64,000 bases of DNA from contig NZ_KZ119600.1 in assembly GCF_002153425.1 (NCBI RefSeq), positions 2,717,920 through 2,781,919 on the forward strand, given 5' to 3'. Source of the stretch: Litchfieldia alkalitelluris (GTDB taxonomy: Bacteria; Bacillota; Bacilli; Bacillales; Salisediminibacteriaceae). This document shows, one piece after another, positions 1 to 64,000 of the stretch. Numbering within the stretch: the stretch's first letter is position 1; every line of letters starts with the position of its first letter. Under the pieces are notes generated by a model. That model saw only the letters and a list, made by a program, of their open reading frames with translations, was not told the DNA's origin and searched no databases. The position numbers and the translations under genes were made by a program.

Positions 1-1527
1 ACCATGATTGACCTTCAAACCATCTTTTTCTAACCTTGGAATTGCTTCTTGAATTGTTCCACGCGTTGAATTAAATCCTAAAATAAGTAGATCCGCTTCT
101 TCATGTCGCTCATCCTTATAAACAGGAGTTGGGAAAACATCTGGTAGCTTATCTACCTTCCTCATACGCTTATCCATCTGTGCCTTACGGTTTTCAGGAC
201 TTTCTGACGGCTTACCTTGTTCATTATGTTCAACACCAGTAACATGATGAATACCATATTTCATACCAGGGATAACCCGTTTTGAAATACCATCTTCCGT
301 TACTTCATAGCGCTTAAAGTACTCATTTTTTTCTAGTTCAGGCAATTCTCCATTAAGGTCAAATTTCCCTCGACGAATCTTCACCTTATCAAAGTCTAGT
401 GGCTCTACAGTCTGTTTTCCTAATGAAAGGGCTAAGTCTGTCACTAGAATTACAGGTAATTGGTATTCTTCCGCAATATTGAAAGCTTCGACAGCGTCAT
501 AGAATGCTTCCTCTACTGTTGACGGTGCGATCACAACTTTAGGAATTTCACCATGTGTACCGTATATTAAAGCAAAAATATCAGATTGCTCTTGTTTCGT
601 TGGTAAACCAGTACTTGGACCTCCACGTTGTGTATCAACAATTACTAAAGGCGTTTCTGTGATACCGCTTAGACCAATTGCTTCCATCATTAACGATAAC
701 CCCGGACCAGCTGAGGCAGTTAAACTACGGACCCCACCGTAATTCGCACCAATTGCCATTGTACATGCAGCAATTTCGTCCTCTGTTTGTATAACTGTTC
801 CACCGTATTCTGGAAGTTTTTTAATTAAATATTCCATAATTTCTGAAGCTGGCGTAATTGGATACGCTGGCATAAATCTAGCGCCACCTGCAAGTGCCCC
901 TAGTGCTACTGCATCGTTTCCAATCATAAACATGCGGTTCTGTCCATCAGCTTCTACTAATTGAAAATCGCCCACATTATCCTGCGCTTCATTTAGGAAA
1001 TATTTCATACCTTCTTCAATTGCTTGTAGATTTTTCTCAACAACTGATTCACCTTTTCGTGAGAAAATCTGTTCCACTACTGATCGGAATGCATCTGCTT
1101 TTAGTCCTAATAAGGCACTAGATGCTCCTACTGCCACCATGTTTTTCATCAATGAAGTTCCTAAGTCTGTCGCAATTTCTGTAAATGGTACAGAGAATAA
1201 ACTTGCTGTACATCCTTCAGGTTGTTTTGGTGAAAATTTACTGTCTCCAATAATTACTCCACCTTGACGCAATTCATGGTGATTTAAATCTATTGTTTCC
1301 TGGTCAAAAGCTACCAGTATATCTAAATCATCTGATATGGAATTAGTCGGTGTAGTACTTACACGAATTTTATTGTTTGTATGTCCACCTTTAATACGTG
1401 ATGAAAAGTGTCTATACCCGTATAAATAATACCCTTGACGGCTTAATGCCATTGAGAAGATTTCACCTGTACTTTCAATCCCCTCACCTTGCTGTCCTCC
1501 AACTTTCCATGAAAGTTGATTGATCAT
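1..1527 (-). CDS. korA: 2-oxoacid:ferredoxin oxidoreductase alpha subunit, 3' end outside window
   Basis: Oxidative decarboxylation of 2-oxoglutarate (or another 2-oxoacid) to the acyl-CoA with reduction of ferredoxin; works with a TPP-binding beta subunit that should lie just left of the window. The visible 509 residues begin MINQLSWKVGGQQGEG. The first ~190 residues form the gamma-type domain (GGQQGEG, RIKGGHTN). The pyrophosphate-binding alpha domain follows, with AYPITPASEIMEYL near residue 225 and GANYGGVRSLTASAGPG near residue 265. The gamma-alpha fusion is the usual Bacillaceae form. The ATG at 1527 is preceded by a GGTGGAG ribosome-binding site. The stop lies outside the window. The family is certain; 2-oxoglutarate rather than pyruvate as substrate is inferred from the Bacillaceae context. 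Confidence 0.93.
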   Translation of the reverse strand, partial: MINQLSWKVGGQQGEGIESTGEIFSMALSRQGYYLYGYRHFSSRIKGGHTNNKIRVSTTPTNSISDDLDILVAFDQETIDLNHHELRQGGVIIGDSKFSPKQPEGCTASLFSVPFTEIATDLGTSLMKNMVAVGASSALLGLKADAFRSVVEQIFSRKGESVVEKNLQAIEEGMKYFLNEAQDNVGDFQLVEADGQNRMFMIGNDAVALGALAGGARFMPAYPITPASEIMEYLIKKLPEYGGTVIQTEDEIAACTMAIGANYGGVRSLTASAGPGLSLMMEAIGLSGITETPLVIVDTQRGGPSTGLPTKQEQSDIFALIYGTHGEIPKVVIAPSTVEEAFYDAVEAFNIAEEYQLPVILVTDLALSLGKQTVEPLDFDKVKIRRGKFDLNGELPELEKNEYFKRYEVTEDGISKRVIPGMKYGIHHVTGVEHNEQGKPSESPENRKAQMDKRMRKVDKLPDVFPTPVYKDERHEEADLLILGFNSTRGTIQEAIPRLEKDGLKVNHG

Positions 1528-1738
1528 CTTTTTCTCCACCCCTTTAATCTGACAATGAATTAGTTACAACATGTGAAAGTAAAAACGTTCTTAATCAACA
1601 ATAAATATGTACCGTGATCCTGGACCTTTTATCAAATAATGTTCCAAGAAACACCTCGACTTTCATCGATCCCCATTTGTTTAGGCCTCGTTTCTAAAGT
1701 TCAGAAGTGAAAACTCAATATTTTTCATAGATTCATAT

Positions 1739-1753
1739 TGTAAAGCGTTTTCA
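1739..1753 (-). promoter_or_regulatory. cre-like (CcpA) site in the korA leader
   Basis: The minus strand reads TGAAAACGCTTTACA, close to the catabolite-responsive-element consensus TGWAANCGNTNWCA, with one extra base near the 3' end. It lies about 30-40 nt downstream of the proximal korA promoter, a position where CcpA typically blocks elongation. CcpA control of this TCA-cycle-linked enzyme is inferred. Confidence 0.35.
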
Positions 1754-1784
1754 GCTACTGTTTAATTTCTTAAAACACATTTAT

Positions 1785-1813
1785 ATTGTAACATAACTTT
1801 CACAATTTCTAAA
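1785..1813 (-). promoter_or_regulatory. Proximal sigma-A type promoter of korA
   Basis: The minus strand reads TTTAGA (1813-1808), 17 bp, then TACAAT (1790-1785). The -10 is preceded by TG one base upstream, an extended -10. Transcription would start near 1778, about 250 nt before the korA ATG. The -35 is only 4/6. Confidence 0.5.
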
Positions 1814-1945
1814 ACAAGAATATTCATTCTATTTTGTCAGATCTTATTTTGATTAAAAGCAATAGGCTATGTTAAAGAGTAGTCTAGATATGTTTAACAG
1901 AGCCAAATAATAAAAAATGTCTGAATAACTTGATGATTTGATTAA

Positions 1946-1974
1946 ACTATATAAACACTTGATACGTTTGTCAA
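1946..1974 (-). promoter_or_regulatory. Distal strong sigma-A promoter in the spoVS-korA gap
   Basis: The minus strand has TTGACA (1974-1969), exactly 17 bp, then TATAGT (1951-1946). It would give korA a 5' leader of about 410 nt. The 561-bp gap 1528-2088 otherwise contains the proximal promoter, the cre-like site and the spoVS terminator. I see no gene, tRNA or riboswitch in it. Confidence 0.7.
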
Positions 1975-2044
1975 AGGATTGAACTCAACAATAAACGATA
2001 GACTTAAAATAACATTTTTGAGATGATATTCGCGTCAATCTCCA

Positions 2045-2074
2045 ACAAAAAACCTGCTTGAAATTTCAAGCAGG
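2045..2074 (-). terminator. Intrinsic terminator of spoVS
   Basis: The perfect palindrome CCTGCTTGAAATTTCAAGCAGG (2053-2074) is followed on the minus strand by six T, 15 nt after the spoVS stop codon. Confidence 0.9.
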
Positions 2075-2088
2075 AAAATTACCTCTAT

Positions 2089-2349
2089 TTAACGAGGCTC
2101 AATAATTAATTTAATTGCAGTTCTTTCATCCCCATCAATTTGGATGTCAGTAAATGCAGGAATACAAATGAGATCAATACCACTTGGTGCTACAAAACCT
2201 CGGGCAATAGCAACCGCCTTAATGGATTGATTTAACGCTCCTGCTCCTATTGCTTGAATCTCAGCTGCTCCTCTTTCTCGAATTACTCCAGCTAATGCAC
2301 CAGCAACGGAATTAGGATTAGATTTTGCTGAAACTTTTAATACTTCCAC
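2089..2349 (-). CDS. spoVS: Stage V sporulation protein S
   Basis: Small Alba-like protein that in Bacillus affects septation, coat assembly and spore maturation. 86 residues, the length of the B. subtilis protein, with the family start MEVLKVSAKSNPNSVAGALAG and end DERTAIKLIIEPR. The start is GTG at 2349, seven bases after a TAAGGAGG ribosome-binding site. It stands alone between ymdB and its own terminator. In B. subtilis it is a sigma-H gene, but I could not find a convincing sigma-H promoter in the 190-bp upstream gap. Confidence 0.97.
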   Translation of the reverse strand: MEVLKVSAKSNPNSVAGALAGVIRERGAAEIQAIGAGALNQSIKAVAIARGFVAPSGIDLICIPAFTDIQIDGDERTAIKLIIEPR

Positions 2350-2541
2350 TTGAGAACCTCCTTAAGGAATTTTAGTGTGGTAAGATCATAACCAAAAACA
2401 TAACATTGCAGAATATTTTCATCACTTCTCTTTATCTATTTATATTCTACAACGAAATGGACTAAAAAAGTTAAAAAATTCTAATTTTTTTCTCTTTTTG
2501 TATATATTCATAAAAAATTTAATTATTCTTATCCCATAAGA

Positions 2542-3336
2542 TTAATCAAAAAAAGGTCGGTCCTCATTGATACTTATTCTTTGAATTGATTCTGCCTTGC
2601 CTGTTTGATTGTTTAAAGTAATAGTCACTCCATTGATCTGCTCTCTACCTTTAGCTACTTCAAACCTTCCAGGAAGACTCGTCAAAAACCTATTAATAAT
2701 TATATCTTTATCCATTCCTAATATCCCATCGTACGGACCAGTCATCCCCACATCAGATATGTATGCAGTTCCACCAGGTAAAATTCTTTCATCAGCTGTT
2801 TGGACATGTGTATGTGTTCCAACAACTGCAGAAGCTCTACCATCCAAATACCATGCAATAGCTTGTTTTTCACTCGTCGCTTCCGCATGAAAATCAAGAA
2901 AAATAAAAGGTGTTTTTTTCCGTACTTCTTCAACTACTTCATCTAGTATTCTAAAAGGACAATCAAGAGGAGGCATAAACGTCCTTCCTTGTGCATTAAT
3001 AACTGCAATTTTTTTATTCCCTGCTTTTGCAATTACATAGCCAACTCCTGGGGTATCCTGTGGAAAATTAATTGGCCGGATAAGGTTAGGAACATCGTCA
3101 ATAAAATCAAAGACTTCTTTTTTATCCCAAGCATGATTCCCTAATGTAATAACATCCGCACCTGCTTCTTTTATCTCGTGGTACACTTTCTCAATGATCC
3201 CCTTGCCCCCTGCAGAATTTTCTCCATTTACAATTGTTATATCTGGTTTATATTTCGACTTTAATTTTGGTAAAAATTCTTTTAGCACCTTTCTACCAGG
3301 TGATCCTACTACGTCAGCGATAAATAATATCTTCAT
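2542..3336 (-). CDS. ymdB: YmdB-family metallophosphodiesterase
   Basis: Calcineurin-like phosphodiesterase; the B. subtilis orthologue hydrolyses 2',3'-cAMP and influences biofilm, motility and late adaptive responses. 264 residues, the usual length. Metal-binding residues are visible in order: D8 in MKILFIADVVGSPG, the NGENSAGG block near residue 40, GNHAWD near residue 68, and HTHVQTAD near residue 175. The ATG is preceded by AAAGGAG at good spacing. It lies downstream of rny in the conserved order recA-rny-ymdB-spoVS, but separated from rny by a terminator. The start of the flavour of substrates in this host is inferred from the family. Confidence 0.95.
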   Translation of the reverse strand: MKILFIADVVGSPGRKVLKEFLPKLKSKYKPDITIVNGENSAGGKGIIEKVYHEIKEAGADVITLGNHAWDKKEVFDFIDDVPNLIRPINFPQDTPGVGYVIAKAGNKKIAVINAQGRTFMPPLDCPFRILDEVVEEVRKKTPFIFLDFHAEATSEKQAIAWYLDGRASAVVGTHTHVQTADERILPGGTAYISDVGMTGPYDGILGMDKDIIINRFLTSLPGRFEVAKGREQINGVTITLNNQTGKAESIQRISINEDRPFFD

Positions 3337-3424
3337 TTGATTGCTCCTTTGAAACTTTAATTATTATGTAATCTTTTTATGTTTGTTCTTCTTGGTGACC
3401 CTTGGATAAGAAACGGAATTGATA

Positions 3425-3454
3425 TAAAAATAAAGTGGCAGAAATCGCCACTTT
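3425..3454 (-). terminator. Intrinsic terminator of rny
   Basis: Stem AAAGTGGC/GCCACTTT with a 7-base loop (3432-3454), followed on the minus strand by ATTTTTA. The stem begins inside the rny stop codon, so the terminator directly abuts the coding region. Confidence 0.85.
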
Positions 3455-5015
3455 ATTTTGCATACTCAACTGCCCTTGTTTCACGTATCACAGTCACTTT
3501 AATGTGTCCAGGATAATCGAGCTCGTCTTCTATTTTTTTAGTAATATCACGAGCCAATCGATAGGAGTCTTCATCCGTAATGAAGTCAGGCTTCACCATG
3601 ATTCGGACTTCACGCCCTGCTTGAATAGCATATGTTTTTTCCACGCCATCAAAAGACTCTGAGATTTCCTCTAGTTTTTCTAGACGTTTAATATACGTTT
3701 CAAGCGTTTCTCTCCTAGCACCTGGTCTTGCTGCTGATAATGCATCTGCTGCAGCCACTAAAGTGGATATAACTGAAGTTGCCTCCGTATCACCATGGTG
3801 TGAAGCAATACTGTTAATGACTACTGGATGTTCTTTGTATTTTGATGCTAATTCCACGCCAATTTCTACATGGCTTCCTTCCACTTCATGATCAATGGCT
3901 TTACCAAGATCGTGTAGAAGGCCTGCTCTTCGAGCCAATTGAACATCTTCACCTAGTTCAGATGCCATTAAGCCGCTCAGATAAGCTACTTCCATGGAAT
4001 GTTTTAAAACATTTTGTCCATAGCTAGTACGGAATTTTAAACGACCCAATATTTTGATCAAGTCTGGGTGTAATCCATGAATACCCATTTCGAATGTGGA
4101 TTGCTCTCCGTATTCACGAATTAATTCGTCTACTTCACGGCGAGACTTGTCCACTGTTTCTTCAATGCGTGCTGGATGAATCCTTCCATCCTGAACAAGC
4201 TTTTCTAATGCTGTTTTTGCGATTTCTCTACGAATTGGATCAAAACCTGACAAAATTACAGCTTCAGGAGTGTCATCAATTATTAAATCAATCCCTGTTA
4301 AGGTTTCTAAAGCACGTATGTTACGCCCTTCTCTACCAATAATACGGCCTTTCATTTCATCATTCGGTAAATTTACTACCGATACAGTTGTTTCTGATAC
4401 GTGATCAGCCGCACAACGTTGAATTGCCATTGATAAGATATCCTTTGCTTTCTTATCAGCCTCTTCTTTCGCTCTCGTAACAGATTCTTTTATCAGCACA
4501 GCACGTTCATGTGTTAATTCCTCTGAAACAGTTTTCATGATGATTTCTCTTGCATCATCTTTAGTAAACCCAGATATTCTTTCTAATTCTTGTTGTTGTT
4601 CTTTTACCATTTCCTCGACTTTGCTATTCATCTCGTCGATCTGATTCTGACGTTTTGACAATTCATCTTCTCGTTTATCGAGACTTTCTTCTTTCTTGTC
4701 TAACGTTTCGCTCCTACGGTCCAACGATTCTTCCTTTTGAACTAATCGATTTTCTTGTTTTTGAATATCGTTTCGACGATCACGGACTTCTTTTTCAGCT
4801 TCCATACGAAGCTTATGGGCTTCATCTTTCGCTTCAAGAATTGCTTCTTTTTTACTAGCTTCCGCTTCTCGCTTCGCATCTTCAATCGTTTGCTTTGCAA
4901 GCTGCTCTGCGCTGGAAATTTTAGCTTCCGCGATCGATTTTCTAACGAAATATCCAATAAAGAATACGATTATTGCAGTGAATAGCAAAATGAGGATTTG
5001 AATGATCATGTCCAA
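3453..5015 (-). CDS. rny: Ribonuclease Y
   Basis: Membrane-anchored endoribonuclease that starts decay of many mRNAs and takes part in the degradosome-like network with PNPase, RNase J and a DEAD-box helicase. 520 residues, the same as B. subtilis. Layout: one N-terminal membrane helix (about 4-24), a long charged coiled coil (about 30-150), a KH domain around [17 protein letters not shown] (near residue 225), then an HD domain with [11 protein letters not shown] and [13 protein letters not shown]. The start is probably TTG at 5015, ten bases after GGAGG; an ATG two codons further in is the alternative. It has its own promoter (5181-5209). Confidence 0.97.
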
Positions 5016-5180
5016 GACTGATTCACCTCCCCATGCTATTTCTTTTTTTTCAAACTTAGTTTCATTTTTTCATTTGTTCATGTTCAATTTGATTCCAATT
5101 TACAAATTACGTCAAAAAGCGCACATCCAATAAAAATTTAAATCAGTGAGTATGTGAAAAACTATAAAGTATTCTTTCTA

Positions 5181-5209
5181 ATTGTATTCTTCATAATTTA
5201 CAATGTCAA
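5181..5209 (-). promoter_or_regulatory. Sigma-A promoter of rny
   Basis: Minus strand: TTGACA (5209-5204), 17 bp, TACAAT (5186-5181). It is near consensus. It lies 166 bp upstream of the rny start, in the 394-bp gap 5016-5409, which otherwise holds only the recA terminator. Confidence 0.8.
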
Positions 5210-5359
5210 GCACTGGAAGAGCTCTTGAAACCTTATGAAAGCTGTTTTCCTGTCTTATCCCCTTGAATTTAATATATATATAAGATAGTACTAGTGATTT
5301 TTGTTGAAAAGTAGGGTTAATATAGATAATGTTTTATTGGTAGATACATAGTCTTATTT

Positions 5360-5401
5360 AAATAAAATCGACCCAAATGGTTATATACCTTTTGGGTCGA
5401 T
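5360..5401 (-). terminator. Intrinsic terminator of recA
   Basis: Perfect 11-bp stem ATCGACCCAAA/TTTGGGTCGAT (5367-5401), followed by TTTATTTAAAT on the minus strand, 9 nt after the recA stop. Confidence 0.88.
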
Positions 5402-5409
5402 CTCCAAAA

Positions 5410-7397
5410 TTATTTTAAATCTAATGGCAAATCTTCAGGCTCATCTGCATCAGCAGCTGGAACCGTAATCGGTTCATTTAATCCATGATACTCACGAATT
5501 TTTGCTTCAATAGCACTTGTAATATCATTATTTTCTTTTAAAAACTGCTTTGCATTTTCCCTACCTTGACCTAAACGCTCTTCATTATAGGAATACCAAG
5601 CACCACTCTTTTGAACGATATCTAAATCTGATCCAATATCCAAGATGGATCCTTCTCGAGATATTCCTTCTCCATACATGATATCCACTTCAGCAGTTTT
5701 AAATGGAGGTGCTACTTTATTTTTAACAACTTTAATTCTTGTTTTATTACCAACCATGTCATTTCCTTGCTTCAATGTTTCTGCTCGACGAACTTCTAAT
5801 CTAACAGAAGAGTAGAACTTTAATGCACGACCCAATTTGTTATCCTATCGGCTTTTTATCCGATAGCTCTTACCCTTTCTTTCGAGTAAGTTCAGCATAC
5901 ATTTTCACCTTCGCACGATACGTTAAGGTGGCGGAGACTCGTGGGGATATTTTTGCTATCATAGCGCTCAATCCCTATGCGTTACACAGACTATTGATCA
6001 TAGCCCGCTCGATATTAGCATCTCAGCCTTCATCGAATTTCCCCGCTCATAATCTAGATGGTTTCTCACCTAGACGGCAGTGTGATTAATAAATACTACC
6101 AGGTGTCGTTTCAGGATTCAGTTGTGTTAACACAAGAGTTTTTTATCTCTTGTTTCTGGAGGTTGTATTCCCTCATATCCTAATACTAGGATTACGATCA
6201 GTCATTTCTGATCCAGCTCAGCATATCTTTTCATCTTCGACATAACTCGTTAAGATGATGCGGCCTCTTGGAAGGATTATATTCTGTAATAATATACAGT
6301 TTCACCTTCTATGCGTTGCCCCTGACTATCATTTTACTTATAGCCTTCGGTTCGGATTTGCATCTCAGCATCCCCGGCTAATTCCGCATTCATAATCTAG
6401 AAAATTTCTTTTCTAGACGGCAAAGTGCTTGTCTTAAGCAACTCTATCACCAAACATAACTCCAACTTTTTCGCGAATCTGGTTAATAAATACTGCGATT
6501 GTTTTTGATTTATTGATTGCACCAGAAAGTTTTCTTAGTGCTTGTGACATAAGTCGGGCTTGAAGACCAACGTGGCTGTCTCCCATTTCCCCTTCAATCT
6601 CAGCTTTCGGTACAAGTGCTGCCACAGAGTCAATAACAATCATATCTACAGCGCCACTTCGTACTAATGCTTCAGCTATTTCTAGGGCTTGTTCTCCAGT
6701 ATCTGGTTGAGATAAGAGTAATTCATCAATATTTACTCCTAAGTTTTGTGCATATACTGGATCGAGGGCATGTTCAGCGTCTATGAAAGCCGCTTGTCCA
6801 CCATTTCGCTGAATTTCAGCGATGGCGTGTAATGCTACAGTTGTTTTACCAGAAGATTCGGGCAGGATTGTTATACACAAGGCTTTTTATCCTTGCTTCT
6901 GGAGGTCACCCTCATCACCATTACGCTCTGGAAACATAATGGCTACAGTTGGTTATTTCCAACTCAGCTCAGCGTACATTTTCACCCTCAGCATGATCTG
7001 TTAGGGTAGGGACACTCTTGCCAGGATTATATTCTATTAACGGTTAATAGGTTCACCTGGTACGCGTTACGGTGTTACGACTTTTTAGTTTCGCAATTAC
7101 CTCGGAATTGTCTCAAGTGAGAGGTTTTCCGATTTTGCCCCTTTCCTCTTACCAGTTTCCCAGTAAGCGGGCGATCCGTCTCTTAACTTTTGTTAAGAAT
7201 TATTCACCATAGATTTCAATGATTCTTCCTTTAGGATATCCTCCTACACCTAATGCAATATCTACTGCTAACGCTCCAGTTGATACAGTAGAAACTCGTT
7301 GTTCCGCCTGTTCTCCAAGTTTCATAATGGAGCCTTTACCAAACTGTTTCTCGATCTGACGTAAAGCCATATCAAGTGCTTGTTTACGATCTGACAT
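5410..7397 (-). CDS. recA: RecA recombinase, four exons split by three group I introns: join(7397-7206, 6862-6449, 6118-6098, 5832-5410)
   Basis: DNA-dependent ATPase for homologous strand exchange and co-protease for LexA. The open frames stop just inside each intervening sequence. Removing 6863-7205, 6119-6448 and 5833-6097 gives one frame of 349 codons (64+138+7+140), against about 348 in B. subtilis RecA. All junctions are phase 0. The rebuilt protein has Walker A GPESSGKT across the first junction, the motif [14 protein letters not shown] at the end of exon 2, loop L2 GNPETTPGG across the micro-exon, and an acidic C-terminus. I chose ATG 7397 over the in-frame TTG 7403 because AAGGAG lies nine bases before the ATG but only three before the TTG. 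Own promoter and LexA box upstream, own terminator downstream. The exon map is exact from sequence; splicing itself is inferred. Confidence 0.95.
5833..6097 (-). ncRNA. Group I intron 3 of recA (265 nt, ORF-less)
   Basis: It begins after CCTGGT and ends ...AAATTG before GGTCGTGCA, joining Pro-Gly to Gly-Arg-Ala. P1 pairs exon/intron UGGU|AGU with ACUGCCG (6081-6075), with the U.G wobble at the splice site. The same ACU can pair with the 3' exon GGU as P10. P3 is GCGGGG/CUCCGC. P7 is GCATA (5980-5976) with TATGC (5899-5895). P8 is CACCTT/AAGGTG. P7.1/P7.2-like hairpins lie between P7 and P3', suggesting subgroup IA. The last hairpin has the loop GATAAAAA found in all three introns. It is the shortest copy and lacks the extra P9 hairpins. 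No endonuclease ORF. Confidence 0.9.
6098..6118 (-). CDS. recA: recA exon 3: 21-nt micro-exon encoding NPETTPG
   Basis: Seven codons, AAT CCT GAA ACG ACA CCT GGT, stranded between introns 2 and 3. They supply exactly the residues missing between exon 2 (…VMFG) and exon 4 (GRALKFYSS…). These are the core of DNA-binding loop L2, one of the most conserved parts of RecA. Both flanking junctions are phase 0, so loss of this exon would keep the frame. Without it neither neighbouring exon can be joined to give a normal RecA. Confidence 0.93.
6119..6448 (-). ncRNA. Group I intron 2 of recA (330 nt, ORF-less)
   Basis: It starts after TTTGGT and ends …CAACTG before AATCCTG. P1 pairs exon/intron UGGU|GA with UUGCCG and is extended by a TGCTT/AAGCA hairpin. 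P3 is ATGCGG (6389-6384) with CCGCAT (6263-6258). P7 is GCATA in AACGCATAG (about 6316-6308) with TATGC (6225-6221). P8 is CATCTT/AAGATG. Several P9-region hairpins follow, the last with loop GATAAAAA. Its 5' part (GCCGTCTAG … CTAGATTATGA … GCGG … GCTGAGATGC) closely resembles intron 3, suggesting common origin. Readthrough of exon 2 stops after four codons (DRVA). No ORF of note. Confidence 0.9.
6863..7205 (-). ncRNA. Group I intron 1 of recA (343 nt, ORF-less)
   Basis: It starts after ATCTATGGT and ends …AATCCTG before CCCGAATCT, so it interrupts Walker A between Gly and Pro. P1 pairs GGU|GA with UCGCC, again with U.G at the splice site, and is capped by a CTTAAC/GTTAAG hairpin. P3 is AGGGGC/GUCCCU. 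P7 is GCGTAC (7065-7060) with GTACGC (6977-6972), a compensatory change relative to GCATA/TATGC in introns 2 and 3. P8 is TACCCT/AGGGTG (closing A-U aside). CCAGG…CCTGG forms the P7.1-like stem. The terminal hairpin keeps the GATAAAAA loop. Group I introns in recA are known from the Bacillus cereus group. Confidence 0.9.
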
Positions 7398-7438
7398 GTT
7401 CAATCTCTCCTTAGTCTTGCATTCTTATTTCTAACACT

Positions 7439-7467
7439 ATCTTACCTCTTTTTAATCTATTTGCCAA
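7439..7467 (-). promoter_or_regulatory. Sigma-A promoter of recA
   Basis: Minus strand: TTGGCA (7467-7462), exactly 17 bp, TAAGAT (7444-7439). Transcription would start near 7432, about 35 nt before the recA ATG at 7397. The 314-bp gap 7404-7717 holds only this promoter, the LexA box and the helicase terminator. Confidence 0.75.
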
Positions 7468-7475
7468 TAGATTTG

Positions 7476-7489
7476 CAAACATTCGTTCC
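7476..7489 (-). promoter_or_regulatory. LexA (DinR) operator of recA
   Basis: The minus strand reads GGAACGAATGTTTG, matching the Gram-positive SOS box CGAACRNRYGTTYG at 13 of 14 positions (first base differs). It ends eight bp upstream of the recA -35, so LexA bound here could block RNA polymerase. This agrees with the known LexA control of recA in Bacillus. Confidence 0.85.
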
Positions 7490-7680
7490 CTAATTTATTT
7501 TTTCTAAATCTAATAGAAAACTACTCTATTATACCTTTTTTAATTCCATCAATGCTAACTAAATCATCGCACCACTTATTTCCTTTCCTTCCACTTCCCT
7601 TTTTCTCTAATTGCTTAGGGCACTGCAGCGTATCCATCGAGGATACTCGAAGCAGAAACTTGATGACTGCTCAAGTTCAT

Positions 7681-7710
7681 AAAAAATCCGCCTTTTTAAG
7701 AAAAGGCGGA
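7681..7710 (-). terminator. Intrinsic terminator of the DEAD-box helicase gene
   Basis: Stem TCCGCCTTTT/AAAAGGCGGA (7687-7710, written either way), followed on the minus strand by TTTTTT, just after the stop codon at 7718. It separates the cinA-helicase transcript from recA. Confidence 0.88.
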
Positions 7711-7717
7711 CATTGTT

Positions 7718-9301
7718 TTATTTTCTTTTCGGTCTCGGTTTCGCTGGTTCTAAATTTATTCGTGCACCATTGACTCTTGAGTACTTTAACCCTTCGTACA
7801 CAAATGGCGCTACTTCCTGTGGAACTTCCATAAAAGTAAAGTTCTCAAATATATCTATTCTACCTACTGCATTTACTGGGATTCCAACTAAATGAGCAAC
7901 CTCTTCTGATAGTATTTTCGGCGTTAAATCAACGTTTCGTCCAACATTAATAAAAAACCTTGTCATCCCTTTTTGTGCTCCAGTATCACCGAAATCATAT
8001 CCATCATCTTTCAGATCATCCTGGCTATAAAAAGCAAGCTTCATCAAAGACGTAATCACTTTTTCTGGTGGATAATGCTCTAGTAAATCAGCAACCAGTG
8101 GATCATATAAGCTTTCCATGTCATCATCACTTTCAATTAGGTCAATGATTTGTCCTTTCCAGACATGCTGCTGCTTTTCAACAACTTCTTCTACAGACGG
8201 CAATTTTTCCGAAGGTATATTCATTTTGATCTCAGCTTCAATAGATCTCAAATGCTTCATTTCGCGAGGCGTGACAAGCGTTACTGCAATCCCTTCACGT
8301 CCAGCACGTCCAGTTCTTCCTATGCGGTGTACATAACTCTCAGGGTCCTGCGGAATATCATAGTTTATAACATGGGAGACATTTTCCACATCGATTCCCC
8401 TTGCAGCTACATCTGTTGCAATAAGAAACTCTATAGATGAATCCCTAAATTTTTTCATAACAATATCCCTTTGTGATTGTGTTAAATCACCGTGAAGACC
8501 ATCAGCCATATACCCTCTTGCTTGTAAAGCTTCTGTTAATTCTGCAACACCTTTTTTTGTACGACAGAAAATAATGCCTAATTCGATTGTCTCACTGTCA
8601 ATGACACGGCATAAGGAATCCAACTTATTTTTTTCTAGTACTTTATAATAGACTTGGTTAATTGATGGTGCCGTTACTTCTCCTTTACTAATTGTCACCT
8701 GTTTTGGACGGTTCATGTATTTATTAGACAATTTACGTATTGGAGGAGGCATCGTTGCTGAAAACAAAAGTGTCTGGCGTTCGCTATTGACTTGTTGAAG
8801 AATCTTTTCAATATCCTCAATAAAGCCCATATCAAGCATTTCGTCTGCTTCATCCAAAATTAAAGTGTGAACATTTCTTAATTGAAGCGTCTTTCTGTTT
8901 AAGTGGTCCAAAATTCTACCTGGAGTACCTACTACGACTTGAGTGCCTCGTTTTAATGCTTTAATTTGATGGCCAATAGACTGACCACCATAAATTGGAA
9001 GAATATGAACATTTTTGTACTTAGACAGCTTTTGAAGCTCACCGGCCACTTGAATTGCCAATTCCCTTGTTGGAGTTAATATAAGGGATTGTACATTGCG
9101 ATCCTTCGTTACGTGTTCAAGAAGGGGAATACCGAAAGCAGCTGTTTTACCAGTACCTGTTTGCGCTTGTCCTATAACGTCTTGTTTTTTTAAAATCTCT
9201 GGGATAACTTTTTCTTGAATAGGCGATGGCGCTTCAAAGCCCATGTCCTTAATTGCTTTTTTTATATCATCAGAGATTTGAAATTCTTCAAATTTCATCA
9301 T
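7718..9301 (-). CDS. DEAD-box RNA helicase with C-terminal DbpA-type RNA-binding domain
   Basis: ATP-dependent RNA helicase, 527 residues. Visible motifs: Q motif GFEAPSPIQEKVIP, motif I AQTGTGKTAAFG, Ia TPTRELAIQ, GG, TPGRILDHL, DEAD, SAT in LLFSATMP, motif IV IIFCRTKKG, TDVAARGIDV, and VI HRIGRTGRAGREG. The last ~80 residues (from MTRFFINVGRNVDLTPKIL) look like the DbpA RNA-binding domain, which in DbpA/YxiN directs the enzyme to structured rRNA; the tail KPRPKRK is basic. Its ATG overlaps the cinA stop (ATGA), so the two are probably co-translated. In B. subtilis cinA and recA are adjacent, so this gene is an insertion in the synteny. It could be a CshA/DeaD- or DbpA-type enzyme; I leave the symbol open. 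Confidence 0.95.
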   Translation of the reverse strand: MMKFEEFQISDDIKKAIKDMGFEAPSPIQEKVIPEILKKQDVIGQAQTGTGKTAAFGIPLLEHVTKDRNVQSLILTPTRELAIQVAGELQKLSKYKNVHILPIYGGQSIGHQIKALKRGTQVVVGTPGRILDHLNRKTLQLRNVHTLILDEADEMLDMGFIEDIEKILQQVNSERQTLLFSATMPPPIRKLSNKYMNRPKQVTISKGEVTAPSINQVYYKVLEKNKLDSLCRVIDSETIELGIIFCRTKKGVAELTEALQARGYMADGLHGDLTQSQRDIVMKKFRDSSIEFLIATDVAARGIDVENVSHVINYDIPQDPESYVHRIGRTGRAGREGIAVTLVTPREMKHLRSIEAEIKMNIPSEKLPSVEEVVEKQQHVWKGQIIDLIESDDDMESLYDPLVADLLEHYPPEKVITSLMKLAFYSQDDLKDDGYDFGDTGAQKGMTRFFINVGRNVDLTPKILSEEVAHLVGIPVNAVGRIDIFENFTFMEVPQEVAPFVYEGLKYSRVNGARINLEPAKPRPKRK

Positions 9302-10548
9302 TTATTCATCCACCTTTTCATTTGCAATAATAAATAGGCTCCGTATTTAACTGAACGGTCTCTTATATTTTGCCTGCTACCAGCTAACTTCAACTCATAA
9401 CTTTTCGTTTCATCTTCTGTGGAGATACCAATATATAAAAGACCAGGCTCTTTTCCTTCAAGTTGATCAGGACCTGCTACTCCAGTAAAGCTTATTCCAA
9501 TATCAGAACCCATTATTTGTCTAACATTTCTAGCCATTTCCTTTGCACACTCATGACTCACAGTCCCGTGAATTAACGCTTCTTCTGAAACCTGGAGCTG
9601 AGATTTCTTTACTTCATTTGAATAACAAATAATACTTCCTGGGAAGATGCTTGACACACCAGGTTGTTTAGTCAATTCTGACGCAAATAATCCACCTGTA
9701 AGACTTTCCGCAGATGAAATGGTAGTATTTTTCGCCTTTAATTCATCAACAAGCTTTTCAACCAAGGTCACTTCTCCAGTACCATAGAAATACTTGTCCA
9801 ATCTTGAAACGATTTCGTCTTGTAGCTTATTTAACTCATTTTCGTTCTCCGTCTCATCTAAACCCCTAATAGTTAATCGCAGCGTTACTTCTCCATCAGA
9901 AGCAAGTGGGGCTATAGTTGGGTTTGATTGACTTTCAAGGAGATCATCAATAATCTCAACTAATTGTGATTCACCAATGTCAAAAAAGCGCAATACTCTG
10001 GATTGAATCGAGATAGCATGCTGCATCTGTTTCCTAAGGTAAGGGATAACGTATTTCTCGAACATTGGGTTCAATTCTTTAGGGGGACCAGGTAACATGA
10101 TGAATAGACGATCATCATCTTTTAACCCCATTCCACAAGCTAATCCGTGGTCATTAGGAAACACATGGGAGTTTTCTAAGATTAAAGCCTGTTTACGGTT
10201 ATTCTCAGTCATTACTCGATTTCTTGCTTGAAAAAAACCTTCAATTCTATCCATTGTATCTTGATCATAGACAAGCTTTTTACCAGTGAAAGCAGCTGTA
10301 GTTTCTTTCGTTAAATCATCCTTCGTAGGACCAAGACCTCCAGTCATAATAATGACATTAGAGCGTTTTTTTGCAACATGCAAAACTTCCCCTAGTCTTT
10401 TAGGATTATCTCCAACCACTGTATGGTGATAAACATTTATACCTAATATTGTCATTTGCTCTGACAGATATTGTGCATTGGAATTCACTATTTGACCTAA
10501 TAAAAGTTCAGAACCAACAGCTATTATTTCTGCATTCATCGTATTCAT
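9298..10548 (-). CDS. cinA: CinA family protein (competence/damage-inducible, NMN deamidase-type)
   Basis: 416 residues. The N-terminal molybdopterin-binding-like domain starts NAEIIAVGSELLLGQIVNSNAQYLS and contains TGGLGPTKDDLT. The C-terminal CinA domain contains SSAESLTGGLFAS and SFTGVAGPD, the type that deamidates NMN in the pyridine nucleotide salvage pathway. In Bacillus and Streptococcus cinA is linked to recA and competence. The start is ATG 10548, with GGGG about 13 nt upstream overlapping the end of pgsA; an in-frame ATG three codons further in is an alternative. It overlaps the downstream helicase by four bases. Confidence 0.95.
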   Translation of the reverse strand: MNTMNAEIIAVGSELLLGQIVNSNAQYLSEQMTILGINVYHHTVVGDNPKRLGEVLHVAKKRSNVIIMTGGLGPTKDDLTKETTAAFTGKKLVYDQDTMDRIEGFFQARNRVMTENNRKQALILENSHVFPNDHGLACGMGLKDDDRLFIMLPGPPKELNPMFEKYVIPYLRKQMQHAISIQSRVLRFFDIGESQLVEIIDDLLESQSNPTIAPLASDGEVTLRLTIRGLDETENENELNKLQDEIVSRLDKYFYGTGEVTLVEKLVDELKAKNTTISSAESLTGGLFASELTKQPGVSSIFPGSIICYSNEVKKSQLQVSEEALIHGTVSHECAKEMARNVRQIMGSDIGISFTGVAGPDQLEGKEPGLLYIGISTEDETKSYELKLAGSRQNIRDRSVKYGAYLLLQMKRWMNK

Positions 10549-10557
10549 GTACTATAT

Positions 10558-11136
10558 TTATACCCCTTTAATCAAGACTTGTTTGTTCTTAATAAAATAA
10601 TCAATACCCGAAAGTAGAGTTAAGACTACTGCGACATAGACCATAACTGTGTCAAAAGGGAACCCTATCATTTCAAAAATCATATTATGTAACATCAATG
10701 CTGAAGCGGCAATAATTTGACTTACCGTCTTCCATTTCCCCCATTTACTCGCTGCAATAACCTCACCTTCACCAGAAGCTACAAGTCGAAGGCCAGTTAC
10801 TGCAAATTCCCTACTTAGTATTACCACTGCTGCCCAAGCTGGAAACATATCTAAGCCCACTAATGAGATAAATGCTGCAGTAATTAATAACTTATCAGCT
10901 AAGGGGTCTAAAAACTTACCCATATTTGTAACTAGATTATATTTTCTTGCGTAATAACCATCTAACCAATCCGTTGAAGCTGCAATAATAAATACAAGTG
11001 CAGCGAAGAAGTGATGTAATGGTATATTCGCCCCCAAAAAGCGAAGTTCACCCCAAGAGAATGGTACCAACAGCAATACCATAAAGATAGGTATTAATAT
11101 TATACGGGATATTGTAATTTGATTAGGTACGTTCAC
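10558..11136 (-). CDS. pgsA: CDP-diacylglycerol--glycerol-3-phosphate 3-phosphatidyltransferase
   Basis: Membrane enzyme that makes phosphatidylglycerol phosphate from CDP-diacylglycerol and glycerol-3-phosphate, the committed step to phosphatidylglycerol. It has the CDP-alcohol phosphotransferase signature DWLDGYYARKYNLVTNMGKF with the following LDPLADK, and several hydrophobic helices. I start it at GTG 11136 (VNVPNQITISR), seven bases after GGAGG. The frame is open a further 28 codons upstream, but that has no ribosome-binding site. The 192 residues match the B. subtilis length. Confidence 0.95.
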   Translation of the reverse strand: MNVPNQITISRIILIPIFMVLLLVPFSWGELRFLGANIPLHHFFAALVFIIAASTDWLDGYYARKYNLVTNMGKFLDPLADKLLITAAFISLVGLDMFPAWAAVVILSREFAVTGLRLVASGEGEVIAASKWGKWKTVSQIIAASALMLHNMIFEMIGFPFDTVMVYVAVVLTLLSGIDYFIKNKQVLIKGV

Positions 11137-11270
11137 CTTAATCCTCCTAACAGCAATTAGTATCACTAAATGGAACAAGCATGCTATAAGCTTTATCAAT
11201 TTTACCAAAAAAGGAACCATTTTGCGAATTATACATATACATATCTATTTAATTCATGATTTTCCCTCAA

Positions 11271-11510
11271 AAAAGAAGCTAGGATATTAGTGTCTGTATA
11301 AATGAAATTCCGGAACGAAATAGAACTGCACAAAATTCGCTCAGAAAATAAACTTTCTCCCAGCCGGCTAGTGAGCAGCATCGATGCTTTGCATTTGTTA
11401 GCTCACCATTATATATCTCCGGTTAGAGTAAACGTATATTTTCCTCCGCTAAGATTGTGCATTGTTCGTAAATTCATTTACACACACTTATTATATCCCA
11501 GCCTCTTTTA
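11271..11510. repeat. 240-bp imperfect inverted repeat between rodZ and pgsA
   Basis: The two ends are near-complementary. The plus-strand left end AAAAGAAGCTAGGATATTAG matches the reverse complement of the right end, AAAAGAGGCTGGGATATAAT. The match continues inwards for about 60 bp per arm with small gaps (GTGTCTGTATAAATGAA versus GTGTGTGTAAATGAA; shared CTGCACAA/TTGTGCA segments). The centre contains GTGAGC/GCTCAC. On the minus strand the far end runs into TTCTTTTTT right after rodZ, so it could also terminate the rodZ transcript. No ORF inside. Intergenic GAGGCTGGGA-type repeats are common in Bacillaceae; it may be such a copy or a MITE. Confidence 0.6.
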
Positions 11511-11516
11511 ATGCTA

Positions 11517-12443
11517 CTATTCATCTGTTTCATCTGTTTCTTCTGTTTCCTCTGTTTCTTCTGTTTCTTCAAAAGTAACGGTAATATTCTGGACATCATT
11601 ATTAATGGGATATTCAATTAATTGGTCATTAATGAATATTGTCGCGGTTCTTGTATTACCGATCCTAAAAGTAATAGACTCTTCATCTGAAAAATCAAAG
11701 GACAATTCATCTTCATCGTAGTATTCTCCTTGATGGAACTCATCATCGTTAGAATCCCTTATTTGGATCCAAGTATGACCTGTGAACTCCAAACGAACGT
11801 CAAGAGAATCTGTATTTGATAAGATAAAATAAGAGTGAGACCCTTCCGTACGATCAAGTGCTAACTCTTGTTCAGGTTCAGGCTCTGGTTCTGGTTCGGG
11901 TTCAGGTTCGGGTTCTTCATCAACCTCTTCTTCATCAGTATCTTCCCCATCCTCTAATACATCATCAATATCAGAGTCAGGAATATCAACTGCAGGTCCA
12001 CTCTGTTGCTCTTCACGGGATACCCCATCATTTGAACCGTTATCATCTAGATTGAAATACCAAAATGCCGTAGCAATTGCTAGTACAAAAATAACAACGA
12101 CCAACGTAGGAATAAGAGATGCTAATTTTGATCTCTTCTTCACCAGTTTTGGTTTGGCCCGATTTACACGAGGAGGGAGTTCTGAAGGCGTCTGTTTAGA
12201 TTGTGGTAGTTCATCACGATGCTCTTCGAAAAGCATATCTGAATCTAAACCTACGGCATCTGCATATCTTTTCACAAAAGCTCTGGCATAAAAATCACCT
12301 GGCATTCGCGAAAAGTCACCCTCTTCTATTGCCATCAAGTACCTTTTTTGTATTTTAGTTATGGTTTGTAACTCATCTAATGAGTACCCTTTTTCTTCAC
12401 GGGCGGTTTTTAACCGCATTCCTAATTCAGACAATCGAAACAC
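11517..12443 (-). CDS. rodZ: RodZ-like membrane HTH protein (YmfM)
   Basis: Cell-shape protein that links the MreB cytoskeleton to the wall synthesis machinery. 308 residues. N-terminal helix-turn-helix (about 3-70: RLKTAREEKGYSLDELQTITKIQKRYLMAIEEG), basic stretch RAKPKLVKKRSK, one membrane helix (about 106-128, SLIPTLVVVIFVLAIATAFW), then an extracytoplasmic part. The latter has a very acidic linker with seven Glu-Pro pairs, a C-terminal beta domain, and a tail of EET/DET repeats. The acidic outer domain is typical of proteins exposed to high salt or pH. It follows ymfK with nine bp between. The C-terminal tail looks repeat-expanded. Confidence 0.88.
   Translation of the reverse strand: MFRLSELGMRLKTAREEKGYSLDELQTITKIQKRYLMAIEEGDFSRMPGDFYARAFVKRYADAVGLDSDMLFEEHRDELPQSKQTPSELPPRVNRAKPKLVKKRSKLASLIPTLVVVIFVLAIATAFWYFNLDDNGSNDGVSREEQQSGPAVDIPDSDIDDVLEDGEDTDEEEVDEEPEPEPEPEPEPEPEQELALDRTEGSHSYFILSNTDSLDVRLEFTGHTWIQIRDSNDDEFHQGEYYDEDELSFDFSDEESITFRIGNTRTATIFINDQLIEYPINNDVQNITVTFEETEETEETEETDETDE
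11520..11568 (-). repeat. 9-bp tandem repeats encoding the (E/D)ET tail of RodZ
   Basis: Five to six degenerate copies of a GAAGAAACA / GATGAAACA unit end the gene, giving TEETEETEETDETDE. Short in-frame units of this kind can change copy number by slippage without a frameshift. Confidence 0.75.
11870..11914 (-). repeat. 6-bp tandem repeats encoding (Glu-Pro)n in RodZ
   Basis: About seven degenerate copies of GAACCN(GA/CC) hexamers encode EPEPEPEPEPEPEPEQ between the membrane helix and the outer domain. They probably form a stiff extended spacer in the cell wall. Confidence 0.75.
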
Positions 12444-12452
12444 CTACCACCT

Positions 12453-13229
12453 TTAACTAATGTCAAAAGATGAGAATCCTGAATCAATAACTTCATATGT
12501 AATTTTCTCATCTTCATCACTTCTTAGTTCTATTATATAATCAAAATCATCCAATGAATACTCTGTTTCTCTCACAAAAATATCGGGATGTTCCACTACC
12601 TTTGTTGCAGGGAGCCTCATAATGTCACCAACGAGCATTTGATGCCTTTCAGAAGCCCTCATTGTTGAAACAATACCGTCAATAATATAAATATTATCTT
12701 CAGATAACTCATCATCTGCCAGTTGACTCCGAATCGTCTGTCTTAATAAAGTTGAAGATAAAAATGACCATCTTTTACTAGCACAGACACTCGCTGCTAC
12801 AATTGACTCTGTTTTCCCTACTCTTGGCATTCCACGTATTCCAATGAGTCGATGACCGTCCTGTTTAAAGAGTTCTGCCATAAAATCAACTAACAGACCA
12901 AGTTCATCCCTAACAAAGCGAAAGGTCTTCTTTTCGTCTTGATCTCGTTCTATATATCGACCATGACGGACTGCGAGTCTATCCCTTAATTTAGGAGCAC
13001 GAATTTTCGTCACCGTTATAATATCCATCGTTTCTAGAATATATTGCAAACGGAGAATACTCTCTTCGTCCTGACTTCTGATTAGCATACCCCTACGTTG
13101 GTCTTCTACACCATTTATAGTTAGGATATTAATTCTCAGCATTCCTAATAAGGAGGCAATTTCCCCAAGGAGACCTGGGCGGTTTTCATTTATTTTATAT
13201 TCTAAATACCATTGTTTTTGCTCTCCCAT
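12453..13229 (-). CDS. ymfK: YmfK-type DUF3388 protein with N-terminal ACT-like domain
   Basis: 258 residues from ATG 13229, seven bases after AAAGGGG; the frame is open six codons further upstream without a ribosome-binding site. The N-terminus (WYLEYKINENRPGLLGEIASLLGMLRI) looks like an ACT ligand-binding domain. The middle has GIRGMPRVGKTES, a P-loop-like segment. Orthologues sit at this place in Bacillus next to ymfJ and rodZ. The biochemical function is unknown; a nucleotide- and ligand-responsive role is a guess from the two motifs. Confidence 0.8.
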   Translation of the reverse strand: MGEQKQWYLEYKINENRPGLLGEIASLLGMLRINILTINGVEDQRRGMLIRSQDEESILRLQYILETMDIITVTKIRAPKLRDRLAVRHGRYIERDQDEKKTFRFVRDELGLLVDFMAELFKQDGHRLIGIRGMPRVGKTESIVAASVCASKRWSFLSSTLLRQTIRSQLADDELSEDNIYIIDGIVSTMRASERHQMLVGDIMRLPATKVVEHPDIFVRETEYSLDDFDYIIELRSDEDEKITYEVIDSGFSSFDIS

Positions 13230-13438
13230 CGTCCAACCCCTTTTCAATTATTATACTCCTTACTCCCTATCATAATTGATTTATTTCTGCATTTAAAGAA
13301 GTTTCTTACACTATCTGAAAAATAATCCAAACTATTCACGAATACTTTTAAATTTGTCTTTTGTTAAATTTAAATGTTGCTTTTTTGTTTGTTTAACAGA
13401 GATTTATATTTTAAATATTTCCACTATGGAGGTGATTT

Positions 13439-13467
13439 AAAAAAGTGCCGCTGAAAAAGCGACACTT
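13439..13467 (-). terminator. Intrinsic terminator of ymfJ
   Basis: Stem AAGTGTCGC/GCGGCACTT (one G.U) with loop TTTTTCA, then TTTT on the minus strand. Located between ymfJ and ymfK. Confidence 0.85.
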
Positions 13468-13474
13468 TCTTCTT

Positions 13475-13723
13475 TTACCCTTTCTGAACAAGCTTAACCA
13501 TCATGTTTGCTATAGCATGCTGTTCTTCTTCAGAAGCAACATGCCAAAGATCTGAAAGAACTTTTTCTTGATCATTTTTTGGTTCAACTTGCTCAGATAA
13601 ATACTCCCCTACTTGATAAGCAACTTCGTTTATTACCTTATTATCCATGCCTTCACTTTTCGCCTGATCTAAACGGTCACCTAAAAACTCTTTCCACTGA
13701 TTCCAGTTATCTAATACAGACAT
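13475..13723 (-). CDS. ymfJ: DUF3243 protein YmfJ
   Basis: 82 residues, starting MSVLDNWNQWKEFLGDRLDQA; charged, helical, cytoplasmic. The ATG at 13723 follows AAGGAGG. It is recognised by size, sequence and position between ymfI and ymfK, as in B. subtilis. No function is known. It has its own terminator. Confidence 0.88.
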   Translation of the reverse strand: MSVLDNWNQWKEFLGDRLDQAKSEGMDNKVINEVAYQVGEYLSEQVEPKNDQEKVLSDLWHVASEEEQHAIANMMVKLVQKG

Positions 13724-13793
13724 GAAAGATTCCTCCTTGTGTTTAAAAATTCATCTTTAGTTTTACACATTGGAGGAATTATATGCACTGTTC

Positions 13794-14528
13794 TCAACAA
13801 TACCAAGCACCATTTGTGGAAATTATTTGACCATTAATATAATTGCTCTTTGGTGATACGAGAAAAGATACGATGGAAGCAACATCCTCTGGTGTACCTA
13901 GTCTTCCTGCTGGTATCTCAGATATTAAATCTTGCTGTTCTGATGCAGTTAAATGTCCAATCATCGCTGTATCAATTGCCCCAGGAGCAACTGCGTTTAC
14001 TTGTATATTACTTGGAGCCACTTCCTTCGCTAACGCTTTGACGAAACTATTTAACCCTCCCTTAATTGTGGAATATAGTACTTCACATGAAGCACCAGTT
14101 ATTCCCCAAATGGAGGAAATTACTATTATTTTCCCTTGCTTCCTTCGTAATAGATAAGGGAGAAATGTTTGGGTTAACATCATTGGTGTTGTTACACCAC
14201 TGACAAGCTCCTGGGATAGTTCTTCATGGGTTAAATCGGTAAATAAGCCCCATTTGGACGAACCGCTGTTATGCACAATTACTTCTGGATTTATGGATAG
14301 TTCTTGAACTTTCTTTAAAGTTTCTTCTGGCTTAGAAAAATCAGCTTGAACTAAATCAATTTCCACTTTATATTTTTGAATGATTGAGTTCCGTAATGCC
14401 ACTGCTTTATCTTTATTTTGATTATATTGAAGTATGAGGGAATATCCATCTGCAGCTAAATTCTCTGCTATAGCTCCCCCGATTCCTCCACTTGCCCCAG
14501 ATATAAACGCCACTAAACCATTACTCAT
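13794..14528 (-). CDS. ymfI: SDR-family reductase YmfI (EF-P 5-aminopentanone reductase type)
   Basis: Short-chain dehydrogenase, 244 residues. NADPH-binding GASGGIGGAIAENL near residue 10, NSG in VIVHNSGSSKWG, catalytic Ser in VISSIWG, and Tyr-x3-Lys in YSTIKGG near residue 155. The B. subtilis orthologue reduces 5-aminopentanone to 5-aminopentanol on lysine 32 of elongation factor P, a modification needed for normal swarming. It lies six bp downstream of ymfH, in the conserved ymfF-ymfH-ymfI set. The assignment rests on this context; by sequence alone it could pass as a FabG-like reductase. Confidence 0.88.
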   Translation of the reverse strand: MSNGLVAFISGASGGIGGAIAENLAADGYSLILQYNQNKDKAVALRNSIIQKYKVEIDLVQADFSKPEETLKKVQELSINPEVIVHNSGSSKWGLFTDLTHEELSQELVSGVTTPMMLTQTFLPYLLRRKQGKIIVISSIWGITGASCEVLYSTIKGGLNSFVKALAKEVAPSNIQVNAVAPGAIDTAMIGHLTASEQQDLISEIPAGRLGTPEDVASIVSFLVSPKSNYINGQIISTNGAWYC

Positions 14529-14534
14529 CCTTCG

Positions 14535-15827
14535 TTATTTCCCCTTTGGTGTAATATGACACTCACTCATCTGTGTTTCTGTTAAGAAGTGTTCTTGCAT
14601 TGCCTTTGATAGATCATCTACTGTTATTGACTCTAATACAGGAATCACCTCAAATAGATCCATGTCATTAAAACGATATCTCGTGAATTGATTTGCAATA
14701 TATTCTGGTGAATTCAGTGCCCTTAGAAAATAACCGATTTTCTTTTTTCTTATCCCTTCCATCTCATCCTTATTAAGTGGCTTTTGTATAAATTCTCCCA
14801 CCATCGTTTTTATTCTTTTACCGAGTTCTTCAGGCCGATCCGTATCACCACCAACTACAGAAAATCCAAAACCGTGTTCGCCTGAATAATCAAATGAAAA
14901 GGAATCATCAATTAACCCTTCATCATGTAATTTTTGATAATTCTCTCCACTTTGACCAAACATCATCTCCAATAACAATTGAATTGATAATTCATGTTTT
15001 AACAGGTCTTTCCCTTGCTTTTCTGGTTTACGGTCCTTAAATCCAACTAAACATTTCCCTGTATTTACGTTCATTGGAATAGTCACTAGTTTTTGATCTA
15101 CTTCCTCAGGTTCTTTTTCAAAATACCGTTCAACATGCTGAGGTTTTTCGAATTCTTTTCCTGCTTGATTTTCTCTAATGAGTTTAAATGTACTTTCTGG
15201 ATCAAGATTTCCTACAACAAAAAAAACCATATTACTTGGGTGATAAAATGTTTCGTAGCAAGTATATAAGAGTTCCTTCGTTGTTTTATAAATAGAATCA
15301 ACTGTTCCAGCTATATCAATTTTTACAGGGTGGTTTTTATACATGCTACCAATAAGTCCGAAGTAATTCCTCCAATCAGGATTATCTTCGTACATTTTAA
15401 TTTCCTGTTCTATTATCCCCTTTTCTTTCTCAACTGACTCTTCAGTGAAATAAGGTTTCTGAACAAAATCTAATAATGTCTTCAGATTTTCTTCAATATT
15501 CATCGTACTTGAAAACAAATATGCTGTTCTCGTGAAACTTGTAAATGCATTGGCAGAAGCACCTTGTTTACTAAATAATTGGAATACATCCCCGTCCTCA
15601 TCTTCAAAAAGCTTATGCTCTAAAAAGTGAGCAATTCCATCTGGAACCCTCAATGGTTCCTTCTCATTTAGAGGAATAAAGTGATTATCTATGGAACCAT
15701 ATTTTGTTGTAAACGTTGCATATGTCTTATTAAATCCTGGTTTGGGCAAAAGGTAAACTTGAAGTCCATTAGGAAGTTCCTCATAATATAAAGTTTCCTG
15801 CAGTTGATCAAACGACACTTTATTCAT
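14535..15827 (-). CDS. ymfH: M16-family metallopeptidase YmfH
   Basis: 430 residues. It keeps the inverted zinc motif HFLEH (in DGIAHFLEHKLFED, near residue 67) and the distal glutamates in VEKEKGIIEQEIKMYEDNP. It pairs with the motif-less YmfF encoded just upstream, overlapping by eight bases, so the two are probably made together as a heterodimer. In Bacillus these genes are linked to EF-P aminopentanol modification. The natural substrate is not known. Confidence 0.92.
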   Translation of the reverse strand: MNKVSFDQLQETLYYEELPNGLQVYLLPKPGFNKTYATFTTKYGSIDNHFIPLNEKEPLRVPDGIAHFLEHKLFEDEDGDVFQLFSKQGASANAFTSFTRTAYLFSSTMNIEENLKTLLDFVQKPYFTEESVEKEKGIIEQEIKMYEDNPDWRNYFGLIGSMYKNHPVKIDIAGTVDSIYKTTKELLYTCYETFYHPSNMVFFVVGNLDPESTFKLIRENQAGKEFEKPQHVERYFEKEPEEVDQKLVTIPMNVNTGKCLVGFKDRKPEKQGKDLLKHELSIQLLLEMMFGQSGENYQKLHDEGLIDDSFSFDYSGEHGFGFSVVGGDTDRPEELGKRIKTMVGEFIQKPLNKDEMEGIRKKKIGYFLRALNSPEYIANQFTRYRFNDMDLFEVIPVLESITVDDLSKAMQEHFLTETQMSECHITPKGK

Positions 15828-17109
15828 TAGCAGCTTCCTCCTTTCCCTTAAGAAAATAAACTGTATCTAGCTGTACTTTATTTGCCACTCTCACAACATC
15901 GTCCTTCGTCACTTTATCAATTTCAGTAATCCACTTGGCTACATATCGTTTATTTGAAGTTAGTTCGTTATGGTACTCTAGTTCAATAAATCCCCTTGGC
16001 ACATCCATCGTCTCTAATAATTGATTTTTTAAGACAGCTTTTGTTTGCTCTAAATCCTCATCTGTGAAATTGCCTTGCTTCATTTGATCCATTTGTTCCT
16101 TAATTATTGTAGTTGCCTTCTCAAATTTATTACTTTCAATCCCTGACATTACAATTAATAGTCCTTTATGGCTTTCTACCCTTGAAGCGGCATAATAAGC
16201 TAAACTAGCTTTTTCACGTACATTTATAAAAAGCTTAGAATGAGAAAATCCTCCAAAGATCCCATTAAACAATTGCAGGGCAAAATAGTCTTCATGTTCA
16301 TATGTTGTATTTGTACGGTATCCCATGTGAAGTTTACCTTGTTGTACGTCCTGCTCTTCAATGATTTCACGTGGTTGATCAATTTGTTTTTGCTGAGCTT
16401 CTATCGTATTATTCCTACTCCCTTCCTCAATACCTTGAAAATACTTTTTCACAAGTTGTTCCATTACAGAAACTTCCACATCACCAACTATATATAAATC
16501 AAGTTGATCTGACTTTAAAGCTTCTTGATAGTATTCATACAAAGATACATCAGTAATTTTTGTAACGTCTTCTTCTTGCCCGTTAACGAATATGCCAAAT
16601 GGTTCATCTTCACACATTTCTTCCGTTAAGCGCATGTTCGCATACCGCATTTTATCATCATATACTGAAGTAATTTTTTGTCTTAAGGTTCTCTTTTCAC
16701 CTTCTACTACAGATGAATCAAATGCATTGTCGGAAACATTCGGCGACAAAATCACGGAGGAGAATAAATCCAGACCCCGTTCTAATAATGGACGATCATC
16801 TGCTAAAAACTTTTCATTAGCCACTTCCATCTTAAATGTCATCATATGATATTCCCCTTTTTTAGAAACATCTACATTTAAAGTAGCTCCATATAGGTCA
16901 TCTAATGCTTTACGAAATTCCTGCCTCGATGGATATTCTTTCGTTCCACTTTGAAGAACGTATGGTAATAAAGCTCTGTATGTTACTGTGTCCTTCGTTA
17001 ACGGAGACCTAGCATGTAGGAGTAATGTATTAGTTTTGTATGTCTTTGACGGTAAAACATGAACATTTAATCCCCCAACTTTAAATTCCTGAAGTTTTTG
17101 TTCAATCAA
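15820..17109 (-). CDS. ymfF: M16-like non-catalytic partner YmfF
   Basis: 429 residues of M16 peptidase fold (INVREKASLAYYAASRVESHKGL resembles the C-terminal half of the family), but the N-terminal zinc motif HxxEH is missing. This is usual for the regulatory subunit of two-gene M16 proteases. The start is TTG at 17109, eight bases after GGAGG. It is first gene of the ymfF-ymfH-ymfI-ymfJ group; the 329-bp gap upstream contains a repeat and the terminator of the preceding regulator. Confidence 0.9.
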   Translation of the reverse strand: MIEQKLQEFKVGGLNVHVLPSKTYKTNTLLLHARSPLTKDTVTYRALLPYVLQSGTKEYPSRQEFRKALDDLYGATLNVDVSKKGEYHMMTFKMEVANEKFLADDRPLLERGLDLFSSVILSPNVSDNAFDSSVVEGEKRTLRQKITSVYDDKMRYANMRLTEEMCEDEPFGIFVNGQEEDVTKITDVSLYEYYQEALKSDQLDLYIVGDVEVSVMEQLVKKYFQGIEEGSRNNTIEAQQKQIDQPREIIEEQDVQQGKLHMGYRTNTTYEHEDYFALQLFNGIFGGFSHSKLFINVREKASLAYYAASRVESHKGLLIVMSGIESNKFEKATTIIKEQMDQMKQGNFTDEDLEQTKAVLKNQLLETMDVPRGFIELEYHNELTSNKRYVAKWITEIDKVTKDDVVRVANKVQLDTVYFLKGKEEAANE

Positions 17110-17239
17110 CTTCGTTCCCTCCTTTAATTCCTATCATTATCATACCTAATTATTTCCAAGTTATGTTTTGTACAATAAAAAAGACGCGTCAATACATTGA
17201 TTGTAGCGAAAATAGTATCACAAATGCAAAGTTTAATAC

Positions 17240-17358
17240 GAAAAGCGCAAGCGACTATGATTACGAGCGTAGGGCGGTGGAGGAATGACAACAAGAAGTC
17301 ACGCCTTTTTGACTTCTGTTGTCATTTCGAAGTGCCCCGCAGCGACTAGGCGCTGGAG
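17240..17358. repeat. Intergenic inverted-repeat element between ymfC and ymfF
   Basis: A core of TGACAACAAGAAGTCA and TGACTTCTGTTGTCA (17286-17324) forms a 15-bp stem with one bulged base. Outside it GGGCGGTGGAGGAATGACA faces AAATGAC-complementary CGAAGTGCCCC, and the ends carry AAAAGCGCAAGCGACTA and AGCGACTAGGCGCTGGAG. AAAAGCGCAAGCG…GGCGCTGGAG sequences recur in intergenic regions of many Bacillaceae. A shorter look-alike, GAAAAGCGCAGCTCCG, lies at about 46471-46486. No ORF, no transposase. Confidence 0.6.
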
Positions 17359-17368
17359 AAATTAACTA

Positions 17369-17404
17369 CAAAAAAGCCAATGGTGTATAGTATTCCCATT
17401 GGCT
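17369..17404 (-). terminator. Intrinsic terminator of the GntR regulator gene
   Basis: Stem AGCCAATGG/CCATTGGCT (17375-17404) followed by TTTTTTGT on the minus strand. Confidence 0.88.
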
Positions 17405-17438
17405 GTAATTCTTTTCACCATCATATGAAAACTCTTTT

Positions 17439-18158
17439 TTAGACTCGTTTTCGTAAAACGTGAAATTTAAATTTATCTGAACGAAAATAATTAATGGAAT
17501 AAAAAATTGGTCTTTCATTCACATCAAAATGAAGCTGTTTTAATAGTAATAATGATGTATCCAGGTCACAATTTAAAATATCAGATATTTTATCATGATA
17601 CCCTAATGGCTCAATATGTGTTACTGCATATGATATATTAATTCCTGACTCCTCCAGTTGCTCAAAGAACGATTTTCCAGATTGCATATCATAATTTTTA
17701 ATATATTTTTTTGGAATTCTGTCTAGACAGTACACGACTGGTTTAGAGTCAGCAGTTCTAACCCTTTCCACAACTAACATTTCCTCTAGGTCTTTCATTG
17801 ACAATCTTTCTTTATCATCGTCCTCTGCTGGATAAACATCTGAAGATAGAAAGATTGTTCCTGGAGTTTCATTGCCCCTTTTAATCATATCCGTAATACT
17901 AAAGAGTTCTTCTATTCCAGATGAGAATAATGGTTTAGTGTTTACAAAAGTCCCCACTCCATGTCTGCGGACGATAACATTTTCATCCTCTAACATTCGA
18001 AGTGCTTCTCTTAACGTAGCCCGACTTACTCCCAATTGTTTTGATAACTCGAATTCTGAAGGGAGCTGTTCTCCTGCTTCATACAAACCGTTATCGATCT
18101 CATTTTTTAATCGATCAATGACTTGAAGGTACAGTGGCCGATGGTCTGATTTAATCAC
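17439..18158 (-). CDS. ymfC: GntR-family (HutC/UTRA) transcriptional regulator
   Basis: 239 residues. Winged helix-turn-helix at about 8-75 ([46 protein letters not shown]). A UTRA effector domain fills the rest ([52 protein letters not shown]). It is the orthologue by position of B. subtilis YmfC, downstream of spoIIIE. The ligand and targets are unknown. The start ATG is at 18158, and it is 27 bp downstream of the spoIIIE stop. Confidence 0.88.
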
Positions 18159-18185
18159 AGAAACTCCCTCCTCAATCTCGATAGC

Positions 18186-20564
18186 TTACTGATTAGATAC
18201 TTCCTGATCTTCTGTCTTAGTAATTAGGACTTCCCTTGGTTTGCTTCCTTCATACGGACCTACTACGCCCCGAAGCTCCATTTCATCTATAAGACGAGCT
18301 GCTCTAGTATAACCAATTCTAAATCGACGTTGAAGCATGGATACAGAAGCAGTCTGCATTTCCGTAACAAGCTGTACTGCATCATCATAAAGCTCATCGT
18401 CCACTTCTGAAGTAACCGTTTCTTCCCCTTCTTGTGGCATCATTTCCTCTGCATATTGTGCCTTCTGCTGCTCAATACAATGATTAACAACTCTTTCCAC
18501 CTCTTCATCAGAGAGAAACGCACCTTGTATTCTCGTTGCTTTATTAGCACCTACTGGAAGGAATAACATATCTCCACGACCTAGGAGTTTTTCAGCTCCA
18601 TTTGAGTCTAGTATCGTTCTGGAATCAGTAGAACTAGATACTCCAAATGCGATCCTAGAAGGAATATTGGCTTTAATGACACCAGTGATGACATCCACTG
18701 ATGGTCTTTGCGTTGCAATTATTAAATGTATACCAGCTGCTCTGGCCATTTGCGCCAATCTAGTGATGGAATCCTCCACATCTGAAGATGCAACCATCAT
18801 TAGATCAGCAAGCTCGTCCACAATAACTACAATAAACGGAAGTGGTTGATATTGATCATCATCGCTACGACTTAAATTCTCTCGTTTAATATATGCATTG
18901 TAGCCTTCAATGTTTCGTGTACCTGAATGAGCAAATAGTTCATAACGTCGTTCCATTTCATTAACCACTTTTTTCAATGCCTGTGACGCTTTTTTTGGAT
19001 CAGTAACGACAGGAGAAAGCAAATGAGGAACACCATTATATACATTCAACTCTACCATTTTAGGATCGATCATCATCAGTTTTACTTCGTGTGGTTTACT
19101 TCGCATTAAAATACTGATGATTATACCATTAATACAAACACTTTTCCCACTTCCAGTGGCCCCGGCTACAAGCAAGTGGGGCATTTTATTAAGTTCTGCA
19201 ATGACAGCATCACCTGAAATATCTCTTCCTAAGGCGATGGCCAGTTTATTGTCCTTTTCTTGCATGATTGTAGAGTCTAATACTTCCCTTAAAGTTACAA
19301 GAGCCACTTCAGTATTTGGTACTTCTATACCTATGGCTGACTTACCCGGAATGGGAGCCTCCATACGAATATCCTTTGCAGCTAAAGCTAAGGCAAGGTC
19401 ATCTGTTAAATTAACTATTTTACTTACTTTTACACCCACACTTGGATAAACTTCATATTTTGTTACAGAAGGACCTAGATGCACTTTTGTAACCTTTGCA
19501 TTTACCCCAAAGCTTTCCAATGTTCTCTCAAGCTTTCTAGCATTTTTTGATAGCATAGAATGCTCTCGAGATTGATTTGCCTTCGATGGGTTGGCTAATA
19601 GATCAAATGACGGTAGTTCATAGAACTCGTTTTCTTCGGCACTTACAATTAATGAATTTGTCAAAGTTGGACTAGAATTAGTTTCCACAAACTCTGACTG
19701 TTCCTCTTCCTTTCGCTCTTGAACATTTCCCTTATTCTTTCCTTGAAGGGCTTCTGATTCCACATCTATGATTTCTGCAACAGGGTCATTATTATCGTAT
19801 GCTTTTGTAGAAAAATCATAGATAATTGGCTCCTCTGTTTTAATATCCTCTTCTGGATATTGTTCCATTTGCTTCCTATCCTCAGTTAATGCTTCTTTCC
19901 GTTCTTTAGATTTTTGAATTGCAGCAGATATGAAATTTTTAATTTCAACGAATTGTGCTTTTAAATAATCTTTTAATCGTTGAAAAACAGAAGCAGAGCC
20001 TTCTCCACCTTTTTTAAGGACATCAATAATAGATTTACCCGTAATTAGAATAATAGATGTAATAATTAATCCTATTGCAAAAAAAGGAGTTCCTGCAGCT
20101 GAAAATAAGAAATGGGACACTGCAAATCCTAACGCACCAATCATACCTCCTCCAAGGCCCTCTATCACTGATTGACCTTGTAATTGTAACCAATATAAAT
20201 GCCACGTGTTTCGGAGCACAGAGTGGTCAATAAAATCCGCATGATTAGACAGATCGCTATATAAGCCTAGATGTGTAAACAAAGCAATCGAAAATACGAG
20301 TAAATAAGTTCCTATTAATTTTCTAGTCCACAAATATGGAAGATTTCTTTTAATCATTATGTATAGGGAGAATATAAAAAGAGAGATAGTAAGAATGACA
20401 GACCAGTCTCCTAAGAAAAATCTAAACACTTGATGGAAGCCTTCTCCAACCACTCCAAGGCGGGCAAATGTGACGAGAGAAACTATCAATAAAAATAAAC
20501 CTACTAATTCATACGTTAATTGTTTTTTCCATTTTTCCTGTTTTTTACGACGTTTTCTCGCCAT
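18186..20564 (-). CDS. spoIIIE: DNA translocase SpoIIIE/FtsK family
   Basis: ATP-driven DNA pump that moves the chromosome into the forespore and clears DNA from the septum. 792 residues from ATG 20564 (MARKRRKKQEKWKK), close to the 789 of B. subtilis; the frame extends three codons upstream to a GTG. Four to five membrane helices lie between about 20 and 180, then a charged linker, the alpha/beta motor with Walker A VAGATGSGKSV and Walker B IVVIVDELADLM, and the gamma DNA-reading winged helix (SVSMLQRRFRIGYTRAARLI). Confidence 0.96.
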   Translation of the reverse strand: MARKRRKKQEKWKKQLTYELVGLFLLIVSLVTFARLGVVGEGFHQVFRFFLGDWSVILTISLFIFSLYIMIKRNLPYLWTRKLIGTYLLVFSIALFTHLGLYSDLSNHADFIDHSVLRNTWHLYWLQLQGQSVIEGLGGGMIGALGFAVSHFLFSAAGTPFFAIGLIITSIILITGKSIIDVLKKGGEGSASVFQRLKDYLKAQFVEIKNFISAAIQKSKERKEALTEDRKQMEQYPEEDIKTEEPIIYDFSTKAYDNNDPVAEIIDVESEALQGKNKGNVQERKEEEQSEFVETNSSPTLTNSLIVSAEENEFYELPSFDLLANPSKANQSREHSMLSKNARKLERTLESFGVNAKVTKVHLGPSVTKYEVYPSVGVKVSKIVNLTDDLALALAAKDIRMEAPIPGKSAIGIEVPNTEVALVTLREVLDSTIMQEKDNKLAIALGRDISGDAVIAELNKMPHLLVAGATGSGKSVCINGIIISILMRSKPHEVKLMMIDPKMVELNVYNGVPHLLSPVVTDPKKASQALKKVVNEMERRYELFAHSGTRNIEGYNAYIKRENLSRSDDDQYQPLPFIVVIVDELADLMMVASSDVEDSITRLAQMARAAGIHLIIATQRPSVDVITGVIKANIPSRIAFGVSSSTDSRTILDSNGAEKLLGRGDMLFLPVGANKATRIQGAFLSDEEVERVVNHCIEQQKAQYAEEMMPQEGEETVTSEVDDELYDDAVQLVTEMQTASVSMLQRRFRIGYTRAARLIDEMELRGVVGPYEGSKPREVLITKTEDQEVSNQ

Positions 20565-20593
20565 TTGAACCACCTCTACCTCTAATAATACAT

Positions 20594-20627
20594 AAAAGGA
20601 ACAAGCAGCCGATACTTCCGGCTGCTG
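20594..20627 (-). terminator. Probable terminator after ylzJ
   Basis: Stem AGCAGCC/GGCTGCT (20604-20626) followed by TGTTCCTTTTATG on the minus strand; the T-tract is interrupted. Confidence 0.6.
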
Positions 20628-20787
20628 CTCTTTGGTCGAACGCTTGTTTTCCTAATTATATCACATATTTTTATACCTTTTCCATAAAATCATAAATTAA
20701 ATTCTGGCAGATGTCGCACTTGTACCTTGCTTGAAAGGGAATGAACTGTAACGAACACCAACACGAGATTAGTATTTTAACGGTAGC

Positions 20788-21009
20788 CTAACGATTATCA
20801 AAGAAATAAGGTTGTCCAGGCTGATAACGTTCATCTAAGTATAAATTTGGATCAGTTGAAAGTAAGCGAACAACTCGGTAGCTGTTGTCTTCTCCTTGCC
20901 GCTGAACTTGTAATTGACCACCTGGAATATCCACCATTTCCACACCTTCATATTCAGTATCCTGCACTGGAAAAATGAGTTCCTGAGCCTGATATGTGTA
21001 GAGGATCAT
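20788..21009 (-). CDS. ylzJ: YlzJ-like protein
   Basis: 73 residues, [15 protein letters not shown]…; beta-rich, no membrane segment. Its ATG overlaps the tepA stop codon (ATGA), so it is coupled to tepA as in B. subtilis. Function unknown. Confidence 0.88.
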
Positions 21010-21755
21010 TGCACCACATCCTCACTTGGTTTATTTTCCTGAATTAATTCATTTAATTTTTTGATTGCAGGGCCAAGACCACCTATTTCATTAATAATAC
21101 CATATTCTACAGCGTCCTTCCCTACTACGTTTGTTCCAATATCTCGGGTTAAGTTACCCTTAGACATCATTAACTCCTTAAATGTTTCCTCTGTAATGGA
21201 TGAATGCTTCGTAACAAAACTAATGACCCGATCTTGCATCTTATCTAAATACTCAAATGTTTGAGGAACACCAATAACAAGGCCAGTTAAGCGAACAGGG
21301 TGAATCGTCATTGTTGCAGATTCAGCTATAAAACTATAGTTCGAAGCTACTGCAATTGGAACACCAATAGAATGGCCTCCCCCTAAAACTAAAGTTACTG
21401 TAGGCTTCGACATAGATGAAATCATTTCAGCAAGGGCCAAGCCTGCCTCCACATCTCCACCAACAGTATTAAGAATGATTAACATACCCTCTATTTTGGG
21501 ATTTTGTTCAGCTGCAACTAATTGCGGAATGATATGTTCATATTTCGTTGTTTTGTTTTGAGGTGGCAGCTGCATATGCCCTTCAATTTGTCCAATAATT
21601 GTAACCATATGAATATTAGATTGTTCCATTTGTGGGACATTGGTTTGTCCTAACTGTTGTATTTTATCAAGTATCCCTTCTTTTGGGCTTTTACCCTGAT
21701 CTTGATTAGGGCTCCCCTGGTCTTGTGACATCTGTGGATTTGACTTATTATTCAT
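21006..21755 (-). CDS. tepA: ClpP-class serine protease TepA (translocation-enhancing)
   Basis: 249 residues. Disordered Gln/Asn-rich N-terminus (about 1-50), then a ClpP/crotonase-like fold: [17 protein letters not shown], the nucleophile region [14 protein letters not shown], and [10 protein letters not shown]. The B. subtilis orthologue promotes protein export and acts on spore small acid-soluble proteins during germination. Membrane association is not obvious from the sequence. It heads a two-gene unit with ylzJ. Confidence 0.92.
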
Positions 21756-21818
21756 ATCCGTTCACCACTCCTTTCTCATCACTAGTATGCAGTGAGAAGA
21801 GAGGTTTCATGCAAATTA

Positions 21819-21853
21819 GAGCTCACAAAAGGTTGAAATCCTTTTATGAGCTC
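21819..21853. terminator. Hairpin downstream of the RNase J gene, weak terminator
   Basis: A long stem GAGCTCAC-AAAAGG / CCTTTT-GTGAGCTC lies 35-70 nt after the rnjB stop. On the minus strand it is followed only by TAATTTG and preceded by nine T, so it may be a 3' stabiliser rather than a classic terminator. Confidence 0.45.
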
Positions 21854-21886
21854 CAAAAAAAAATTAAAAATGTATTAGTACCGATA

Positions 21887-23551
21887 TTATGCTTCCATTA
21901 TGATAGGAATGATCATCGGCCTTCGCTTCGTTTTTTCATATAGAAATCTTCCTAATTGATCCCTGATTTGCTGTTTTAATTGTGACCAATCAGAAAGTCC
22001 ATGTTCAATACTGTCATTCACTGCTGATTTTACTAATGATTCTGCATTCATAATCAACTCTTCTGATTCACGAACGTATACAAAACCGCGGGAAATGATA
22101 TCAGGTCCAGATAAAATCTGATTGCGCTTTTTATTTAATGTAATAACGGTAACGATAATACCATCCTTTGAAAGTAGTCTCCTGTCTCTTAAGACAATGT
22201 TTCCTACATCACCAATTCCTAAGCCGTCAATGAGTACATTACCATAAGGCACATTATTTCCCCTATTAGCTGTCTTTTTTATAAACTCTACTGATTCTCC
22301 TCGATTTAATAAAAATATATTATCTGATAATATCCCACAGGTTTTTGCAATTTGAGCATGGGCGTGCTGCATACGATACTCACCATGGATAGGGACGAAA
22401 TACTTTGGTTTTATAAGATTAACCATTTGTTTTAATTCTTCAGCACTTCCGTGTCCCGAAGTATGAACATAATCCTGTCCATAAACAATTTCAGTGCCTA
22501 GGCGAGATAGCATATCAATTAATTTAGAAAAGGATTTTTCATTGCCTGAAATAGGACTAGCAGATATAATAACACGATCTGTAGATTTAATTTTTAGAGA
22601 ATGACTACCATTAGTCATCTTACTGAGTGAAGTTAACGGCTCCCCTTGACTCCCAGCTGTTAATATGACTAAATCATCATCTTTAGACTTTAATGCATCA
22701 TTTATATTTATTATTATGCCTTGTTCGTCTATCAAATAGCCTAGACCAAGACCTATGTTAACAACATGTTCCAAGCTTTTCCCAACTACAGTTAGTTTTC
22801 GGTTATTATTAGTAGTTGCATTAATTACTTGTTGAATCCGATGTATATTCGACGAAAATGTTGCTACGAAGATACGACCTGGGGCATTATAAAAAGCCTC
22901 TTTAAGACCTTTCGCTACTACAGATTCAGAAGCTGTTATGCCTGGCCTTTCTGCATTTGTACTATCTGAAAGGAGACAAAGAACACCTTTTTCACCAATA
23001 TCAGCAAGTTTTCCTATTTCAGTTAATTTTCCATCTACAGGATTTTGATCAAATTTAAAGTCTCCAGTGTGTACTATAGGTCCTTGTGAAGTATGAACGA
23101 TGATTCCAATGGAATCTGGAATACTATGGGTCGTACGAAAAAAGCTAACAGGTGTTTTTCCTACTCTTACCTTCGAATCCGAATTTATTTCCACTAACTT
23201 AGGACTAATCGCCACTTCCAAATCTCTACAGTGATCAGCGACTAATGCCAGCGTTAATTTTGTTCCATATACAGGGATATCCAAATCCCTCAATATATAT
23301 GGTATCGCACCAATATGATCTTCATGTCCATGTGTAAGGATGATACCCCTTACCCGATCTTTATTTTCCTTTAAATAAGTAATGTCAGGGATAACTACGT
23401 CAACACCTAGCATATCATCATCTGGAAACATAAGGCCCCCATCAATTACTAGGATCTCATCATCTAACTCTATGACGTACATATTTTTTCCTATCTCACC
23501 GATTCCACCTAAAGAAAAAAGACGTATCTTCTCTGTTTGTTGATTTGACAA
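21887..23551 (-). CDS. rnjB: Ribonuclease J (rnjB locus)
   Basis: Metallo-beta-lactamase/beta-CASP ribonuclease acting as endonuclease and 5'-3' exonuclease in mRNA decay and rRNA maturation. 554 residues. H74-x-H76-x-D78-H79 in THGHEDHIGA, then HSIPDS, HTGDFKFD, the beta-CASP region SSNIHRIQQV, and HVSGHGS-like HTSGHGSAEELKQM. Position next to dapA matches B. subtilis rnjB, whose own metal motif is degenerate (HGHDEN); here it is complete, so this protein may be catalytically active like RNase J1. The start is TTG 23551 with only a weak GGAAAA ribosome-binding site. Confidence 0.92.
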   Translation of the reverse strand: MSNQQTEKIRLFSLGGIGEIGKNMYVIELDDEILVIDGGLMFPDDDMLGVDVVIPDITYLKENKDRVRGIILTHGHEDHIGAIPYILRDLDIPVYGTKLTLALVADHCRDLEVAISPKLVEINSDSKVRVGKTPVSFFRTTHSIPDSIGIIVHTSQGPIVHTGDFKFDQNPVDGKLTEIGKLADIGEKGVLCLLSDSTNAERPGITASESVVAKGLKEAFYNAPGRIFVATFSSNIHRIQQVINATTNNNRKLTVVGKSLEHVVNIGLGLGYLIDEQGIIININDALKSKDDDLVILTAGSQGEPLTSLSKMTNGSHSLKIKSTDRVIISASPISGNEKSFSKLIDMLSRLGTEIVYGQDYVHTSGHGSAEELKQMVNLIKPKYFVPIHGEYRMQHAHAQIAKTCGILSDNIFLLNRGESVEFIKKTANRGNNVPYGNVLIDGLGIGDVGNIVLRDRRLLSKDGIIVTVITLNKKRNQILSGPDIISRGFVYVRESEELIMNAESLVKSAVNDSIEHGLSDWSQLKQQIRDQLGRFLYEKTKRRPMIIPIIMEA

Positions 23552-23969
23552 TATATTTTCCTGACTGCTATGTATAAAAATTACAGGCTTCGAACCAGTT
23601 TAAAGCCTTTTGCTCCCCCAATAAAATCTATTAATCTAATTAAATTTTATTTTTTATTATGTTAATAGCGGCCAGGAGTTACACCTCCTGTTAGTTAGTT
23701 TTGGTTCATATGTATATAGAAGTATATGAAATATCAATATGTTTTTTGTAAGCCTTTACGTTCAACACTATGTTAGTAAGTATAACTTAAACTAATTTAG
23801 AAAAACAAGAAAGAGCACCAACACAAATCAATTACTACTTCCATTCTGCACTGTGCAAATTAATTGCAATTTATGTTTCTTGGGTGTCTATTATAAAAAA
23901 ACACCATTTAAGCATCCATTTGGATGTAAATGGTGTTTTCTACATAGCTCGATAAAATGTACATCAACC
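23552..23969 (-). other. Leader region of rnjB with two small hairpins
   Basis: The 418-bp gap between dapA and rnjB holds the dapA terminator (23895-23937) and, closer to rnjB, hairpins CAGGAG-GTGTAA-CTCCTG (23673-23690) and AGGCTT…AAGCCT (23585-23608). The first hairpin buries an AGGAGGTG sequence that looks like a ribosome-binding site but has no ORF after it. A possible promoter is TTGATA, 17 bp, TACATA near 23740-23710. I see no gene. Confidence 0.4.
23895..23937 (-). terminator. Intrinsic terminator of dapA
   Basis: Long stem AACACCATTTACATCC/GGATGCTTAAATGGTGTT (two mismatches), followed by TTTTTTT on the minus strand. Confidence 0.92.
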
Positions 23970-24836
23970 TTATTTTTCTAAAATATCTGCAAGTTTTTGC
24001 CTTTCTTCTGGAGTAAGAGGTACAAGTGGTAGCCTCACTCCTCCAACACCTAAACCGTAAAATTGTAATGCCGTTTTTACCGGTACAGGATTAGGGGCCA
24101 TAAATAGTGCTTTCATCTTTGGAGAAAGCTCCTGATGCATTTTAGCAGCATGAGCAATATTCCCTTTTTCAAATGATTGCACCATTTGTTGCATTTCATT
24201 ACCAATTATATGACTGGCAACTGATACAACACCAGCTCCTCCAATTGCAAGCACTGGTAAAGCTAATGAATCATCTCCAGAATAAAGAAGAAAATCATTC
24301 TCTGTATTCGCTAAAATTTTTGTCATTTGATCAATTTGTTCACTAGCTTCTTTGACCGCTACAATATTTTTCACTTTAGAAAGGGCAATTACCGTTTCTG
24401 TATCCATATTGACGGAAGTTCGGCCTGGTACATTATAAAGCATGACAGGCAGTGAAGTTTTCTCTGCAATTGTCTTGAAATGCTCATATAAGCCTTTCTG
24501 AGATGGTCTATTATAATAAGGAGCCACTAGCATAATTCCATCAACACCGAGCTCTTCTGCTTTCCTCGTAAGTTCTACTGAAGCATACGTATTATTGGAA
24601 CCAGTCCCAGCAATGACAGGAATTCGACCATTTACAACTTTTACAGAATGAGCAAACAAGGCTAGCTTCTCTTCATTGGAGAGTGTCGGAGACTCACCAG
24701 TAGTTCCGGCTACCACGATACCATCCGAACCATTTTCAATTAAAAAATCGATTAGCTTGGTCGTCTTCTGAAAATCAACATTTCCCTTCGAATCAAAGGG
24801 TGTAACCATAGCGGTTATTATTCGACCAAAATTCAT
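23970..24836 (-). CDS. dapA: 4-hydroxy-tetrahydrodipicolinate synthase
   Basis: Condenses pyruvate with aspartate semialdehyde, feeding lysine, diaminopimelate for peptidoglycan and dipicolinate for spores. 288 residues. The Schiff-base lysine is K162 in VAVKEAS; the proton-relay residues are in GTTGESP (T45-T46) and Y134 in LYNVPGRT. Last gene of the dpaA-dpaB-asd-dapG-dapA cluster, 15 bp after dapG, with a strong terminator behind it. Confidence 0.97.
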   Translation of the reverse strand: MNFGRIITAMVTPFDSKGNVDFQKTTKLIDFLIENGSDGIVVAGTTGESPTLSNEEKLALFAHSVKVVNGRIPVIAGTGSNNTYASVELTRKAEELGVDGIMLVAPYYNRPSQKGLYEHFKTIAEKTSLPVMLYNVPGRTSVNMDTETVIALSKVKNIVAVKEASEQIDQMTKILANTENDFLLYSGDDSLALPVLAIGGAGVVSVASHIIGNEMQQMVQSFEKGNIAHAAKMHQELSPKMKALFMAPNPVPVKTALQFYGLGVGGVRLPLVPLTPEERQKLADILEK

Positions 24837-24851
24837 GTTAATGCACTCCTT

Positions 24852-26075
24852 TTAATCAGCTTCTTCCTCAGTTAAAAACATCTCATGGAGGGCGTTAACA
24901 GCTTCTATCATATCTTCATTCCTTACTAAAACCCAGATGGTAGTATGGGAATCTGCCGATTGTAATATTTGAATGTTTTTACTTGATAAAGCCTCAACTA
25001 TCCTAGCTGTTACACCAGGAACACCAGTCATTCCCGCACCTACAGCTGATACTTTAGCACAATGCTTAAGGATTTGAGGCTCTAAATCCATATCTTTCAG
25101 AATTGCCTCTGCCTTATCTGCCACATCATCGCTAACGGTATATGCCACCCCAAGGGGATGAATATTTATGAAATCAACGGATATACCTTCATTAGCCATT
25201 GCTTTAAATACTTTCGACTGCAGGTCATATTCTCCATCTTTCGCTGTAACCTTGATTTGTGTAACATTTTGCACATGAGCAATACCTGTTACTTGGCGTT
25301 CAATTACATCTCTTCCAACAGCACTCGTAGTGCTAGATGTAATTAATGTACCTGTTGAGTTAGAGTATGTGGATCGAATCCTAATAGGTACCTTTGCCTG
25401 CATGGCCACTTCAACTGCTCGAGGGTGGATGACCTTCGCTCCTTGATAAGCCATATTGCAAATTTCATTATATGTTACAACAGATAGAGGTTTTGCCTTA
25501 TCTACAATTCTTGGATCAGCCGTCATGACACCAGCAACATCAGTAAATATGTCCACCACATCTGCACTTAAGGCAGCACCTAACGCTGTAGCAGAGGTAT
25601 CACTTCCTCCTCTTCCAAGAGTAGCTGTTGTTCCCTTCGGAGTTTCCCCCTGAAAACCAGTTACAACTATTACATCATGTTCATTTAACAAGTTTTTTAA
25701 CCCATTAACTTTCATTTCCGTAATTTTTGCATTGGAATAATCTTCGTTTGTTCTAAAACCTGCTTGTGCACCTGTAATAGCTAAAGAATTTATTCCCTTC
25801 TGTTGAAGGAGATTAGAAAATACAACAGAGGATATTGTTTCTCCACAAGAAGCTAATAAATCAAGCTCTCGCTTCGAAATATTGCTGTTTACTCCACCGA
25901 CAAGGTTTAGCAATGTGTCCGTTGCATATGGGTCACCAACCCTTCCCATGGCCGACACAACAACAACTACCTTATATCCTTCCTTTAATGCTTGTGCAAC
26001 ATGGTTTGCTGCTAAATCCCTCACTTCGTCATTTTTAAGAGAGGTTCCTCCGAACTTTTGAACAATTATATTCAT
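24852..26075 (-). CDS. dapG: Aspartokinase I (diaminopimelate-sensitive type)
   Basis: Phosphorylates aspartate, the first step towards lysine, DAP and dipicolinate. 407 residues, one continuous chain with catalytic N-terminus (VQKFGGTSLK, GRGGSDTSATALGAAL, FTDVAGVMTADPRI) and two C-terminal ACT domains. By location between asd and dapA it is the dapG type, which in B. subtilis is inhibited by meso-DAP. I see no lysine riboswitch upstream. Confidence 0.95.
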   Translation of the reverse strand: MNIIVQKFGGTSLKNDEVRDLAANHVAQALKEGYKVVVVVSAMGRVGDPYATDTLLNLVGGVNSNISKRELDLLASCGETISSVVFSNLLQQKGINSLAITGAQAGFRTNEDYSNAKITEMKVNGLKNLLNEHDVIVVTGFQGETPKGTTATLGRGGSDTSATALGAALSADVVDIFTDVAGVMTADPRIVDKAKPLSVVTYNEICNMAYQGAKVIHPRAVEVAMQAKVPIRIRSTYSNSTGTLITSSTTSAVGRDVIERQVTGIAHVQNVTQIKVTAKDGEYDLQSKVFKAMANEGISVDFINIHPLGVAYTVSDDVADKAEAILKDMDLEPQILKHCAKVSAVGAGMTGVPGVTARIVEALSSKNIQILQSADSHTTIWVLVRNEDMIEAVNALHEMFLTEEEAD

Positions 26076-26121
26076 CTATTTCACCTCATACCCATCTTAA
26101 TATGTGTTTAAGGTATTAAAA

Positions 26122-27171
26122 TTACTTGCCTAACAGTCCTAGTTTTTCTAATGAAAAAGCAATTTGCACTGAGTTTAAAGCAGCTCCCTTTAATAGGTTA
26201 TCTGCTACTACCCACATGTGGAATCCTTTTGTATTATCTAAATCATGACGAATTCTTCCAACGAAAACATCATCTTTACCTGCAGCATCAGTTGCTAGAG
26301 GATATAGCTGTTCTTTTGGATCGTCTTGTAAAGTTATACCTTGTGATTCTTGCAGTAGATTTTTGATTTCCTCTACGGAAACTCCATCTTGCTCTACTTC
26401 GATATATACGGATTCGGAATGACCTGTTTCAACTGGTAATCGAACACAAGTAGCTGCCACTTGAAGAGAATCATCGTGCATAATTTTCTTCGTTTCATTA
26501 ATCATTTTCATTTCTTCAAATGTATAACCGTTCTCTTGGAATAGATCAATTTGTGGTACTGCATTATATGCTATTTGATAATGCTTTTTATCTCCACCAA
26601 CCGGTAGGATCTCTGGATTGATCTCTTCATTATTTAAAATTTGGCGTGATTGGTTGTACATTTCATCAACAGCTTCAGCTCCTGCACCTGAAACGGCTTG
26701 ATAAGTACTAACCATTACTCTTTTTAAGCCAAATGCTTTTCTAATTGGCTCTAATGCTACCACCATTTGTATAGTAGAACAGTTAGGGTTAGCAATAATA
26801 CCTTGATGTTCTTTTAAGTCTTGTTCATTTACTTCCGGTACTACAAGGGGAATATTCTCATCCATACGGAATGCACTAGTATTATCAACTACGATTGCCC
26901 CACGTTTTACCGCTTCTGGTGCTAGTGCCTTAGATACTGATCCTCCTGCACTAAATAAAGCTAATTCAATGTTTTCAAAGGAGTCTGGAGTTGCCTCTTG
27001 TACTGTTAATTCTTCCCCTTTAAATAATACTTTTTTACCTGCTGACCGTTTTGATGATAATGGTAATAAAGATGCAACTGGAAATTCCAATCGTTCTAAT
27101 GTTTTAAGCATTTGCTGTCCAACTGCTCCAGTAGCTCCAACAACTGCAACTCGATATCCTAATTTACTCAT
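26122..27171 (-). CDS. asd: Aspartate-semialdehyde dehydrogenase
   Basis: Reduces aspartyl phosphate to the semialdehyde with NADPH. 349 residues from ATG 27171 (MSKLGYRVAVVGATGAVGQQ); the frame is open 22 codons further upstream, but AGGGAG fits the inner ATG. Catalytic Cys in NPNCSTIQM, substrate-binding GHSESVYIE. It is 46 bp upstream of dapG and separated from dpaB by a terminator. Confidence 0.96.
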   Translation of the reverse strand: MSKLGYRVAVVGATGAVGQQMLKTLERLEFPVASLLPLSSKRSAGKKVLFKGEELTVQEATPDSFENIELALFSAGGSVSKALAPEAVKRGAIVVDNTSAFRMDENIPLVVPEVNEQDLKEHQGIIANPNCSTIQMVVALEPIRKAFGLKRVMVSTYQAVSGAGAEAVDEMYNQSRQILNNEEINPEILPVGGDKKHYQIAYNAVPQIDLFQENGYTFEEMKMINETKKIMHDDSLQVAATCVRLPVETGHSESVYIEVEQDGVSVEEIKNLLQESQGITLQDDPKEQLYPLATDAAGKDDVFVGRIRHDLDNTKGFHMWVVADNLLKGAALNSVQIAFSLEKLGLLGK

Positions 27172-27260
27172 AACTAAAAATTCTCCCTTCCCTTTGTGTG
27201 CTGCTTCCTCGTCCCCTACTTCTATTGAAAAGATCATAGAAAGTCTTTCAATACCTTCAG

Positions 27261-27297
27261 AAAAACATAACGTAGTTAAGGAGGACCTTAACTACGA
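27261..27297 (-). terminator. Intrinsic terminator between dpaB and asd
   Basis: Perfect stem CGTAGTTAAGG/CCTTAACTACG (27272-27297) followed by TTATGTTTTTC on the minus strand. It would separate the mother-cell dpaAB message from asd-dapG-dapA, possibly with readthrough. Confidence 0.75.
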
Positions 27298-27363
27298 GAA
27301 GCAAACATAGCAAGATTAATTCTTACCTCTAATCTATTTTAACAACAGTTGGGGAATTTTTCA

Positions 27364-27957
27364 CTATTCTTTGTATCTTTCAATTAAAACTGGTTGAATT
27401 TGTTGATGATTTAACGCTGCTTCCACTGTTTGAGGAAGCTTTGTCATATCAGCTACAAGAGAATTAGGTTTCTTATAAGGGTGATCTTGCCCGAACGGAA
27501 CAAAATATATATTTTTTGTTGACATTAACTTCATAATATTAACACCATTCAATCCTAACGCATCATTTGTTGAAATACCTAATACAACTGGCTTACCAGT
27601 TCTTAACGTAGCTTTAGCACCCATTAAAACAGGAGAATCAGTTAATGCATTCGCAAATTTACTTGTTGACCCACCTGTTAACGGGGCTATTACCATACAA
27701 TCTAGAGGAGTCTGCGGTCCAAATGGTTCTGCTTTTGGAATTGTGTTGACTATCGGCTCATCTGTGATGGCTTGGATTTTTTCCAACCAATCTGCTGCTT
27801 TACCAAATTTAGAATCTGTTGACTGTACTGTATAACTGACAAATGGTGTAACTCTTGCGCCAGCATCCACTAATTCCTGCATCACAGGTAATACCTCATC
27901 ATACGTACAATGTGAACCTGTTAAACCAAAACCAATGTGCTTCCCCTTTAGTGACAT
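27364..27957 (-). CDS. dpaB: Dipicolinate synthase subunit B
   Basis: Flavoprotein subunit of dipicolinate synthase (SpoVFB), which makes the spore-core DPA in the mother cell. 197 residues. FMN-binding features GFGLTGSHCTYDE at the start and VIAPLTGGSTSKFANALTDSPV in the middle. It overlaps the dpaA stop by one base. Confidence 0.95.
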   Translation of the reverse strand: MSLKGKHIGFGLTGSHCTYDEVLPVMQELVDAGARVTPFVSYTVQSTDSKFGKAADWLEKIQAITDEPIVNTIPKAEPFGPQTPLDCMVIAPLTGGSTSKFANALTDSPVLMGAKATLRTGKPVVLGISTNDALGLNGVNIMKLMSTKNIYFVPFGQDHPYKKPNSLVADMTKLPQTVEAALNHQQIQPVLIERYKE

Positions 27958-28859
27958 TACTCATTTCCTCCTTTTTGTGTTTCCAGTTGCTCCCATAGTA
28001 AATTAGTTAAAACACCAGCTATTATTTTTCCTGCCGTTTTTGGTGCAACAATACCTGGTAATCCTGGAGCTAGTAATGCTTTGATACCTCGTTTTTCTGC
28101 ATATCTAAAATCCGTTCCCCCTGGCTTGGATGCTAAATCAACAATCAAACAATTTGGTAGCATTTTTGATAATACATCTACGTTCAGTATCTTCGCAGGG
28201 ATTGTATTAATAATTACATCAGCATGCTTAACATTATTAGGTAGCTCGTTTACAGAATAGGACGTAAACCCACATTCGAAAGCCCTAGCCCTAAGTTCAG
28301 GTTCATCTGCAACGACCTCAACATTTGCTCCAAGGTTTTTAAATGTCTTGGCAACTGTTATCCCTACCCTTCCAAAACCAGATACAATTACATTGGCACC
28401 ATGAATTGTGATATCTGTATTTTGAATGACCATCATAACGGTCCCTTCTGCTGTAGGTACTGAATTGTAGATGGCCACATCATCACGCTGGAGTAGTTCT
28501 ACAAGCTCACAATCATTGTCATCTACAAGACTTTTTAATTTTTCATTGGAAATCCCTGAGTACACCATCGTTCCTTTTGGTGTATCGCCTAGCCAATCTT
28601 CAGGTAACACAATCTTTTCCCCAGAAAAAATCGATTCAATTTCCCCTTCTTCATTCATACCACTTACTGGTAATACAATTGCGTCTAACGTTCCAGGATC
28701 TACGGAGTGGAAATTTTGTTTACTCGCCCCTGCAAATCCGTCATCTAATTGCTCAAATCCAATTAAGGATACTTTTCCATCAAGCTCTGAAATTTTCCTA
28801 ATAACCTCTAGTTGTCTTGCGTCTCCACCAATTACAGCAATATGCATATCTGTTAGCAA
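27957..28859 (-). CDS. dpaA: Dipicolinate synthase subunit A
   Basis: Dehydrogenase subunit (SpoVFA). 300 residues. I place the start at TTG 28859 (MLTDMHIAVIGGDARQLE), nine bases after GGGGAGG. This aligns with the B. subtilis start MLTGLKIAVIGG; the frame is open nine codons further. NAD-binding fold VSGFGRVGITVAKTFKNLGANV and the conserved end ALLAPGLPGIVAPKTAG. A sigma-K-like promoter lies upstream. Confidence 0.95.
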   Translation of the reverse strand: MLTDMHIAVIGGDARQLEVIRKISELDGKVSLIGFEQLDDGFAGASKQNFHSVDPGTLDAIVLPVSGMNEEGEIESIFSGEKIVLPEDWLGDTPKGTMVYSGISNEKLKSLVDDNDCELVELLQRDDVAIYNSVPTAEGTVMMVIQNTDITIHGANVIVSGFGRVGITVAKTFKNLGANVEVVADEPELRARAFECGFTSYSVNELPNNVKHADVIINTIPAKILNVDVLSKMLPNCLIVDLASKPGGTDFRYAEKRGIKALLAPGLPGIVAPKTAGKIIAGVLTNLLWEQLETQKGGNE

Positions 28860-28945
28860 AACTTTATTCCTCCCCTTTCTTACCACTCATTTTTTATTTG
28901 AAGGGGACCAATGCCTGCGTTTTTGTGAAACTCACTAACTCATGA

Positions 28946-28974
28946 CATATTATGTGGGTGCCCCTCATGGTGTG
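28946..28974 (-). promoter_or_regulatory. Candidate sigma-K promoter of dpaAB
   Basis: Minus strand: CACA (28974-28971) and, 17 bp beyond its AC, CATAATATG (28954-28946), compared with the sigma-K consensus AC … CATANNNTA. The mother-cell timing expected for dpaAB supports it. The rest of the 275-bp gap 28860-29134 holds the ymxH terminator and nothing else I recognise. Confidence 0.4.
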
Positions 28975-29088
28975 AAACGTGGACATAAATTTCTTGAATT
29001 ACATGTAAAAAATGCAGTTTAGCAAGGGAAGTAAAGCCCCTGTGTAAGCTTCCACTCATGTATATTATTTTTGAAACAGATAAAAACA

Positions 29089-29117
29089 GAAAAAGAGCTA
29101 GGGAATACCCCTAGCTC
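29089..29117 (-). terminator. Intrinsic terminator of ymxH
   Basis: Perfect stem GAGCTAGGG/CCCTAGCTC with a GTATT-type loop (29095-29117), then TTTTTCTG on the minus strand. Confidence 0.92.
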
Positions 29118-29134
29118 GTACGTGTATGGATTTA

Positions 29135-29365
29135 TTACACCTCAATAATAATCATATCTGTTCCAATTTTTTTTATCTGATTCCAATACACCGTCACTTC
29201 TTTATCCCTTTTTCCCATCCCAAACCACTTTAAGGTCGGGATAACAAAAGCCTCGATTTGACCATCCTTTTCATCAATAATCAAATCTGTTTGGCCAAGA
29301 ACTCCTAAGCGCTCGCCTTTTTCATAATCAATAATTTCTTTATTGCTAATTTCGCTTAAACGCAT
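29135..29365 (-). CDS. ymxH: YlmC/YmxH-family PRC-barrel sporulation protein
   Basis: 76 residues from ATG 29365 (MRLSEISNKEIIDYEKGERLG), five bases after GGAGGGG; the open frame begins 16 codons further up without a ribosome-binding site. PRC-barrel-like small protein. Homologues are expressed during sporulation. It sits between mlpA and dpaA as in B. subtilis. Confidence 0.9.
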   Translation of the reverse strand: MRLSEISNKEIIDYEKGERLGVLGQTDLIIDEKDGQIEAFVIPTLKWFGMGKRDKEVTVYWNQIKKIGTDMIIIEV

Positions 29366-29387
29366 GCAATCCCCTCCCATCACTATA

Positions 29388-29395
29388 ATCGTATG
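29388..29395 (-). promoter_or_regulatory. Possible sigma-E -10 element upstream of ymxH
   Basis: The minus strand reads CATACGAT, near the sigma-E -10 CATACANT. The matching -35 is poor. It lies only 22 bp from the ymxH start, so the leader would be very short. Confidence 0.3.
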
Positions 29396-29508
29396 AAAGG
29401 AAGAAAAAAACATGTCTAATATATATTTTTATATGTTACGTGAAAATAGGTTTTATTGGAACAAACTACGGTTTACTAACTTTCGGTAGGATTCTCGAGA
29501 TTTGTTTT

Positions 29509-30753
29509 TCATGATGTGACGCCTTTAGGTAGCTCTCCGTTTGGACTGATCAATGTTAGGGAAAAGTCTTTGGAAAAAATTTGTTCTGTCGTCTCTTGAA
29601 TATGTTTAGAGCCAACACCATCAATAGCTTCGACTATTTCATCTAATGTACGATGTTTCCCTAAAAGTAGCTCATTTTTCCCATTACGACTCATTCTACT
29701 ATTTGTGCTTTCAAGCCCTAGCATTAAACTACCCTTTAGCTGTTCTTTACCATTTGTCAATTCTTTCTCAGATAATCCATCTGATTGGATTTGTTTAACT
29801 GTATTCATTAATACATCAAACAGCTCATCTAAATGCTTCTGTGCTGTTCCTGCATAAATGGTGAGCATACCAGTATCATGAAAGGATGAATGATAGGAGA
29901 ATACTGAATAGGCTAAGCCACGCTTTTCCCTTACTTCCTGGAACAATCTACTACTCATACTTCCTCCTAGTGCATTATTAAGTAAAACTAAACTGTAAAT
30001 CTGTTCATCATGCAGTGGAAAGCCTTCATAGCCAATACATAAATGTGCCTGTTCAATATCCTTCTTACGTGCAATCCTGTCGGAATTAAATGTCGGTTTC
30101 TCAAAAGTAGTATTTTCCTTCGACCCTTTTTTCATCTGAGAAAATGAGTTTTCAACGTACTTCACAAATGACTCATCTACATTTCCACAAATTGAAATAA
30201 CAACATTCCCTGCGTGGTAATTCTTATCCATGTATTTAAATAAAGATTCAGAAGAAAAATTCGAAAGTGTATCTTCCGTACCTAAAATAGGATAGCCTAA
30301 CGGGTGATCTCCATAGCTTGCTCTACTTAGTAAGTCATGGACTATATCATCTGGGGTATCTTCATACATCTTAATCTCTTCTAAGACAACCCCTTTTTCT
30401 TTATTCAATTCATCCTTGTCGAAAGTAGAATGGAAATACATATCAGATAATACATCAACTGCATGCTCTGCATGGCTATCTAATACCTTAGCATAGTAGC
30501 AAGTATACTCTTTAGATGTGAAGGCATTGACGTGACCTCCAATCGAATCAAAGGATTCTGCAATTTGTTGGGCAGACCTCGATTTTGTTCCTTTAAAAAA
30601 CATATGTTCTAAAAAATGTGATACTCCATTCTCTTGTTTCGTTTCAAACCTAGAGCCTGTTCCAATCCAGATACCAATTGCAACAGACCTTACAGTATGG
30701 TTTGGCTCATATACAATTCTTAATCCATTGTCACCTACAAAGCGTTTTATCAC
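29509..30753 (-). CDS. mlpA: M16-family processing protease MlpA/YmxG
   Basis: 414 residues from GTG 30753, six bases after AGGAGG; the frame is open six codons upstream. The zinc site HFLEH is at residues 46-50, followed by the downstream EEIKMYEDTPDD glutamates. The C-terminal M16 domain contains FQEVREKRGLAYSV. Cytoplasmic, usually dimeric. In B. subtilis it influences extracellular protease gene expression. 26 bp downstream of ylxY. Confidence 0.95.
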   Translation of the reverse strand: MIKRFVGDNGLRIVYEPNHTVRSVAIGIWIGTGSRFETKQENGVSHFLEHMFFKGTKSRSAQQIAESFDSIGGHVNAFTSKEYTCYYAKVLDSHAEHAVDVLSDMYFHSTFDKDELNKEKGVVLEEIKMYEDTPDDIVHDLLSRASYGDHPLGYPILGTEDTLSNFSSESLFKYMDKNYHAGNVVISICGNVDESFVKYVENSFSQMKKGSKENTTFEKPTFNSDRIARKKDIEQAHLCIGYEGFPLHDEQIYSLVLLNNALGGSMSSRLFQEVREKRGLAYSVFSYHSSFHDTGMLTIYAGTAQKHLDELFDVLMNTVKQIQSDGLSEKELTNGKEQLKGSLMLGLESTNSRMSRNGKNELLLGKHRTLDEIVEAIDGVGSKHIQETTEQIFSKDFSLTLISPNGELPKGVTS

Positions 30754-30779
30754 TGTGATCCTCCTAAACATAACAAAAA

Positions 30780-31757
30780 CTATTGTTGTCTGATGGTTGT
30801 AATTCTCGTTTCACTTAAAACCTCACTTACCGTACCAAGCATATACCCTTTGTCTTTAATACCTTCTATCATTGATTCTAATCCATGTAAAGTAGATTCA
30901 GTAGGATGCATCAAAATTAAAGAGCCTGGCTCTGTTTTTTGTACAACACGGCTAGCCATTTGTTGTGGCTCAGGTTTTTTCCAATCAATTGTATCCACAG
31001 TCCATAACACTGTGTATAAATCATGTTCTCTTGCTACCTCAAGCACTTCCTGACGATAGCTCCCACTAGGTGGTGCGAACCATTGAGGAGTTCTGTCTAT
31101 TGTAGCTTGTATAATTTCATTAGTTTTAATGATTTCATCCAAGATTCTACCTCTGGACAATGTTTTCATATCTGGGTGAGAATATGCATGGTTACCAACC
31201 TCATGCCCTTCTTCTACGATCATTTTAGCAAGTTTTGGATTATTTTTCACCCATGAACCATCTAGAAAGAAGGTGGCCTTTACTTGATGCCGCTTCATGA
31301 CTTTTAGTATATCTGGGAGGTATTCATTACCCCATGCTACATTCACCATCATCGAGACCATTGGTTTATCTGGATGTCCCCTATAGATAGGTGCTGGATC
31401 TAAATCCTCTAAAGTAACTTTAGGAGAGATTTGATTAAATACTAGACCGTCCTCCTGAAATTCCCCTAGTTGCTGCATGTTATTATATGAGGCTTCTACG
31501 TCAACCTCTATACCATTGTATCCAGGAATGGCTTTCCACACCTTATCAATTACAGCGTCTTGTGCCTTAATTTCGTACTCATCTTTTTTTTCATCAATTT
31601 CTAAATATAATGGATCCTTCTGATTCATTACTGTTATCGCATCTTCTCTTAATTCATTAATATATCCACTTGTAATTGGATTTTGAACACTAGATAAAGA
31701 TATGATTAAAATGATTAGAAAAGTCATAGATTGTAATACAAATTTCCTTATCATCAC
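30780..31757 (-). CDS. ylxY: Polysaccharide deacetylase-like protein YlxY
   Basis: 325 residues with an N-terminal membrane/signal segment (about 5-22, FVLQSMTFLIILIISL) and a NodB-homology domain over the second half (VKATFFLDGSWVKNNP, EVGNHAYSHPDM, WFAPPSGSYR, VLWTVDTIDW). Metal-binding His pair HAYSH is present. Motif 1, normally TFDDG, reads MVNVAWGNE here, without the catalytic Asp pair, so activity on peptidoglycan is uncertain. Position between pnp and mlpA matches B. subtilis YlxY. Exported. Confidence 0.9.
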   Translation of the reverse strand: MMIRKFVLQSMTFLIILIISLSSVQNPITSGYINELREDAITVMNQKDPLYLEIDEKKDEYEIKAQDAVIDKVWKAIPGYNGIEVDVEASYNNMQQLGEFQEDGLVFNQISPKVTLEDLDPAPIYRGHPDKPMVSMMVNVAWGNEYLPDILKVMKRHQVKATFFLDGSWVKNNPKLAKMIVEEGHEVGNHAYSHPDMKTLSRGRILDEIIKTNEIIQATIDRTPQWFAPPSGSYRQEVLEVAREHDLYTVLWTVDTIDWKKPEPQQMASRVVQKTEPGSLILMHPTESTLHGLESMIEGIKDKGYMLGTVSEVLSETRITTIRQQ

Positions 31758-31827
31758 TATCCCCCCTCATCTATAAAATTATGCATGAGGTGGACAAGGT
31801 AGAACGTAAGTAATCAATTGGATGAAC

Positions 31828-31856
31828 TTATAAAAGACTGGGGAGCCCCAGTCTTT
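31828..31856 (-). terminator. Intrinsic terminator of pnp
   Basis: Perfect stem AAAGACTGGGG/CCCCAGTCTTT with a two-base loop (31833-31856), then TTATAAG on the minus strand. Confidence 0.85.
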
Positions 31857-31874
31857 TCGTTTTTTATTATGTGT

Positions 31875-33968
31875 TTATTTATTTTCTTCTGGTAATAAGG
31901 CTTTCCTTGACAGGTTAACACGGCCTTGGTTATCAATTTCAGTTACTTTTACCATAATTTCATCACCAATGGAGACAACATCCTCCACTTTATTTACTCG
32001 TTCTTTTGCTAACTGTGATATGTGAACTAAACCATCTTTACCTTTGAACAACTCTACGAAAGCACCGAACTTTTCAATTCGTTTTACTTTACCTAAGTAA
32101 GTTTGTCCAACTTCCACTTCGCGGATAATATCTTCAATAATTTGCTTTGCTTTTAAGTTCATTTCATTATCTGCAGAAGCAATGTAGACAAGACCATCTT
32201 GCTCAATATCAATTTTTACCCCAGTATCTTCAATGATTTGATTAATCATTTTACCGCTTGGCCCAATAACGTCACGGATCTTATCGGGATTAATTTTCAT
32301 CGTAAGAATTTTTGGTGCATACTGACTCAATTCATTACGGGATTCAGGAATAGCTGAAAGCATGCTTTCTAGAATCTTCATTCGACCATCTTTCGCTTGA
32401 TCCAATGCTTGCTCTAATACTTCCTGACTAATACCTGAAATCTTAATATCCATTTGTAGTGCAGTAACACCTTTAGCAGTACCAGCTACTTTAAAGTCCA
32501 TATCTCCTAAGGCATCTTCCATACCTTGAATATCTGTTAACACTGTTACATCATCTTCATGCTTCACAAGTCCCATAGCGATACCTGCTACTGGCGCTTT
32601 TATTGGAACACCTGCTGCCATCATTGCTAGCGTACTTGCACAGATACTCGCTTGAGATGTAGAACCATTTGATTCTAATACCTCAGATACTAATCGAATG
32701 GTGTATGGGAATTCATCCTCTGAAGGAATAACTTGCTCTAAAGCACGCTCCCCTAATGCACCATGACCAATTTCTCTTCGGCCAGGTCCACGAATTGGCC
32801 CAGTTTCTCCAACACTGAAGGATGGAAAATTATAATGGTGCATAAATCGCTTAGACTCTTCAATTCCTAATCCATCTAAAATCTGCACATCACCTAGAGC
32901 ACCTAGAGTACAAATGCTTAGGGCTTGTGTTTGTCCCCTTGTAAACAACCCTGAACCATGTGTCCTTGGTAAAATATCCACTTCTGATGCTAAAGGACGA
33001 ATTTCTTCTGGCTTACGACCATCTGGACGAATTTTATCCTTAGTAATTAACACTCGAACAGTCTCTTTAAAGAGCTTGTCCAATACTTCTTTCGCTTCTG
33101 ACGATCTGTCTTCTTCTTCAGAAACATAACCTTCTATGATTCGATCAAAAACTTCTTTCACCGCAGCATCTCTAGCATGCTTTTCTTCCACTAAAGCAGC
33201 CGTTTTCAAGTCTTCCATTGCCTTTTCTCTAATTTCAGATTCTAGCTCACTATCGACAAGCTTTAACTGAACTTCCATTTTTTCCTTGCCAACCTTTGCT
33301 ACAATCTCTTCTTGGAAAGCAATAATTCGTTTAATCTCCTCGTGACCATACAAAATAGCTTCTAACATTGTTTCTTCTGGAACTTCTTCTGCACCAGCTT
33401 CTACCATATTAATTGCTTCTTTTGTACCGGCAACGACAAGATTAATATCACTTTGGTCTAATTGGCTAGGAGTTGGATTAATAATAAACTCTCCATTAAT
33501 TCTTCCTACTGTTACACCTGCAATTGGTCCATCAAATGGAATATCAGAAATGGATAATGCAAGGGATGAACCAAGCATTGCTGCCATCTCAGAGGTTGCA
33601 TCTTGATCATTACTCATCACGATACTGATAACTTGTACATCATTTCTGAAACCATCTGGAAAAAGTGGGCGTATTGGACGGTCAATTAAACGACTAGTCA
33701 ATACAGCATGGTCGCTTGGACGACCTTCACGTTTAATAAATCCGCCTGGTATTTTACCAGCTGCATATAATCTTTCCTCATAGTTTACTGTTAATGGGAA
33801 GAAAGGCAAATCCTTTGGTTCTTTAGAGGCCGTTGCTGTAGATAGTACAGCTGTGTCTCCATATCGGACCATAACAGCGCCATTTGCCTGTTTCGCTAAT
33901 TGACCTACTTCAAAGGTCAATGTACGGCCAGCCCATTCCATTGAAAACGATTGTTTTTCTTGTGTCAT
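31875..33968 (-). CDS. pnp: Polyribonucleotide nucleotidyltransferase (PNPase)
   Basis: Phosphorolytic 3'-5' exoribonuclease of the degradosome. 697 residues: two RNase PH domains (first from about 10, with [16 protein letters not shown]; second from about 310, with [14 protein letters not shown]), then KH ([17 protein letters not shown]) and S1 ([20 protein letters not shown]). It has an extended -10 promoter upstream and is separated from rpsO by a terminator and a 505-bp gap. Confidence 0.97.
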
Positions 33969-34117
33969 CTTGCGTGTACCCCTCTCGTCCTTATAATCTT
34001 ATCCTATTATGATTATTGTTGGCTTATTTTTATGTACTAAACATGCTGTAGTTATAAAAATGAAAATTCCCTATTGGATAGAAAGGAAAGTTGTTCCATT
34101 TTACAACCCTAACTAAT

Positions 34118-34126
34118 ATCATATCA
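34118..34126 (-). promoter_or_regulatory. Extended -10 promoter upstream of pnp
   Basis: The minus strand reads TGATATGAT (34126-34118), an extended -10 (TGnTATGAT). The -35 is poor (TTTCCT at 17 bp). It gives pnp a leader of about 140 nt. Confidence 0.5.
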
Positions 34127-34326
34127 AAAAAACCTTTAATAGGAAATACAAACCATTAAAAATAGAACTGAGTATAAATTCTATTCATATATATAGTCAT
34201 TTATTTTAAATATGTTCCACTGCGGCTGGTTAGCCTCCTTTATGATATATAGAGGCCCACTGAGAAAGTTTATATAGTAATTAGTAACTAACTCAACAAC
34301 TGGATGCGAGTATTCAAATAATGGTG

Positions 34327-34368
34327 TAGCTGAGACCTACGCAAACTCGCTTACTACGGTCTCAGCAA
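34327..34368. other. Stem-loop upstream of pnp
   Basis: Arms TAGCTGAGACC and GGTCTCAGCAA pair over 10 of 11 positions around a 20-base loop. There is no T-tract on either strand, so it is not an intrinsic terminator. It lies upstream of the pnp promoter and could be an RNase-processed hairpin in rpsO-pnp readthrough RNA. Confidence 0.45.
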
Positions 34369-34440
34369 CTTTCCTTATTTAAGTTGCAAGAACATATATT
34401 ATGTAAATTTATTACTTAAATTAGCTTTGTTTTAACCATA

Positions 34441-34466
34441 TAAAAAAAGCGGGATGACTCCCGCTT
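34441..34466 (-). terminator. Intrinsic terminator of rpsO
   Basis: Stem AAGCGGGA/TCCCGCTT then TTTTT on the minus strand, eight nt after the rpsO stop. Confidence 0.92.
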
Positions 34467-34473
34467 TCCTTGA

Positions 34474-34743
34474 TTATCGACGTAGACCAAGTCTATCGAT
34501 TAACGTACGGTAACGAGTAACGTCTTTATTACGTAAATACGTAAGTAGGTTACGGCGTTGACCAACCATTTTTAAAAGACCACGACGTGAATGGTGATCC
34601 TTCTTATGTGTACGTAAATGATCGTTAAGTGTGTTAATTTGCTCAGTAAGGATAGCTACTTGTACCTCTGGAGAACCAGTATCATTCTCATGAGTTTTGA
34701 AATCTTGAATGATTTCATTTTTACGCTCTTGTGTTAATGCCAT
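34474..34743 (-). CDS. rpsO: 30S ribosomal protein S15
   Basis: 89 residues from ATG 34743 ([19 protein letters not shown]), with AAGGAGGTGG upstream; the ten extra upstream codons are leader. Binds the central domain of 16S rRNA. Full family length, [14 protein letters not shown] present. Confidence 0.97.
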
Positions 34744-34851
34744 CCGTTCCACCTCCTTCAAAGATATCCCCATATGCCGAGCGAACGTTGGTGAATCGTT
34801 ACGCCAAGCAACGGTTTAACATAGTAATCATACTAGGTTTCAAGAACAATT

Positions 34852-35817
34852 TCAAGTGTTATTGTAAACAGATGTTGATTTTTCTTGTTTTTTAAGGATT
34901 TTTCTTGCCACTATGACGTCATTATTAATCTGTTCAATTAACTCTTCTACTGACTGAAACTTCTTTTCAGAGCGGATATTTCCATGCCATCTGATTACCA
35001 CATCTTCTCCATATATGTTCCCAGAAAAATCGAAGACATGCACTTCGACTGATAGGCCTAATTGTTTTTTGTCATGAAACGTTGGTTTATAACCAACGTT
35101 ACAAACCCCATGTCTCCACTGACCTTTGATCTTCAGTTCTACAGCGTAAACACCTGTAGTAGGTAGATGAGTTCTCCCAGTGGATTTGATATTCGCAGTT
35201 GGATAACCGATTGTTCGTCCTCGTTGTTCTCCTTGTATAACGGTCCCTTCCGTTTCATAAGTTCTACCTAAATAATCATTAACTAGTTGAATATCTCCTT
35301 CGTCAAGTGCAAGACGTATGTTAGTAGAACTAATCTTACGGCCATTGTCCTCTACTTTATCCACTACTGTATAACTTAATTTATTACGTGAATGGAAAGG
35401 CAAAGTCTCCATTGTCCCTTTTCCAAGCCTGCCATACGAATAGTCGAACCCTGCAACGACATGTTTAACATTAAAATCTATTAAATATCCGTCAACAAAT
35501 TGTTGTGGATTTAATTCAGCAAAAGTTTTAGTAAATTCAACAATAAATAGATAGTCTACACCTAGACTAGCTATTAACTCTTCTTTTTTCTCTAGGGAAG
35601 TTAAGTATTGCACTTCTTCCACCTTACGTAAAACTTCTTTTGGGTGTGGGAAAAAAGTCATCACTCCACATTTAAGTTGACGCTTTTCCGCCTCTTTTCT
35701 TGCTGTTAAAATAACTTCCTGGTGTCCTTTATGTACACCATCGAAAAATCCTAATGCAATTACCATTTCAGGAAAATCCCTTTTATTAAAAGGATGTTTA
35801 ATTATTACTGTCTCCAA
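34852..35817 (-). CDS. ribF: Bifunctional riboflavin kinase / FAD synthetase
   Basis: Makes FMN then FAD (B. subtilis ribC). 321 residues if started at TTG 35817 (METVIIKHPF), five bases after GAGGTGG. A GTG three codons upstream is the alternative but has no ribosome-binding site. N-terminal nucleotidyltransferase domain (ALGFFDGVHKGHQEVI, VAGFDYSYGRLGKG) and C-terminal kinase domain (TIGYPTANIK, GVCNVGYKPTF). No FMN riboswitch upstream. Confidence 0.95.
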   Translation of the reverse strand: METVIIKHPFNKRDFPEMVIALGFFDGVHKGHQEVILTARKEAEKRQLKCGVMTFFPHPKEVLRKVEEVQYLTSLEKKEELIASLGVDYLFIVEFTKTFAELNPQQFVDGYLIDFNVKHVVAGFDYSYGRLGKGTMETLPFHSRNKLSYTVVDKVEDNGRKISSTNIRLALDEGDIQLVNDYLGRTYETEGTVIQGEQRGRTIGYPTANIKSTGRTHLPTTGVYAVELKIKGQWRHGVCNVGYKPTFHDKKQLGLSVEVHVFDFSGNIYGEDVVIRWHGNIRSEKKFQSVEELIEQINNDVIVARKILKKQEKSTSVYNNT

Positions 35818-35842
35818 ACTTGCCACCTCAACTACTTCTGTA

Positions 35843-36757
35843 CTATTGTACGGATTTAATCATTTTAGCTGGTTTCATCATCCCTACCCGTTTGGGGTGC
35901 TTTTGATACAATGCTAAACATTCTCCCTGTTGATTATACAGAGCGATCATTGATTCGTCCATGATTTGAGGTAATACGGCACCGTTCATTACTTTTTGTT
36001 CTGTTATTTCGTCCACTGTTTTTTTGGGAAATGTACTAAGGGCATTTTCTATAGAAATAAGACATTTACTTAGTTCATTTTCGTCAAATTCCCTTAATTG
36101 ATCTAATGAAATACATTCTTCAATAGGAAACATTCCAGATGCTGTTCTAGTCAGATCTGACATGTGAGCTGGATAGCCGAGCAGTTCACCCATAGTCACT
36201 GATAACGTCCTGATATATGTTCCTTTACTACAAACTGCTCGGTAACGGAAATGAACCTTTCCATCGCCAGTCTTCTCTATATCTGACTCCAAAGAAAGTT
36301 CATAAATTGTTACTTCACGTTTCGGACGTTCGACAGTTTTACCTTCTCTCGCGTATTCATAGAGTTTCTTTCCCTTCACTTTAACAGCAGAATACATAGG
36401 TGGTACTTGCGTAATTTTACCTGTTAATTTTGAGAGTACTTCTAATACCTCTTCCTTGGTAATATCACGATCAACTTTTTTTTCAGAAACTATCTCACCA
36501 GAGGCATCTTCTGTAATAGTGGATGAACCTATCGTCACTTGCCCTTCATATATCTTCCTATCCGCAGTTAAGTATTCAACAATCTTCGTTGCTCGTCCTA
36601 AACAAATTGGTAAGACCCCATCAACATCAGGGTCCAATGTACCAGTATGACCAGCTTTCCTTGTTCGAAAAATTTTTTTCACCTCTTGGACAGCTTTAAA
36701 CGAAGTCATGCCTCTTGGTTTTAAAAGTGGCAGTACACCTGAAATTTCATCCTTCAT
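35843..36757 (-). CDS. truB: tRNA pseudouridine(55) synthase
   Basis: Makes pseudouridine 55 in the T-loop. 304 residues. Catalytic Asp is D42 in HTGTLDPDVDGVLPI; also KGTYIRTL and the C-terminal PUA-like region. 17 bp upstream of ribF. Confidence 0.96.
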   Translation of the reverse strand: MKDEISGVLPLLKPRGMTSFKAVQEVKKIFRTRKAGHTGTLDPDVDGVLPICLGRATKIVEYLTADRKIYEGQVTIGSSTITEDASGEIVSEKKVDRDITKEEVLEVLSKLTGKITQVPPMYSAVKVKGKKLYEYAREGKTVERPKREVTIYELSLESDIEKTGDGKVHFRYRAVCSKGTYIRTLSVTMGELLGYPAHMSDLTRTASGMFPIEECISLDQLREFDENELSKCLISIENALSTFPKKTVDEITEQKVMNGAVLPQIMDESMIALYNQQGECLALYQKHPKRVGMMKPAKMIKSVQ

Positions 36758-36783
36758 ATTTTCACCCTCTTTATTTTTTCAAC

Positions 36784-36818
36784 CAAAAAAAAGGGATAGA
36801 TACGCCATCCACCCCTTT
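36784..36818 (-). terminator. Terminator-like hairpin between rbfA and truB
   Basis: AAAGGGGTGGAT pairs imperfectly with ATCTATCCCTTT, followed by TTTTTTTGG on the minus strand. Confidence 0.7.
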
Positions 36819-36827
36819 GATTCGTTC

Positions 36828-37175
36828 TTATTTATCTTCGTTTAATTTTCTTAGGAGTTCTTCAATCCTATTACCACGTTCGATGCTCTCATCAAACTTA
36901 AATTCAAGCTCTGGAGTTTTTCTCAACTGAATTCGTTTACCGATTTCAGATCGAATAAAGCCCTTTGCTTTCCTTAAACCTTCTAGAGTTTTAGAACGCT
37001 GATCATCTTCCCCATAAACTGTTATATATGCAGTTGCCTGCTGCAAATCTCCAGTAACTTCAACTGCAGTAACAGTGATAAAACCAATACGAGGATCTTT
37101 AATCTCCCGTTGAATAATATCAGTTAATTCTTTCTTAATTTGTTCACCTACACGGTTGGCGCGAACATTACTCAT
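36828..37175 (-). CDS. rbfA: Ribosome-binding factor A
   Basis: 30S maturation factor, 115 residues, KH-like fold, starting [21 protein letters not shown] with [24 protein letters not shown]. In the infB-ylxP-rbfA-truB order. Confidence 0.96.
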
Positions 37176-37211
37176 TTATAACACCCCTGTCGATGTTTGA
37201 CTACTGTCAGA

Positions 37212-37490
37212 TTAATACCATTCCCATGTAATGTTTGTCACTTCAAGATCTGAATTTGTTTCGATGATGGAAAGAGCACGTTTAAGCTCTTTTTCCGCCT
37301 GTGTTCTCAAGCTTCCAACAGAAACAATCGTCCATTCTGTTCGTTGCCATACATCTTGATGGTTGGATTCAATAATGGAAACATTATATTGTTTAGCTCT
37401 TGTTACGATACTCTTTATGACGGACCGCTTTTCCTTTAAGGATTGTGCATTGTACAATACCGCTTCCACCGTTATCGTCCCTATGATCAA
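37212..37490 (-). CDS. ylxP: DUF503 protein YlxP
   Basis: 92 residues, [28 protein letters not shown]; the family signature SLKEKRS is intact. Overlaps the infB stop by four bases (ATGA). Proposed ribosome-associated from its context; biochemical role unknown. Confidence 0.92.
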
Positions 37491-39607
37491 CGCTTAATTT
37501 CCTCCATGATATACGCCTCGATGATATCTCCTTCTTTAACATCATTGAAGTTTTCAATCGTAATACCACACTCATAGTTTTGCGCTACTTCTTTCACATC
37601 ATCTTTAAAGCGTTTTAGAGCATTTACTTCCCCTTCAAAGACAACGACGCCATCGCGAATGACACGAACAGTAGAATCCCTTGTAATTTTTCCATCTGTT
37701 ACGTAAGAACCAGCAATAGTACCAATTTTTGAAACTTTAAACGTTTGTCGTACTTCTGCTTGGCCAATTACTTTTTCACGATATTCAGGGTCTAGCATCC
37801 CTTTCATTGCAGACTCTACTTCGTCAATTGCATTATAAATAACACGGTGTAAACGAATATCAACTTTTTCTTCTTCCGCTGTACGCTTCGCATTCACATC
37901 AGGACGAACATTAAAGCCAATTACAATCGCATTAGATGCACTAGCTAAGATAATATCTGATTCAGCAATAGCACCTACACCAGTATGAATAATATTAACT
38001 TTAACACCTTCAACTTCAATTTTTTCTAAAGAACCTCGCATCGCTTCCGCAGAACCTTGAACATCCGCTTTCACAATAACGTTTATTTCTTTAATTTCCC
38101 CTTGCTGTATTTGCTCAAAGAGATCATCTAGGCTAACTTTAGACGTTTCGCGACGGTCTGCTTCACGTTGTTTAACGGCTCTTGCTTCACCAATTTGACG
38201 TGCTTTCTTTTCATCTTCAAAAACTAAAAATTGGTCACCAGCCTGTGGAACTGCGTTTAACCCTGTAATCTCAACTGGTGTAGATGGCCCTGCTGTTTTC
38301 ACACGACGACCTAAATCATTCACCATTGCTCTTACACGCCCAAATGCATTACCTACAACAATTGGATCCCCCACGTGTAAAGTACCTGATTGTACTAATA
38401 GGGTTGCAACAGGTCCACGTCCACGATCAAGCTCAGCTTCTACAACTGACCCACGTGCTGTTCTGTTAGGGTTTGCCTTTAATTCTTGCACTTCTGATAC
38501 AAGTAAAATCATTTCTAATAGTTCATCAATACCGCTTCCATTTAATGCAGATACATTTACAAAAATTGTATCTCCACCCCAAGCTTCAGATACAAGACCA
38601 TGTTCTGTTAATTCTTGCATCACACGATCAGGATTTGCTGCTTCCTTATCGATTTTATTAACTGCAACTATTATTGGAACATTCGCAGCCTTCGCATGGT
38701 TAATTGCTTCTACAGTTTGTGGCATGACACCATCATCTGCAGCTACAACAAGAATCGTAATGTCCGTTACTTTAGCACCACGAGCTCTCATCGTAGTAAA
38801 AGCAGCGTGACCAGGTGTATCTAAGAAAGTAATTTTCTTACCACTTTCCTCTACTTGGTACGCACCGATATGCTGTGTTATTCCACCTGCTTCTCCAGCA
38901 GTTACTTTTGTATGTCTAATACTATCTAGCAGAGTTGTTTTACCGTGGTCAACGTGCCCCATGATAGTTACAACTGGCGGGCGCTCCTCTAGAGAAGCAG
39001 GGTCATCCTGTTCTTCGAAATTTTCAATGTCCGTTTCATCAACGACTACCTCTTCTTCCAATTCCACTCCAAATTCATCCCCTAATAAGTCAATCGCTTC
39101 CTTCTCAAGCTCTTGATTTATTGTAGCCATTACACCTAAAAACATTAATTTTTTTATTATTTCAGATGGTTCTTTTTTAATTTTCTCAGCAAACTCTCCT
39201 ACTGTAATAGGAGTAGTATATATGATTTTTGAAGGTGTCTCTGCAACATTAGCCTTAGACTCCTGCTTCTGTTGAGTTTGATTTTGATTTTGGTTTTGCT
39301 TTTGATTTTGCTTTTGCTGGTTTCCTCGTTTATTGTTCTTTTTATTGTCGTCTTTACGTTTCCCAGCCTTGTTATTTGTATTATTTCCTGACTTTTCATT
39401 TCCTTTATTCTTTTGGTTAAACTGCTGCTTTGGTGTTTCCGACTGTTTTTCTTTTGTTTGCTTACCTTCTAGTTGTTGGATGGTTTTATCTGTAATTACA
39501 CTCATATGATTAGAAACTTCTATCCCCATTTCTTTTAATCGATCAATTATTTCTTTGCTAGTTACGTTCTTCTCTTTGGCATATTCATAAATACGCATTT
39601 TACTCAT
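37487..39607 (-). CDS. infB: Translation initiation factor IF-2
   Basis: GTPase that places initiator tRNA on the 30S subunit. 706 residues from ATG 39607, after GGGAGG; ten upstream codons lack a ribosome-binding site. N-terminal helical domain, then a Lys/Gln/Asn-rich linker (about 55-125), second N-domain, G domain ([30 protein letters not shown]) and the C-terminal tRNA-binding domain. Confidence 0.97.
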
Positions 39608-39666
39608 AAACTTACCTCCCGCTTCCGTTACGCACATCCTAAAATAGGGTGTGACACAAAACGAAA

Positions 39667-39972
39667 TTATTCAATTATTGATCGTAACTTTGTAGCGAAT
39701 CCTGGATCCTCAATACCTATTACTACTCTTTCGGCTTTACCAATTGCATTTCCAATAGAAGTACGGTCTCCCTTTACCACAACTGGAATTTGGTAAAACT
39801 CGCATTTATTTAAAACTTTTTTCTTTGTATTATCAGACGCATCCTCGGATACGATAACTAAGTAAACTTTCTTGTGCTGGATTGCTTTAATAACAAGTTC
39901 TTCACCTGTTACTAGTTTTTTTGCACGGTAAACAAGTCCTAATAAATTTAGCCATGGTGTGCTACTCATCAT
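39667..39972 (-). CDS. ylxQ: L7Ae-family ribosomal protein YlxQ
   Basis: 101 residues, K-turn RNA-binding family ([38 protein letters not shown]). Overlaps the rnpM stop by four bases. Confidence 0.93.
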
Positions 39973-40244
39973 ATTTTTCCCTTTGCTACTTCTTCTAATA
40001 GCTGTTCATATATATATTCAGGAACATCCATTTTTAAATGTCTTGAAAAAGCATTCTTCTTTTTTGCTTCAAGAATTACTTCTTCATTACTTGAAATGTA
40101 TGCGCCTCGTCCAGACTTTTTAGAAGTGTGATCAATCACAATCTCTTTTTCTGGAGTGCGGACCACTCTTATGAGTTCTTTTTTTGGCTTCATTTCATTT
40201 GTCATAATACACTTTCGAAGTGGTGTCTTCTTCTTTCCTGCCAT
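39969..40244 (-). CDS. rnpM: RNase P modulator RnpM (YlxR, DUF448)
   Basis: 91 residues with the family motifs RKCIMTNEMKPKKELIRVV and SGRGAYIS. The B. subtilis orthologue binds RNase P RNA and modulates its activity. 30 bp after nusA. Confidence 0.93.
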   Translation of the reverse strand: MAGKKKTPLRKCIMTNEMKPKKELIRVVRTPEKEIVIDHTSKKSGRGAYISSNEEVILEAKKKNAFSRHLKMDVPEYIYEQLLEEVAKGKI

Positions 40245-40274
40245 TTAAACCACCCCTATACTACACTTTATATT

Positions 40275-41414
40275 TTATTTTTCATCTTCGAATTGGTCTA
40301 CAACATCCCAATCGTCAGCAGATTCAATAGAGGTCCACCCTTCATCTTCTTCTACTTCGTTTGGATCATATAGACCTAATTCTTCAGCATCAGATTGACT
40401 CTTAATATCTATTTTCCAACCAGTCAATTTAGCTGCTAGTCTTGCATTCTGACCCCTTTTACCAATAGCTAAAGATAACTGATAATCTGGCACAATTACT
40501 TGTGTCATTTTCTCTTCTTCATTTACTGTTACCTTTAATACCTTAGAAGGACTAAGGGCATTGGCTACAAAAACTTTAGGATCTTCAGACCAACGAACAA
40601 TATCAATCTTTTCACCTTTTAATTCATTTACAATTGTTTGAACACGCTGACCTTTAGGTCCGACACAAGACCCAACTGGATCAACTTCCGTATCTTCAGC
40701 ATGGACAGCGATCTTAGAACGATCACCTGCTTCTCGTGAAACAGATTTAATTTCCACCGTTCCATCAAAGATTTCTGGTACTTCCAGTTCAAATAACCTT
40801 TTTAACAGGCCTGGATGTGTTCTTGAAATCATGATTTGCGGACCTTTCGTAGTTTTCTCAACTTTTGTAATATAAGCTTTAATTCGATCATTATGACGAT
40901 ATGTTTCATTTGGCATTTGTTCACTTAATGGCATTAATGCTTCCACTCGTCCTAAATCGACGTAAATAAAGCGGTGATCCTGGCGTTGAACAATACCTGT
41001 CATAATATCTTCTTCACGATCGATAAAATCAGAGTAAATGATTCCGCGCTCAGCTTCCCTCACTCGTTGAGTCACTACTTGTTTTGCAGTTTGGGCTGCA
41101 ATCCTTCCAAAATCCTTTGGTGTTACTTCAATTTCAACTACGTCATCTACATCATATTGAGGATTAATTGCTTTTGCTGCTTCCAGTGATATTTCTAATC
41201 GAGCATCAAATACTTCTTCCACAACTTGCTTTCTTGCAAAAACTCGAATCATACCGCTTCCACGGTCAATATCTACCCTTACATTTTGTGCAGAGTTAAA
41301 GTTTCTTTTATAACCAGTTATTAAAGCTTGCTCAATGGCTTCGAGAATAACTTCTTTATCAATACCTTTTTCCTTTTCAATACTTGTTAATGCATCCATA
41401 AATTCACTATTCAT
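40275..41414 (-). CDS. nusA: Transcription termination/antitermination factor NusA
   Basis: 379 residues: N-terminal polymerase-binding domain, S1 domain (EEDIMTGIVQRQDHRFIYVDLG, near residue 135-195), then KH1 and KH2 (DPVGSCVGPKGQRVQTIV; LAIGKRGQNARLAAKLTG) and an acidic tail. No C-terminal acidic repeats as in E. coli, as normal for Firmicutes. It promotes pausing and intrinsic termination, possibly of its own operon (42018-42048). Confidence 0.97.
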   Translation of the reverse strand: MNSEFMDALTSIEKEKGIDKEVILEAIEQALITGYKRNFNSAQNVRVDIDRGSGMIRVFARKQVVEEVFDARLEISLEAAKAINPQYDVDDVVEIEVTPKDFGRIAAQTAKQVVTQRVREAERGIIYSDFIDREEDIMTGIVQRQDHRFIYVDLGRVEALMPLSEQMPNETYRHNDRIKAYITKVEKTTKGPQIMISRTHPGLLKRLFELEVPEIFDGTVEIKSVSREAGDRSKIAVHAEDTEVDPVGSCVGPKGQRVQTIVNELKGEKIDIVRWSEDPKVFVANALSPSKVLKVTVNEEEKMTQVIVPDYQLSLAIGKRGQNARLAAKLTGWKIDIKSQSDAEELGLYDPNEVEEDEGWTSIESADDWDVVDQFEDEK

Positions 41415-41439
41415 GAAATGCTTTTCCCCCTTTCATTTA

Positions 41440-41910
41440 TTAAAAAATAACCGCAAGTCTTGCTTTAGCTACTTTATCATAAGGAATTTCAACTATTTTT
41501 TTTCTTGTTTTTACTTTAATCTCTATTTTTAGAATGTTGTCGCTGAATTCAACGAGTTTCCCCTCAAACACCTTTTCATCATCAATAGGTGCATAAGTTG
41601 TAACATGAACATTCTTTCCTACTGCACGTAATAGATCTTTTTCTTTCTTTAATGGGCGTTCTGCACCTGGTGAAGATACTTCAAGATAATATGCTTGCTC
41701 TATAGGATCTTGCTTATCCAATGCTTCACTAAGTTGCTCACTTACTGCTGTGCAGTCATCTAAATCCACGCCATCTTCCTTATCGATATATACACGAAGG
41801 TACCAATTTTTCCCTTCTTTTTTAAACTCCACGTCGACTAATTCTAGAGATAAGTCGGCTAAAATAGGAGTCAAAAGTTCTTCTGTTGTTTCCCTAATAT
41901 TACTTGACAC
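41440..41910 (-). CDS. rimP: Ribosome maturation factor RimP
   Basis: 30S assembly factor, 156 residues (LELVDVEFKKEGKNWYLRVYIDKEDGVDLDDC, EVSSPGAERPLK). First gene of the rimP-nusA operon with a 170-nt leader. Confidence 0.96.
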   Translation of the reverse strand: MSSNIRETTEELLTPILADLSLELVDVEFKKEGKNWYLRVYIDKEDGVDLDDCTAVSEQLSEALDKQDPIEQAYYLEVSSPGAERPLKKEKDLLRAVGKNVHVTTYAPIDDEKVFEGKLVEFSDNILKIEIKVKTRKKIVEIPYDKVAKARLAVIF

Positions 41911-42017
41911 TTTTGTTCCCTCCTTAAAACACTGAACGATTGGCTATGTATTATAGAATATTATTCCCTAATTATCATGTCGTCATCTATGTATTTATGT
42001 GAAAACTTTATCTTTTT

Positions 42018-42048
42018 ACAAAAGAAAGAGTGGGATAAAACCCCACTC
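42018..42048 (-). terminator. Terminator-like hairpin in the rimP-nusA leader / after polC
   Basis: Perfect stem GAGTGGG/CCCACTC with loop GTTTTAT (42028-42048), then TTTCTTTTG on the minus strand. It lies about 30-60 nt downstream of the rimP promoter start, so it is both the polC terminator and a possible attenuator of the nusA operon. Confidence 0.85.
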
Positions 42049-42081
42049 CTTGTGCCGTCTCTATTCCAGTATTTCCATCTA

Positions 42082-42110
42082 ACTATAACATAAACCATGA
42101 ATCCATGCAA
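42082..42110 (-). promoter_or_regulatory. Sigma-A promoter of the rimP-nusA-infB operon
   Basis: Minus strand: TTGCAT (42110-42105), 17 bp, TATAGT (42087-42082) with TG one base before the -10. It is located between the polC stop and the hairpin at 42018-42048. Confidence 0.72.
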
Positions 42111-42144
42111 ATTGCGTATCATATAAGGATTTTCAGTCTTCTTG

Positions 42145-45100
42145 TTAAAATAATGATAGTTGATTTGAATCTGGAAGACCTTCTAAACATCCATGGTCAT
42201 CTAAAGTTTCAAGCACTGTTTTAGTTATTTTACTACGTTCCCTTAAGTTTTCTTTTGACAAGAACTCTCCATCTTTCCTTGCCTTTTCAATGTTGATGGC
42301 AGCGTTAGTTCCGACACCTGTCAACGAGTTAAAAGGAGGAATGAGACTATTTCCGTCCACTAGAAATTCCGTTGCGCTAGATCGATACAGATCCACCTTC
42401 TGAAATGACAAGCCTCTTTCACACATTTCAAGTGCTAATTCTAATACTGTAACTACACTTTTCTCTTTCGGTGTGGCATCAAGTCCCCTTGAGTAAATCT
42501 CTTCTATCCTTTTTCTAATAGAAGCAGATCCTCGAATCATAGTATCCATTTCGAAATCATCTGCCCTTACGGTGAAATAGGCTGCATAGAATAAGATTGG
42601 ATGATGAACTTTGAAATAAGCAATCCGAACAGCCATTAAAACATATGCAGCAGCATGGGCCTTCGGAAACATGTACTTTATCTTTAGACATGAACCAATA
42701 TACCAATCCGGTACATCATGTTTTTTCATCTCCTCAATCCAATCTTCTTGGAGACCCTTCCCCTTTCTCACAAATTCCATTATTTTAAATGCGAGAGATG
42801 GTTCTAACCCTTTATATATTAAATAAACCATTATATCATCACGGCATCCAATTACATCTTTTAGCACGCACGTTCCGTTAGCAATGAGGTCAGCAGCATT
42901 ATTTAACCACACGTCTGTTCCATGTGACAAACCAGAAATCTGAACTAATTCACTGAAAGTAGTTGGCTTTGTTTCTTCTAACATTTGCCTTACAAAACGT
43001 GTACCAAATTCAGGTATACCATACGTTCCAGTCTTACACATAATTTGTTCTTCTGTCACACCGAGTGATTCTGTACCTCCAAAAATTTTAAAAACTTCAG
43101 GATCATCTACAGGGATATCACTTGGATCCATTCCACTTAAGTCTTGCAGCATACGAATAACGGTAGGATCATCATGTCCTAAAATATCAAGCTTTAATAA
43201 ATTATCATGAATCGAATGGAAGTCATAATGCGTTGTTCGCCATTGTGCTTCGTTATCATCTGCTGGATACTGAATCGGAGTAAAATCATATATATCTAAA
43301 TAATCAGGGACTACAATGATTCCCCCTGGATGTTGTCCTGTGGTTCGTTTAACACCAGTACACCCAGAAACTAATCGGTCTATCTCTGCCCCACGTAATT
43401 GTAAAGAATGATCATCCTCGTATCCTTTTACGAACCCATATGCAGTTTTTTCCGCAACCGTACCTATTGTTCCTGCTTTATACACGTAATCTTCTCCAAA
43501 TAACTCCTTTGTATAATTATGAGCTACTGACTGATATACACCTGAGAAGTTTAGATCAATATCAGGTACTTTATCCCCTTTAAACCCTAAGAACGTTTCG
43601 AAAGGAATATCATGTCCATCTTTTTTATATTTTGCGCCACATTTTTCACAGTCCTTATCAGGCAAATCAAACCCAGAACCAACAGAACCGTCATTAAAGA
43701 AGTAAGAATGCTTACAATCTGGACATACATAATGTGGTGGTAATGGATTTACCTCTGTAATTTCTGTCATTGTTGCGACGAAGCTTGACCCAACCGACCC
43801 ACGTGAACCAACTAAGTAGCCATCTTCTAATGATTTTTTTACAAGTTTCTGTGAAATCAAGTAAATTACGGAGAATCCATTAGTAATGATACTATTTAAT
43901 TCTTTTTCTAAACGTGCTTCCACCAACTCAGGCAAATTTTCTCCATAGATGCTGCGGGCACGGCTATAGCACATTTCCCGCATTTCCTCATCTGCACCTT
44001 CAATTTTAGGTGTGTAAAGATCATCAGGTATTGGCTTAATCTCATCAATCTGATCAGCAATAATCTTAGGATTCGTTACGACTAGTTCTTTTGCCTTTTC
44101 CTGAGGTAAGAAGCTGAAACAATCAAGCATTTCATCTGTACTTCGGAAGTGTACTTCAGGTAAGCTTGTCCTATTCAATGGATTTGCTCCACCTTGGGAG
44201 GCAATCAAAATTTTACGATAGATATGATCCTCTTTATTTAGATAATGTACATTTCCTGTAGCTATCACTTTTTTCCCAAGCTTTTCGCCTAGTTCAATCA
44301 TCTTATTGATGATATCTCTTAAGGCTAAATCATCCCTAACAATTTCTTTTTCTATCAAATGATTATAATTACTCGGGGGTTGTACTTCTAAATAGTCATA
44401 AAAACTTGCAATCTCTTCTACTTCCTCAATAGGCTTCTGCATGATTGCATCGAATACTTCCCCATTATCACAAGCTGAACCAATCATTAAACCTTCACGA
44501 TATTTGGACAAAACAGATTTCGGTATCCTTGGAACACGGAAGAAATAATTAATATGGGAGTAAGATATAAGCTTATATAGATTTTTTAAGCCTTCCTTTG
44601 TTTTCGCAATGATAATACAGTGATTTGGTCGTTGCTTTTTATAATCGTCCTTTGATGTCTGCTCGTTTAATTCATAGTGCTTAAGAATGCCTTTAGCAGT
44701 AGTATCTTTCACCATTTTCCATAATAGGTGTCCCGTTGCTTCAGCATCGTAAATGGCCCTATGGTGAGAAACTAGTTCAATATTGAATTTCTTACATAGT
44801 GTATTTAATCGGTAGTTTTTAAATGTTGGATATAGTAGTCTCCCTAACTCTAACGTATCGATGACAGGGTTTGTCGCCTTTTCGTACCCGACTTTCGTTA
44901 GAGCCGCATTTATAAACCCCATATCAAAGCTAGCGTTGTGAGCAACGAGAACATCATCCCCCATCCACTCATGAAAATCCTTAATTACTTCTTCAATATC
45001 TGGAGCACTCTCTACCATGTCATCAGTAATACCTGTTAATTCAATAATCAATGGTGAAAGCTTCTCATGAGGATTTGCAAAGGCCTCAAACTTATCTACA

Positions 45101-46443
45101 ATCTCTCCGTCTTTGACCTTAACAGCTGCAAGCTCAATAATCGTGTTGTAAACTGCTGATAAACCAGTAGTTTCAACGTCAAATACAATATAGGTTTCAT
45201 TCAGTAAGTCACGGTCTTGTGGATTATAAGCGATAGGTACTCCATCATCAACAAGGTTTGCCTCTACACCATACAGTATTTTTACCCCGTGCTGTTTACC
45301 TGCAGAATATGCTTCGGGAAAAGCTTGTACAACTGCATGATCTGTTACAGCAATTGCTTCGTGTCCCCATTTTTTAGCTTGCTCTACATATTTAGAGACA
45401 GAAGTTACTGCATCCATTTGACTCATGGGTGTATGGAGATGAAATTCTATTCTCTTTTCCCCTTCTGGCGCCCTATCAACACGTTGTTTTGGCGTAACTT
45501 GCTGGATGTCCCTAGCCATCATCGTTAAGTCCCTAACAAATGTATCGTACTGAATGTCACCTCTGACCTTCACCCAAATTCCCTTTTTAATAAGTCCAAA
45601 TACTTGTTCATCTTCCTTACTATTTGAAAACATCTTTATGAGTAATGAATCGGTATAATCTGTTATCTTAAAGGTTAGTAAAGTACGACCACTTTTAAGT
45701 TCCCTTGTTTCGGCAAAGAAGACATACCCTTGTAGGGCTACTTTTCTATCTTCCTCAAAGATTGTATCAATTTGGCGAATATCATTATTATTTATATTTG
45801 AACCTACGGAAATAGAAGTAACATCGCCCATTTCCTTGGCTTTATCTTGCTGTTTCTGCTTTTCAATCATTGCTTCAACAACTTTTGAATGATCTTCTTC
45901 CTTTTTTTGCTCCTCAAACTTCTCAATCAGTTCCTTCGACTCTTTAACAACTGATTCAACGAGGAGACGCCCAAAACCAATTTTTTCAAAAGCAACCTGT
46001 AGTGGTTCAGCTACTCGACGATTAATCATTTCTGCCTCAGTTTGGTTTAACACAGATATGATTACTTTCCTACCTTCGACAACTGGTGTTTGCTCTTGCA
46101 GTCTTTTAATCAATCCATTTGTTTTTGAACGTAGTAATTCTACGAAATAAGGCCAATAGGTCGGTATATGCTTAGCTAAATGAACGTCATCATGATAAGA
46201 TAATAGAATTTCAACGGAAGCAATGTGCTTTAAACCGTTAACAATTGTGTTTGTAAACAATTCAAATGTTTCATATGGTAAGACGGAGGGAAGTGAGAGG
46301 GTAAACCTCCATTTTTTTTCTGATTGAAAAACTTCAAGTTTTTCAATTTTCCCATCACTTACAGCCGTTTTAACACTTTCAGGCATTGCAACTTGCTCTA
46401 ATAAAAGCTGAAATCTATCCCGCCGTATTTGATCTTCTTGCAT
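42145..46443 (-). CDS. polC: DNA polymerase III PolC-type
   Basis: Main replicative polymerase of low-GC Gram-positives, with built-in proofreading. 1432 residues. Order: N-terminal domain, OB fold (about 235-320), PHP domain ([18 protein letters not shown] near 335), inserted DnaQ-like exonuclease ([16 protein letters not shown] near 420; HNASFDMGF), polymerase palm with the zinc knuckle CPDC…CEKC (about 905-935) and PDIDLNFSG. Terminator behind it at 42018-42048. Confidence 0.98.
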
Positions 46444-46583
46444 TAGTGTTCCTCCTCACCCAACAAAATAAGAAAAGCGCAGCTCCGAAATGCATGGGCA
46501 TTCTTCATTAATTGATAATTATTGGAATTTTCCCCTCTAAAAAAGTAGAAGGTTGTCCTATGAAGACAACCTGTATTAATTCT
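46444..46583 (-). other. proS-polC spacer
   Basis: 140 bp with the proS terminator (46541-46572) and a fragment GAAAAGCGCAGCTCCGAAATGC that resembles the end of the repeat at 17240-17358. No promoter of good quality seen. Confidence 0.4.
46541..46572 (-). terminator. Intrinsic terminator of proS
   Basis: Stem AGGTTGTC/GACAACCT (46550-46572), then TCTACTTTTTT on the minus strand. Confidence 0.78.
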
Positions 46584-48281
46584 CTACTTTATTTGTTGTT
46601 TTATAGCTTCAATTAACTCGTCTTTATGAATTTCAATCACTTCTCCTGAGTGACGAACTTTCATCTCTATAATCCCTTCACTAGCCCTTTTTCCAATAGT
46701 AAGTCTAACTGGGAAGCCGAATAAGTCTGCGTCTTTAAATTTAACTCCTGGTCTCTCTGCACGATCGTCGAATAACACATCGTATTCTTTATTCAACAGG
46801 ACGTATAACTCTTCAGCCAACTCCCGCTGATCGTCCTGTTTCATATTAACAGGAATTAGATGAATATCAAATGGTGATACAGAAGCAGGCCATACGATGC
46901 CATCATCATCATGATGCTGTTCAATAATAGCAGCAACAATCCTAGATACACCTATTCCATAACAACCCATAACCATTGGTTTGTTTTTCCCATTTTCATC
47001 GAGGAAGTTTGCGCCCATTGCATCACTATATTTCGTGCCTAGCTTAAATACATGGCCGACCTCTATCCCCTCTTTGAACATTATAGTTCCTTTTCCATCA
47101 GGTGAAGGATCTCCTGGCTGGATATTCCTTAGGTCGCCATAGCTCGCCACTTGAAAATCTCGGCCTGGATTTACATTTTTATAATGTTTATCCACACTAT
47201 TACCACCACATACACCATTAACAATCGACTCTACAGCATGGTCCGCAATTACTTTAATTTCCTGTTGTACATTTACTGGTCCAATAAAACCTGGAACAGT
47301 TTGCAACCACTTTTTTATTTCCTCATCAGAAGCCATTTCCACTATTGTAGCTTCAAATAAGTGCTTTATCTTCACATCATTTACTTCATGGTCGCCACGC
47401 ACTAATACAAGTACAGGTTCACCATCTACCATGAATAGAACAGATTTAATTAATTTTTCTTTTGAGACATCTAAGAAGTTCGCCACATCTTCAATTGTTT
47501 TCTTCCCTGGAGTTTCAACCAATTTCAAATGAGACAATTCTTCATCAGATTTTTCGTATGTTACATTTACAGCAGCAATTTCAATATTTGCAGCATAATC
47601 AGATTGATCGGAGTAAGCAATAGTATCTTCTCCTATTTCAGACAATACCATAAATTCATGTGTATCTGTACCACCAATTGCACCTGAATCTGCTTCCACT
47701 GCCCGGAAATCCAATCCACAGCGTGTAAAAATCGTAGTATATGCGTCGTACATTTTTTGATAACTCTCATCTAACGCTTCAACACTCGTATCAAATGAAT
47801 AAGCATCTTTCATAAGAAATTCCCTTGATCTAAGAACACCAAATCTTGGTCTTCTTTCATCTCGAAATTTATTTTGAATTTGATATAAAGTCATTGGTAA
47901 CTTCTTATAGGAACGAATATCATCCCTTACTAACGTTGTAATGACTTCTTCATGGGTAGGTCCTAATGCAAACTCCCTGCCATGCCGGTCGTGTAGTCTC
48001 ATTAATTCTGGGCCATAAGCTTCCCAACGTCCTGATTCCTGCCATAATTCTGCAGGCTGTATAGCAGGCATAAGTAGTTCTTGAGCACCTGCCATATCCA
48101 TTTCTTCACGAATTATGTTTTCTACTTTCTTTAGTGCTTTCAATCCTAATGGTAGGAAAGAATATACCCCAGACGTACTTTGACGAATTAATCCAGCTCG
48201 CAGCATTAACTGGTGACTTTTTACATCTGCATCACTTGGTACATCTCTCAATGTGGGTGCTAAAAATGTACTTTGTTTCAT
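46584..48281 (-). CDS. proS: Prolyl-tRNA synthetase (bacterial type)
   Basis: 565 residues. Class II core with [20 protein letters not shown], the [24 protein letters not shown]-type region at about 140-160, an inserted YbaK-like editing domain (about 225-410, [11 protein letters not shown]), and the C-terminal anticodon-binding domain. Full length, 21 bp after rasP. Confidence 0.97.
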
Positions 48282-48302
48282 AGTCCACCTCAGTTTTGTT
48301 CC

Positions 48303-49562
48303 TTAGAGGAAAAATTTGTTTATATCGTTCCATGTTACTACTAACATGAGTAGCATGAGTAAAGCAAAACCTATAAAATGTACTAACCCTTCCTTTTGTG
48401 GGTCTATCGGTTTACCTCTAACGGCCTCCACCCCAATAAATAATAGCCTTCCTCCATCAAGAGCAGGTAAAGGAAGTAAATTAATGATTCCTAGATTAAC
48501 GCTTAAGATGGCTGTCCATTGCATGAGTACAAGGAAACCCATTGCAGCCACTTCATCTGTATAACTGTATATACCTACTGGGCCAGCCAAATGATCAAGG
48601 GTAAATTGACCAGTCACAAGCATTCCTAATGCTTCAAAGATTAACATTGTAAACTCGTATGTTTGGGTGAAGCCAAAAGCCACTGCACCTAATACATTTT
48701 TTTCAGTCATTGGGAAAATACCCACTACACCTTGCACTTGCTCATCAGGCCCTACTCTTTCTTGCGGCGTCATAGATACTTCAAAGCGTTCTCCGTCCCT
48801 CTGTATCTCAAAAAGTAGAGGCTCATTTGGACTTGATTGAATAATCGACGTCATTTCTTCCCATGTGGCAACTTGTTGACCTTCGATCGAAACAATCCTA
48901 TCTCCACTTTCTAACCCAGATTGAATTGCGACTCCATCATCAGTCAAATCACCTACTAGCGCCTCATCAACAGGCATTCCTGCAAACCAAGCATAAAACG
49001 TTAAAATAACAATTGCTAGAACAAAATTCATCATAGGTCCTGCAAATAAAGCTAACGCCCGTTGTAATTTCGTTTTTGAACCAAACTGACGATCTAACGG
49101 AGCAATTTGCATTGGAACTTCATCATGTACATATTCTGCTTTCTCATCAATAGCATAAGTCACTAATCCCTCTTCATCTGCTACGTAACCCGTGACAAAT
49201 AGATCTTTTTCAAGATCAATTTTCTCCACTTGAATAACTTTACAGTCAGAATGTTTGGACTTATTATTAATGATTAGTTTATCTACTTTACCAGCCCTGT
49301 TAAAAAGTAATCCAATCTCGTACCCCGGTTTGATTGTAATCATTTCAGGGTCTTCTCCAGCCATGCGAACAAAACCACCTAACGGAAGAAGTCTAATCGT
49401 ATAAACAGTTTCAGCTTTTTTGAAAGAAAAAATCTTTGGACCAAATCCGATGGCAAATTCGCGACATAATATCCCTGCTCGCTTAGCAAAAATTAAATGC
49501 CCTAGTTCGTGTATAAAAACGAGAAGTCCAAATATGACAATGATAGACAAAAAAGTATTCAT
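48303..49562 (-). CDS. rasP: Site-2 intramembrane zinc protease RasP
   Basis: Cleaves membrane anti-sigma factors and signal peptides within the membrane. 419 residues; H18-E19-x-x-H22 in FIHELGH, PDZ domain (about 190-270), second metal motif [14 protein letters not shown]. Multiple membrane helices. In the uppS-cdsA-dxr-rasP-proS operon. Confidence 0.96.
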
Positions 49563-49574
49563 GGCATCACACCC

Positions 49575-50723
49575 TTAATTCAAATATGTTTGTACTTTTC
49601 TTCTAGTTTCAATATCCACCATGACAATATCGTTTAATGATGGAGCCTTTATGATGGAATGAGAGGATAATGCCTTTTCCACGAAATGATCAATACCTAA
49701 AAATGGTATTTTACCATTTAAAAAAGCATCTACTGCTACCTCATTAGCTGCATTTAAAACAGTAGGTGCCGTTCCACCTACCTTACCAGCTTCAAATGCA
49801 AGCTTTAAACAGCGGAATCTCTCTAAGTCGGGATCTTCAAAATGAAGTGTCCCAACTTCCCATAAGTTTAACTTTTCTCCACCGTGTAAATCAAGCCTTT
49901 TTGGATAGGACATGGCATATTGAATGGGCACACGCATATCAGGTGTTCCCAAATGGGCTAGTACACTACCATCAATATATTCCACCATTGAGTGAATGAT
50001 ACTTTCTTTATGTAAAATCACATCAATTTGTTCATAATCCATATCAAAAAGCCATCTTGCTTCAATCACTTCAAGTCCTTTATTCATCATTGTAGCGGAA
50101 TCTATCGTAATCTTGGCTCCCATATTCCAGTTAGGGTGATTTAGTGCCTCTTTTACTGTAACCCCTTCTAATTCAGCTAGACTTTTGTCTCTAAAGCTAC
50201 CCCCAGAAGCAGTGAGTATTAATCGCCTCACTTCTTTTTCCACATCACCATGAAGACATTGATATATAGCTGAATGTTCACTATCTACTGGTATTAATTT
50301 TACACCGTATTTATTCGCTTCCTCAGTGACAATATGACCAGCAGTTACTAGTGTCTCTTTATTGGCTATCCCAATATCCTTTCCTGCTTCAATTGCAGCT
50401 AAGGTTGGTTTGAGTCCTACACTACCCATAACAGCGTTAATAAGCATATCAGACTTCTCAAATGCAGCAGCTTCTATCAAACCTTCTTCTCCGTAATATA
50501 CTTTTATGTTAGCTGGTAGCTCCACCTTTAATTTGTCGGCCATATCCTTTGTGAGGACACTCACCACTTCTGGCTTAAATTCGTGAACTTGCTGAAGACC
50601 TAGTTCCATATTTCTTCCAAATGATAAGCTAACAAGCTGAAATTCATTTTGATGGGCACGGATGACATCAAGTGTCTGTGTACCTATAGATCCTGTTGAG
50701 CCTAATAAACTAATTTTCTTCAT
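49575..50723 (-). CDS. dxr: 1-deoxy-D-xylulose 5-phosphate reductoisomerase
   Basis: Second step of the MEP isoprenoid pathway; feeds undecaprenyl phosphate synthesis with UppS in the same operon. 382 residues; NADPH-binding [15 protein letters not shown] at the start, metal site [12 protein letters not shown], flexible loop [21 protein letters not shown] (cut here at its core). Confidence 0.96.
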
Positions 50724-50789
50724 TAGTAACTCCTTTACTCATTTAATACACTAATTACTTACCTATGAAGCTGCCTTATACTCATGAGG

Positions 50790-51581
50790 TCAGATAAGGC
50801 CTAACAAGTATAAGATAGGCATAACAAAAATTAAACTATCGAATCTGTCTAGAATACCTCCATGACCAGGTAAAACTTGTCCAGAATCTTTGACTGAATA
50901 ATGGCGCTTTAGTGCTGACTCCACTAAGTCTCCTAATTGGCCAGTTACGGATACAACAAAAATAAATAAAACCGTAATAAACCAAGAGTCAAATATTGGA
51001 ACAAACAAAACATACGTAATTCCAATTAAAAAAGCAACTAAAATTCCACCAATAGCCCCTTCTATTGTCTTTTTAGGACTTATTTCTGGCCAAAGTTTGT
51101 GTTTCCCAAAACTCCTTCCAGCGAAATACGCTCCAGAGTCAGTCGACCATACTAAAATTAGGATAAAGAAAAGTAAGAATAAGCCATCGTCTAAAAATCT
51201 TGTATAAATAAAATAATGAAAGCCTAATCCAGTATATACTGATGCTAGAACAATGAAACCTACATCATCGAATGTAAAGGAGTTCTTTGTAACTACAGTT
51301 AAAGCAAGCAATACAACGATTAACAATAAAAACAATTCTAACTTGTGAACATGAAGCCATTCCAAAGATGTCATTTTCTCTGGAATAAGCAATAACCACA
51401 TCAGAATGAAGCTTAAGAAACTCATAGGGGACAAGAGTTTCATTTGTTTCATCCGTATTAGTTCGCCCATTGCCACACTTGCTAAGGCAATCATTAAGAG
51501 AGTAAATGGCCATTCACCAATTATAACTAATGTTACAAAAGCTGCTCCTGCAATAACTGCTGTAATTAATCGTTGCTTCAA
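50790..51581 (-). CDS. cdsA: Phosphatidate cytidylyltransferase
   Basis: Makes CDP-diacylglycerol, the substrate of PgsA. 263 residues, about eight membrane helices, CdsA signature in LVESALKRHYSVKDSG and LPGHGGILDRFDS. Confidence 0.95.
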   Translation of the reverse strand: MKQRLITAVIAGAAFVTLVIIGEWPFTLLMIALASVAMGELIRMKQMKLLSPMSFLSFILMWLLLIPEKMTSLEWLHVHKLELFLLLIVVLLALTVVTKNSFTFDDVGFIVLASVYTGLGFHYFIYTRFLDDGLFLLFFILILVWSTDSGAYFAGRSFGKHKLWPEISPKKTIEGAIGGILVAFLIGITYVLFVPIFDSWFITVLFIFVVSVTGQLGDLVESALKRHYSVKDSGQVLPGHGGILDRFDSLIFVMPILYLLGLI

Positions 51582-51596
51582 TGATGACTCTCCTCT

Positions 51597-52361
51597 CTAT
51601 ACGCCCCCATACCTGCGGGCTCGCCTTTGATAACTAACTATCGCTTCCACAAAATCCTCTTTTGTAAAATCTGGCCATAAAACTTCTGTGAACCAAAACT
51701 CCGCATAAGCCAACTGCCAAAGCATAAAATTACTTAAGCGGATTTCTCCACTAGTTCTAATTAATAAATCAGGATCTGGCAATTCCGATGTCATAAGAAA
51801 TTGGCCAAGTTTCTCTTCTGTAATATCATCTTTTGACAACCCATTATTTTCAAGCATGTCATACATTTGCTTCACAGCGTTAATAATTTCAGAACGACTT
51901 CCATAATTCAGTGCAAAATTTAAAATTAAACCATCATTATCCTTTGTTTTCTCAATCGCTTTATCGACTGCCCTAATCGTATGTTTTGGTAAATTATCCT
52001 TTGACCCAGTTAACCTTACTACAACATTTTCCTCCATTAATTTAGGCAGCTCTTTCCCTAAAAATAATTCAGGTAATCTCATTAAAAAATCAACTTCCGT
52101 TTTCGGCCTCTTCCAGTTTTCTGTAGAAAAGGCATACAATGTTAATACTTTGACTCCGATTTCATTTGCCTGTTCCACAATATTCCTGATCACACTCATA
52201 CCTTCCCGGTGACCTGCAATTCTAGGGAGTCCACGCTTCTTGGCCCACCTTCCATTACCATCCATAATAATCGCTACATGATTTGGAATGTTTTCCACCT
52301 CTAATGTGTCATAGTAAGGCCCTGTATTCATATTGTGGTCTTTGATCTTTTTAAACATCAT
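51597..52361 (-). CDS. uppS: Isoprenyl transferase (undecaprenyl diphosphate synthase)
   Basis: Makes the C55 lipid carrier for wall synthesis. 254 residues; AIIMDGNGRWAKKRGLPR with catalytic Asp near residue 34, and LLIRTSGEIRLSNFMLWQ. The first start of its operon; 124 bp downstream of frr. Confidence 0.96.
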   Translation of the reverse strand: MMFKKIKDHNMNTGPYYDTLEVENIPNHVAIIMDGNGRWAKKRGLPRIAGHREGMSVIRNIVEQANEIGVKVLTLYAFSTENWKRPKTEVDFLMRLPELFLGKELPKLMEENVVVRLTGSKDNLPKHTIRAVDKAIEKTKDNDGLILNFALNYGSRSEIINAVKQMYDMLENNGLSKDDITEEKLGQFLMTSELPDPDLLIRTSGEIRLSNFMLWQLAYAEFWFTEVLWPDFTKEDFVEAIVSYQRRARRYGGV

Positions 52362-52427
52362 CTTATCCCCCAGATTGCTCTCACAGTATGTATAGTTTTA
52401 AATATGCGTCAGTATGGTGAAAAGTGT

Positions 52428-52455
52428 AAAAAAACCCCCTTTTCTTAGAGGGTCT
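52428..52455 (-). terminator. Intrinsic terminator of frr
   Basis: Stem ACCCTC/GGGGGT with loop TAAGAAAA, followed by TTTTTT on the minus strand. Confidence 0.8.
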
Positions 52456-52485
52456 TTTACATTGTTCATTTTACATGGTTTTTCA

Positions 52486-53043
52486 TTACACTTCCATGAT
52501 TTCTTCTTCTTTTTCTTTTGCTATCGCATCAATTTGTTTAATGACATTATCTGTTAGCTGCTGTACTTCATCTTGACTACGGCGAAGATCGTCTTCTGTT
52601 AATTCCCCATCTTTTTCTTGTTTCTTTAATTCGTCGTTTGCATCCCTACGAATGTTACGAACTGCTACTTTCGCTTCCTCTGTATAACGACCTGTCATCT
52701 TAACTAATTCTTTTCTTCTTTCTTCAGTTAAAGCAGGAATGGCAATACGAATAATGTTACCATCATTAGTTGGAGATAGACCTAAATCAGCCATTTGAAT
52801 CGCCCGTTCAATATCAGAAATGGAAGATTTGTCAAACGGTTGGATCGTAAGCATTCTTGCTTCTGGTACTGAAACAGTAGCTAATTGGTTTAAAGGTGTC
52901 ATCATACCATAATACTCTACTTGTACTTTGTCTAATAACGATGGGTTAGCTCGTCCAGCTCGAATCGTTCCAAGTTCTTTACGGTAGGCTTCAACTGATT
53001 TGTTCATCTTTTCTTTCGCTTGGTTTAAGATGTCTTGTGACAT
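52486..53043 (-). CDS. frr: Ribosome recycling factor
   Basis: 185 residues, full length; three-helix bundle with [17 protein letters not shown] and the C-terminal [18 protein letters not shown]. Directly abuts pyrH. Confidence 0.97.
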
Positions 53044-53768
53044 TATTCTTTCCCCCTTATTATTGTTCCAATTTCTTCACCCATAACTGCTCTTTTAATA
53101 TTTCCTTCTTCCATAATGGAAAAGACAATAAGTGGAATATCATTGTCCATACATAAGGAAGACGCAGTAGAATCCATTACAGCAAGACCTTCTTTTAATA
53201 AATCTAAATAAGTAAGTTTTTCATATTTAACTGCTGTTTCATCAACAGATGGATCTGCACTATATACGCCGTCCACTTTATTTTTAGCCATTAATATAAC
53301 GTCTGCTTCAATTTCCGCTGCCCTTAACGCTGCAGTTGTATCTGTTGAAAAATATGGGTTACCAGTACCAGCAGCAAATATAACAACGCGTTTCTTTTCA
53401 AGGTGGCGTATAGCTCTCCTACGTATGTAAGGCTCTGCAACTTGACGCATTTCAATTGAAGTTTGAACTCTTGTTTGAACATCGATATTTTCTAAGCTAT
53501 CCTGTAAAGCGAGAGAATTCATCACAGTAGCAAGCATGCCCATGTAATCTGCTGTCGCCCTGTCCATCCCTTTCGCGCTTCCAGCCATACCTCTCCAAAT
53601 ATTTCCTCCACCAACAATAATCGCTACTTCAACATCTAATTTCATTATTTCTTTTATTTGATTGGCAATGGACTGAATAACCACTGGGTCGATACCGTAG
53701 CCTTGATCTCCAGCAAGAGCCTCACCACTTAATTTTAGCACAATTCGGTTATATTTTGGTTTTTCCAT
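53043..53768 (-). CDS. pyrH: UMP kinase
   Basis: 241 residues from ATG 53768 ([18 protein letters not shown]), five bases after GGAGG; the frame is open nine codons further up. Contains [10 protein letters not shown] and [16 protein letters not shown]. Phosphorylates UMP; hexameric, allosterically controlled in this family. Confidence 0.96.
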
Positions 53769-53829
53769 AATGTCCTCCAATGCTCTCGTTCCCAATCTTT
53801 TTGGAAAATTTTAATATAGTGAATCTTAG

Positions 53830-53852
53830 GAAAAAGGGACACAATGTGCCCC
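53830..53852 (-). terminator. Intrinsic terminator of tsf
   Basis: Stem GGGGCACA/TGTGTCCC (53836-53852) then TTTTTCC on the minus strand, seven nt after the tsf stop. Confidence 0.82.
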
Positions 53853-53859
53853 TCTTTTA

Positions 53860-54747
53860 TTAGTCTTTTTTCACTTGTGACATAACTTCTTCAGCAAAGT
53901 TATCTTCACGTTTCTCCATACCTTCTCCCACTTCATAACGGAAGAATAGTTTTACTGAAGCACCTTTAGAAGACACATATTTGCCAACCTTTTGATCTCC
54001 ATCTTTTACAAACGGCTGGTCATTTAAGCAGATATCCTCAAAATATTTGCTTAGTCTACCTTCAACCATTTTTTCAACGATTTTTTCAGGCTTTCCTTCG
54101 TTTAATGCTTGTTGCTTTAACACTTCGCGCTCACGGGAAACTTCTTCTTCAGAAACTTCATCGCGGCTTACATATTTAGGATTAATTGCTGCTACGTGCA
54201 TAGCAATGTCCTTCGCTAAAGATTCGTCTGATGTACCATCTAGTAGGGCTAATACACCAATTCGGCCACCCATATGAATATACTCACCGAAAGCTTGATT
54301 ATCTGCACGCTCTACGATTTCAAAGCGGCGTAAAGAGATTTTTTCACCAATTTTTGCAATTTGGTTATTGATGTAGTTGTTTAATGTATCTCCTTCACCT
54401 TCAAAGTTCTGTGTAAGAGCTTCTTCAACATTTGCTGGACTATTTTTCAAAATATGAGTAGCAACTGTATCCACAAGATTAATAAAGTTTTCGTTTTTAG
54501 ATACGAAGTCTGTTTCTGAGTTAATTTCAACAATAACAGCACGGTTACCGTCAACCTTTACGTGTGCTAAACCTTCAGCAGCAACACGGTCTGCTTTCTT
54601 AGCAGCTTTAGCAATCCCTTTTTCACGAAGGAAATCAATTGCTTTTTCCATATCACCATCAGTTTCAGTTAACGCCTTTTTACAATCCATCATACCTGCA
54701 CCAGTTTTTTCGCGCAGTTCTTTTACCATACTAGCTGTAATAGCCAT
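53860..54747 (-). CDS. tsf: Elongation factor Ts
   Basis: Exchange factor for EF-Tu. 295 residues; [18 protein letters not shown] and [13 protein letters not shown] are intact. Between rpsB and pyrH as in most bacteria; a terminator separates it from rpsB and the 224-bp gap shows no strong promoter, so readthrough is likely. Confidence 0.97.
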
Positions 54748-54921
54748 GAGAATTCCTCCTTCAAATATATCATAGTATTCATGTGTCTACCGAAAATAAA
54801 CACTTATGTATGTGTGAATAACTGTTAAAAACGATAGAACATTCTGTGTCTGCTTTTTCTATTATTTACATTTTGATCATAGTCTATAAAAACTATGCTC
54901 AGTTACCATGTAATAATAGTT

Positions 54922-54963
54922 TAAAAAAGGGTGATAAAGGGTCTAGCCCTCTATCACCCTTTA
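54922..54963 (-). terminator. Intrinsic terminator of rpsB
   Basis: Stem AAAGGGTGATAGAGGG / CCCTTTATCACCCTTT (one mismatch) then TTTTTT-rich DNA on the minus strand, about 10 nt after the stop. Confidence 0.92.
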
Positions 54964-54971
54964 GGAACGTC

Positions 54972-55670
54972 TTAAGCAGTTGTTTCTTCACCTTGGTTTG
55001 CTTCTATAATAGCATCAGCCATTTTCGCAGTTAATAAACGTACTGCACGAATTGCATCATCGTTACCAGGAATTACGTAGTCAATTTCATCCGGATCACA
55101 GTTTGTATCAACGATACCTACGATTGGAATATTTAACTTACGCGCTTCAGCAACAGCAATTCTTTCTTTACGTGGATCGATAATGAATAAAGCATCTGGA
55201 AGTTTCACCATATCTTTAATTCCACCTAGGAATTTTTCTAAACGATCCATTTCCTTTTTAAGAAGTACAACTTCTTTTTTAGGAAGTACTTCAAATGTAC
55301 CATCTTCCTGCATACGCTCTAAATCTTTAAGGCGACCAATACGCTTACGGATTGTATCAAAGTTAGTTAATGTACCACCTAACCAACGTTGGTTAATAAA
55401 ATACATTCCACTACGCTCAGCTTCTTCCTTAACAGCTTCCTGAGCTTGTTTTTTCGTACCAACAAAAAGTACAGTTCCGCCTTGTCCAGCTAGGTCACGA
55501 ACGTAGTTAAACGCTTCGTCTACCTTTTTAACTGTTTTTTGTAGGTCAATAATGTAAATACCGTTTCTTTCTGTGAAGATGTAGCGATCCATTTTAGGGT
55601 TCCAACGACGTGTTTGATGTCCGAAGTGTACCCCAGCTTCTAATAATTGTTTCATGGAAATCACTGCCAT
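54972..55670 (-). CDS. rpsB: 30S ribosomal protein S2
   Basis: 232 residues from ATG 55670 ([25 protein letters not shown]), preceded by GAGGAGG; three upstream codons are discarded. Binds the 30S platform with S1. Own promoter and a structured leader upstream. Confidence 0.97.
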
Positions 55671-55672
55671 TC

Positions 55673-55767
55673 CACACACCTCCTCTTGGTTTTTATTCCT
55701 CCGCCTCCATCCGCTTTAAGTAAAACTACATCAGTAGCACCATTACTTAAATCAGGAGACGTGTGTG
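55673..55767 (-). promoter_or_regulatory. Possible autoregulatory leader of rpsB
   Basis: The leader segment CACACACGTCTCCT (55767-55754) can pair with AGGAGGTGTGTG (55684-55673): seven plus five base pairs around a two-base GT bulge. The second arm contains the rpsB ribosome-binding site. The arrangement fits translational control by S2, but I could not match it to a known leader family. Confidence 0.45.
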
Positions 55768-55783
55768 ATTAACACCGAGAATT

Positions 55784-55812
55784 AATATATCATATTGTCA
55801 CATTGATGACAA
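55784..55812 (-). promoter_or_regulatory. Sigma-A promoter of rpsB
   Basis: Minus strand: TTGTCA (55812-55807), 17 bp, TATATT (55789-55784). It lies about 110 bp upstream of the rpsB start, just before the swrB stop codon. Confidence 0.68.
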
Positions 55813-55825
55813 GTGCGTGATTAAA

Positions 55826-56326
55826 TTATTTGTAGAATTTTAATAGAAGTTGTACTTCTCCAGCACCCATTTCTAATTTTTTAGCAATTTCATCGACAGT
55901 GAGGCCATCTTTGTGAAGCTTCAAAACTTGCGAAGTACTAGATGTATTGACTTCAATTGCCTCTTCTTCCGGAACGGGAGGTTCATACTTTTCGTAATCG
56001 TCTTCACCCATCATTCGATGATCAAATACTGGAGATTGCTCTTCCAAATTATTTTGATGATTTGGTTTAATCGAGGGTAGCTGATCTTCTTGAGCTTCTG
56101 TATAATTTGTCTTTTTTACGCTTACTGCACTATTTTTACTAATTAGTTTTACTAGTTTTTCATTGTTTTCTTTCATCTCTTCTGTGAATGACAATAGCAT
56201 ATCTTCCATTTCCTTCATTTCTTTCTTTTGATCTGGCTGATACTTAGTTTGTCTTTGAAATAGAATAATGATTATAAAAAAACTAATAAAATGAAGTATA
56301 AAGCTTACGGTAATTAAATATCCCAT
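55826..56326 (-). CDS. swrB: SwrB-like motility protein
   Basis: 166 residues: N-terminal membrane helix (about 4-24, LITVSFILHFISFFIIIIL), charged middle, and a C-terminal helix-turn-helix-like end LHKDGLTVDEIAKKLEMGAGE. Size, layout and place between sigD and rpsB match B. subtilis SwrB, which promotes flagellar export apparatus activity and sigma-D levels during swarming. Sequence conservation outside the ends is low. Confidence 0.8.
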   Translation of the reverse strand: MGYLITVSFILHFISFFIIIILFQRQTKYQPDQKKEMKEMEDMLLSFTEEMKENNEKLVKLISKNSAVSVKKTNYTEAQEDQLPSIKPNHQNNLEEQSPVFDHRMMGEDDYEKYEPPVPEEEAIEVNTSSTSQVLKLHKDGLTVDEIAKKLEMGAGEVQLLLKFYK

Positions 56327-56339
56327 TTTAGCTAACTCC

Positions 56340-56657
56340 TTACCATTTCACATCAAAATGCTTACCTTTAAAAGGATGATCCTCGAAATCTTCCCCTTTA
56401 GAATCAACCTTCATTTGTTTTTTGTTATATTGCTGACTATTCTTCTTCTCTTTCTCAGAATCATTATTTAATCTTTTCTTTTCAGCATGCTCTGTTTCTG
56501 TTACTTGAGTTCTCTTTTTAACTGACTCTTCTAGTTGATTTTGTGAGATGTGATGTTGCACATTAGGGCCACGTTGCTGTAGTTGATCTTGTATTTTGCC
56601 AGCTGTTTGTGTTCGCGGTAAGGCTACTTGTAGTTCAATTGATTTTAAGCCCCCCAT
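56340..56657 (-). CDS. Unrecognised small hydrophilic protein in the che/sigD operon
   Basis: 105 residues, no membrane segment. Start MGGLKSIELQVALPRTQTAGKIQ, a charged Lys/Glu-rich middle likely disordered, and an end HPFKGKHFDVKW. It is 13 bp upstream of swrB and 17 bp after the FapA-like gene, so part of the operon. I do not know a function; the conserved-looking ends suggest a short binding segment at each side of a flexible linker. B. subtilis has no gene here. Confidence 0.75.
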   Translation of the reverse strand: MGGLKSIELQVALPRTQTAGKIQDQLQQRGPNVQHHISQNQLEESVKKRTQVTETEHAEKKRLNNDSEKEKKNSQQYNKKQMKVDSKGEDFEDHPFKGKHFDVKW

Positions 56658-56674
56658 TCCATCCCCTCCATCTA

Positions 56675-58045
56675 TTATAAGACATCAAAAATGATTTCAT
56701 TTTTATCAAACTTAAATACAACAGACTGATGTTTACTTATAATTTTACGCTTATATTTACCATAATGAATAGATGTATTTGGATATACGGTTCTTTTCAC
56801 CTTAACAGTAGCATTTAGTTGCTCATCAAATATCTCTTCACTTTCAGATAGACTTTCTATATAGTCTAATAGATTTGTCTCTGTCTCTCTTATTGTATTC
56901 CTTAATCTGAGCTTCATAATTCTAAGTTTTGGTGACAGATCTTGATCAGATCCTTGTGAGGATATTTTCTGAAGCAATAGGTTCATCTTTTCAAGCTCGG
57001 CTTTACTCTTTTCAATTTCTAGCTTAAAATAAGCTTCCTTCTCAATTATATGTTGATTTACCCCAACAAATAAAGTTGTGGGAGTACTCATAGAATTTCC
57101 TGCTTCATTTACGACAATTCCTTTTCCAGCAAACACCTTTCCACCCACTATGTTTCCACGTCCTCGGTAACAATACACGCATTTTTGGGCTGAAACATTA
57201 CTGTGGAGGATAGACTGGAGAACATGAACATCACCGTCAACATGAATGTTCCCTTGATTAATAAATGATGTATGGAGGTCTCCATGTGCTTTTATTAATC
57301 CTTTTCCTTGGGCGACAACACCTTGGTTAATGTAGATAGACCCACCCGCTTCAATTTCAGCACCTTCAACACTTCCATGAATTCGTACATCACCTTTTGC
57401 TTTTATTTTAAAGCCTGAAGGGACACTGCCTCGAATATTCACGTTGCCTACAAAATCTACATTACCTTCTTTAAGGTCAAGATCCCCATTAATTTCATAA
57501 ACAGGAAAAACATGGATAACTTTCTTTTCAGCAACAATTTGCCCATCAATTAAAGAAATAATTTGATGATTATCATCACTAACTCTAGTATTTTTACCTG
57601 GTCTTAATATAAAGTCTCGTGGTGGCTTTCCTTTCACTTCATTACCGAGAATATCCATACCGTCCACTTGGTCTACTTTATCAACTTTTTTTCCAACAAT
57701 TGACCCTTGTGTAACAGATGGGATCTTTTTAACTTCCCTAAGGTCGACTGTTTCATTTTCATCTTGACTTTTGTCGCAATTCTCTGGAAATATAGGCAAT
57801 AAATAAGCGTTTTCACCATTTTGGGGCTTTGTACCTTTTGCGATAATGATCGGGAATACTGCTCTATTATCAATAACTTGACTTACGTTTTCTTTTATTA
57901 CCCCGTAGACAATACCATGTTCTTCTATATATTTATCCAATGCCTCTTTCGTTATGGGAGATTCGTTTTTTCCTATTTGCTTTAACCACCCTGCCATGTT
58001 ATCCTCGGAAATTTCAATTATAAACGAGTCATAAAGTCCTTCCAA
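56675..58045 (-). CDS. FapA-like DUF342 protein
   Basis: 456 residues. The centre (about 170-330) has the repeated glycine/valine-rich strand pattern of the DUF342 beta-solenoid (GNVDFVGNVNIRGSVPSGFK, GDVRIHGSVEGAEIEAGGSI), followed by a coiled coil (about 345-420). The family includes flagellar assembly protein A-type proteins near motility genes. The start is TTG 58045, seven bases after GGGGGG. It lies 24 bp after sigD, where B. subtilis goes straight to swrB. A cell-surface polymer or polar-localisation role is possible but not shown. Confidence 0.85.
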   Translation of the reverse strand: MEGLYDSFIIEISEDNMAGWLKQIGKNESPITKEALDKYIEEHGIVYGVIKENVSQVIDNRAVFPIIIAKGTKPQNGENAYLLPIFPENCDKSQDENETVDLREVKKIPSVTQGSIVGKKVDKVDQVDGMDILGNEVKGKPPRDFILRPGKNTRVSDDNHQIISLIDGQIVAEKKVIHVFPVYEINGDLDLKEGNVDFVGNVNIRGSVPSGFKIKAKGDVRIHGSVEGAEIEAGGSIYINQGVVAQGKGLIKAHGDLHTSFINQGNIHVDGDVHVLQSILHSNVSAQKCVYCYRGRGNIVGGKVFAGKGIVVNEAGNSMSTPTTLFVGVNQHIIEKEAYFKLEIEKSKAELEKMNLLLQKISSQGSDQDLSPKLRIMKLRLRNTIRETETNLLDYIESLSESEEIFDEQLNATVKVKRTVYPNTSIHYGKYKRKIISKHQSVVFKFDKNEIIFDVL

Positions 58046-58069
58046 TTTAAATCCCCCCTGACATATACC

Positions 58070-58843
58070 TCAATCTGTTTCTTTCATACTCTGTAGTCTG
58101 CTTTGTAGCTTAAAAATAGTTTTTGAGTGTATTTGCGATATTCTAGAAGTGGTGAGGTTCATTATGTGACCTATTTCTGTCAGTGTGAGTTCTTCAAAAT
58201 AAAATAAGCTAATGATAAGTTGTTCTTTCTCATTTAGTGATTGGATAACTTTTGTCAGTTCTTCCATATCCGCTTTTTTATTTAAACGTGCCTCAGGTGT
58301 CAACTGCTTGTTATCCATAATCGTTGCACTAAATGTCACATCATTATCATCGTTTGCCGTTTCATCAATTGATAAATGATTTCCGATAAAGTTTTCATTC
58401 ATTGTGCGCAATACTTCATCTTCTCCGATTCCAAGAGATGCTGCAACTTCTTCTGAAGTAACATACCGACCATATTCCTGTTCCAATTTTTCTACCGTCT
58501 GTTCAATCTTTTTCGTCTTTTCTCGAACTGATCTTGGAAGCCAATCCTGTTGGCGTAAACCATCAATGATAGCTCCCCTAATCCTAAATGAGGCATATGT
58601 ATCAAATTTCAAATCTCTTTTAGGATCAAATTTTTCCAATGCATCAAGTAAACCTAACATACCATTACTTTTTAAGTCATCTACATGAACATTCCTTGGT
58701 AAAGTGGAACTGATCCGATTGACATGATAATCTACTAGAGGCATATAAGCCCTAACAAGCCTATCACATGCTATTGAATCGCGGGTTTCATTCCAACAAT
58801 CCCAATCCTGTTTTAGTTCCGTATTAACATTGATTTGTGGCAT
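58070..58843 (-). CDS. sigD: RNA polymerase sigma factor for flagellar genes (sigma-D/FliA)
   Basis: 257 residues from ATG 58843 (MPQINVNTELKQDWD), after GGAGGGG. Regions 2 (FDPKRDLKFDTYASFRIRGAIIDGLRQ), 3 (REKTKKIEQTVEKLEQEYGR) and 4 (LTEIGHIMNLTTSRISQIHSK). Controls late flagellar, chemotaxis and autolysin genes. Downstream end of the fla/che operon. Confidence 0.97.
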   Translation of the reverse strand: MPQINVNTELKQDWDCWNETRDSIACDRLVRAYMPLVDYHVNRISSTLPRNVHVDDLKSNGMLGLLDALEKFDPKRDLKFDTYASFRIRGAIIDGLRQQDWLPRSVREKTKKIEQTVEKLEQEYGRYVTSEEVAASLGIGEDEVLRTMNENFIGNHLSIDETANDDNDVTFSATIMDNKQLTPEARLNKKADMEELTKVIQSLNEKEQLIISLFYFEELTLTEIGHIMNLTTSRISQIHSKTIFKLQSRLQSMKETD

Positions 58844-58934
58844 GGAAACCCCTCCTACTAATCCTTGGTCTGTAAATTTATTTATAAATGCTACCATGAA
58901 AATTGAATATGTTTAGTCTAATCACAACAATCTA

Positions 58935-59423
58935 CTAAATTTCTTTTATTCCTTTGTTAATAGTTTTTATTTGAAGAATGCTATTATCTGGGTTAAATTC
59001 TATCGTTCGCCCTGAATTTCCACCTACATCTTCACTAATAAGCTTTATTTTATATTCTTCCAACAGGACCTTAACCGCTTCTGCATTACGTGGACCAATA
59101 CGCATGACTTCATTTGTAGATGAAAAATTAAACATTTGCGCTCCACCAGCAATTTTGGCCTTTAGTCTATATACTGGAGATCCCTCATCTACAAATCTTT
59201 TTACTAGATCCTCAATTGCTGTATCTGCATATTTAGGTCGGTGAAGGACACCATTTCTTGCCAAGCTTGATTCAGGAAGCATAATATGTGCCATACCACA
59301 TTTTTTTTCTCTTTCATCATATATGATAAGGCCCACACATGAGCCAAGACCAGAAGTCCTAATTTTATTTGGGGAATTCGCATATTTAAGGTCAGCCATT
59401 CCCACTTGAATAACATTACTCAT
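58935..59423 (-). CDS. cheD: Chemoreceptor glutamine deamidase CheD
   Basis: 162 residues from ATG 59423, nine bases after TAGGAG; an in-frame TTG just upstream is rejected. Catalytic Cys in GLGSCVGLI and His in CGMAHIMLP; Thr/Ser in the conserved NGVLHRPKYADTA region. Deamidates receptors and activates CheC. Overlaps cheC by eight bases. Confidence 0.95.
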   Translation of the reverse strand: MSNVIQVGMADLKYANSPNKIRTSGLGSCVGLIIYDEREKKCGMAHIMLPESSLARNGVLHRPKYADTAIEDLVKRFVDEGSPVYRLKAKIAGGAQMFNFSSTNEVMRIGPRNAEAVKVLLEEYKIKLISEDVGGNSGRTIEFNPDNSILQIKTINKGIKEI

Positions 59424-60051
59424 CAATTTTTACTCCTAATGAATGAAAAATGATTTTAAAGGATTCTGGATCTGGAAGAAGGAAGAAATGTCCTTTACTC
59501 TGAGTTGTGTCATCCTTATCACTTATTTTAGTATCTATTACGATTGCATAATCCCCTGCTTTGGAGACCTCTATTAGTCCATGACTTAAAATTGCCATCG
59601 CCATGTCAATTGCTAAGGCTGGTGGTGTTGGTTGTAAATTTAAAGATGTAAAGTCTGATAATGCGCTTAAATATGATCCAGCAAGAATATTTCCCAATTC
59701 ACATAAGGCTGACATCCCTATTTCATTTTCAGTAAGATTTCCACTACTAATTGTGTAATCATCTGTTACTTGTTGGATTAACCTGGTTGCTTCTTCGAGA
59801 GGAAGCATAAAGAACATATTACCTGGCGCATCTCCTTGTAAACGAAGGAAAATTGCAGCTACCACCATTTCGTCTCCACCAACAAATTCACTAACTTCAC
59901 TTAAATGAACGATTTTCACAGAAGGTACAGCCATGTCTATTGATTTATTTAGCATTTTAGATAACGCAGTAGCTGCATGACCTGCACCAATGTTCCCCAC
60001 CTCTTTTAATATATCAAGGTGTGGAGCTTGGATTCGCTCTAAATAATTCAT
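59416..60051 (-). CDS. cheC: CheY-P phosphatase CheC
   Basis: 211 residues with two phosphatase motifs, LKEVGNIGAGHAATAL near residue 17 and LCELGNILAGSYLSAL near residue 115. It overlaps the cheW stop by one base and cheD by eight. CheC-CheD form a feedback pair in Bacillus chemotaxis. Confidence 0.95.
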   Translation of the reverse strand: MNYLERIQAPHLDILKEVGNIGAGHAATALSKMLNKSIDMAVPSVKIVHLSEVSEFVGGDEMVVAAIFLRLQGDAPGNMFFMLPLEEATRLIQQVTDDYTISSGNLTENEIGMSALCELGNILAGSYLSALSDFTSLNLQPTPPALAIDMAMAILSHGLIEVSKAGDYAIVIDTKISDKDDTTQSKGHFFLLPDPESFKIIFHSLGVKIDE

Positions 60052-60527
60052 TACATCGTTGCCTCAAGTGCTTTTATTTCTTTTAACTCGTCACGATCTA
60101 AAACGTAATTAAGATCAAGCAATATGAGGAGCCTTTTGTCTAGTTTCGCTACACCTCGAAGATAATTAACTTCTATTCCACCTACAATTTCCGGTGGTGG
60201 TTCTATTGCATTTACGGGGATATCAATGACATCGTTGGCAGCATCAACGATTAAACCAACATTCATATCTTCTACTGATACAATAATAATTCTAGTACTA
60301 TCCGTATACTCCATTTCCTCTATATCAAAACGGCTTCTTAGATTAATAATAGGAGTGACTACACCTCTTAAATTAATTACTCCTTTGACAAAATCAGGTG
60401 TTTTTGGAACACGTGTAATATGCTGGATACGTTCAATTGATCGAACTTGATCAACACTTACACCATATTCCTCATCTTGTAACTGAAACACTATTACTTT
60501 TAGCTCTTCCATTGACACTTCACTCAT
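60051..60527 (-). CDS. cheW: Chemotaxis coupling protein CheW
   Basis: 158 residues, double SH3-like fold: FQLQDEEYGVSVDQVRSIE, TPDFVKGVINLRGVVTPIINLR, YLRGVAKLDKRLLILLD. Couples receptors to CheA. Ribosome-binding site AGGAGGGTTAAGCC before the ATG. Confidence 0.95.
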   Translation of the reverse strand: MSEVSMEELKVIVFQLQDEEYGVSVDQVRSIERIQHITRVPKTPDFVKGVINLRGVVTPIINLRSRFDIEEMEYTDSTRIIIVSVEDMNVGLIVDAANDVIDIPVNAIEPPPEIVGGIEVNYLRGVAKLDKRLLILLDLNYVLDRDELKEIKALEATM

Positions 60528-60629
60528 GGCTTAACCCTCCTAGGTTTTTTCTCCTAAATTCGACAATATCTATGAATATATTATCCCATTTGTCAATAAG
60601 ATCGTACATAGTTCTTTCATGTATAGTTT

Positions 60630-62669
60630 CTATTTTATTAACGAATTACAATCTACAATTAATGCCACTTCTCCATTTCCAAGAATTGTTGCTCCGGAAA
60701 TAGCAAACACACCAGTTAAGTAACTTCCTAATGCCTTTAAAACTATTTCCTGCTGACCGATAAAGGAGCTAACAATTAACCCAGCCATCTTGTCTCCCTT
60801 TCTAACAATAACAATAGAATAAAAATCACCGTGTTCTACTGTCTCTGGAACGTCAAAGAAATGAGTTAAATCAATTAATGGGACCACTCTTCCCCTAAAA
60901 TCAATTACTTTTTGATTATGTGCCGAGAAAATCTCTTCCTTAGTAATAATCGCTGTTTCAATAACAGAGGATAGTGGAATAGCATACACTTCCTTTTGTA
61001 CTTCTACGAGCATCACTGATAGTATGGATAAAGTTAAAGGTAACTGGATTGAAAAGGTTGTCCCCTCACCTAACCCAGATGTTACTGTCACGCTACCTCC
61101 AAGTGATTCTATTTTATTTTTGACTACATCTAGTCCAACTCCTCGACCAGATATATCAGATAACTTTTCAGCAGTGCTCAATCCACTAGCAAATAATAAC
61201 TCATATACTTGTTCATCAGTGTAGGTAGCACCAATTTCTCTTGACACTACTCCGTTGTTGATGGCTTTTTCCAACACCTTTTCCCGATTTATTCCTGCAC
61301 CATCATCCGTAACATCAATAAACACATGATTACCACTGTGATATGCTTTTAATGTTATTTTACCTTGTGGATTTTTATTAGCTGTCACTCGCTTTTCTGT
61401 TGTTTCTAGTCCATGATCAATGGAGTTTCTTAGTAAATGTACTAAAGGATCCCCAATTTCATCAATTACAGTACGGTCTAGTTCTGTTTCAGCTCCAATG
61501 ATTTCAAGATTTACTTCTTTATTTAAGTCCTTTGCCAATCCACGAACCATTCTTGGAAAACGATTAAAGACTTGTTCTACAGGGACCATTCTCATATTCA
61601 AAATGATATTTTGTAGGTCACCTGATATCCTCGACATGTGCTCAACAGTCTCAGTCAATTCCTTACTGCTAACCTCTTTAGAAATCTGTTCTAACCGTCC
61701 CCTGTCTATTACCAGTTCTTCGAATAAGTTCATTAGATTATCTAATCTATCAATATTAACTCGTATTGTTTTCCCAGAAGCTTTAGTTGAGGATTCACCC
61801 TTAGATGTATCAACTACTCCTTCATTTTCTTCAACTACTGAAACTGGCTCACTAACACTATCTTGCTCTTCTATTTCTTGTTCGTTACCTTTTGAAGCAG
61901 ACAGTTTATTTAAATCAATATTTACGAGGTCAACTGAATCTATTTCAGAAACCTTTAGTACTTTGCTTTCCACTGATTCGGCAGTATCCTTCGTTACGAG
62001 GGTAACAGTAAATTCATTATCAAAGTCCTCTTCTTCCAATTCTTCAACTGGAGGCACGGCCTTGATGATTTCACCAAGCTGCTCTAGCACTTGAAAAACC
62101 ATATAAACTCTAGCAGCCTTTAAGATACAGTCTTCTCGCAATCTAATGGTTATGTAAAATGTATGGTATCCTTGTTCTTGTGATTGACTTAGTACTGTTA
62201 ACTCGAAATCATCGTAGGTAGGATATGAAGAGTTTTCTATCGTATTTACAGGTAGAGTATCTACTCCTGCTGCAATTTCATTAGCAGATTCCCCTTTTTC
62301 TAGCCTCTCTAACTCCGAAACAATAGCAATTACATTCTTTTTTCCACTGCCCCCATTTTCAATGTCTTCAACCATCTCTTCTAATGCATCAACTGAACTG
62401 AATATAGTATCAATAATTTCGCTTGTTACTTGAACTGTTTTATTTCGAATCCCATCAAGAACATTTTCCATCTGGTGAGTGAGGCTAGCAATATCGTCAT
62501 ACCCCATCGTTGCAGACATCCCCTTTAAAGTATGGGCTGATCGGAAAATTTCACTAATGATCGCTTCCTCATTTGGATCACTTTCTAATTTTAATAGGTT
62601 ATCATTTAAGGATTGTAAATGGTCTTTACTTTCATCAATAAACATATCTAAATACTGATTTCTTTCCAA
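60630..62669 (-). CDS. cheA: Chemotaxis histidine kinase CheA
   Basis: 679 residues. P1 phosphotransfer His at H46 (IFRSAHTLKG), P2 CheY-binding region (about 160-260), dimerisation P3, ATP-binding P4 (LLRNSIDHGLE, DDGAGI, ISGRGVGLDVVK, GLGEGTTFSI) and P5 CheW-like C-terminus. The start is TTG 62669, after AAAGGAGG. 102 bp before cheW. Confidence 0.97.
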   Translation of the reverse strand: MERNQYLDMFIDESKDHLQSLNDNLLKLESDPNEEAIISEIFRSAHTLKGMSATMGYDDIASLTHQMENVLDGIRNKTVQVTSEIIDTIFSSVDALEEMVEDIENGGSGKKNVIAIVSELERLEKGESANEIAAGVDTLPVNTIENSSYPTYDDFELTVLSQSQEQGYHTFYITIRLREDCILKAARVYMVFQVLEQLGEIIKAVPPVEELEEEDFDNEFTVTLVTKDTAESVESKVLKVSEIDSVDLVNIDLNKLSASKGNEQEIEEQDSVSEPVSVVEENEGVVDTSKGESSTKASGKTIRVNIDRLDNLMNLFEELVIDRGRLEQISKEVSSKELTETVEHMSRISGDLQNIILNMRMVPVEQVFNRFPRMVRGLAKDLNKEVNLEIIGAETELDRTVIDEIGDPLVHLLRNSIDHGLETTEKRVTANKNPQGKITLKAYHSGNHVFIDVTDDGAGINREKVLEKAINNGVVSREIGATYTDEQVYELLFASGLSTAEKLSDISGRGVGLDVVKNKIESLGGSVTVTSGLGEGTTFSIQLPLTLSILSVMLVEVQKEVYAIPLSSVIETAIITKEEIFSAHNQKVIDFRGRVVPLIDLTHFFDVPETVEHGDFYSIVIVRKGDKMAGLIVSSFIGQQEIVLKALGSYLTGVFAISGATILGNGEVALIVDCNSLIK

Positions 62670-62683
62670 TGGGATTGCCTCCT

Positions 62684-63775
62684 TTAGATACTATATTTCT
62701 CGATTGTTGTTGCTACTTTATTTAATGTTACAACATCATCAACATACTTAGACTCTATAGCTGCTCTTGGCATTCCATAGACAATTGCAGTGGCTTCAGA
62801 TTCGGCTAGAGCAATCGTTTTATTCGATTCCTTTAGTACTTTCAAACCTTTCGTACCATCTGACCCCATTCCTGTTAAAATAACAGCAAGTACGTCTTGA
62901 TCTTTTAATTGAGCAAGTGAATAAAACATCGTATCCACCGATGGCCGATGACCATTCATTAAAGGGGATTGGTCCAATTTAACTACGACGGAAGTCCCAA
63001 CACCCCTTACTTTTAAATGGTAGCCACCTGGAGCAATATATGCAATACCTTTTTTCAAAATTTCACCATCTTCTGCCTCTTTAACAGTGATATTACTCAG
63101 TTTATTAAGTCTTTCACTAAGAGATTTTGTAAAGCCTTTTGGCATATGTTGCACAATTAATATGGGTGCCGGAAAATCTTCTCTTATCTCAGGTAGAATT
63201 TTTTGTAGTGCTTTGGGCCCGCCTGTTGATGTCCCAATTGCAACAATCATTCTGGAATCTAATAAAGGTAGATTGTTATTATTTTCTCTCACAACAAAAT
63301 TGCGGGTACTTTCTATTAACCTATTTGGATCTGTTTCAGTCGTTATGTTATTTTCATTACTTTTGTTCAGGATTTTCAAAGGTGTTCTAGCTGCATGAAC
63401 AATTTTATTATTTAAGTCATTTTGCACCTTATAAATATCGAGCGAAATAGATCCTGATGGTTTCGGAATAAAGTCAAATGCTCCAAATTCCATTGCCTGG
63501 ATGGTAGTATCCGCTCCTTCTTTAGTAGTACTAGAAACCATAATGACAGGCTTTGGGTGACGTGCCATGATGTTTTTTAATGCTTCAATCCCATTCATAA
63601 CAGGCATTTCAACATCCAACGTTATCACATCGGGGTTATACTTTGATATTTTCTCTAATGCATCTACCCCGTTTCTTGCTGTTGCGATAACTTGGATTCG
63701 TCCATCCTGTTCAATGAGATCTGATAGCATCTTCCTCATAAAAGCAGAATCATCGACTACCATCACTTTTATCAT
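62684..63775 (-). CDS. cheB: Protein-glutamate methylesterase CheB
   Basis: 363 residues. Receiver domain with phospho-acceptor D54 (ITLDVEMPVMNG) and DD at 8-9; C-terminal esterase with Ser in GTSTGGPKAL, His in QHMPKGFT and Asp in GMGSDG. Its ribosome-binding site overlaps the flhG stop codon (AGGTAA), so it is translationally linked. Confidence 0.96.
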   Translation of the reverse strand: MIKVMVVDDSAFMRKMLSDLIEQDGRIQVIATARNGVDALEKISKYNPDVITLDVEMPVMNGIEALKNIMARHPKPVIMVSSTTKEGADTTIQAMEFGAFDFIPKPSGSISLDIYKVQNDLNNKIVHAARTPLKILNKSNENNITTETDPNRLIESTRNFVVRENNNNLPLLDSRMIVAIGTSTGGPKALQKILPEIREDFPAPILIVQHMPKGFTKSLSERLNKLSNITVKEAEDGEILKKGIAYIAPGGYHLKVRGVGTSVVVKLDQSPLMNGHRPSVDTMFYSLAQLKDQDVLAVILTGMGSDGTKGLKVLKESNKTIALAESEATAIVYGMPRAAIESKYVDDVVTLNKVATTIEKYSI

Positions 63776-63780
63776 TTCTC

Positions 63781-64000
63781 TTACCTCCCCTTGGTGTAAA
63801 AAAAGCTTTTAAGTTTTGTGACGAAACCAGTAAGAGATGTTTCTTTTATTTCATTGCCATTACCATATAAAAAACGATTAACTGCTTCAAAGATTGCGAC
63901 TGATGATGCAGCTCTAGGTGATATTAGTACAAACGGTGACTGCGAGCGGACACCTTTCCAAACAGCATCGTCCTCAGGAATGGAGATTAAATAATTTATG
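63781..64000 (-). CDS. flhG: Flagellar number regulator FlhG (YlxH), C-terminal part
   Basis: The last 72 codons of a MinD-like ATPase: INYLISIPEDDAVWKGV, then RSQSPFVLISPRAASSVAI. This matches the FlhG end that follows the P-loop domain, which would lie to the right of the window. Stop TAA at 63783-63781. In B. subtilis flhG directly precedes cheB. Confidence 0.88.
   Translation of the reverse strand, partial: INYLISIPEDDAVWKGVRSQSPFVLISPRAASSVAIFEAVNRFLYGNGNEIKETSLTGFVTKLKSFFYTKGR

Follow-up and report, generated by a model that had tools for sequence, protein, structure and literature searches.

The window analysed here is a stretch of 64,000 nucleotides from Litchfieldia alkalitelluris, whose genome is labelled G000. 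It carries recA on the minus strand, at 7397-5410, as four coding pieces of 64, 138, 7 and 140 codons, which are separated by three inserts, I1 (343 nt, 7205-6863), I2 (330 nt, 6448-6119) and I3 (265 nt, 6097-5833). A GGT codon precedes each insert, and the last base of each is G. A sequence-only reading of the window had described the four pieces, the insert lengths, the phase-0 sites and the TGGT before and G at the end of every insert, and had taken the inserts for group I introns; all of the descriptive points were reproduced. The gene is laid out as follows, where R1 is a covariance model described below.

7477..7488, minus strand: LexA-box-like GAACGAATGTTT, 91 nt before the recA ATG
7206..7397, minus strand: recA exon 1, residues 1-64, ending in IIEIYG / TGGT
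6863..7205, minus strand: intron I1, 343 nt, predicted group I (IA-like), between G64 and P65; R1 core 7147-6962, 146 bits
6449..6862, minus strand: recA exon 2, residues 65-202
6119..6448, minus strand: intron I2, 330 nt, predicted group I (IA-like); R1 core 6393-6211, 187 bits
6098..6118, minus strand: recA exon 3, a 21-nt micro-exon, residues 203-209, NPETTPG
5833..6097, minus strand: intron I3, 265 nt, predicted group I (IA-like); R1 core 6050-5885, 159 bits
5410..5832, minus strand: recA exon 4, residues 210-349 and the stop

The insertion point of I1, G64/P65, lies at what we take to be the RecA Walker A motif, and the exon 3 peptide NPETTPG is presumably the core of L2, a DNA-binding loop of RecA. 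We judged GAACGAATGTTT to be LexA-like by comparison with the consensus of that box.

With the inserts removed, translation of the joined pieces gives an open RecA frame of 349 residues, as had been claimed. In six congeneric genomes recA is unsplit, and the joined protein aligns with it over residues 1-349; the lengths agree in two of the six and fall short by 1-2 residues in the other four. In all six, the exons on either side of each of the three junctions meet with no base lost or gained. Each junction position is unique, since the last exon base (T) differs from the last intron base (G) and the first intron base differs from the first base of the 3' exon. A second recA, which the sequence-only reading had named as a point that would count against it, was sought in the same genome and not found; PF00154 gave four matches, namely three of the recA pieces and one below cut-off. 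Because the sole detected copy is split by three introns, all three splicings are probably required for a working RecA.

The gene is split in three of nine congeneric genomes, G000, G004 and G008, and the other six have open frames of 355-391 aa. I1, I2 and I3 occupy the same sites in G004 as in G000; G008 has I2 and I3 only, again at the same sites, with exons 1 and 2 uninterrupted. The split recA is thus not an error of one assembly. That it is real is confirmed by this recurrence together with the likeness of the inserts to one another (mean column identity 69 %) and their folding, which is far better than that of shuffled sequences (z of -5.99 for I1, -4.55 for I2 and -4.47 for I3). At the family level recA is split in 3 of 35 genomes, the others being open over 346-416 aa. 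Across the class a recA match was obtained in 397 of 398 genomes and, among the matches listed, all but G000 are open over at least 342 aa. Eighty named recA loci among the matches listed each gave a single tblastn match (80/80; that of L049, near a contig end, begins at residue 28), and a search for R1 introns in the same 80 loci found none.

Upstream of recA, at window positions 7718-9301, lies a DEAD-box helicase with a DbpA RNA-binding domain. We considered it as a possible splicing chaperone and rejected the idea, as it is adjacent in nine of nine congeneric genomes, six of which have an unsplit recA. It is also upstream in 2 of 22 named intronless loci scanned. Its presence beside unsplit recA indicates that it is not tied to the introns.

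A search with the Rfam group I covariance model, which had been proposed as a check on the introns, went against expectation: RF00028 gave no match to I1, I2 or I3 at E values up to 10. The same model does pick up three ordinary group I introns at other places in G000. Among RF00028 introns in G000, one lies by eye in an RNR-like gene (L006), and L005 and L007 have them at two places close to a transposase-like ORF, within remnants of genes for which flagellin is our guess. A covariance model, R1, was made from eight rows, comprising I1-I3, the I2 and I3 of G004 and G008, and an nrdE intron of G004 minus its ORF. In G000, R1 finds three places at E <= 1e-4, and these are all three recA introns. 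At the same threshold it gives 106 matches, seed introns counted, in 96 sources that were preselected for known presence of the R1 family; the matches are in phage, nrdE and other loci. Of the 398 genomes sampled from the class, 27 carry the family, G000 among them, and it is present in 63 viral (IMG/VR) stretches as found by one exact sequence pattern.

The P3, P7 and P8 strands are complementary in all three window introns. The strands of P3 and P7 are placed as follows.

7136..7141, minus strand: I1 P3 5' strand GGGGCA, partner UGUCCC at 7014-7009
7061..7067, minus strand: I1 P7 5' strand ACGCGUA with bulged C, partner UACGCUG at 6976-6970
6384..6389, minus strand: I2 P3 5' strand AUGCGG, partner CCGCAU at 6263-6258
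6310..6316, minus strand: I2 P7 5' strand ACGCAUA, partner UAUGCUG at 6225-6219
6040..6046, minus strand: I3 P3 5' strand GCGGGGA, partner UCUCCGC at 5937-5931
5976..5982, minus strand: I3 P7 5' strand ACGCAUA, partner UAUGCUG at 5899-5893

Covariation was scanned in 91 distinct rows of the R1 family. The strongest covarying column pairs are located in P7.1, P8, P5, P6 and P7, and no P3 pair is among the 70 strongest. In the fitted alignment 93.3 % of cells pair, with a covariation score of 0.500 from an alignment that had been fitted to that same structure, compared with 0.141 when shuffled and at most 0.082 when slid. P7 reads A-(C)-G-C-A-U-A against U-A-U-G-C-U with a bulged C, that is, GCAUA/UAUGC in place of GACUA/UAGUC. 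Beyond the bulge, 78 of 89 rows have an A-U pair and 9 of 89 a G-C pair, and beside it 86 of 90 rows have G-C and 3 of 90 G-U; a G-C pair in P7 next to a bulged base is the guanosine site of group I introns. In P7 98.0 % and in P8 97.5 % of cells are paired, with changes on both sides. P3, which crosses P7, is absent from the model behind the alignment, and we examined it by a partner test. The mean best stem is 5.87 bp with the intron's own partner versus 4.07 +/- 0.09 with permuted partners (top of 300 permutations, 4.27), and a stem of at least 5 bp forms in 76 of 91 rows versus 37 % of swapped pairs. In aligned columns P3 is paired in 65-88 % of rows, where single slid pairs reach 85 %. 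P4 has four pairs at 68-96 %, and two further pairs that were tried fail (25 and 33 %). The core has the P4-P6 domain of group I, with P5 and P6 covarying, and a P3/P7 pseudoknot with P8 between. One hairpin, P7.1, with 97.8 % of cells paired, lies between the P7 5' strand and the P3 3' strand, which is where subgroup IA introns carry their extra pairing or pairings.

Twenty relatives were also scanned with RF00028. A match at the R1 place was obtained in two, both over the cut-off of 50 bits, L099 (R1 68.4 bits, RF00028 73.7 bits) and L124 (R1 62.8 bits, RF00028 70.6 bits), and these double matches tie the R1 family to group I. It is very unlikely that the inserts are a separate class of self-splicing ribozyme, resembling group I in outline only. 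Such a class would fit the lack of an RF00028 match to I1-I3 and at the R1 place of 18 of the 20 relatives, and also the difference of the R1 P7 from the GACUA/UAGUC of the genome's own RF00028 introns. However, the double matches include both forms of P7, GACUA/UAGUC in L124 and GCAUA/UAUGC, as in I2 and I3, in L099, and the P7 bulge with its G-C pair, the P3 partner test and the position of P7.1 argue for group I. Known introns of phage T4, in td and nrdB, also score below the RF00028 cut-off (40.3 and 35.7 bits), so the miss of I1-I3 is a limit of one library model and not a defining trait. In the excerpts of PMC11878797 the Rfam group I model is described as incomplete and subgroup IA2 as heterogeneous. 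R1 itself, with filters off, did not match T4 td or nrdB, and it gave no match to the three RF00028 introns of G000. Taken together, the covariation in P5, P6, P7, P7.1 and P8, the P3 test, the P7 bulge with its kept G-C pair, the double matches and homology to introns of AR9 gyrA and phiR1-37 support the group I identity that had been read from the sequence, and point to a lineage of phage type that RF00028 does not see in I1-I3.

A further RF00028 intron lies elsewhere within 3 kb in 8 others of the 20 loci; the match in L121 falls short of the cut-off, and the remaining seven exceed it. Several of these eight (L109, L112, L113, L115, L117, L119, L121 and L123) seem, by position, to be two intron lineages in one RNR gene. 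It is therefore not rare for a bacterial gene or locus to hold more than one group I intron.

Putative internal guide sequences lie upstream of the R1 core in each window intron.

7167..7172, minus strand: I1 putative internal guide GCCCGC; GCC pairs with GGU of exon 1, only 3 bp
6416..6421, minus strand: I2 putative internal guide GCCGUC; GCCG pairs with UGGU of exon 2
6073..6078, minus strand: I3 putative internal guide GCCGUC, letters identical to the I2 guide; GCCG pairs with UGGU of exon 3

The 5' exon ends in U and the intron in G in nine of nine introns (three in the window and six in kin), and the putative P1 has the splice-site U-G and two G-C pairs in 9/9 introns examined. This P1 is 4 bp long in I2 and I3 and 3 bp in I1, and reaches 7/8 in the nrdE intron; the putative P10 has 2 bp in I2, 3 bp in both I3 and the nrdE intron, and 3-4 bp with a spacer in I1. 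The nrdE exon motif was found upstream of R1 matches in 15 loci, and GCCTCACG is the guide in 14 of them. Exon 2 begins with CCC in G000 and with CCT in G004, and opposite this codon the I1 guide has A in place of G, one compensatory change as judged by eye. An in-frame stop occurs at codon 2-9 in all nine introns, and at codons 2, 5 and 4 in those of the window. Early in-frame stops in introns are viewed as aiding splicing in the excerpts of PMC3984707.

We put at about 0.93 the probability, judged from sequence, that the inserts are self-splicing, phage-type, IA-like group I introns that are spliced out to give an mRNA for the 349-residue RecA, and that they entered the gene at least twice. 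The splicing, its order and its chemistry, as we infer them, would run as follows. Each insert would fold into a P3/P7-pseudoknotted ribozyme, with its 5' splice site at the U of TGGT and its 3' splice site at the terminal G, and two guanosine-initiated transesterifications would remove each intron from the recA transcript to leave the 349-residue RecA mRNA. The stop that lies 2-5 codons into each window intron may bar ribosomes from the ribozyme.

An alternative is that splicing has been lost, so that recA would be a pseudogene or yield fragments. The short P1 helices would be consistent with such loss, but we consider it highly improbable, as the exons are under strong purifying selection. 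Over the first 315 codons, dN is 0.033 and dS 1.72 (near saturation) for G000 against G004, 0.027 and 1.77 (near saturation) for G000 against G008, and 0.014 and 0.76 for G004 against G008, giving dN/dS of 0.015-0.019 in three pairs, two of which have saturated dS. The genome has no other recA, the LexA-like box is present in the window, and the complementary P3, P7 and P8 strands are kept in I1, I2 and I3, all of which speak against dead introns. Programmed ribosome bypassing, of which T4 gene 60 and the mitochondrial byp elements are examples, or some other skip at the level of translation, is scarcely credible. A GGT codon does end all three 5' exons, and exon 4 starts with a GGT that could serve as landing codon for I3, but neither I1 nor I2 has a GGT at its 3' end, landing on the exon 4 GGT would lose one residue, and both structure and kinship mark the inserts as group I. 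An intein reading was rejected because the inserts are not open in frame with the exons, given their early stops.

We return to the group I introns and their origin. The sequence-only reading had held that none carries an endonuclease ORF, which is true of the window introns, with no ORF of at least 50 aa inside them on the recA strand, but not of their kin, as I2 of G004 contains an ORF of 301 aa. Searched against PDB to E 0.01, this ORF has a single match, 3r3p, titled 'mobile intron protein' (E 0.0078) and taken by us to be I-Bth0305I, and the ORF is Vsr-like below the Pfam cut-off. By eye the 3' end of the reading continues in another frame, so the ORF may be decaying. The nrdE intron of G004 has an ORF of 338 aa (L091:535-1551), located by eye in the P8 loop, for which no Pfam match was found at E 0.01. 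ORFs similar to it were seen by eye in L114 and L115.

Ten ORFs beside R1 introns of other genomes were scanned with Pfam; five are RNR, two are phage tail tape-measure, and SNF2, amidase and HNH account for one each. A recA match was sought in 28 R1 loci from other genomes of the class and found in none. R1 scores the topoisomerase II intron of phage phiR1-37 at 119.1 bits and the introns of phage AR9 gyrA, a gene annotated as a three-piece CDS, at 85.4 and 78.9 bits. In a FastTree tree the row nearest to I1 is L153 (support 0.82), which adjoins an ORF taken by eye for a terminase. Multiplication of one intron within recA was rejected, in that a single clade of the eight recA introns has an AU p of 3.4e-5 on a quick, weakly resolved tree (15 of 86 inner branches starred). 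Pair clades were not rejected (I1+I3 p 0.516, I2+I3 p 0.159, I1+I2 p 0.096), the pairs having been chosen after sight of the first tree. Rejection of the eight-intron clade but not of the pairs suggests at least two entries into recA, the probable donors being mobile introns in phage or nrdE genes, and entry could have been by endonuclease homing or by reverse splicing.

Phage recA was rejected as donor, as R1 introns are present in none of 80 phage recA loci (80 kept of 556). Five of the 80 (L231, L232, L233, L238 and L253; IMG/VR) have long stop-free in-frame inserts with intein-like borders, as judged by eye; four sit 2-3 codons downstream of the I1 site and one at the I2 site. Those of L231 and L232 read alike, and that of L233 was placed by the same tblastn split. 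Intein-like inserts so near the I1 and I2 sites suggest that the Walker A and L2 regions of RecA attract both kinds of element. In two viral introns, L171 and L180, an I2-like core is combined with an I3-like 3' part (82 % and 89 % identity), as though introns exchanged parts by recombination. An apparent exon mimic, a likeness between the opening 15 nt of I3 and part of exon 2, we take as chance since I3 starts differently in G004 and G008.

I2 and I3 have identical guide letters (GCCGUC) and an identical target (UGGU) on either side of the 21-nt exon 3. With guide and target in common, the 5' site of I2 could join the 3' site of I3. It is possible, though we hold it only tentatively and think it improbable on balance, that such joining yields an in-frame RecA without the L2 loop, and that competition between the ribozymes sets RecA output, perhaps with a dominant-negative form. 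If true, this would be alternative splicing in a bacterial DNA-repair gene. Since the micro-exon lies between two ribozymes of similar specificity, RT-PCR offers a direct test of exon skipping in a cellular gene. More generally, a recA that needs three ribozyme splicings would be a natural test of how far group I introns are tolerated in bacterial mRNA, and the R1 lineage marks a blind spot, being present in the class and in viruses, yet seen by the Rfam model in only 2 of 20 scanned places.

A group I intron is known from recA of the Bacillus cereus group (Ko, Choi and Park 2002; Tourasse and Kolsto 2008; both named in the excerpts of PMC3984707, where it is reported to be similar to phage introns). 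Compared by gene and intron class as far as those excerpts go, it shares with I1-I3 a group I intron in a recA of Bacillaceae, but the recA of the window has three introns, unlike that of the B. cereus group. In the titles and abstract openings of open-licence literature we found no report of several introns in one recA. The earlier description of the arrangement as unusual is fair for recA but not for genes at large, since the excerpted sources record three group I introns per gene in phages (Twort orf142 and Bastillevirinae).

The introns of AR9 gyrA and phiR1-37 topoisomerase II are R1 family members like I1-I3; their hosts are phage genes, and in phiR1-37 an endonuclease gene adjoins. By eye the group IA introns of T4 td and nrdB arrange P7 in the same way, A-(C)-G facing U, and likewise have an insertion separating P7 from P3; they differ from the R1 family in having P7 GACUA/UAGUC and in being unmatched by R1. 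For Bastillevirinae, the excerpts of PMC11878797 give group I introns matched mostly by IA-like models, with up to three per gene; they were found with RF00028 and GISSD models, whereas I1-I3 are unmatched by RF00028. The same excerpts report exon skipping for 47.2 % of the transcripts of the SIOphi polymerase gene. A parallel in layout is Twort orf142 (Landthaler and Shub 1999, as recounted in the excerpts of PMC10136302), which has three group I introns and a 23-nt exon between introns 2 and 3, an exon between similar introns that is kept or skipped, as seen by RT-PCR. The likeness lies in three group I introns in one gene and a very short exon, 23 nt against 21 nt in recA. As far as the excerpts tell, orf142 differs in being a phage gene, whereas recA is a cellular DNA-repair gene, and skipping of the 21-nt recA exon would preserve the frame.
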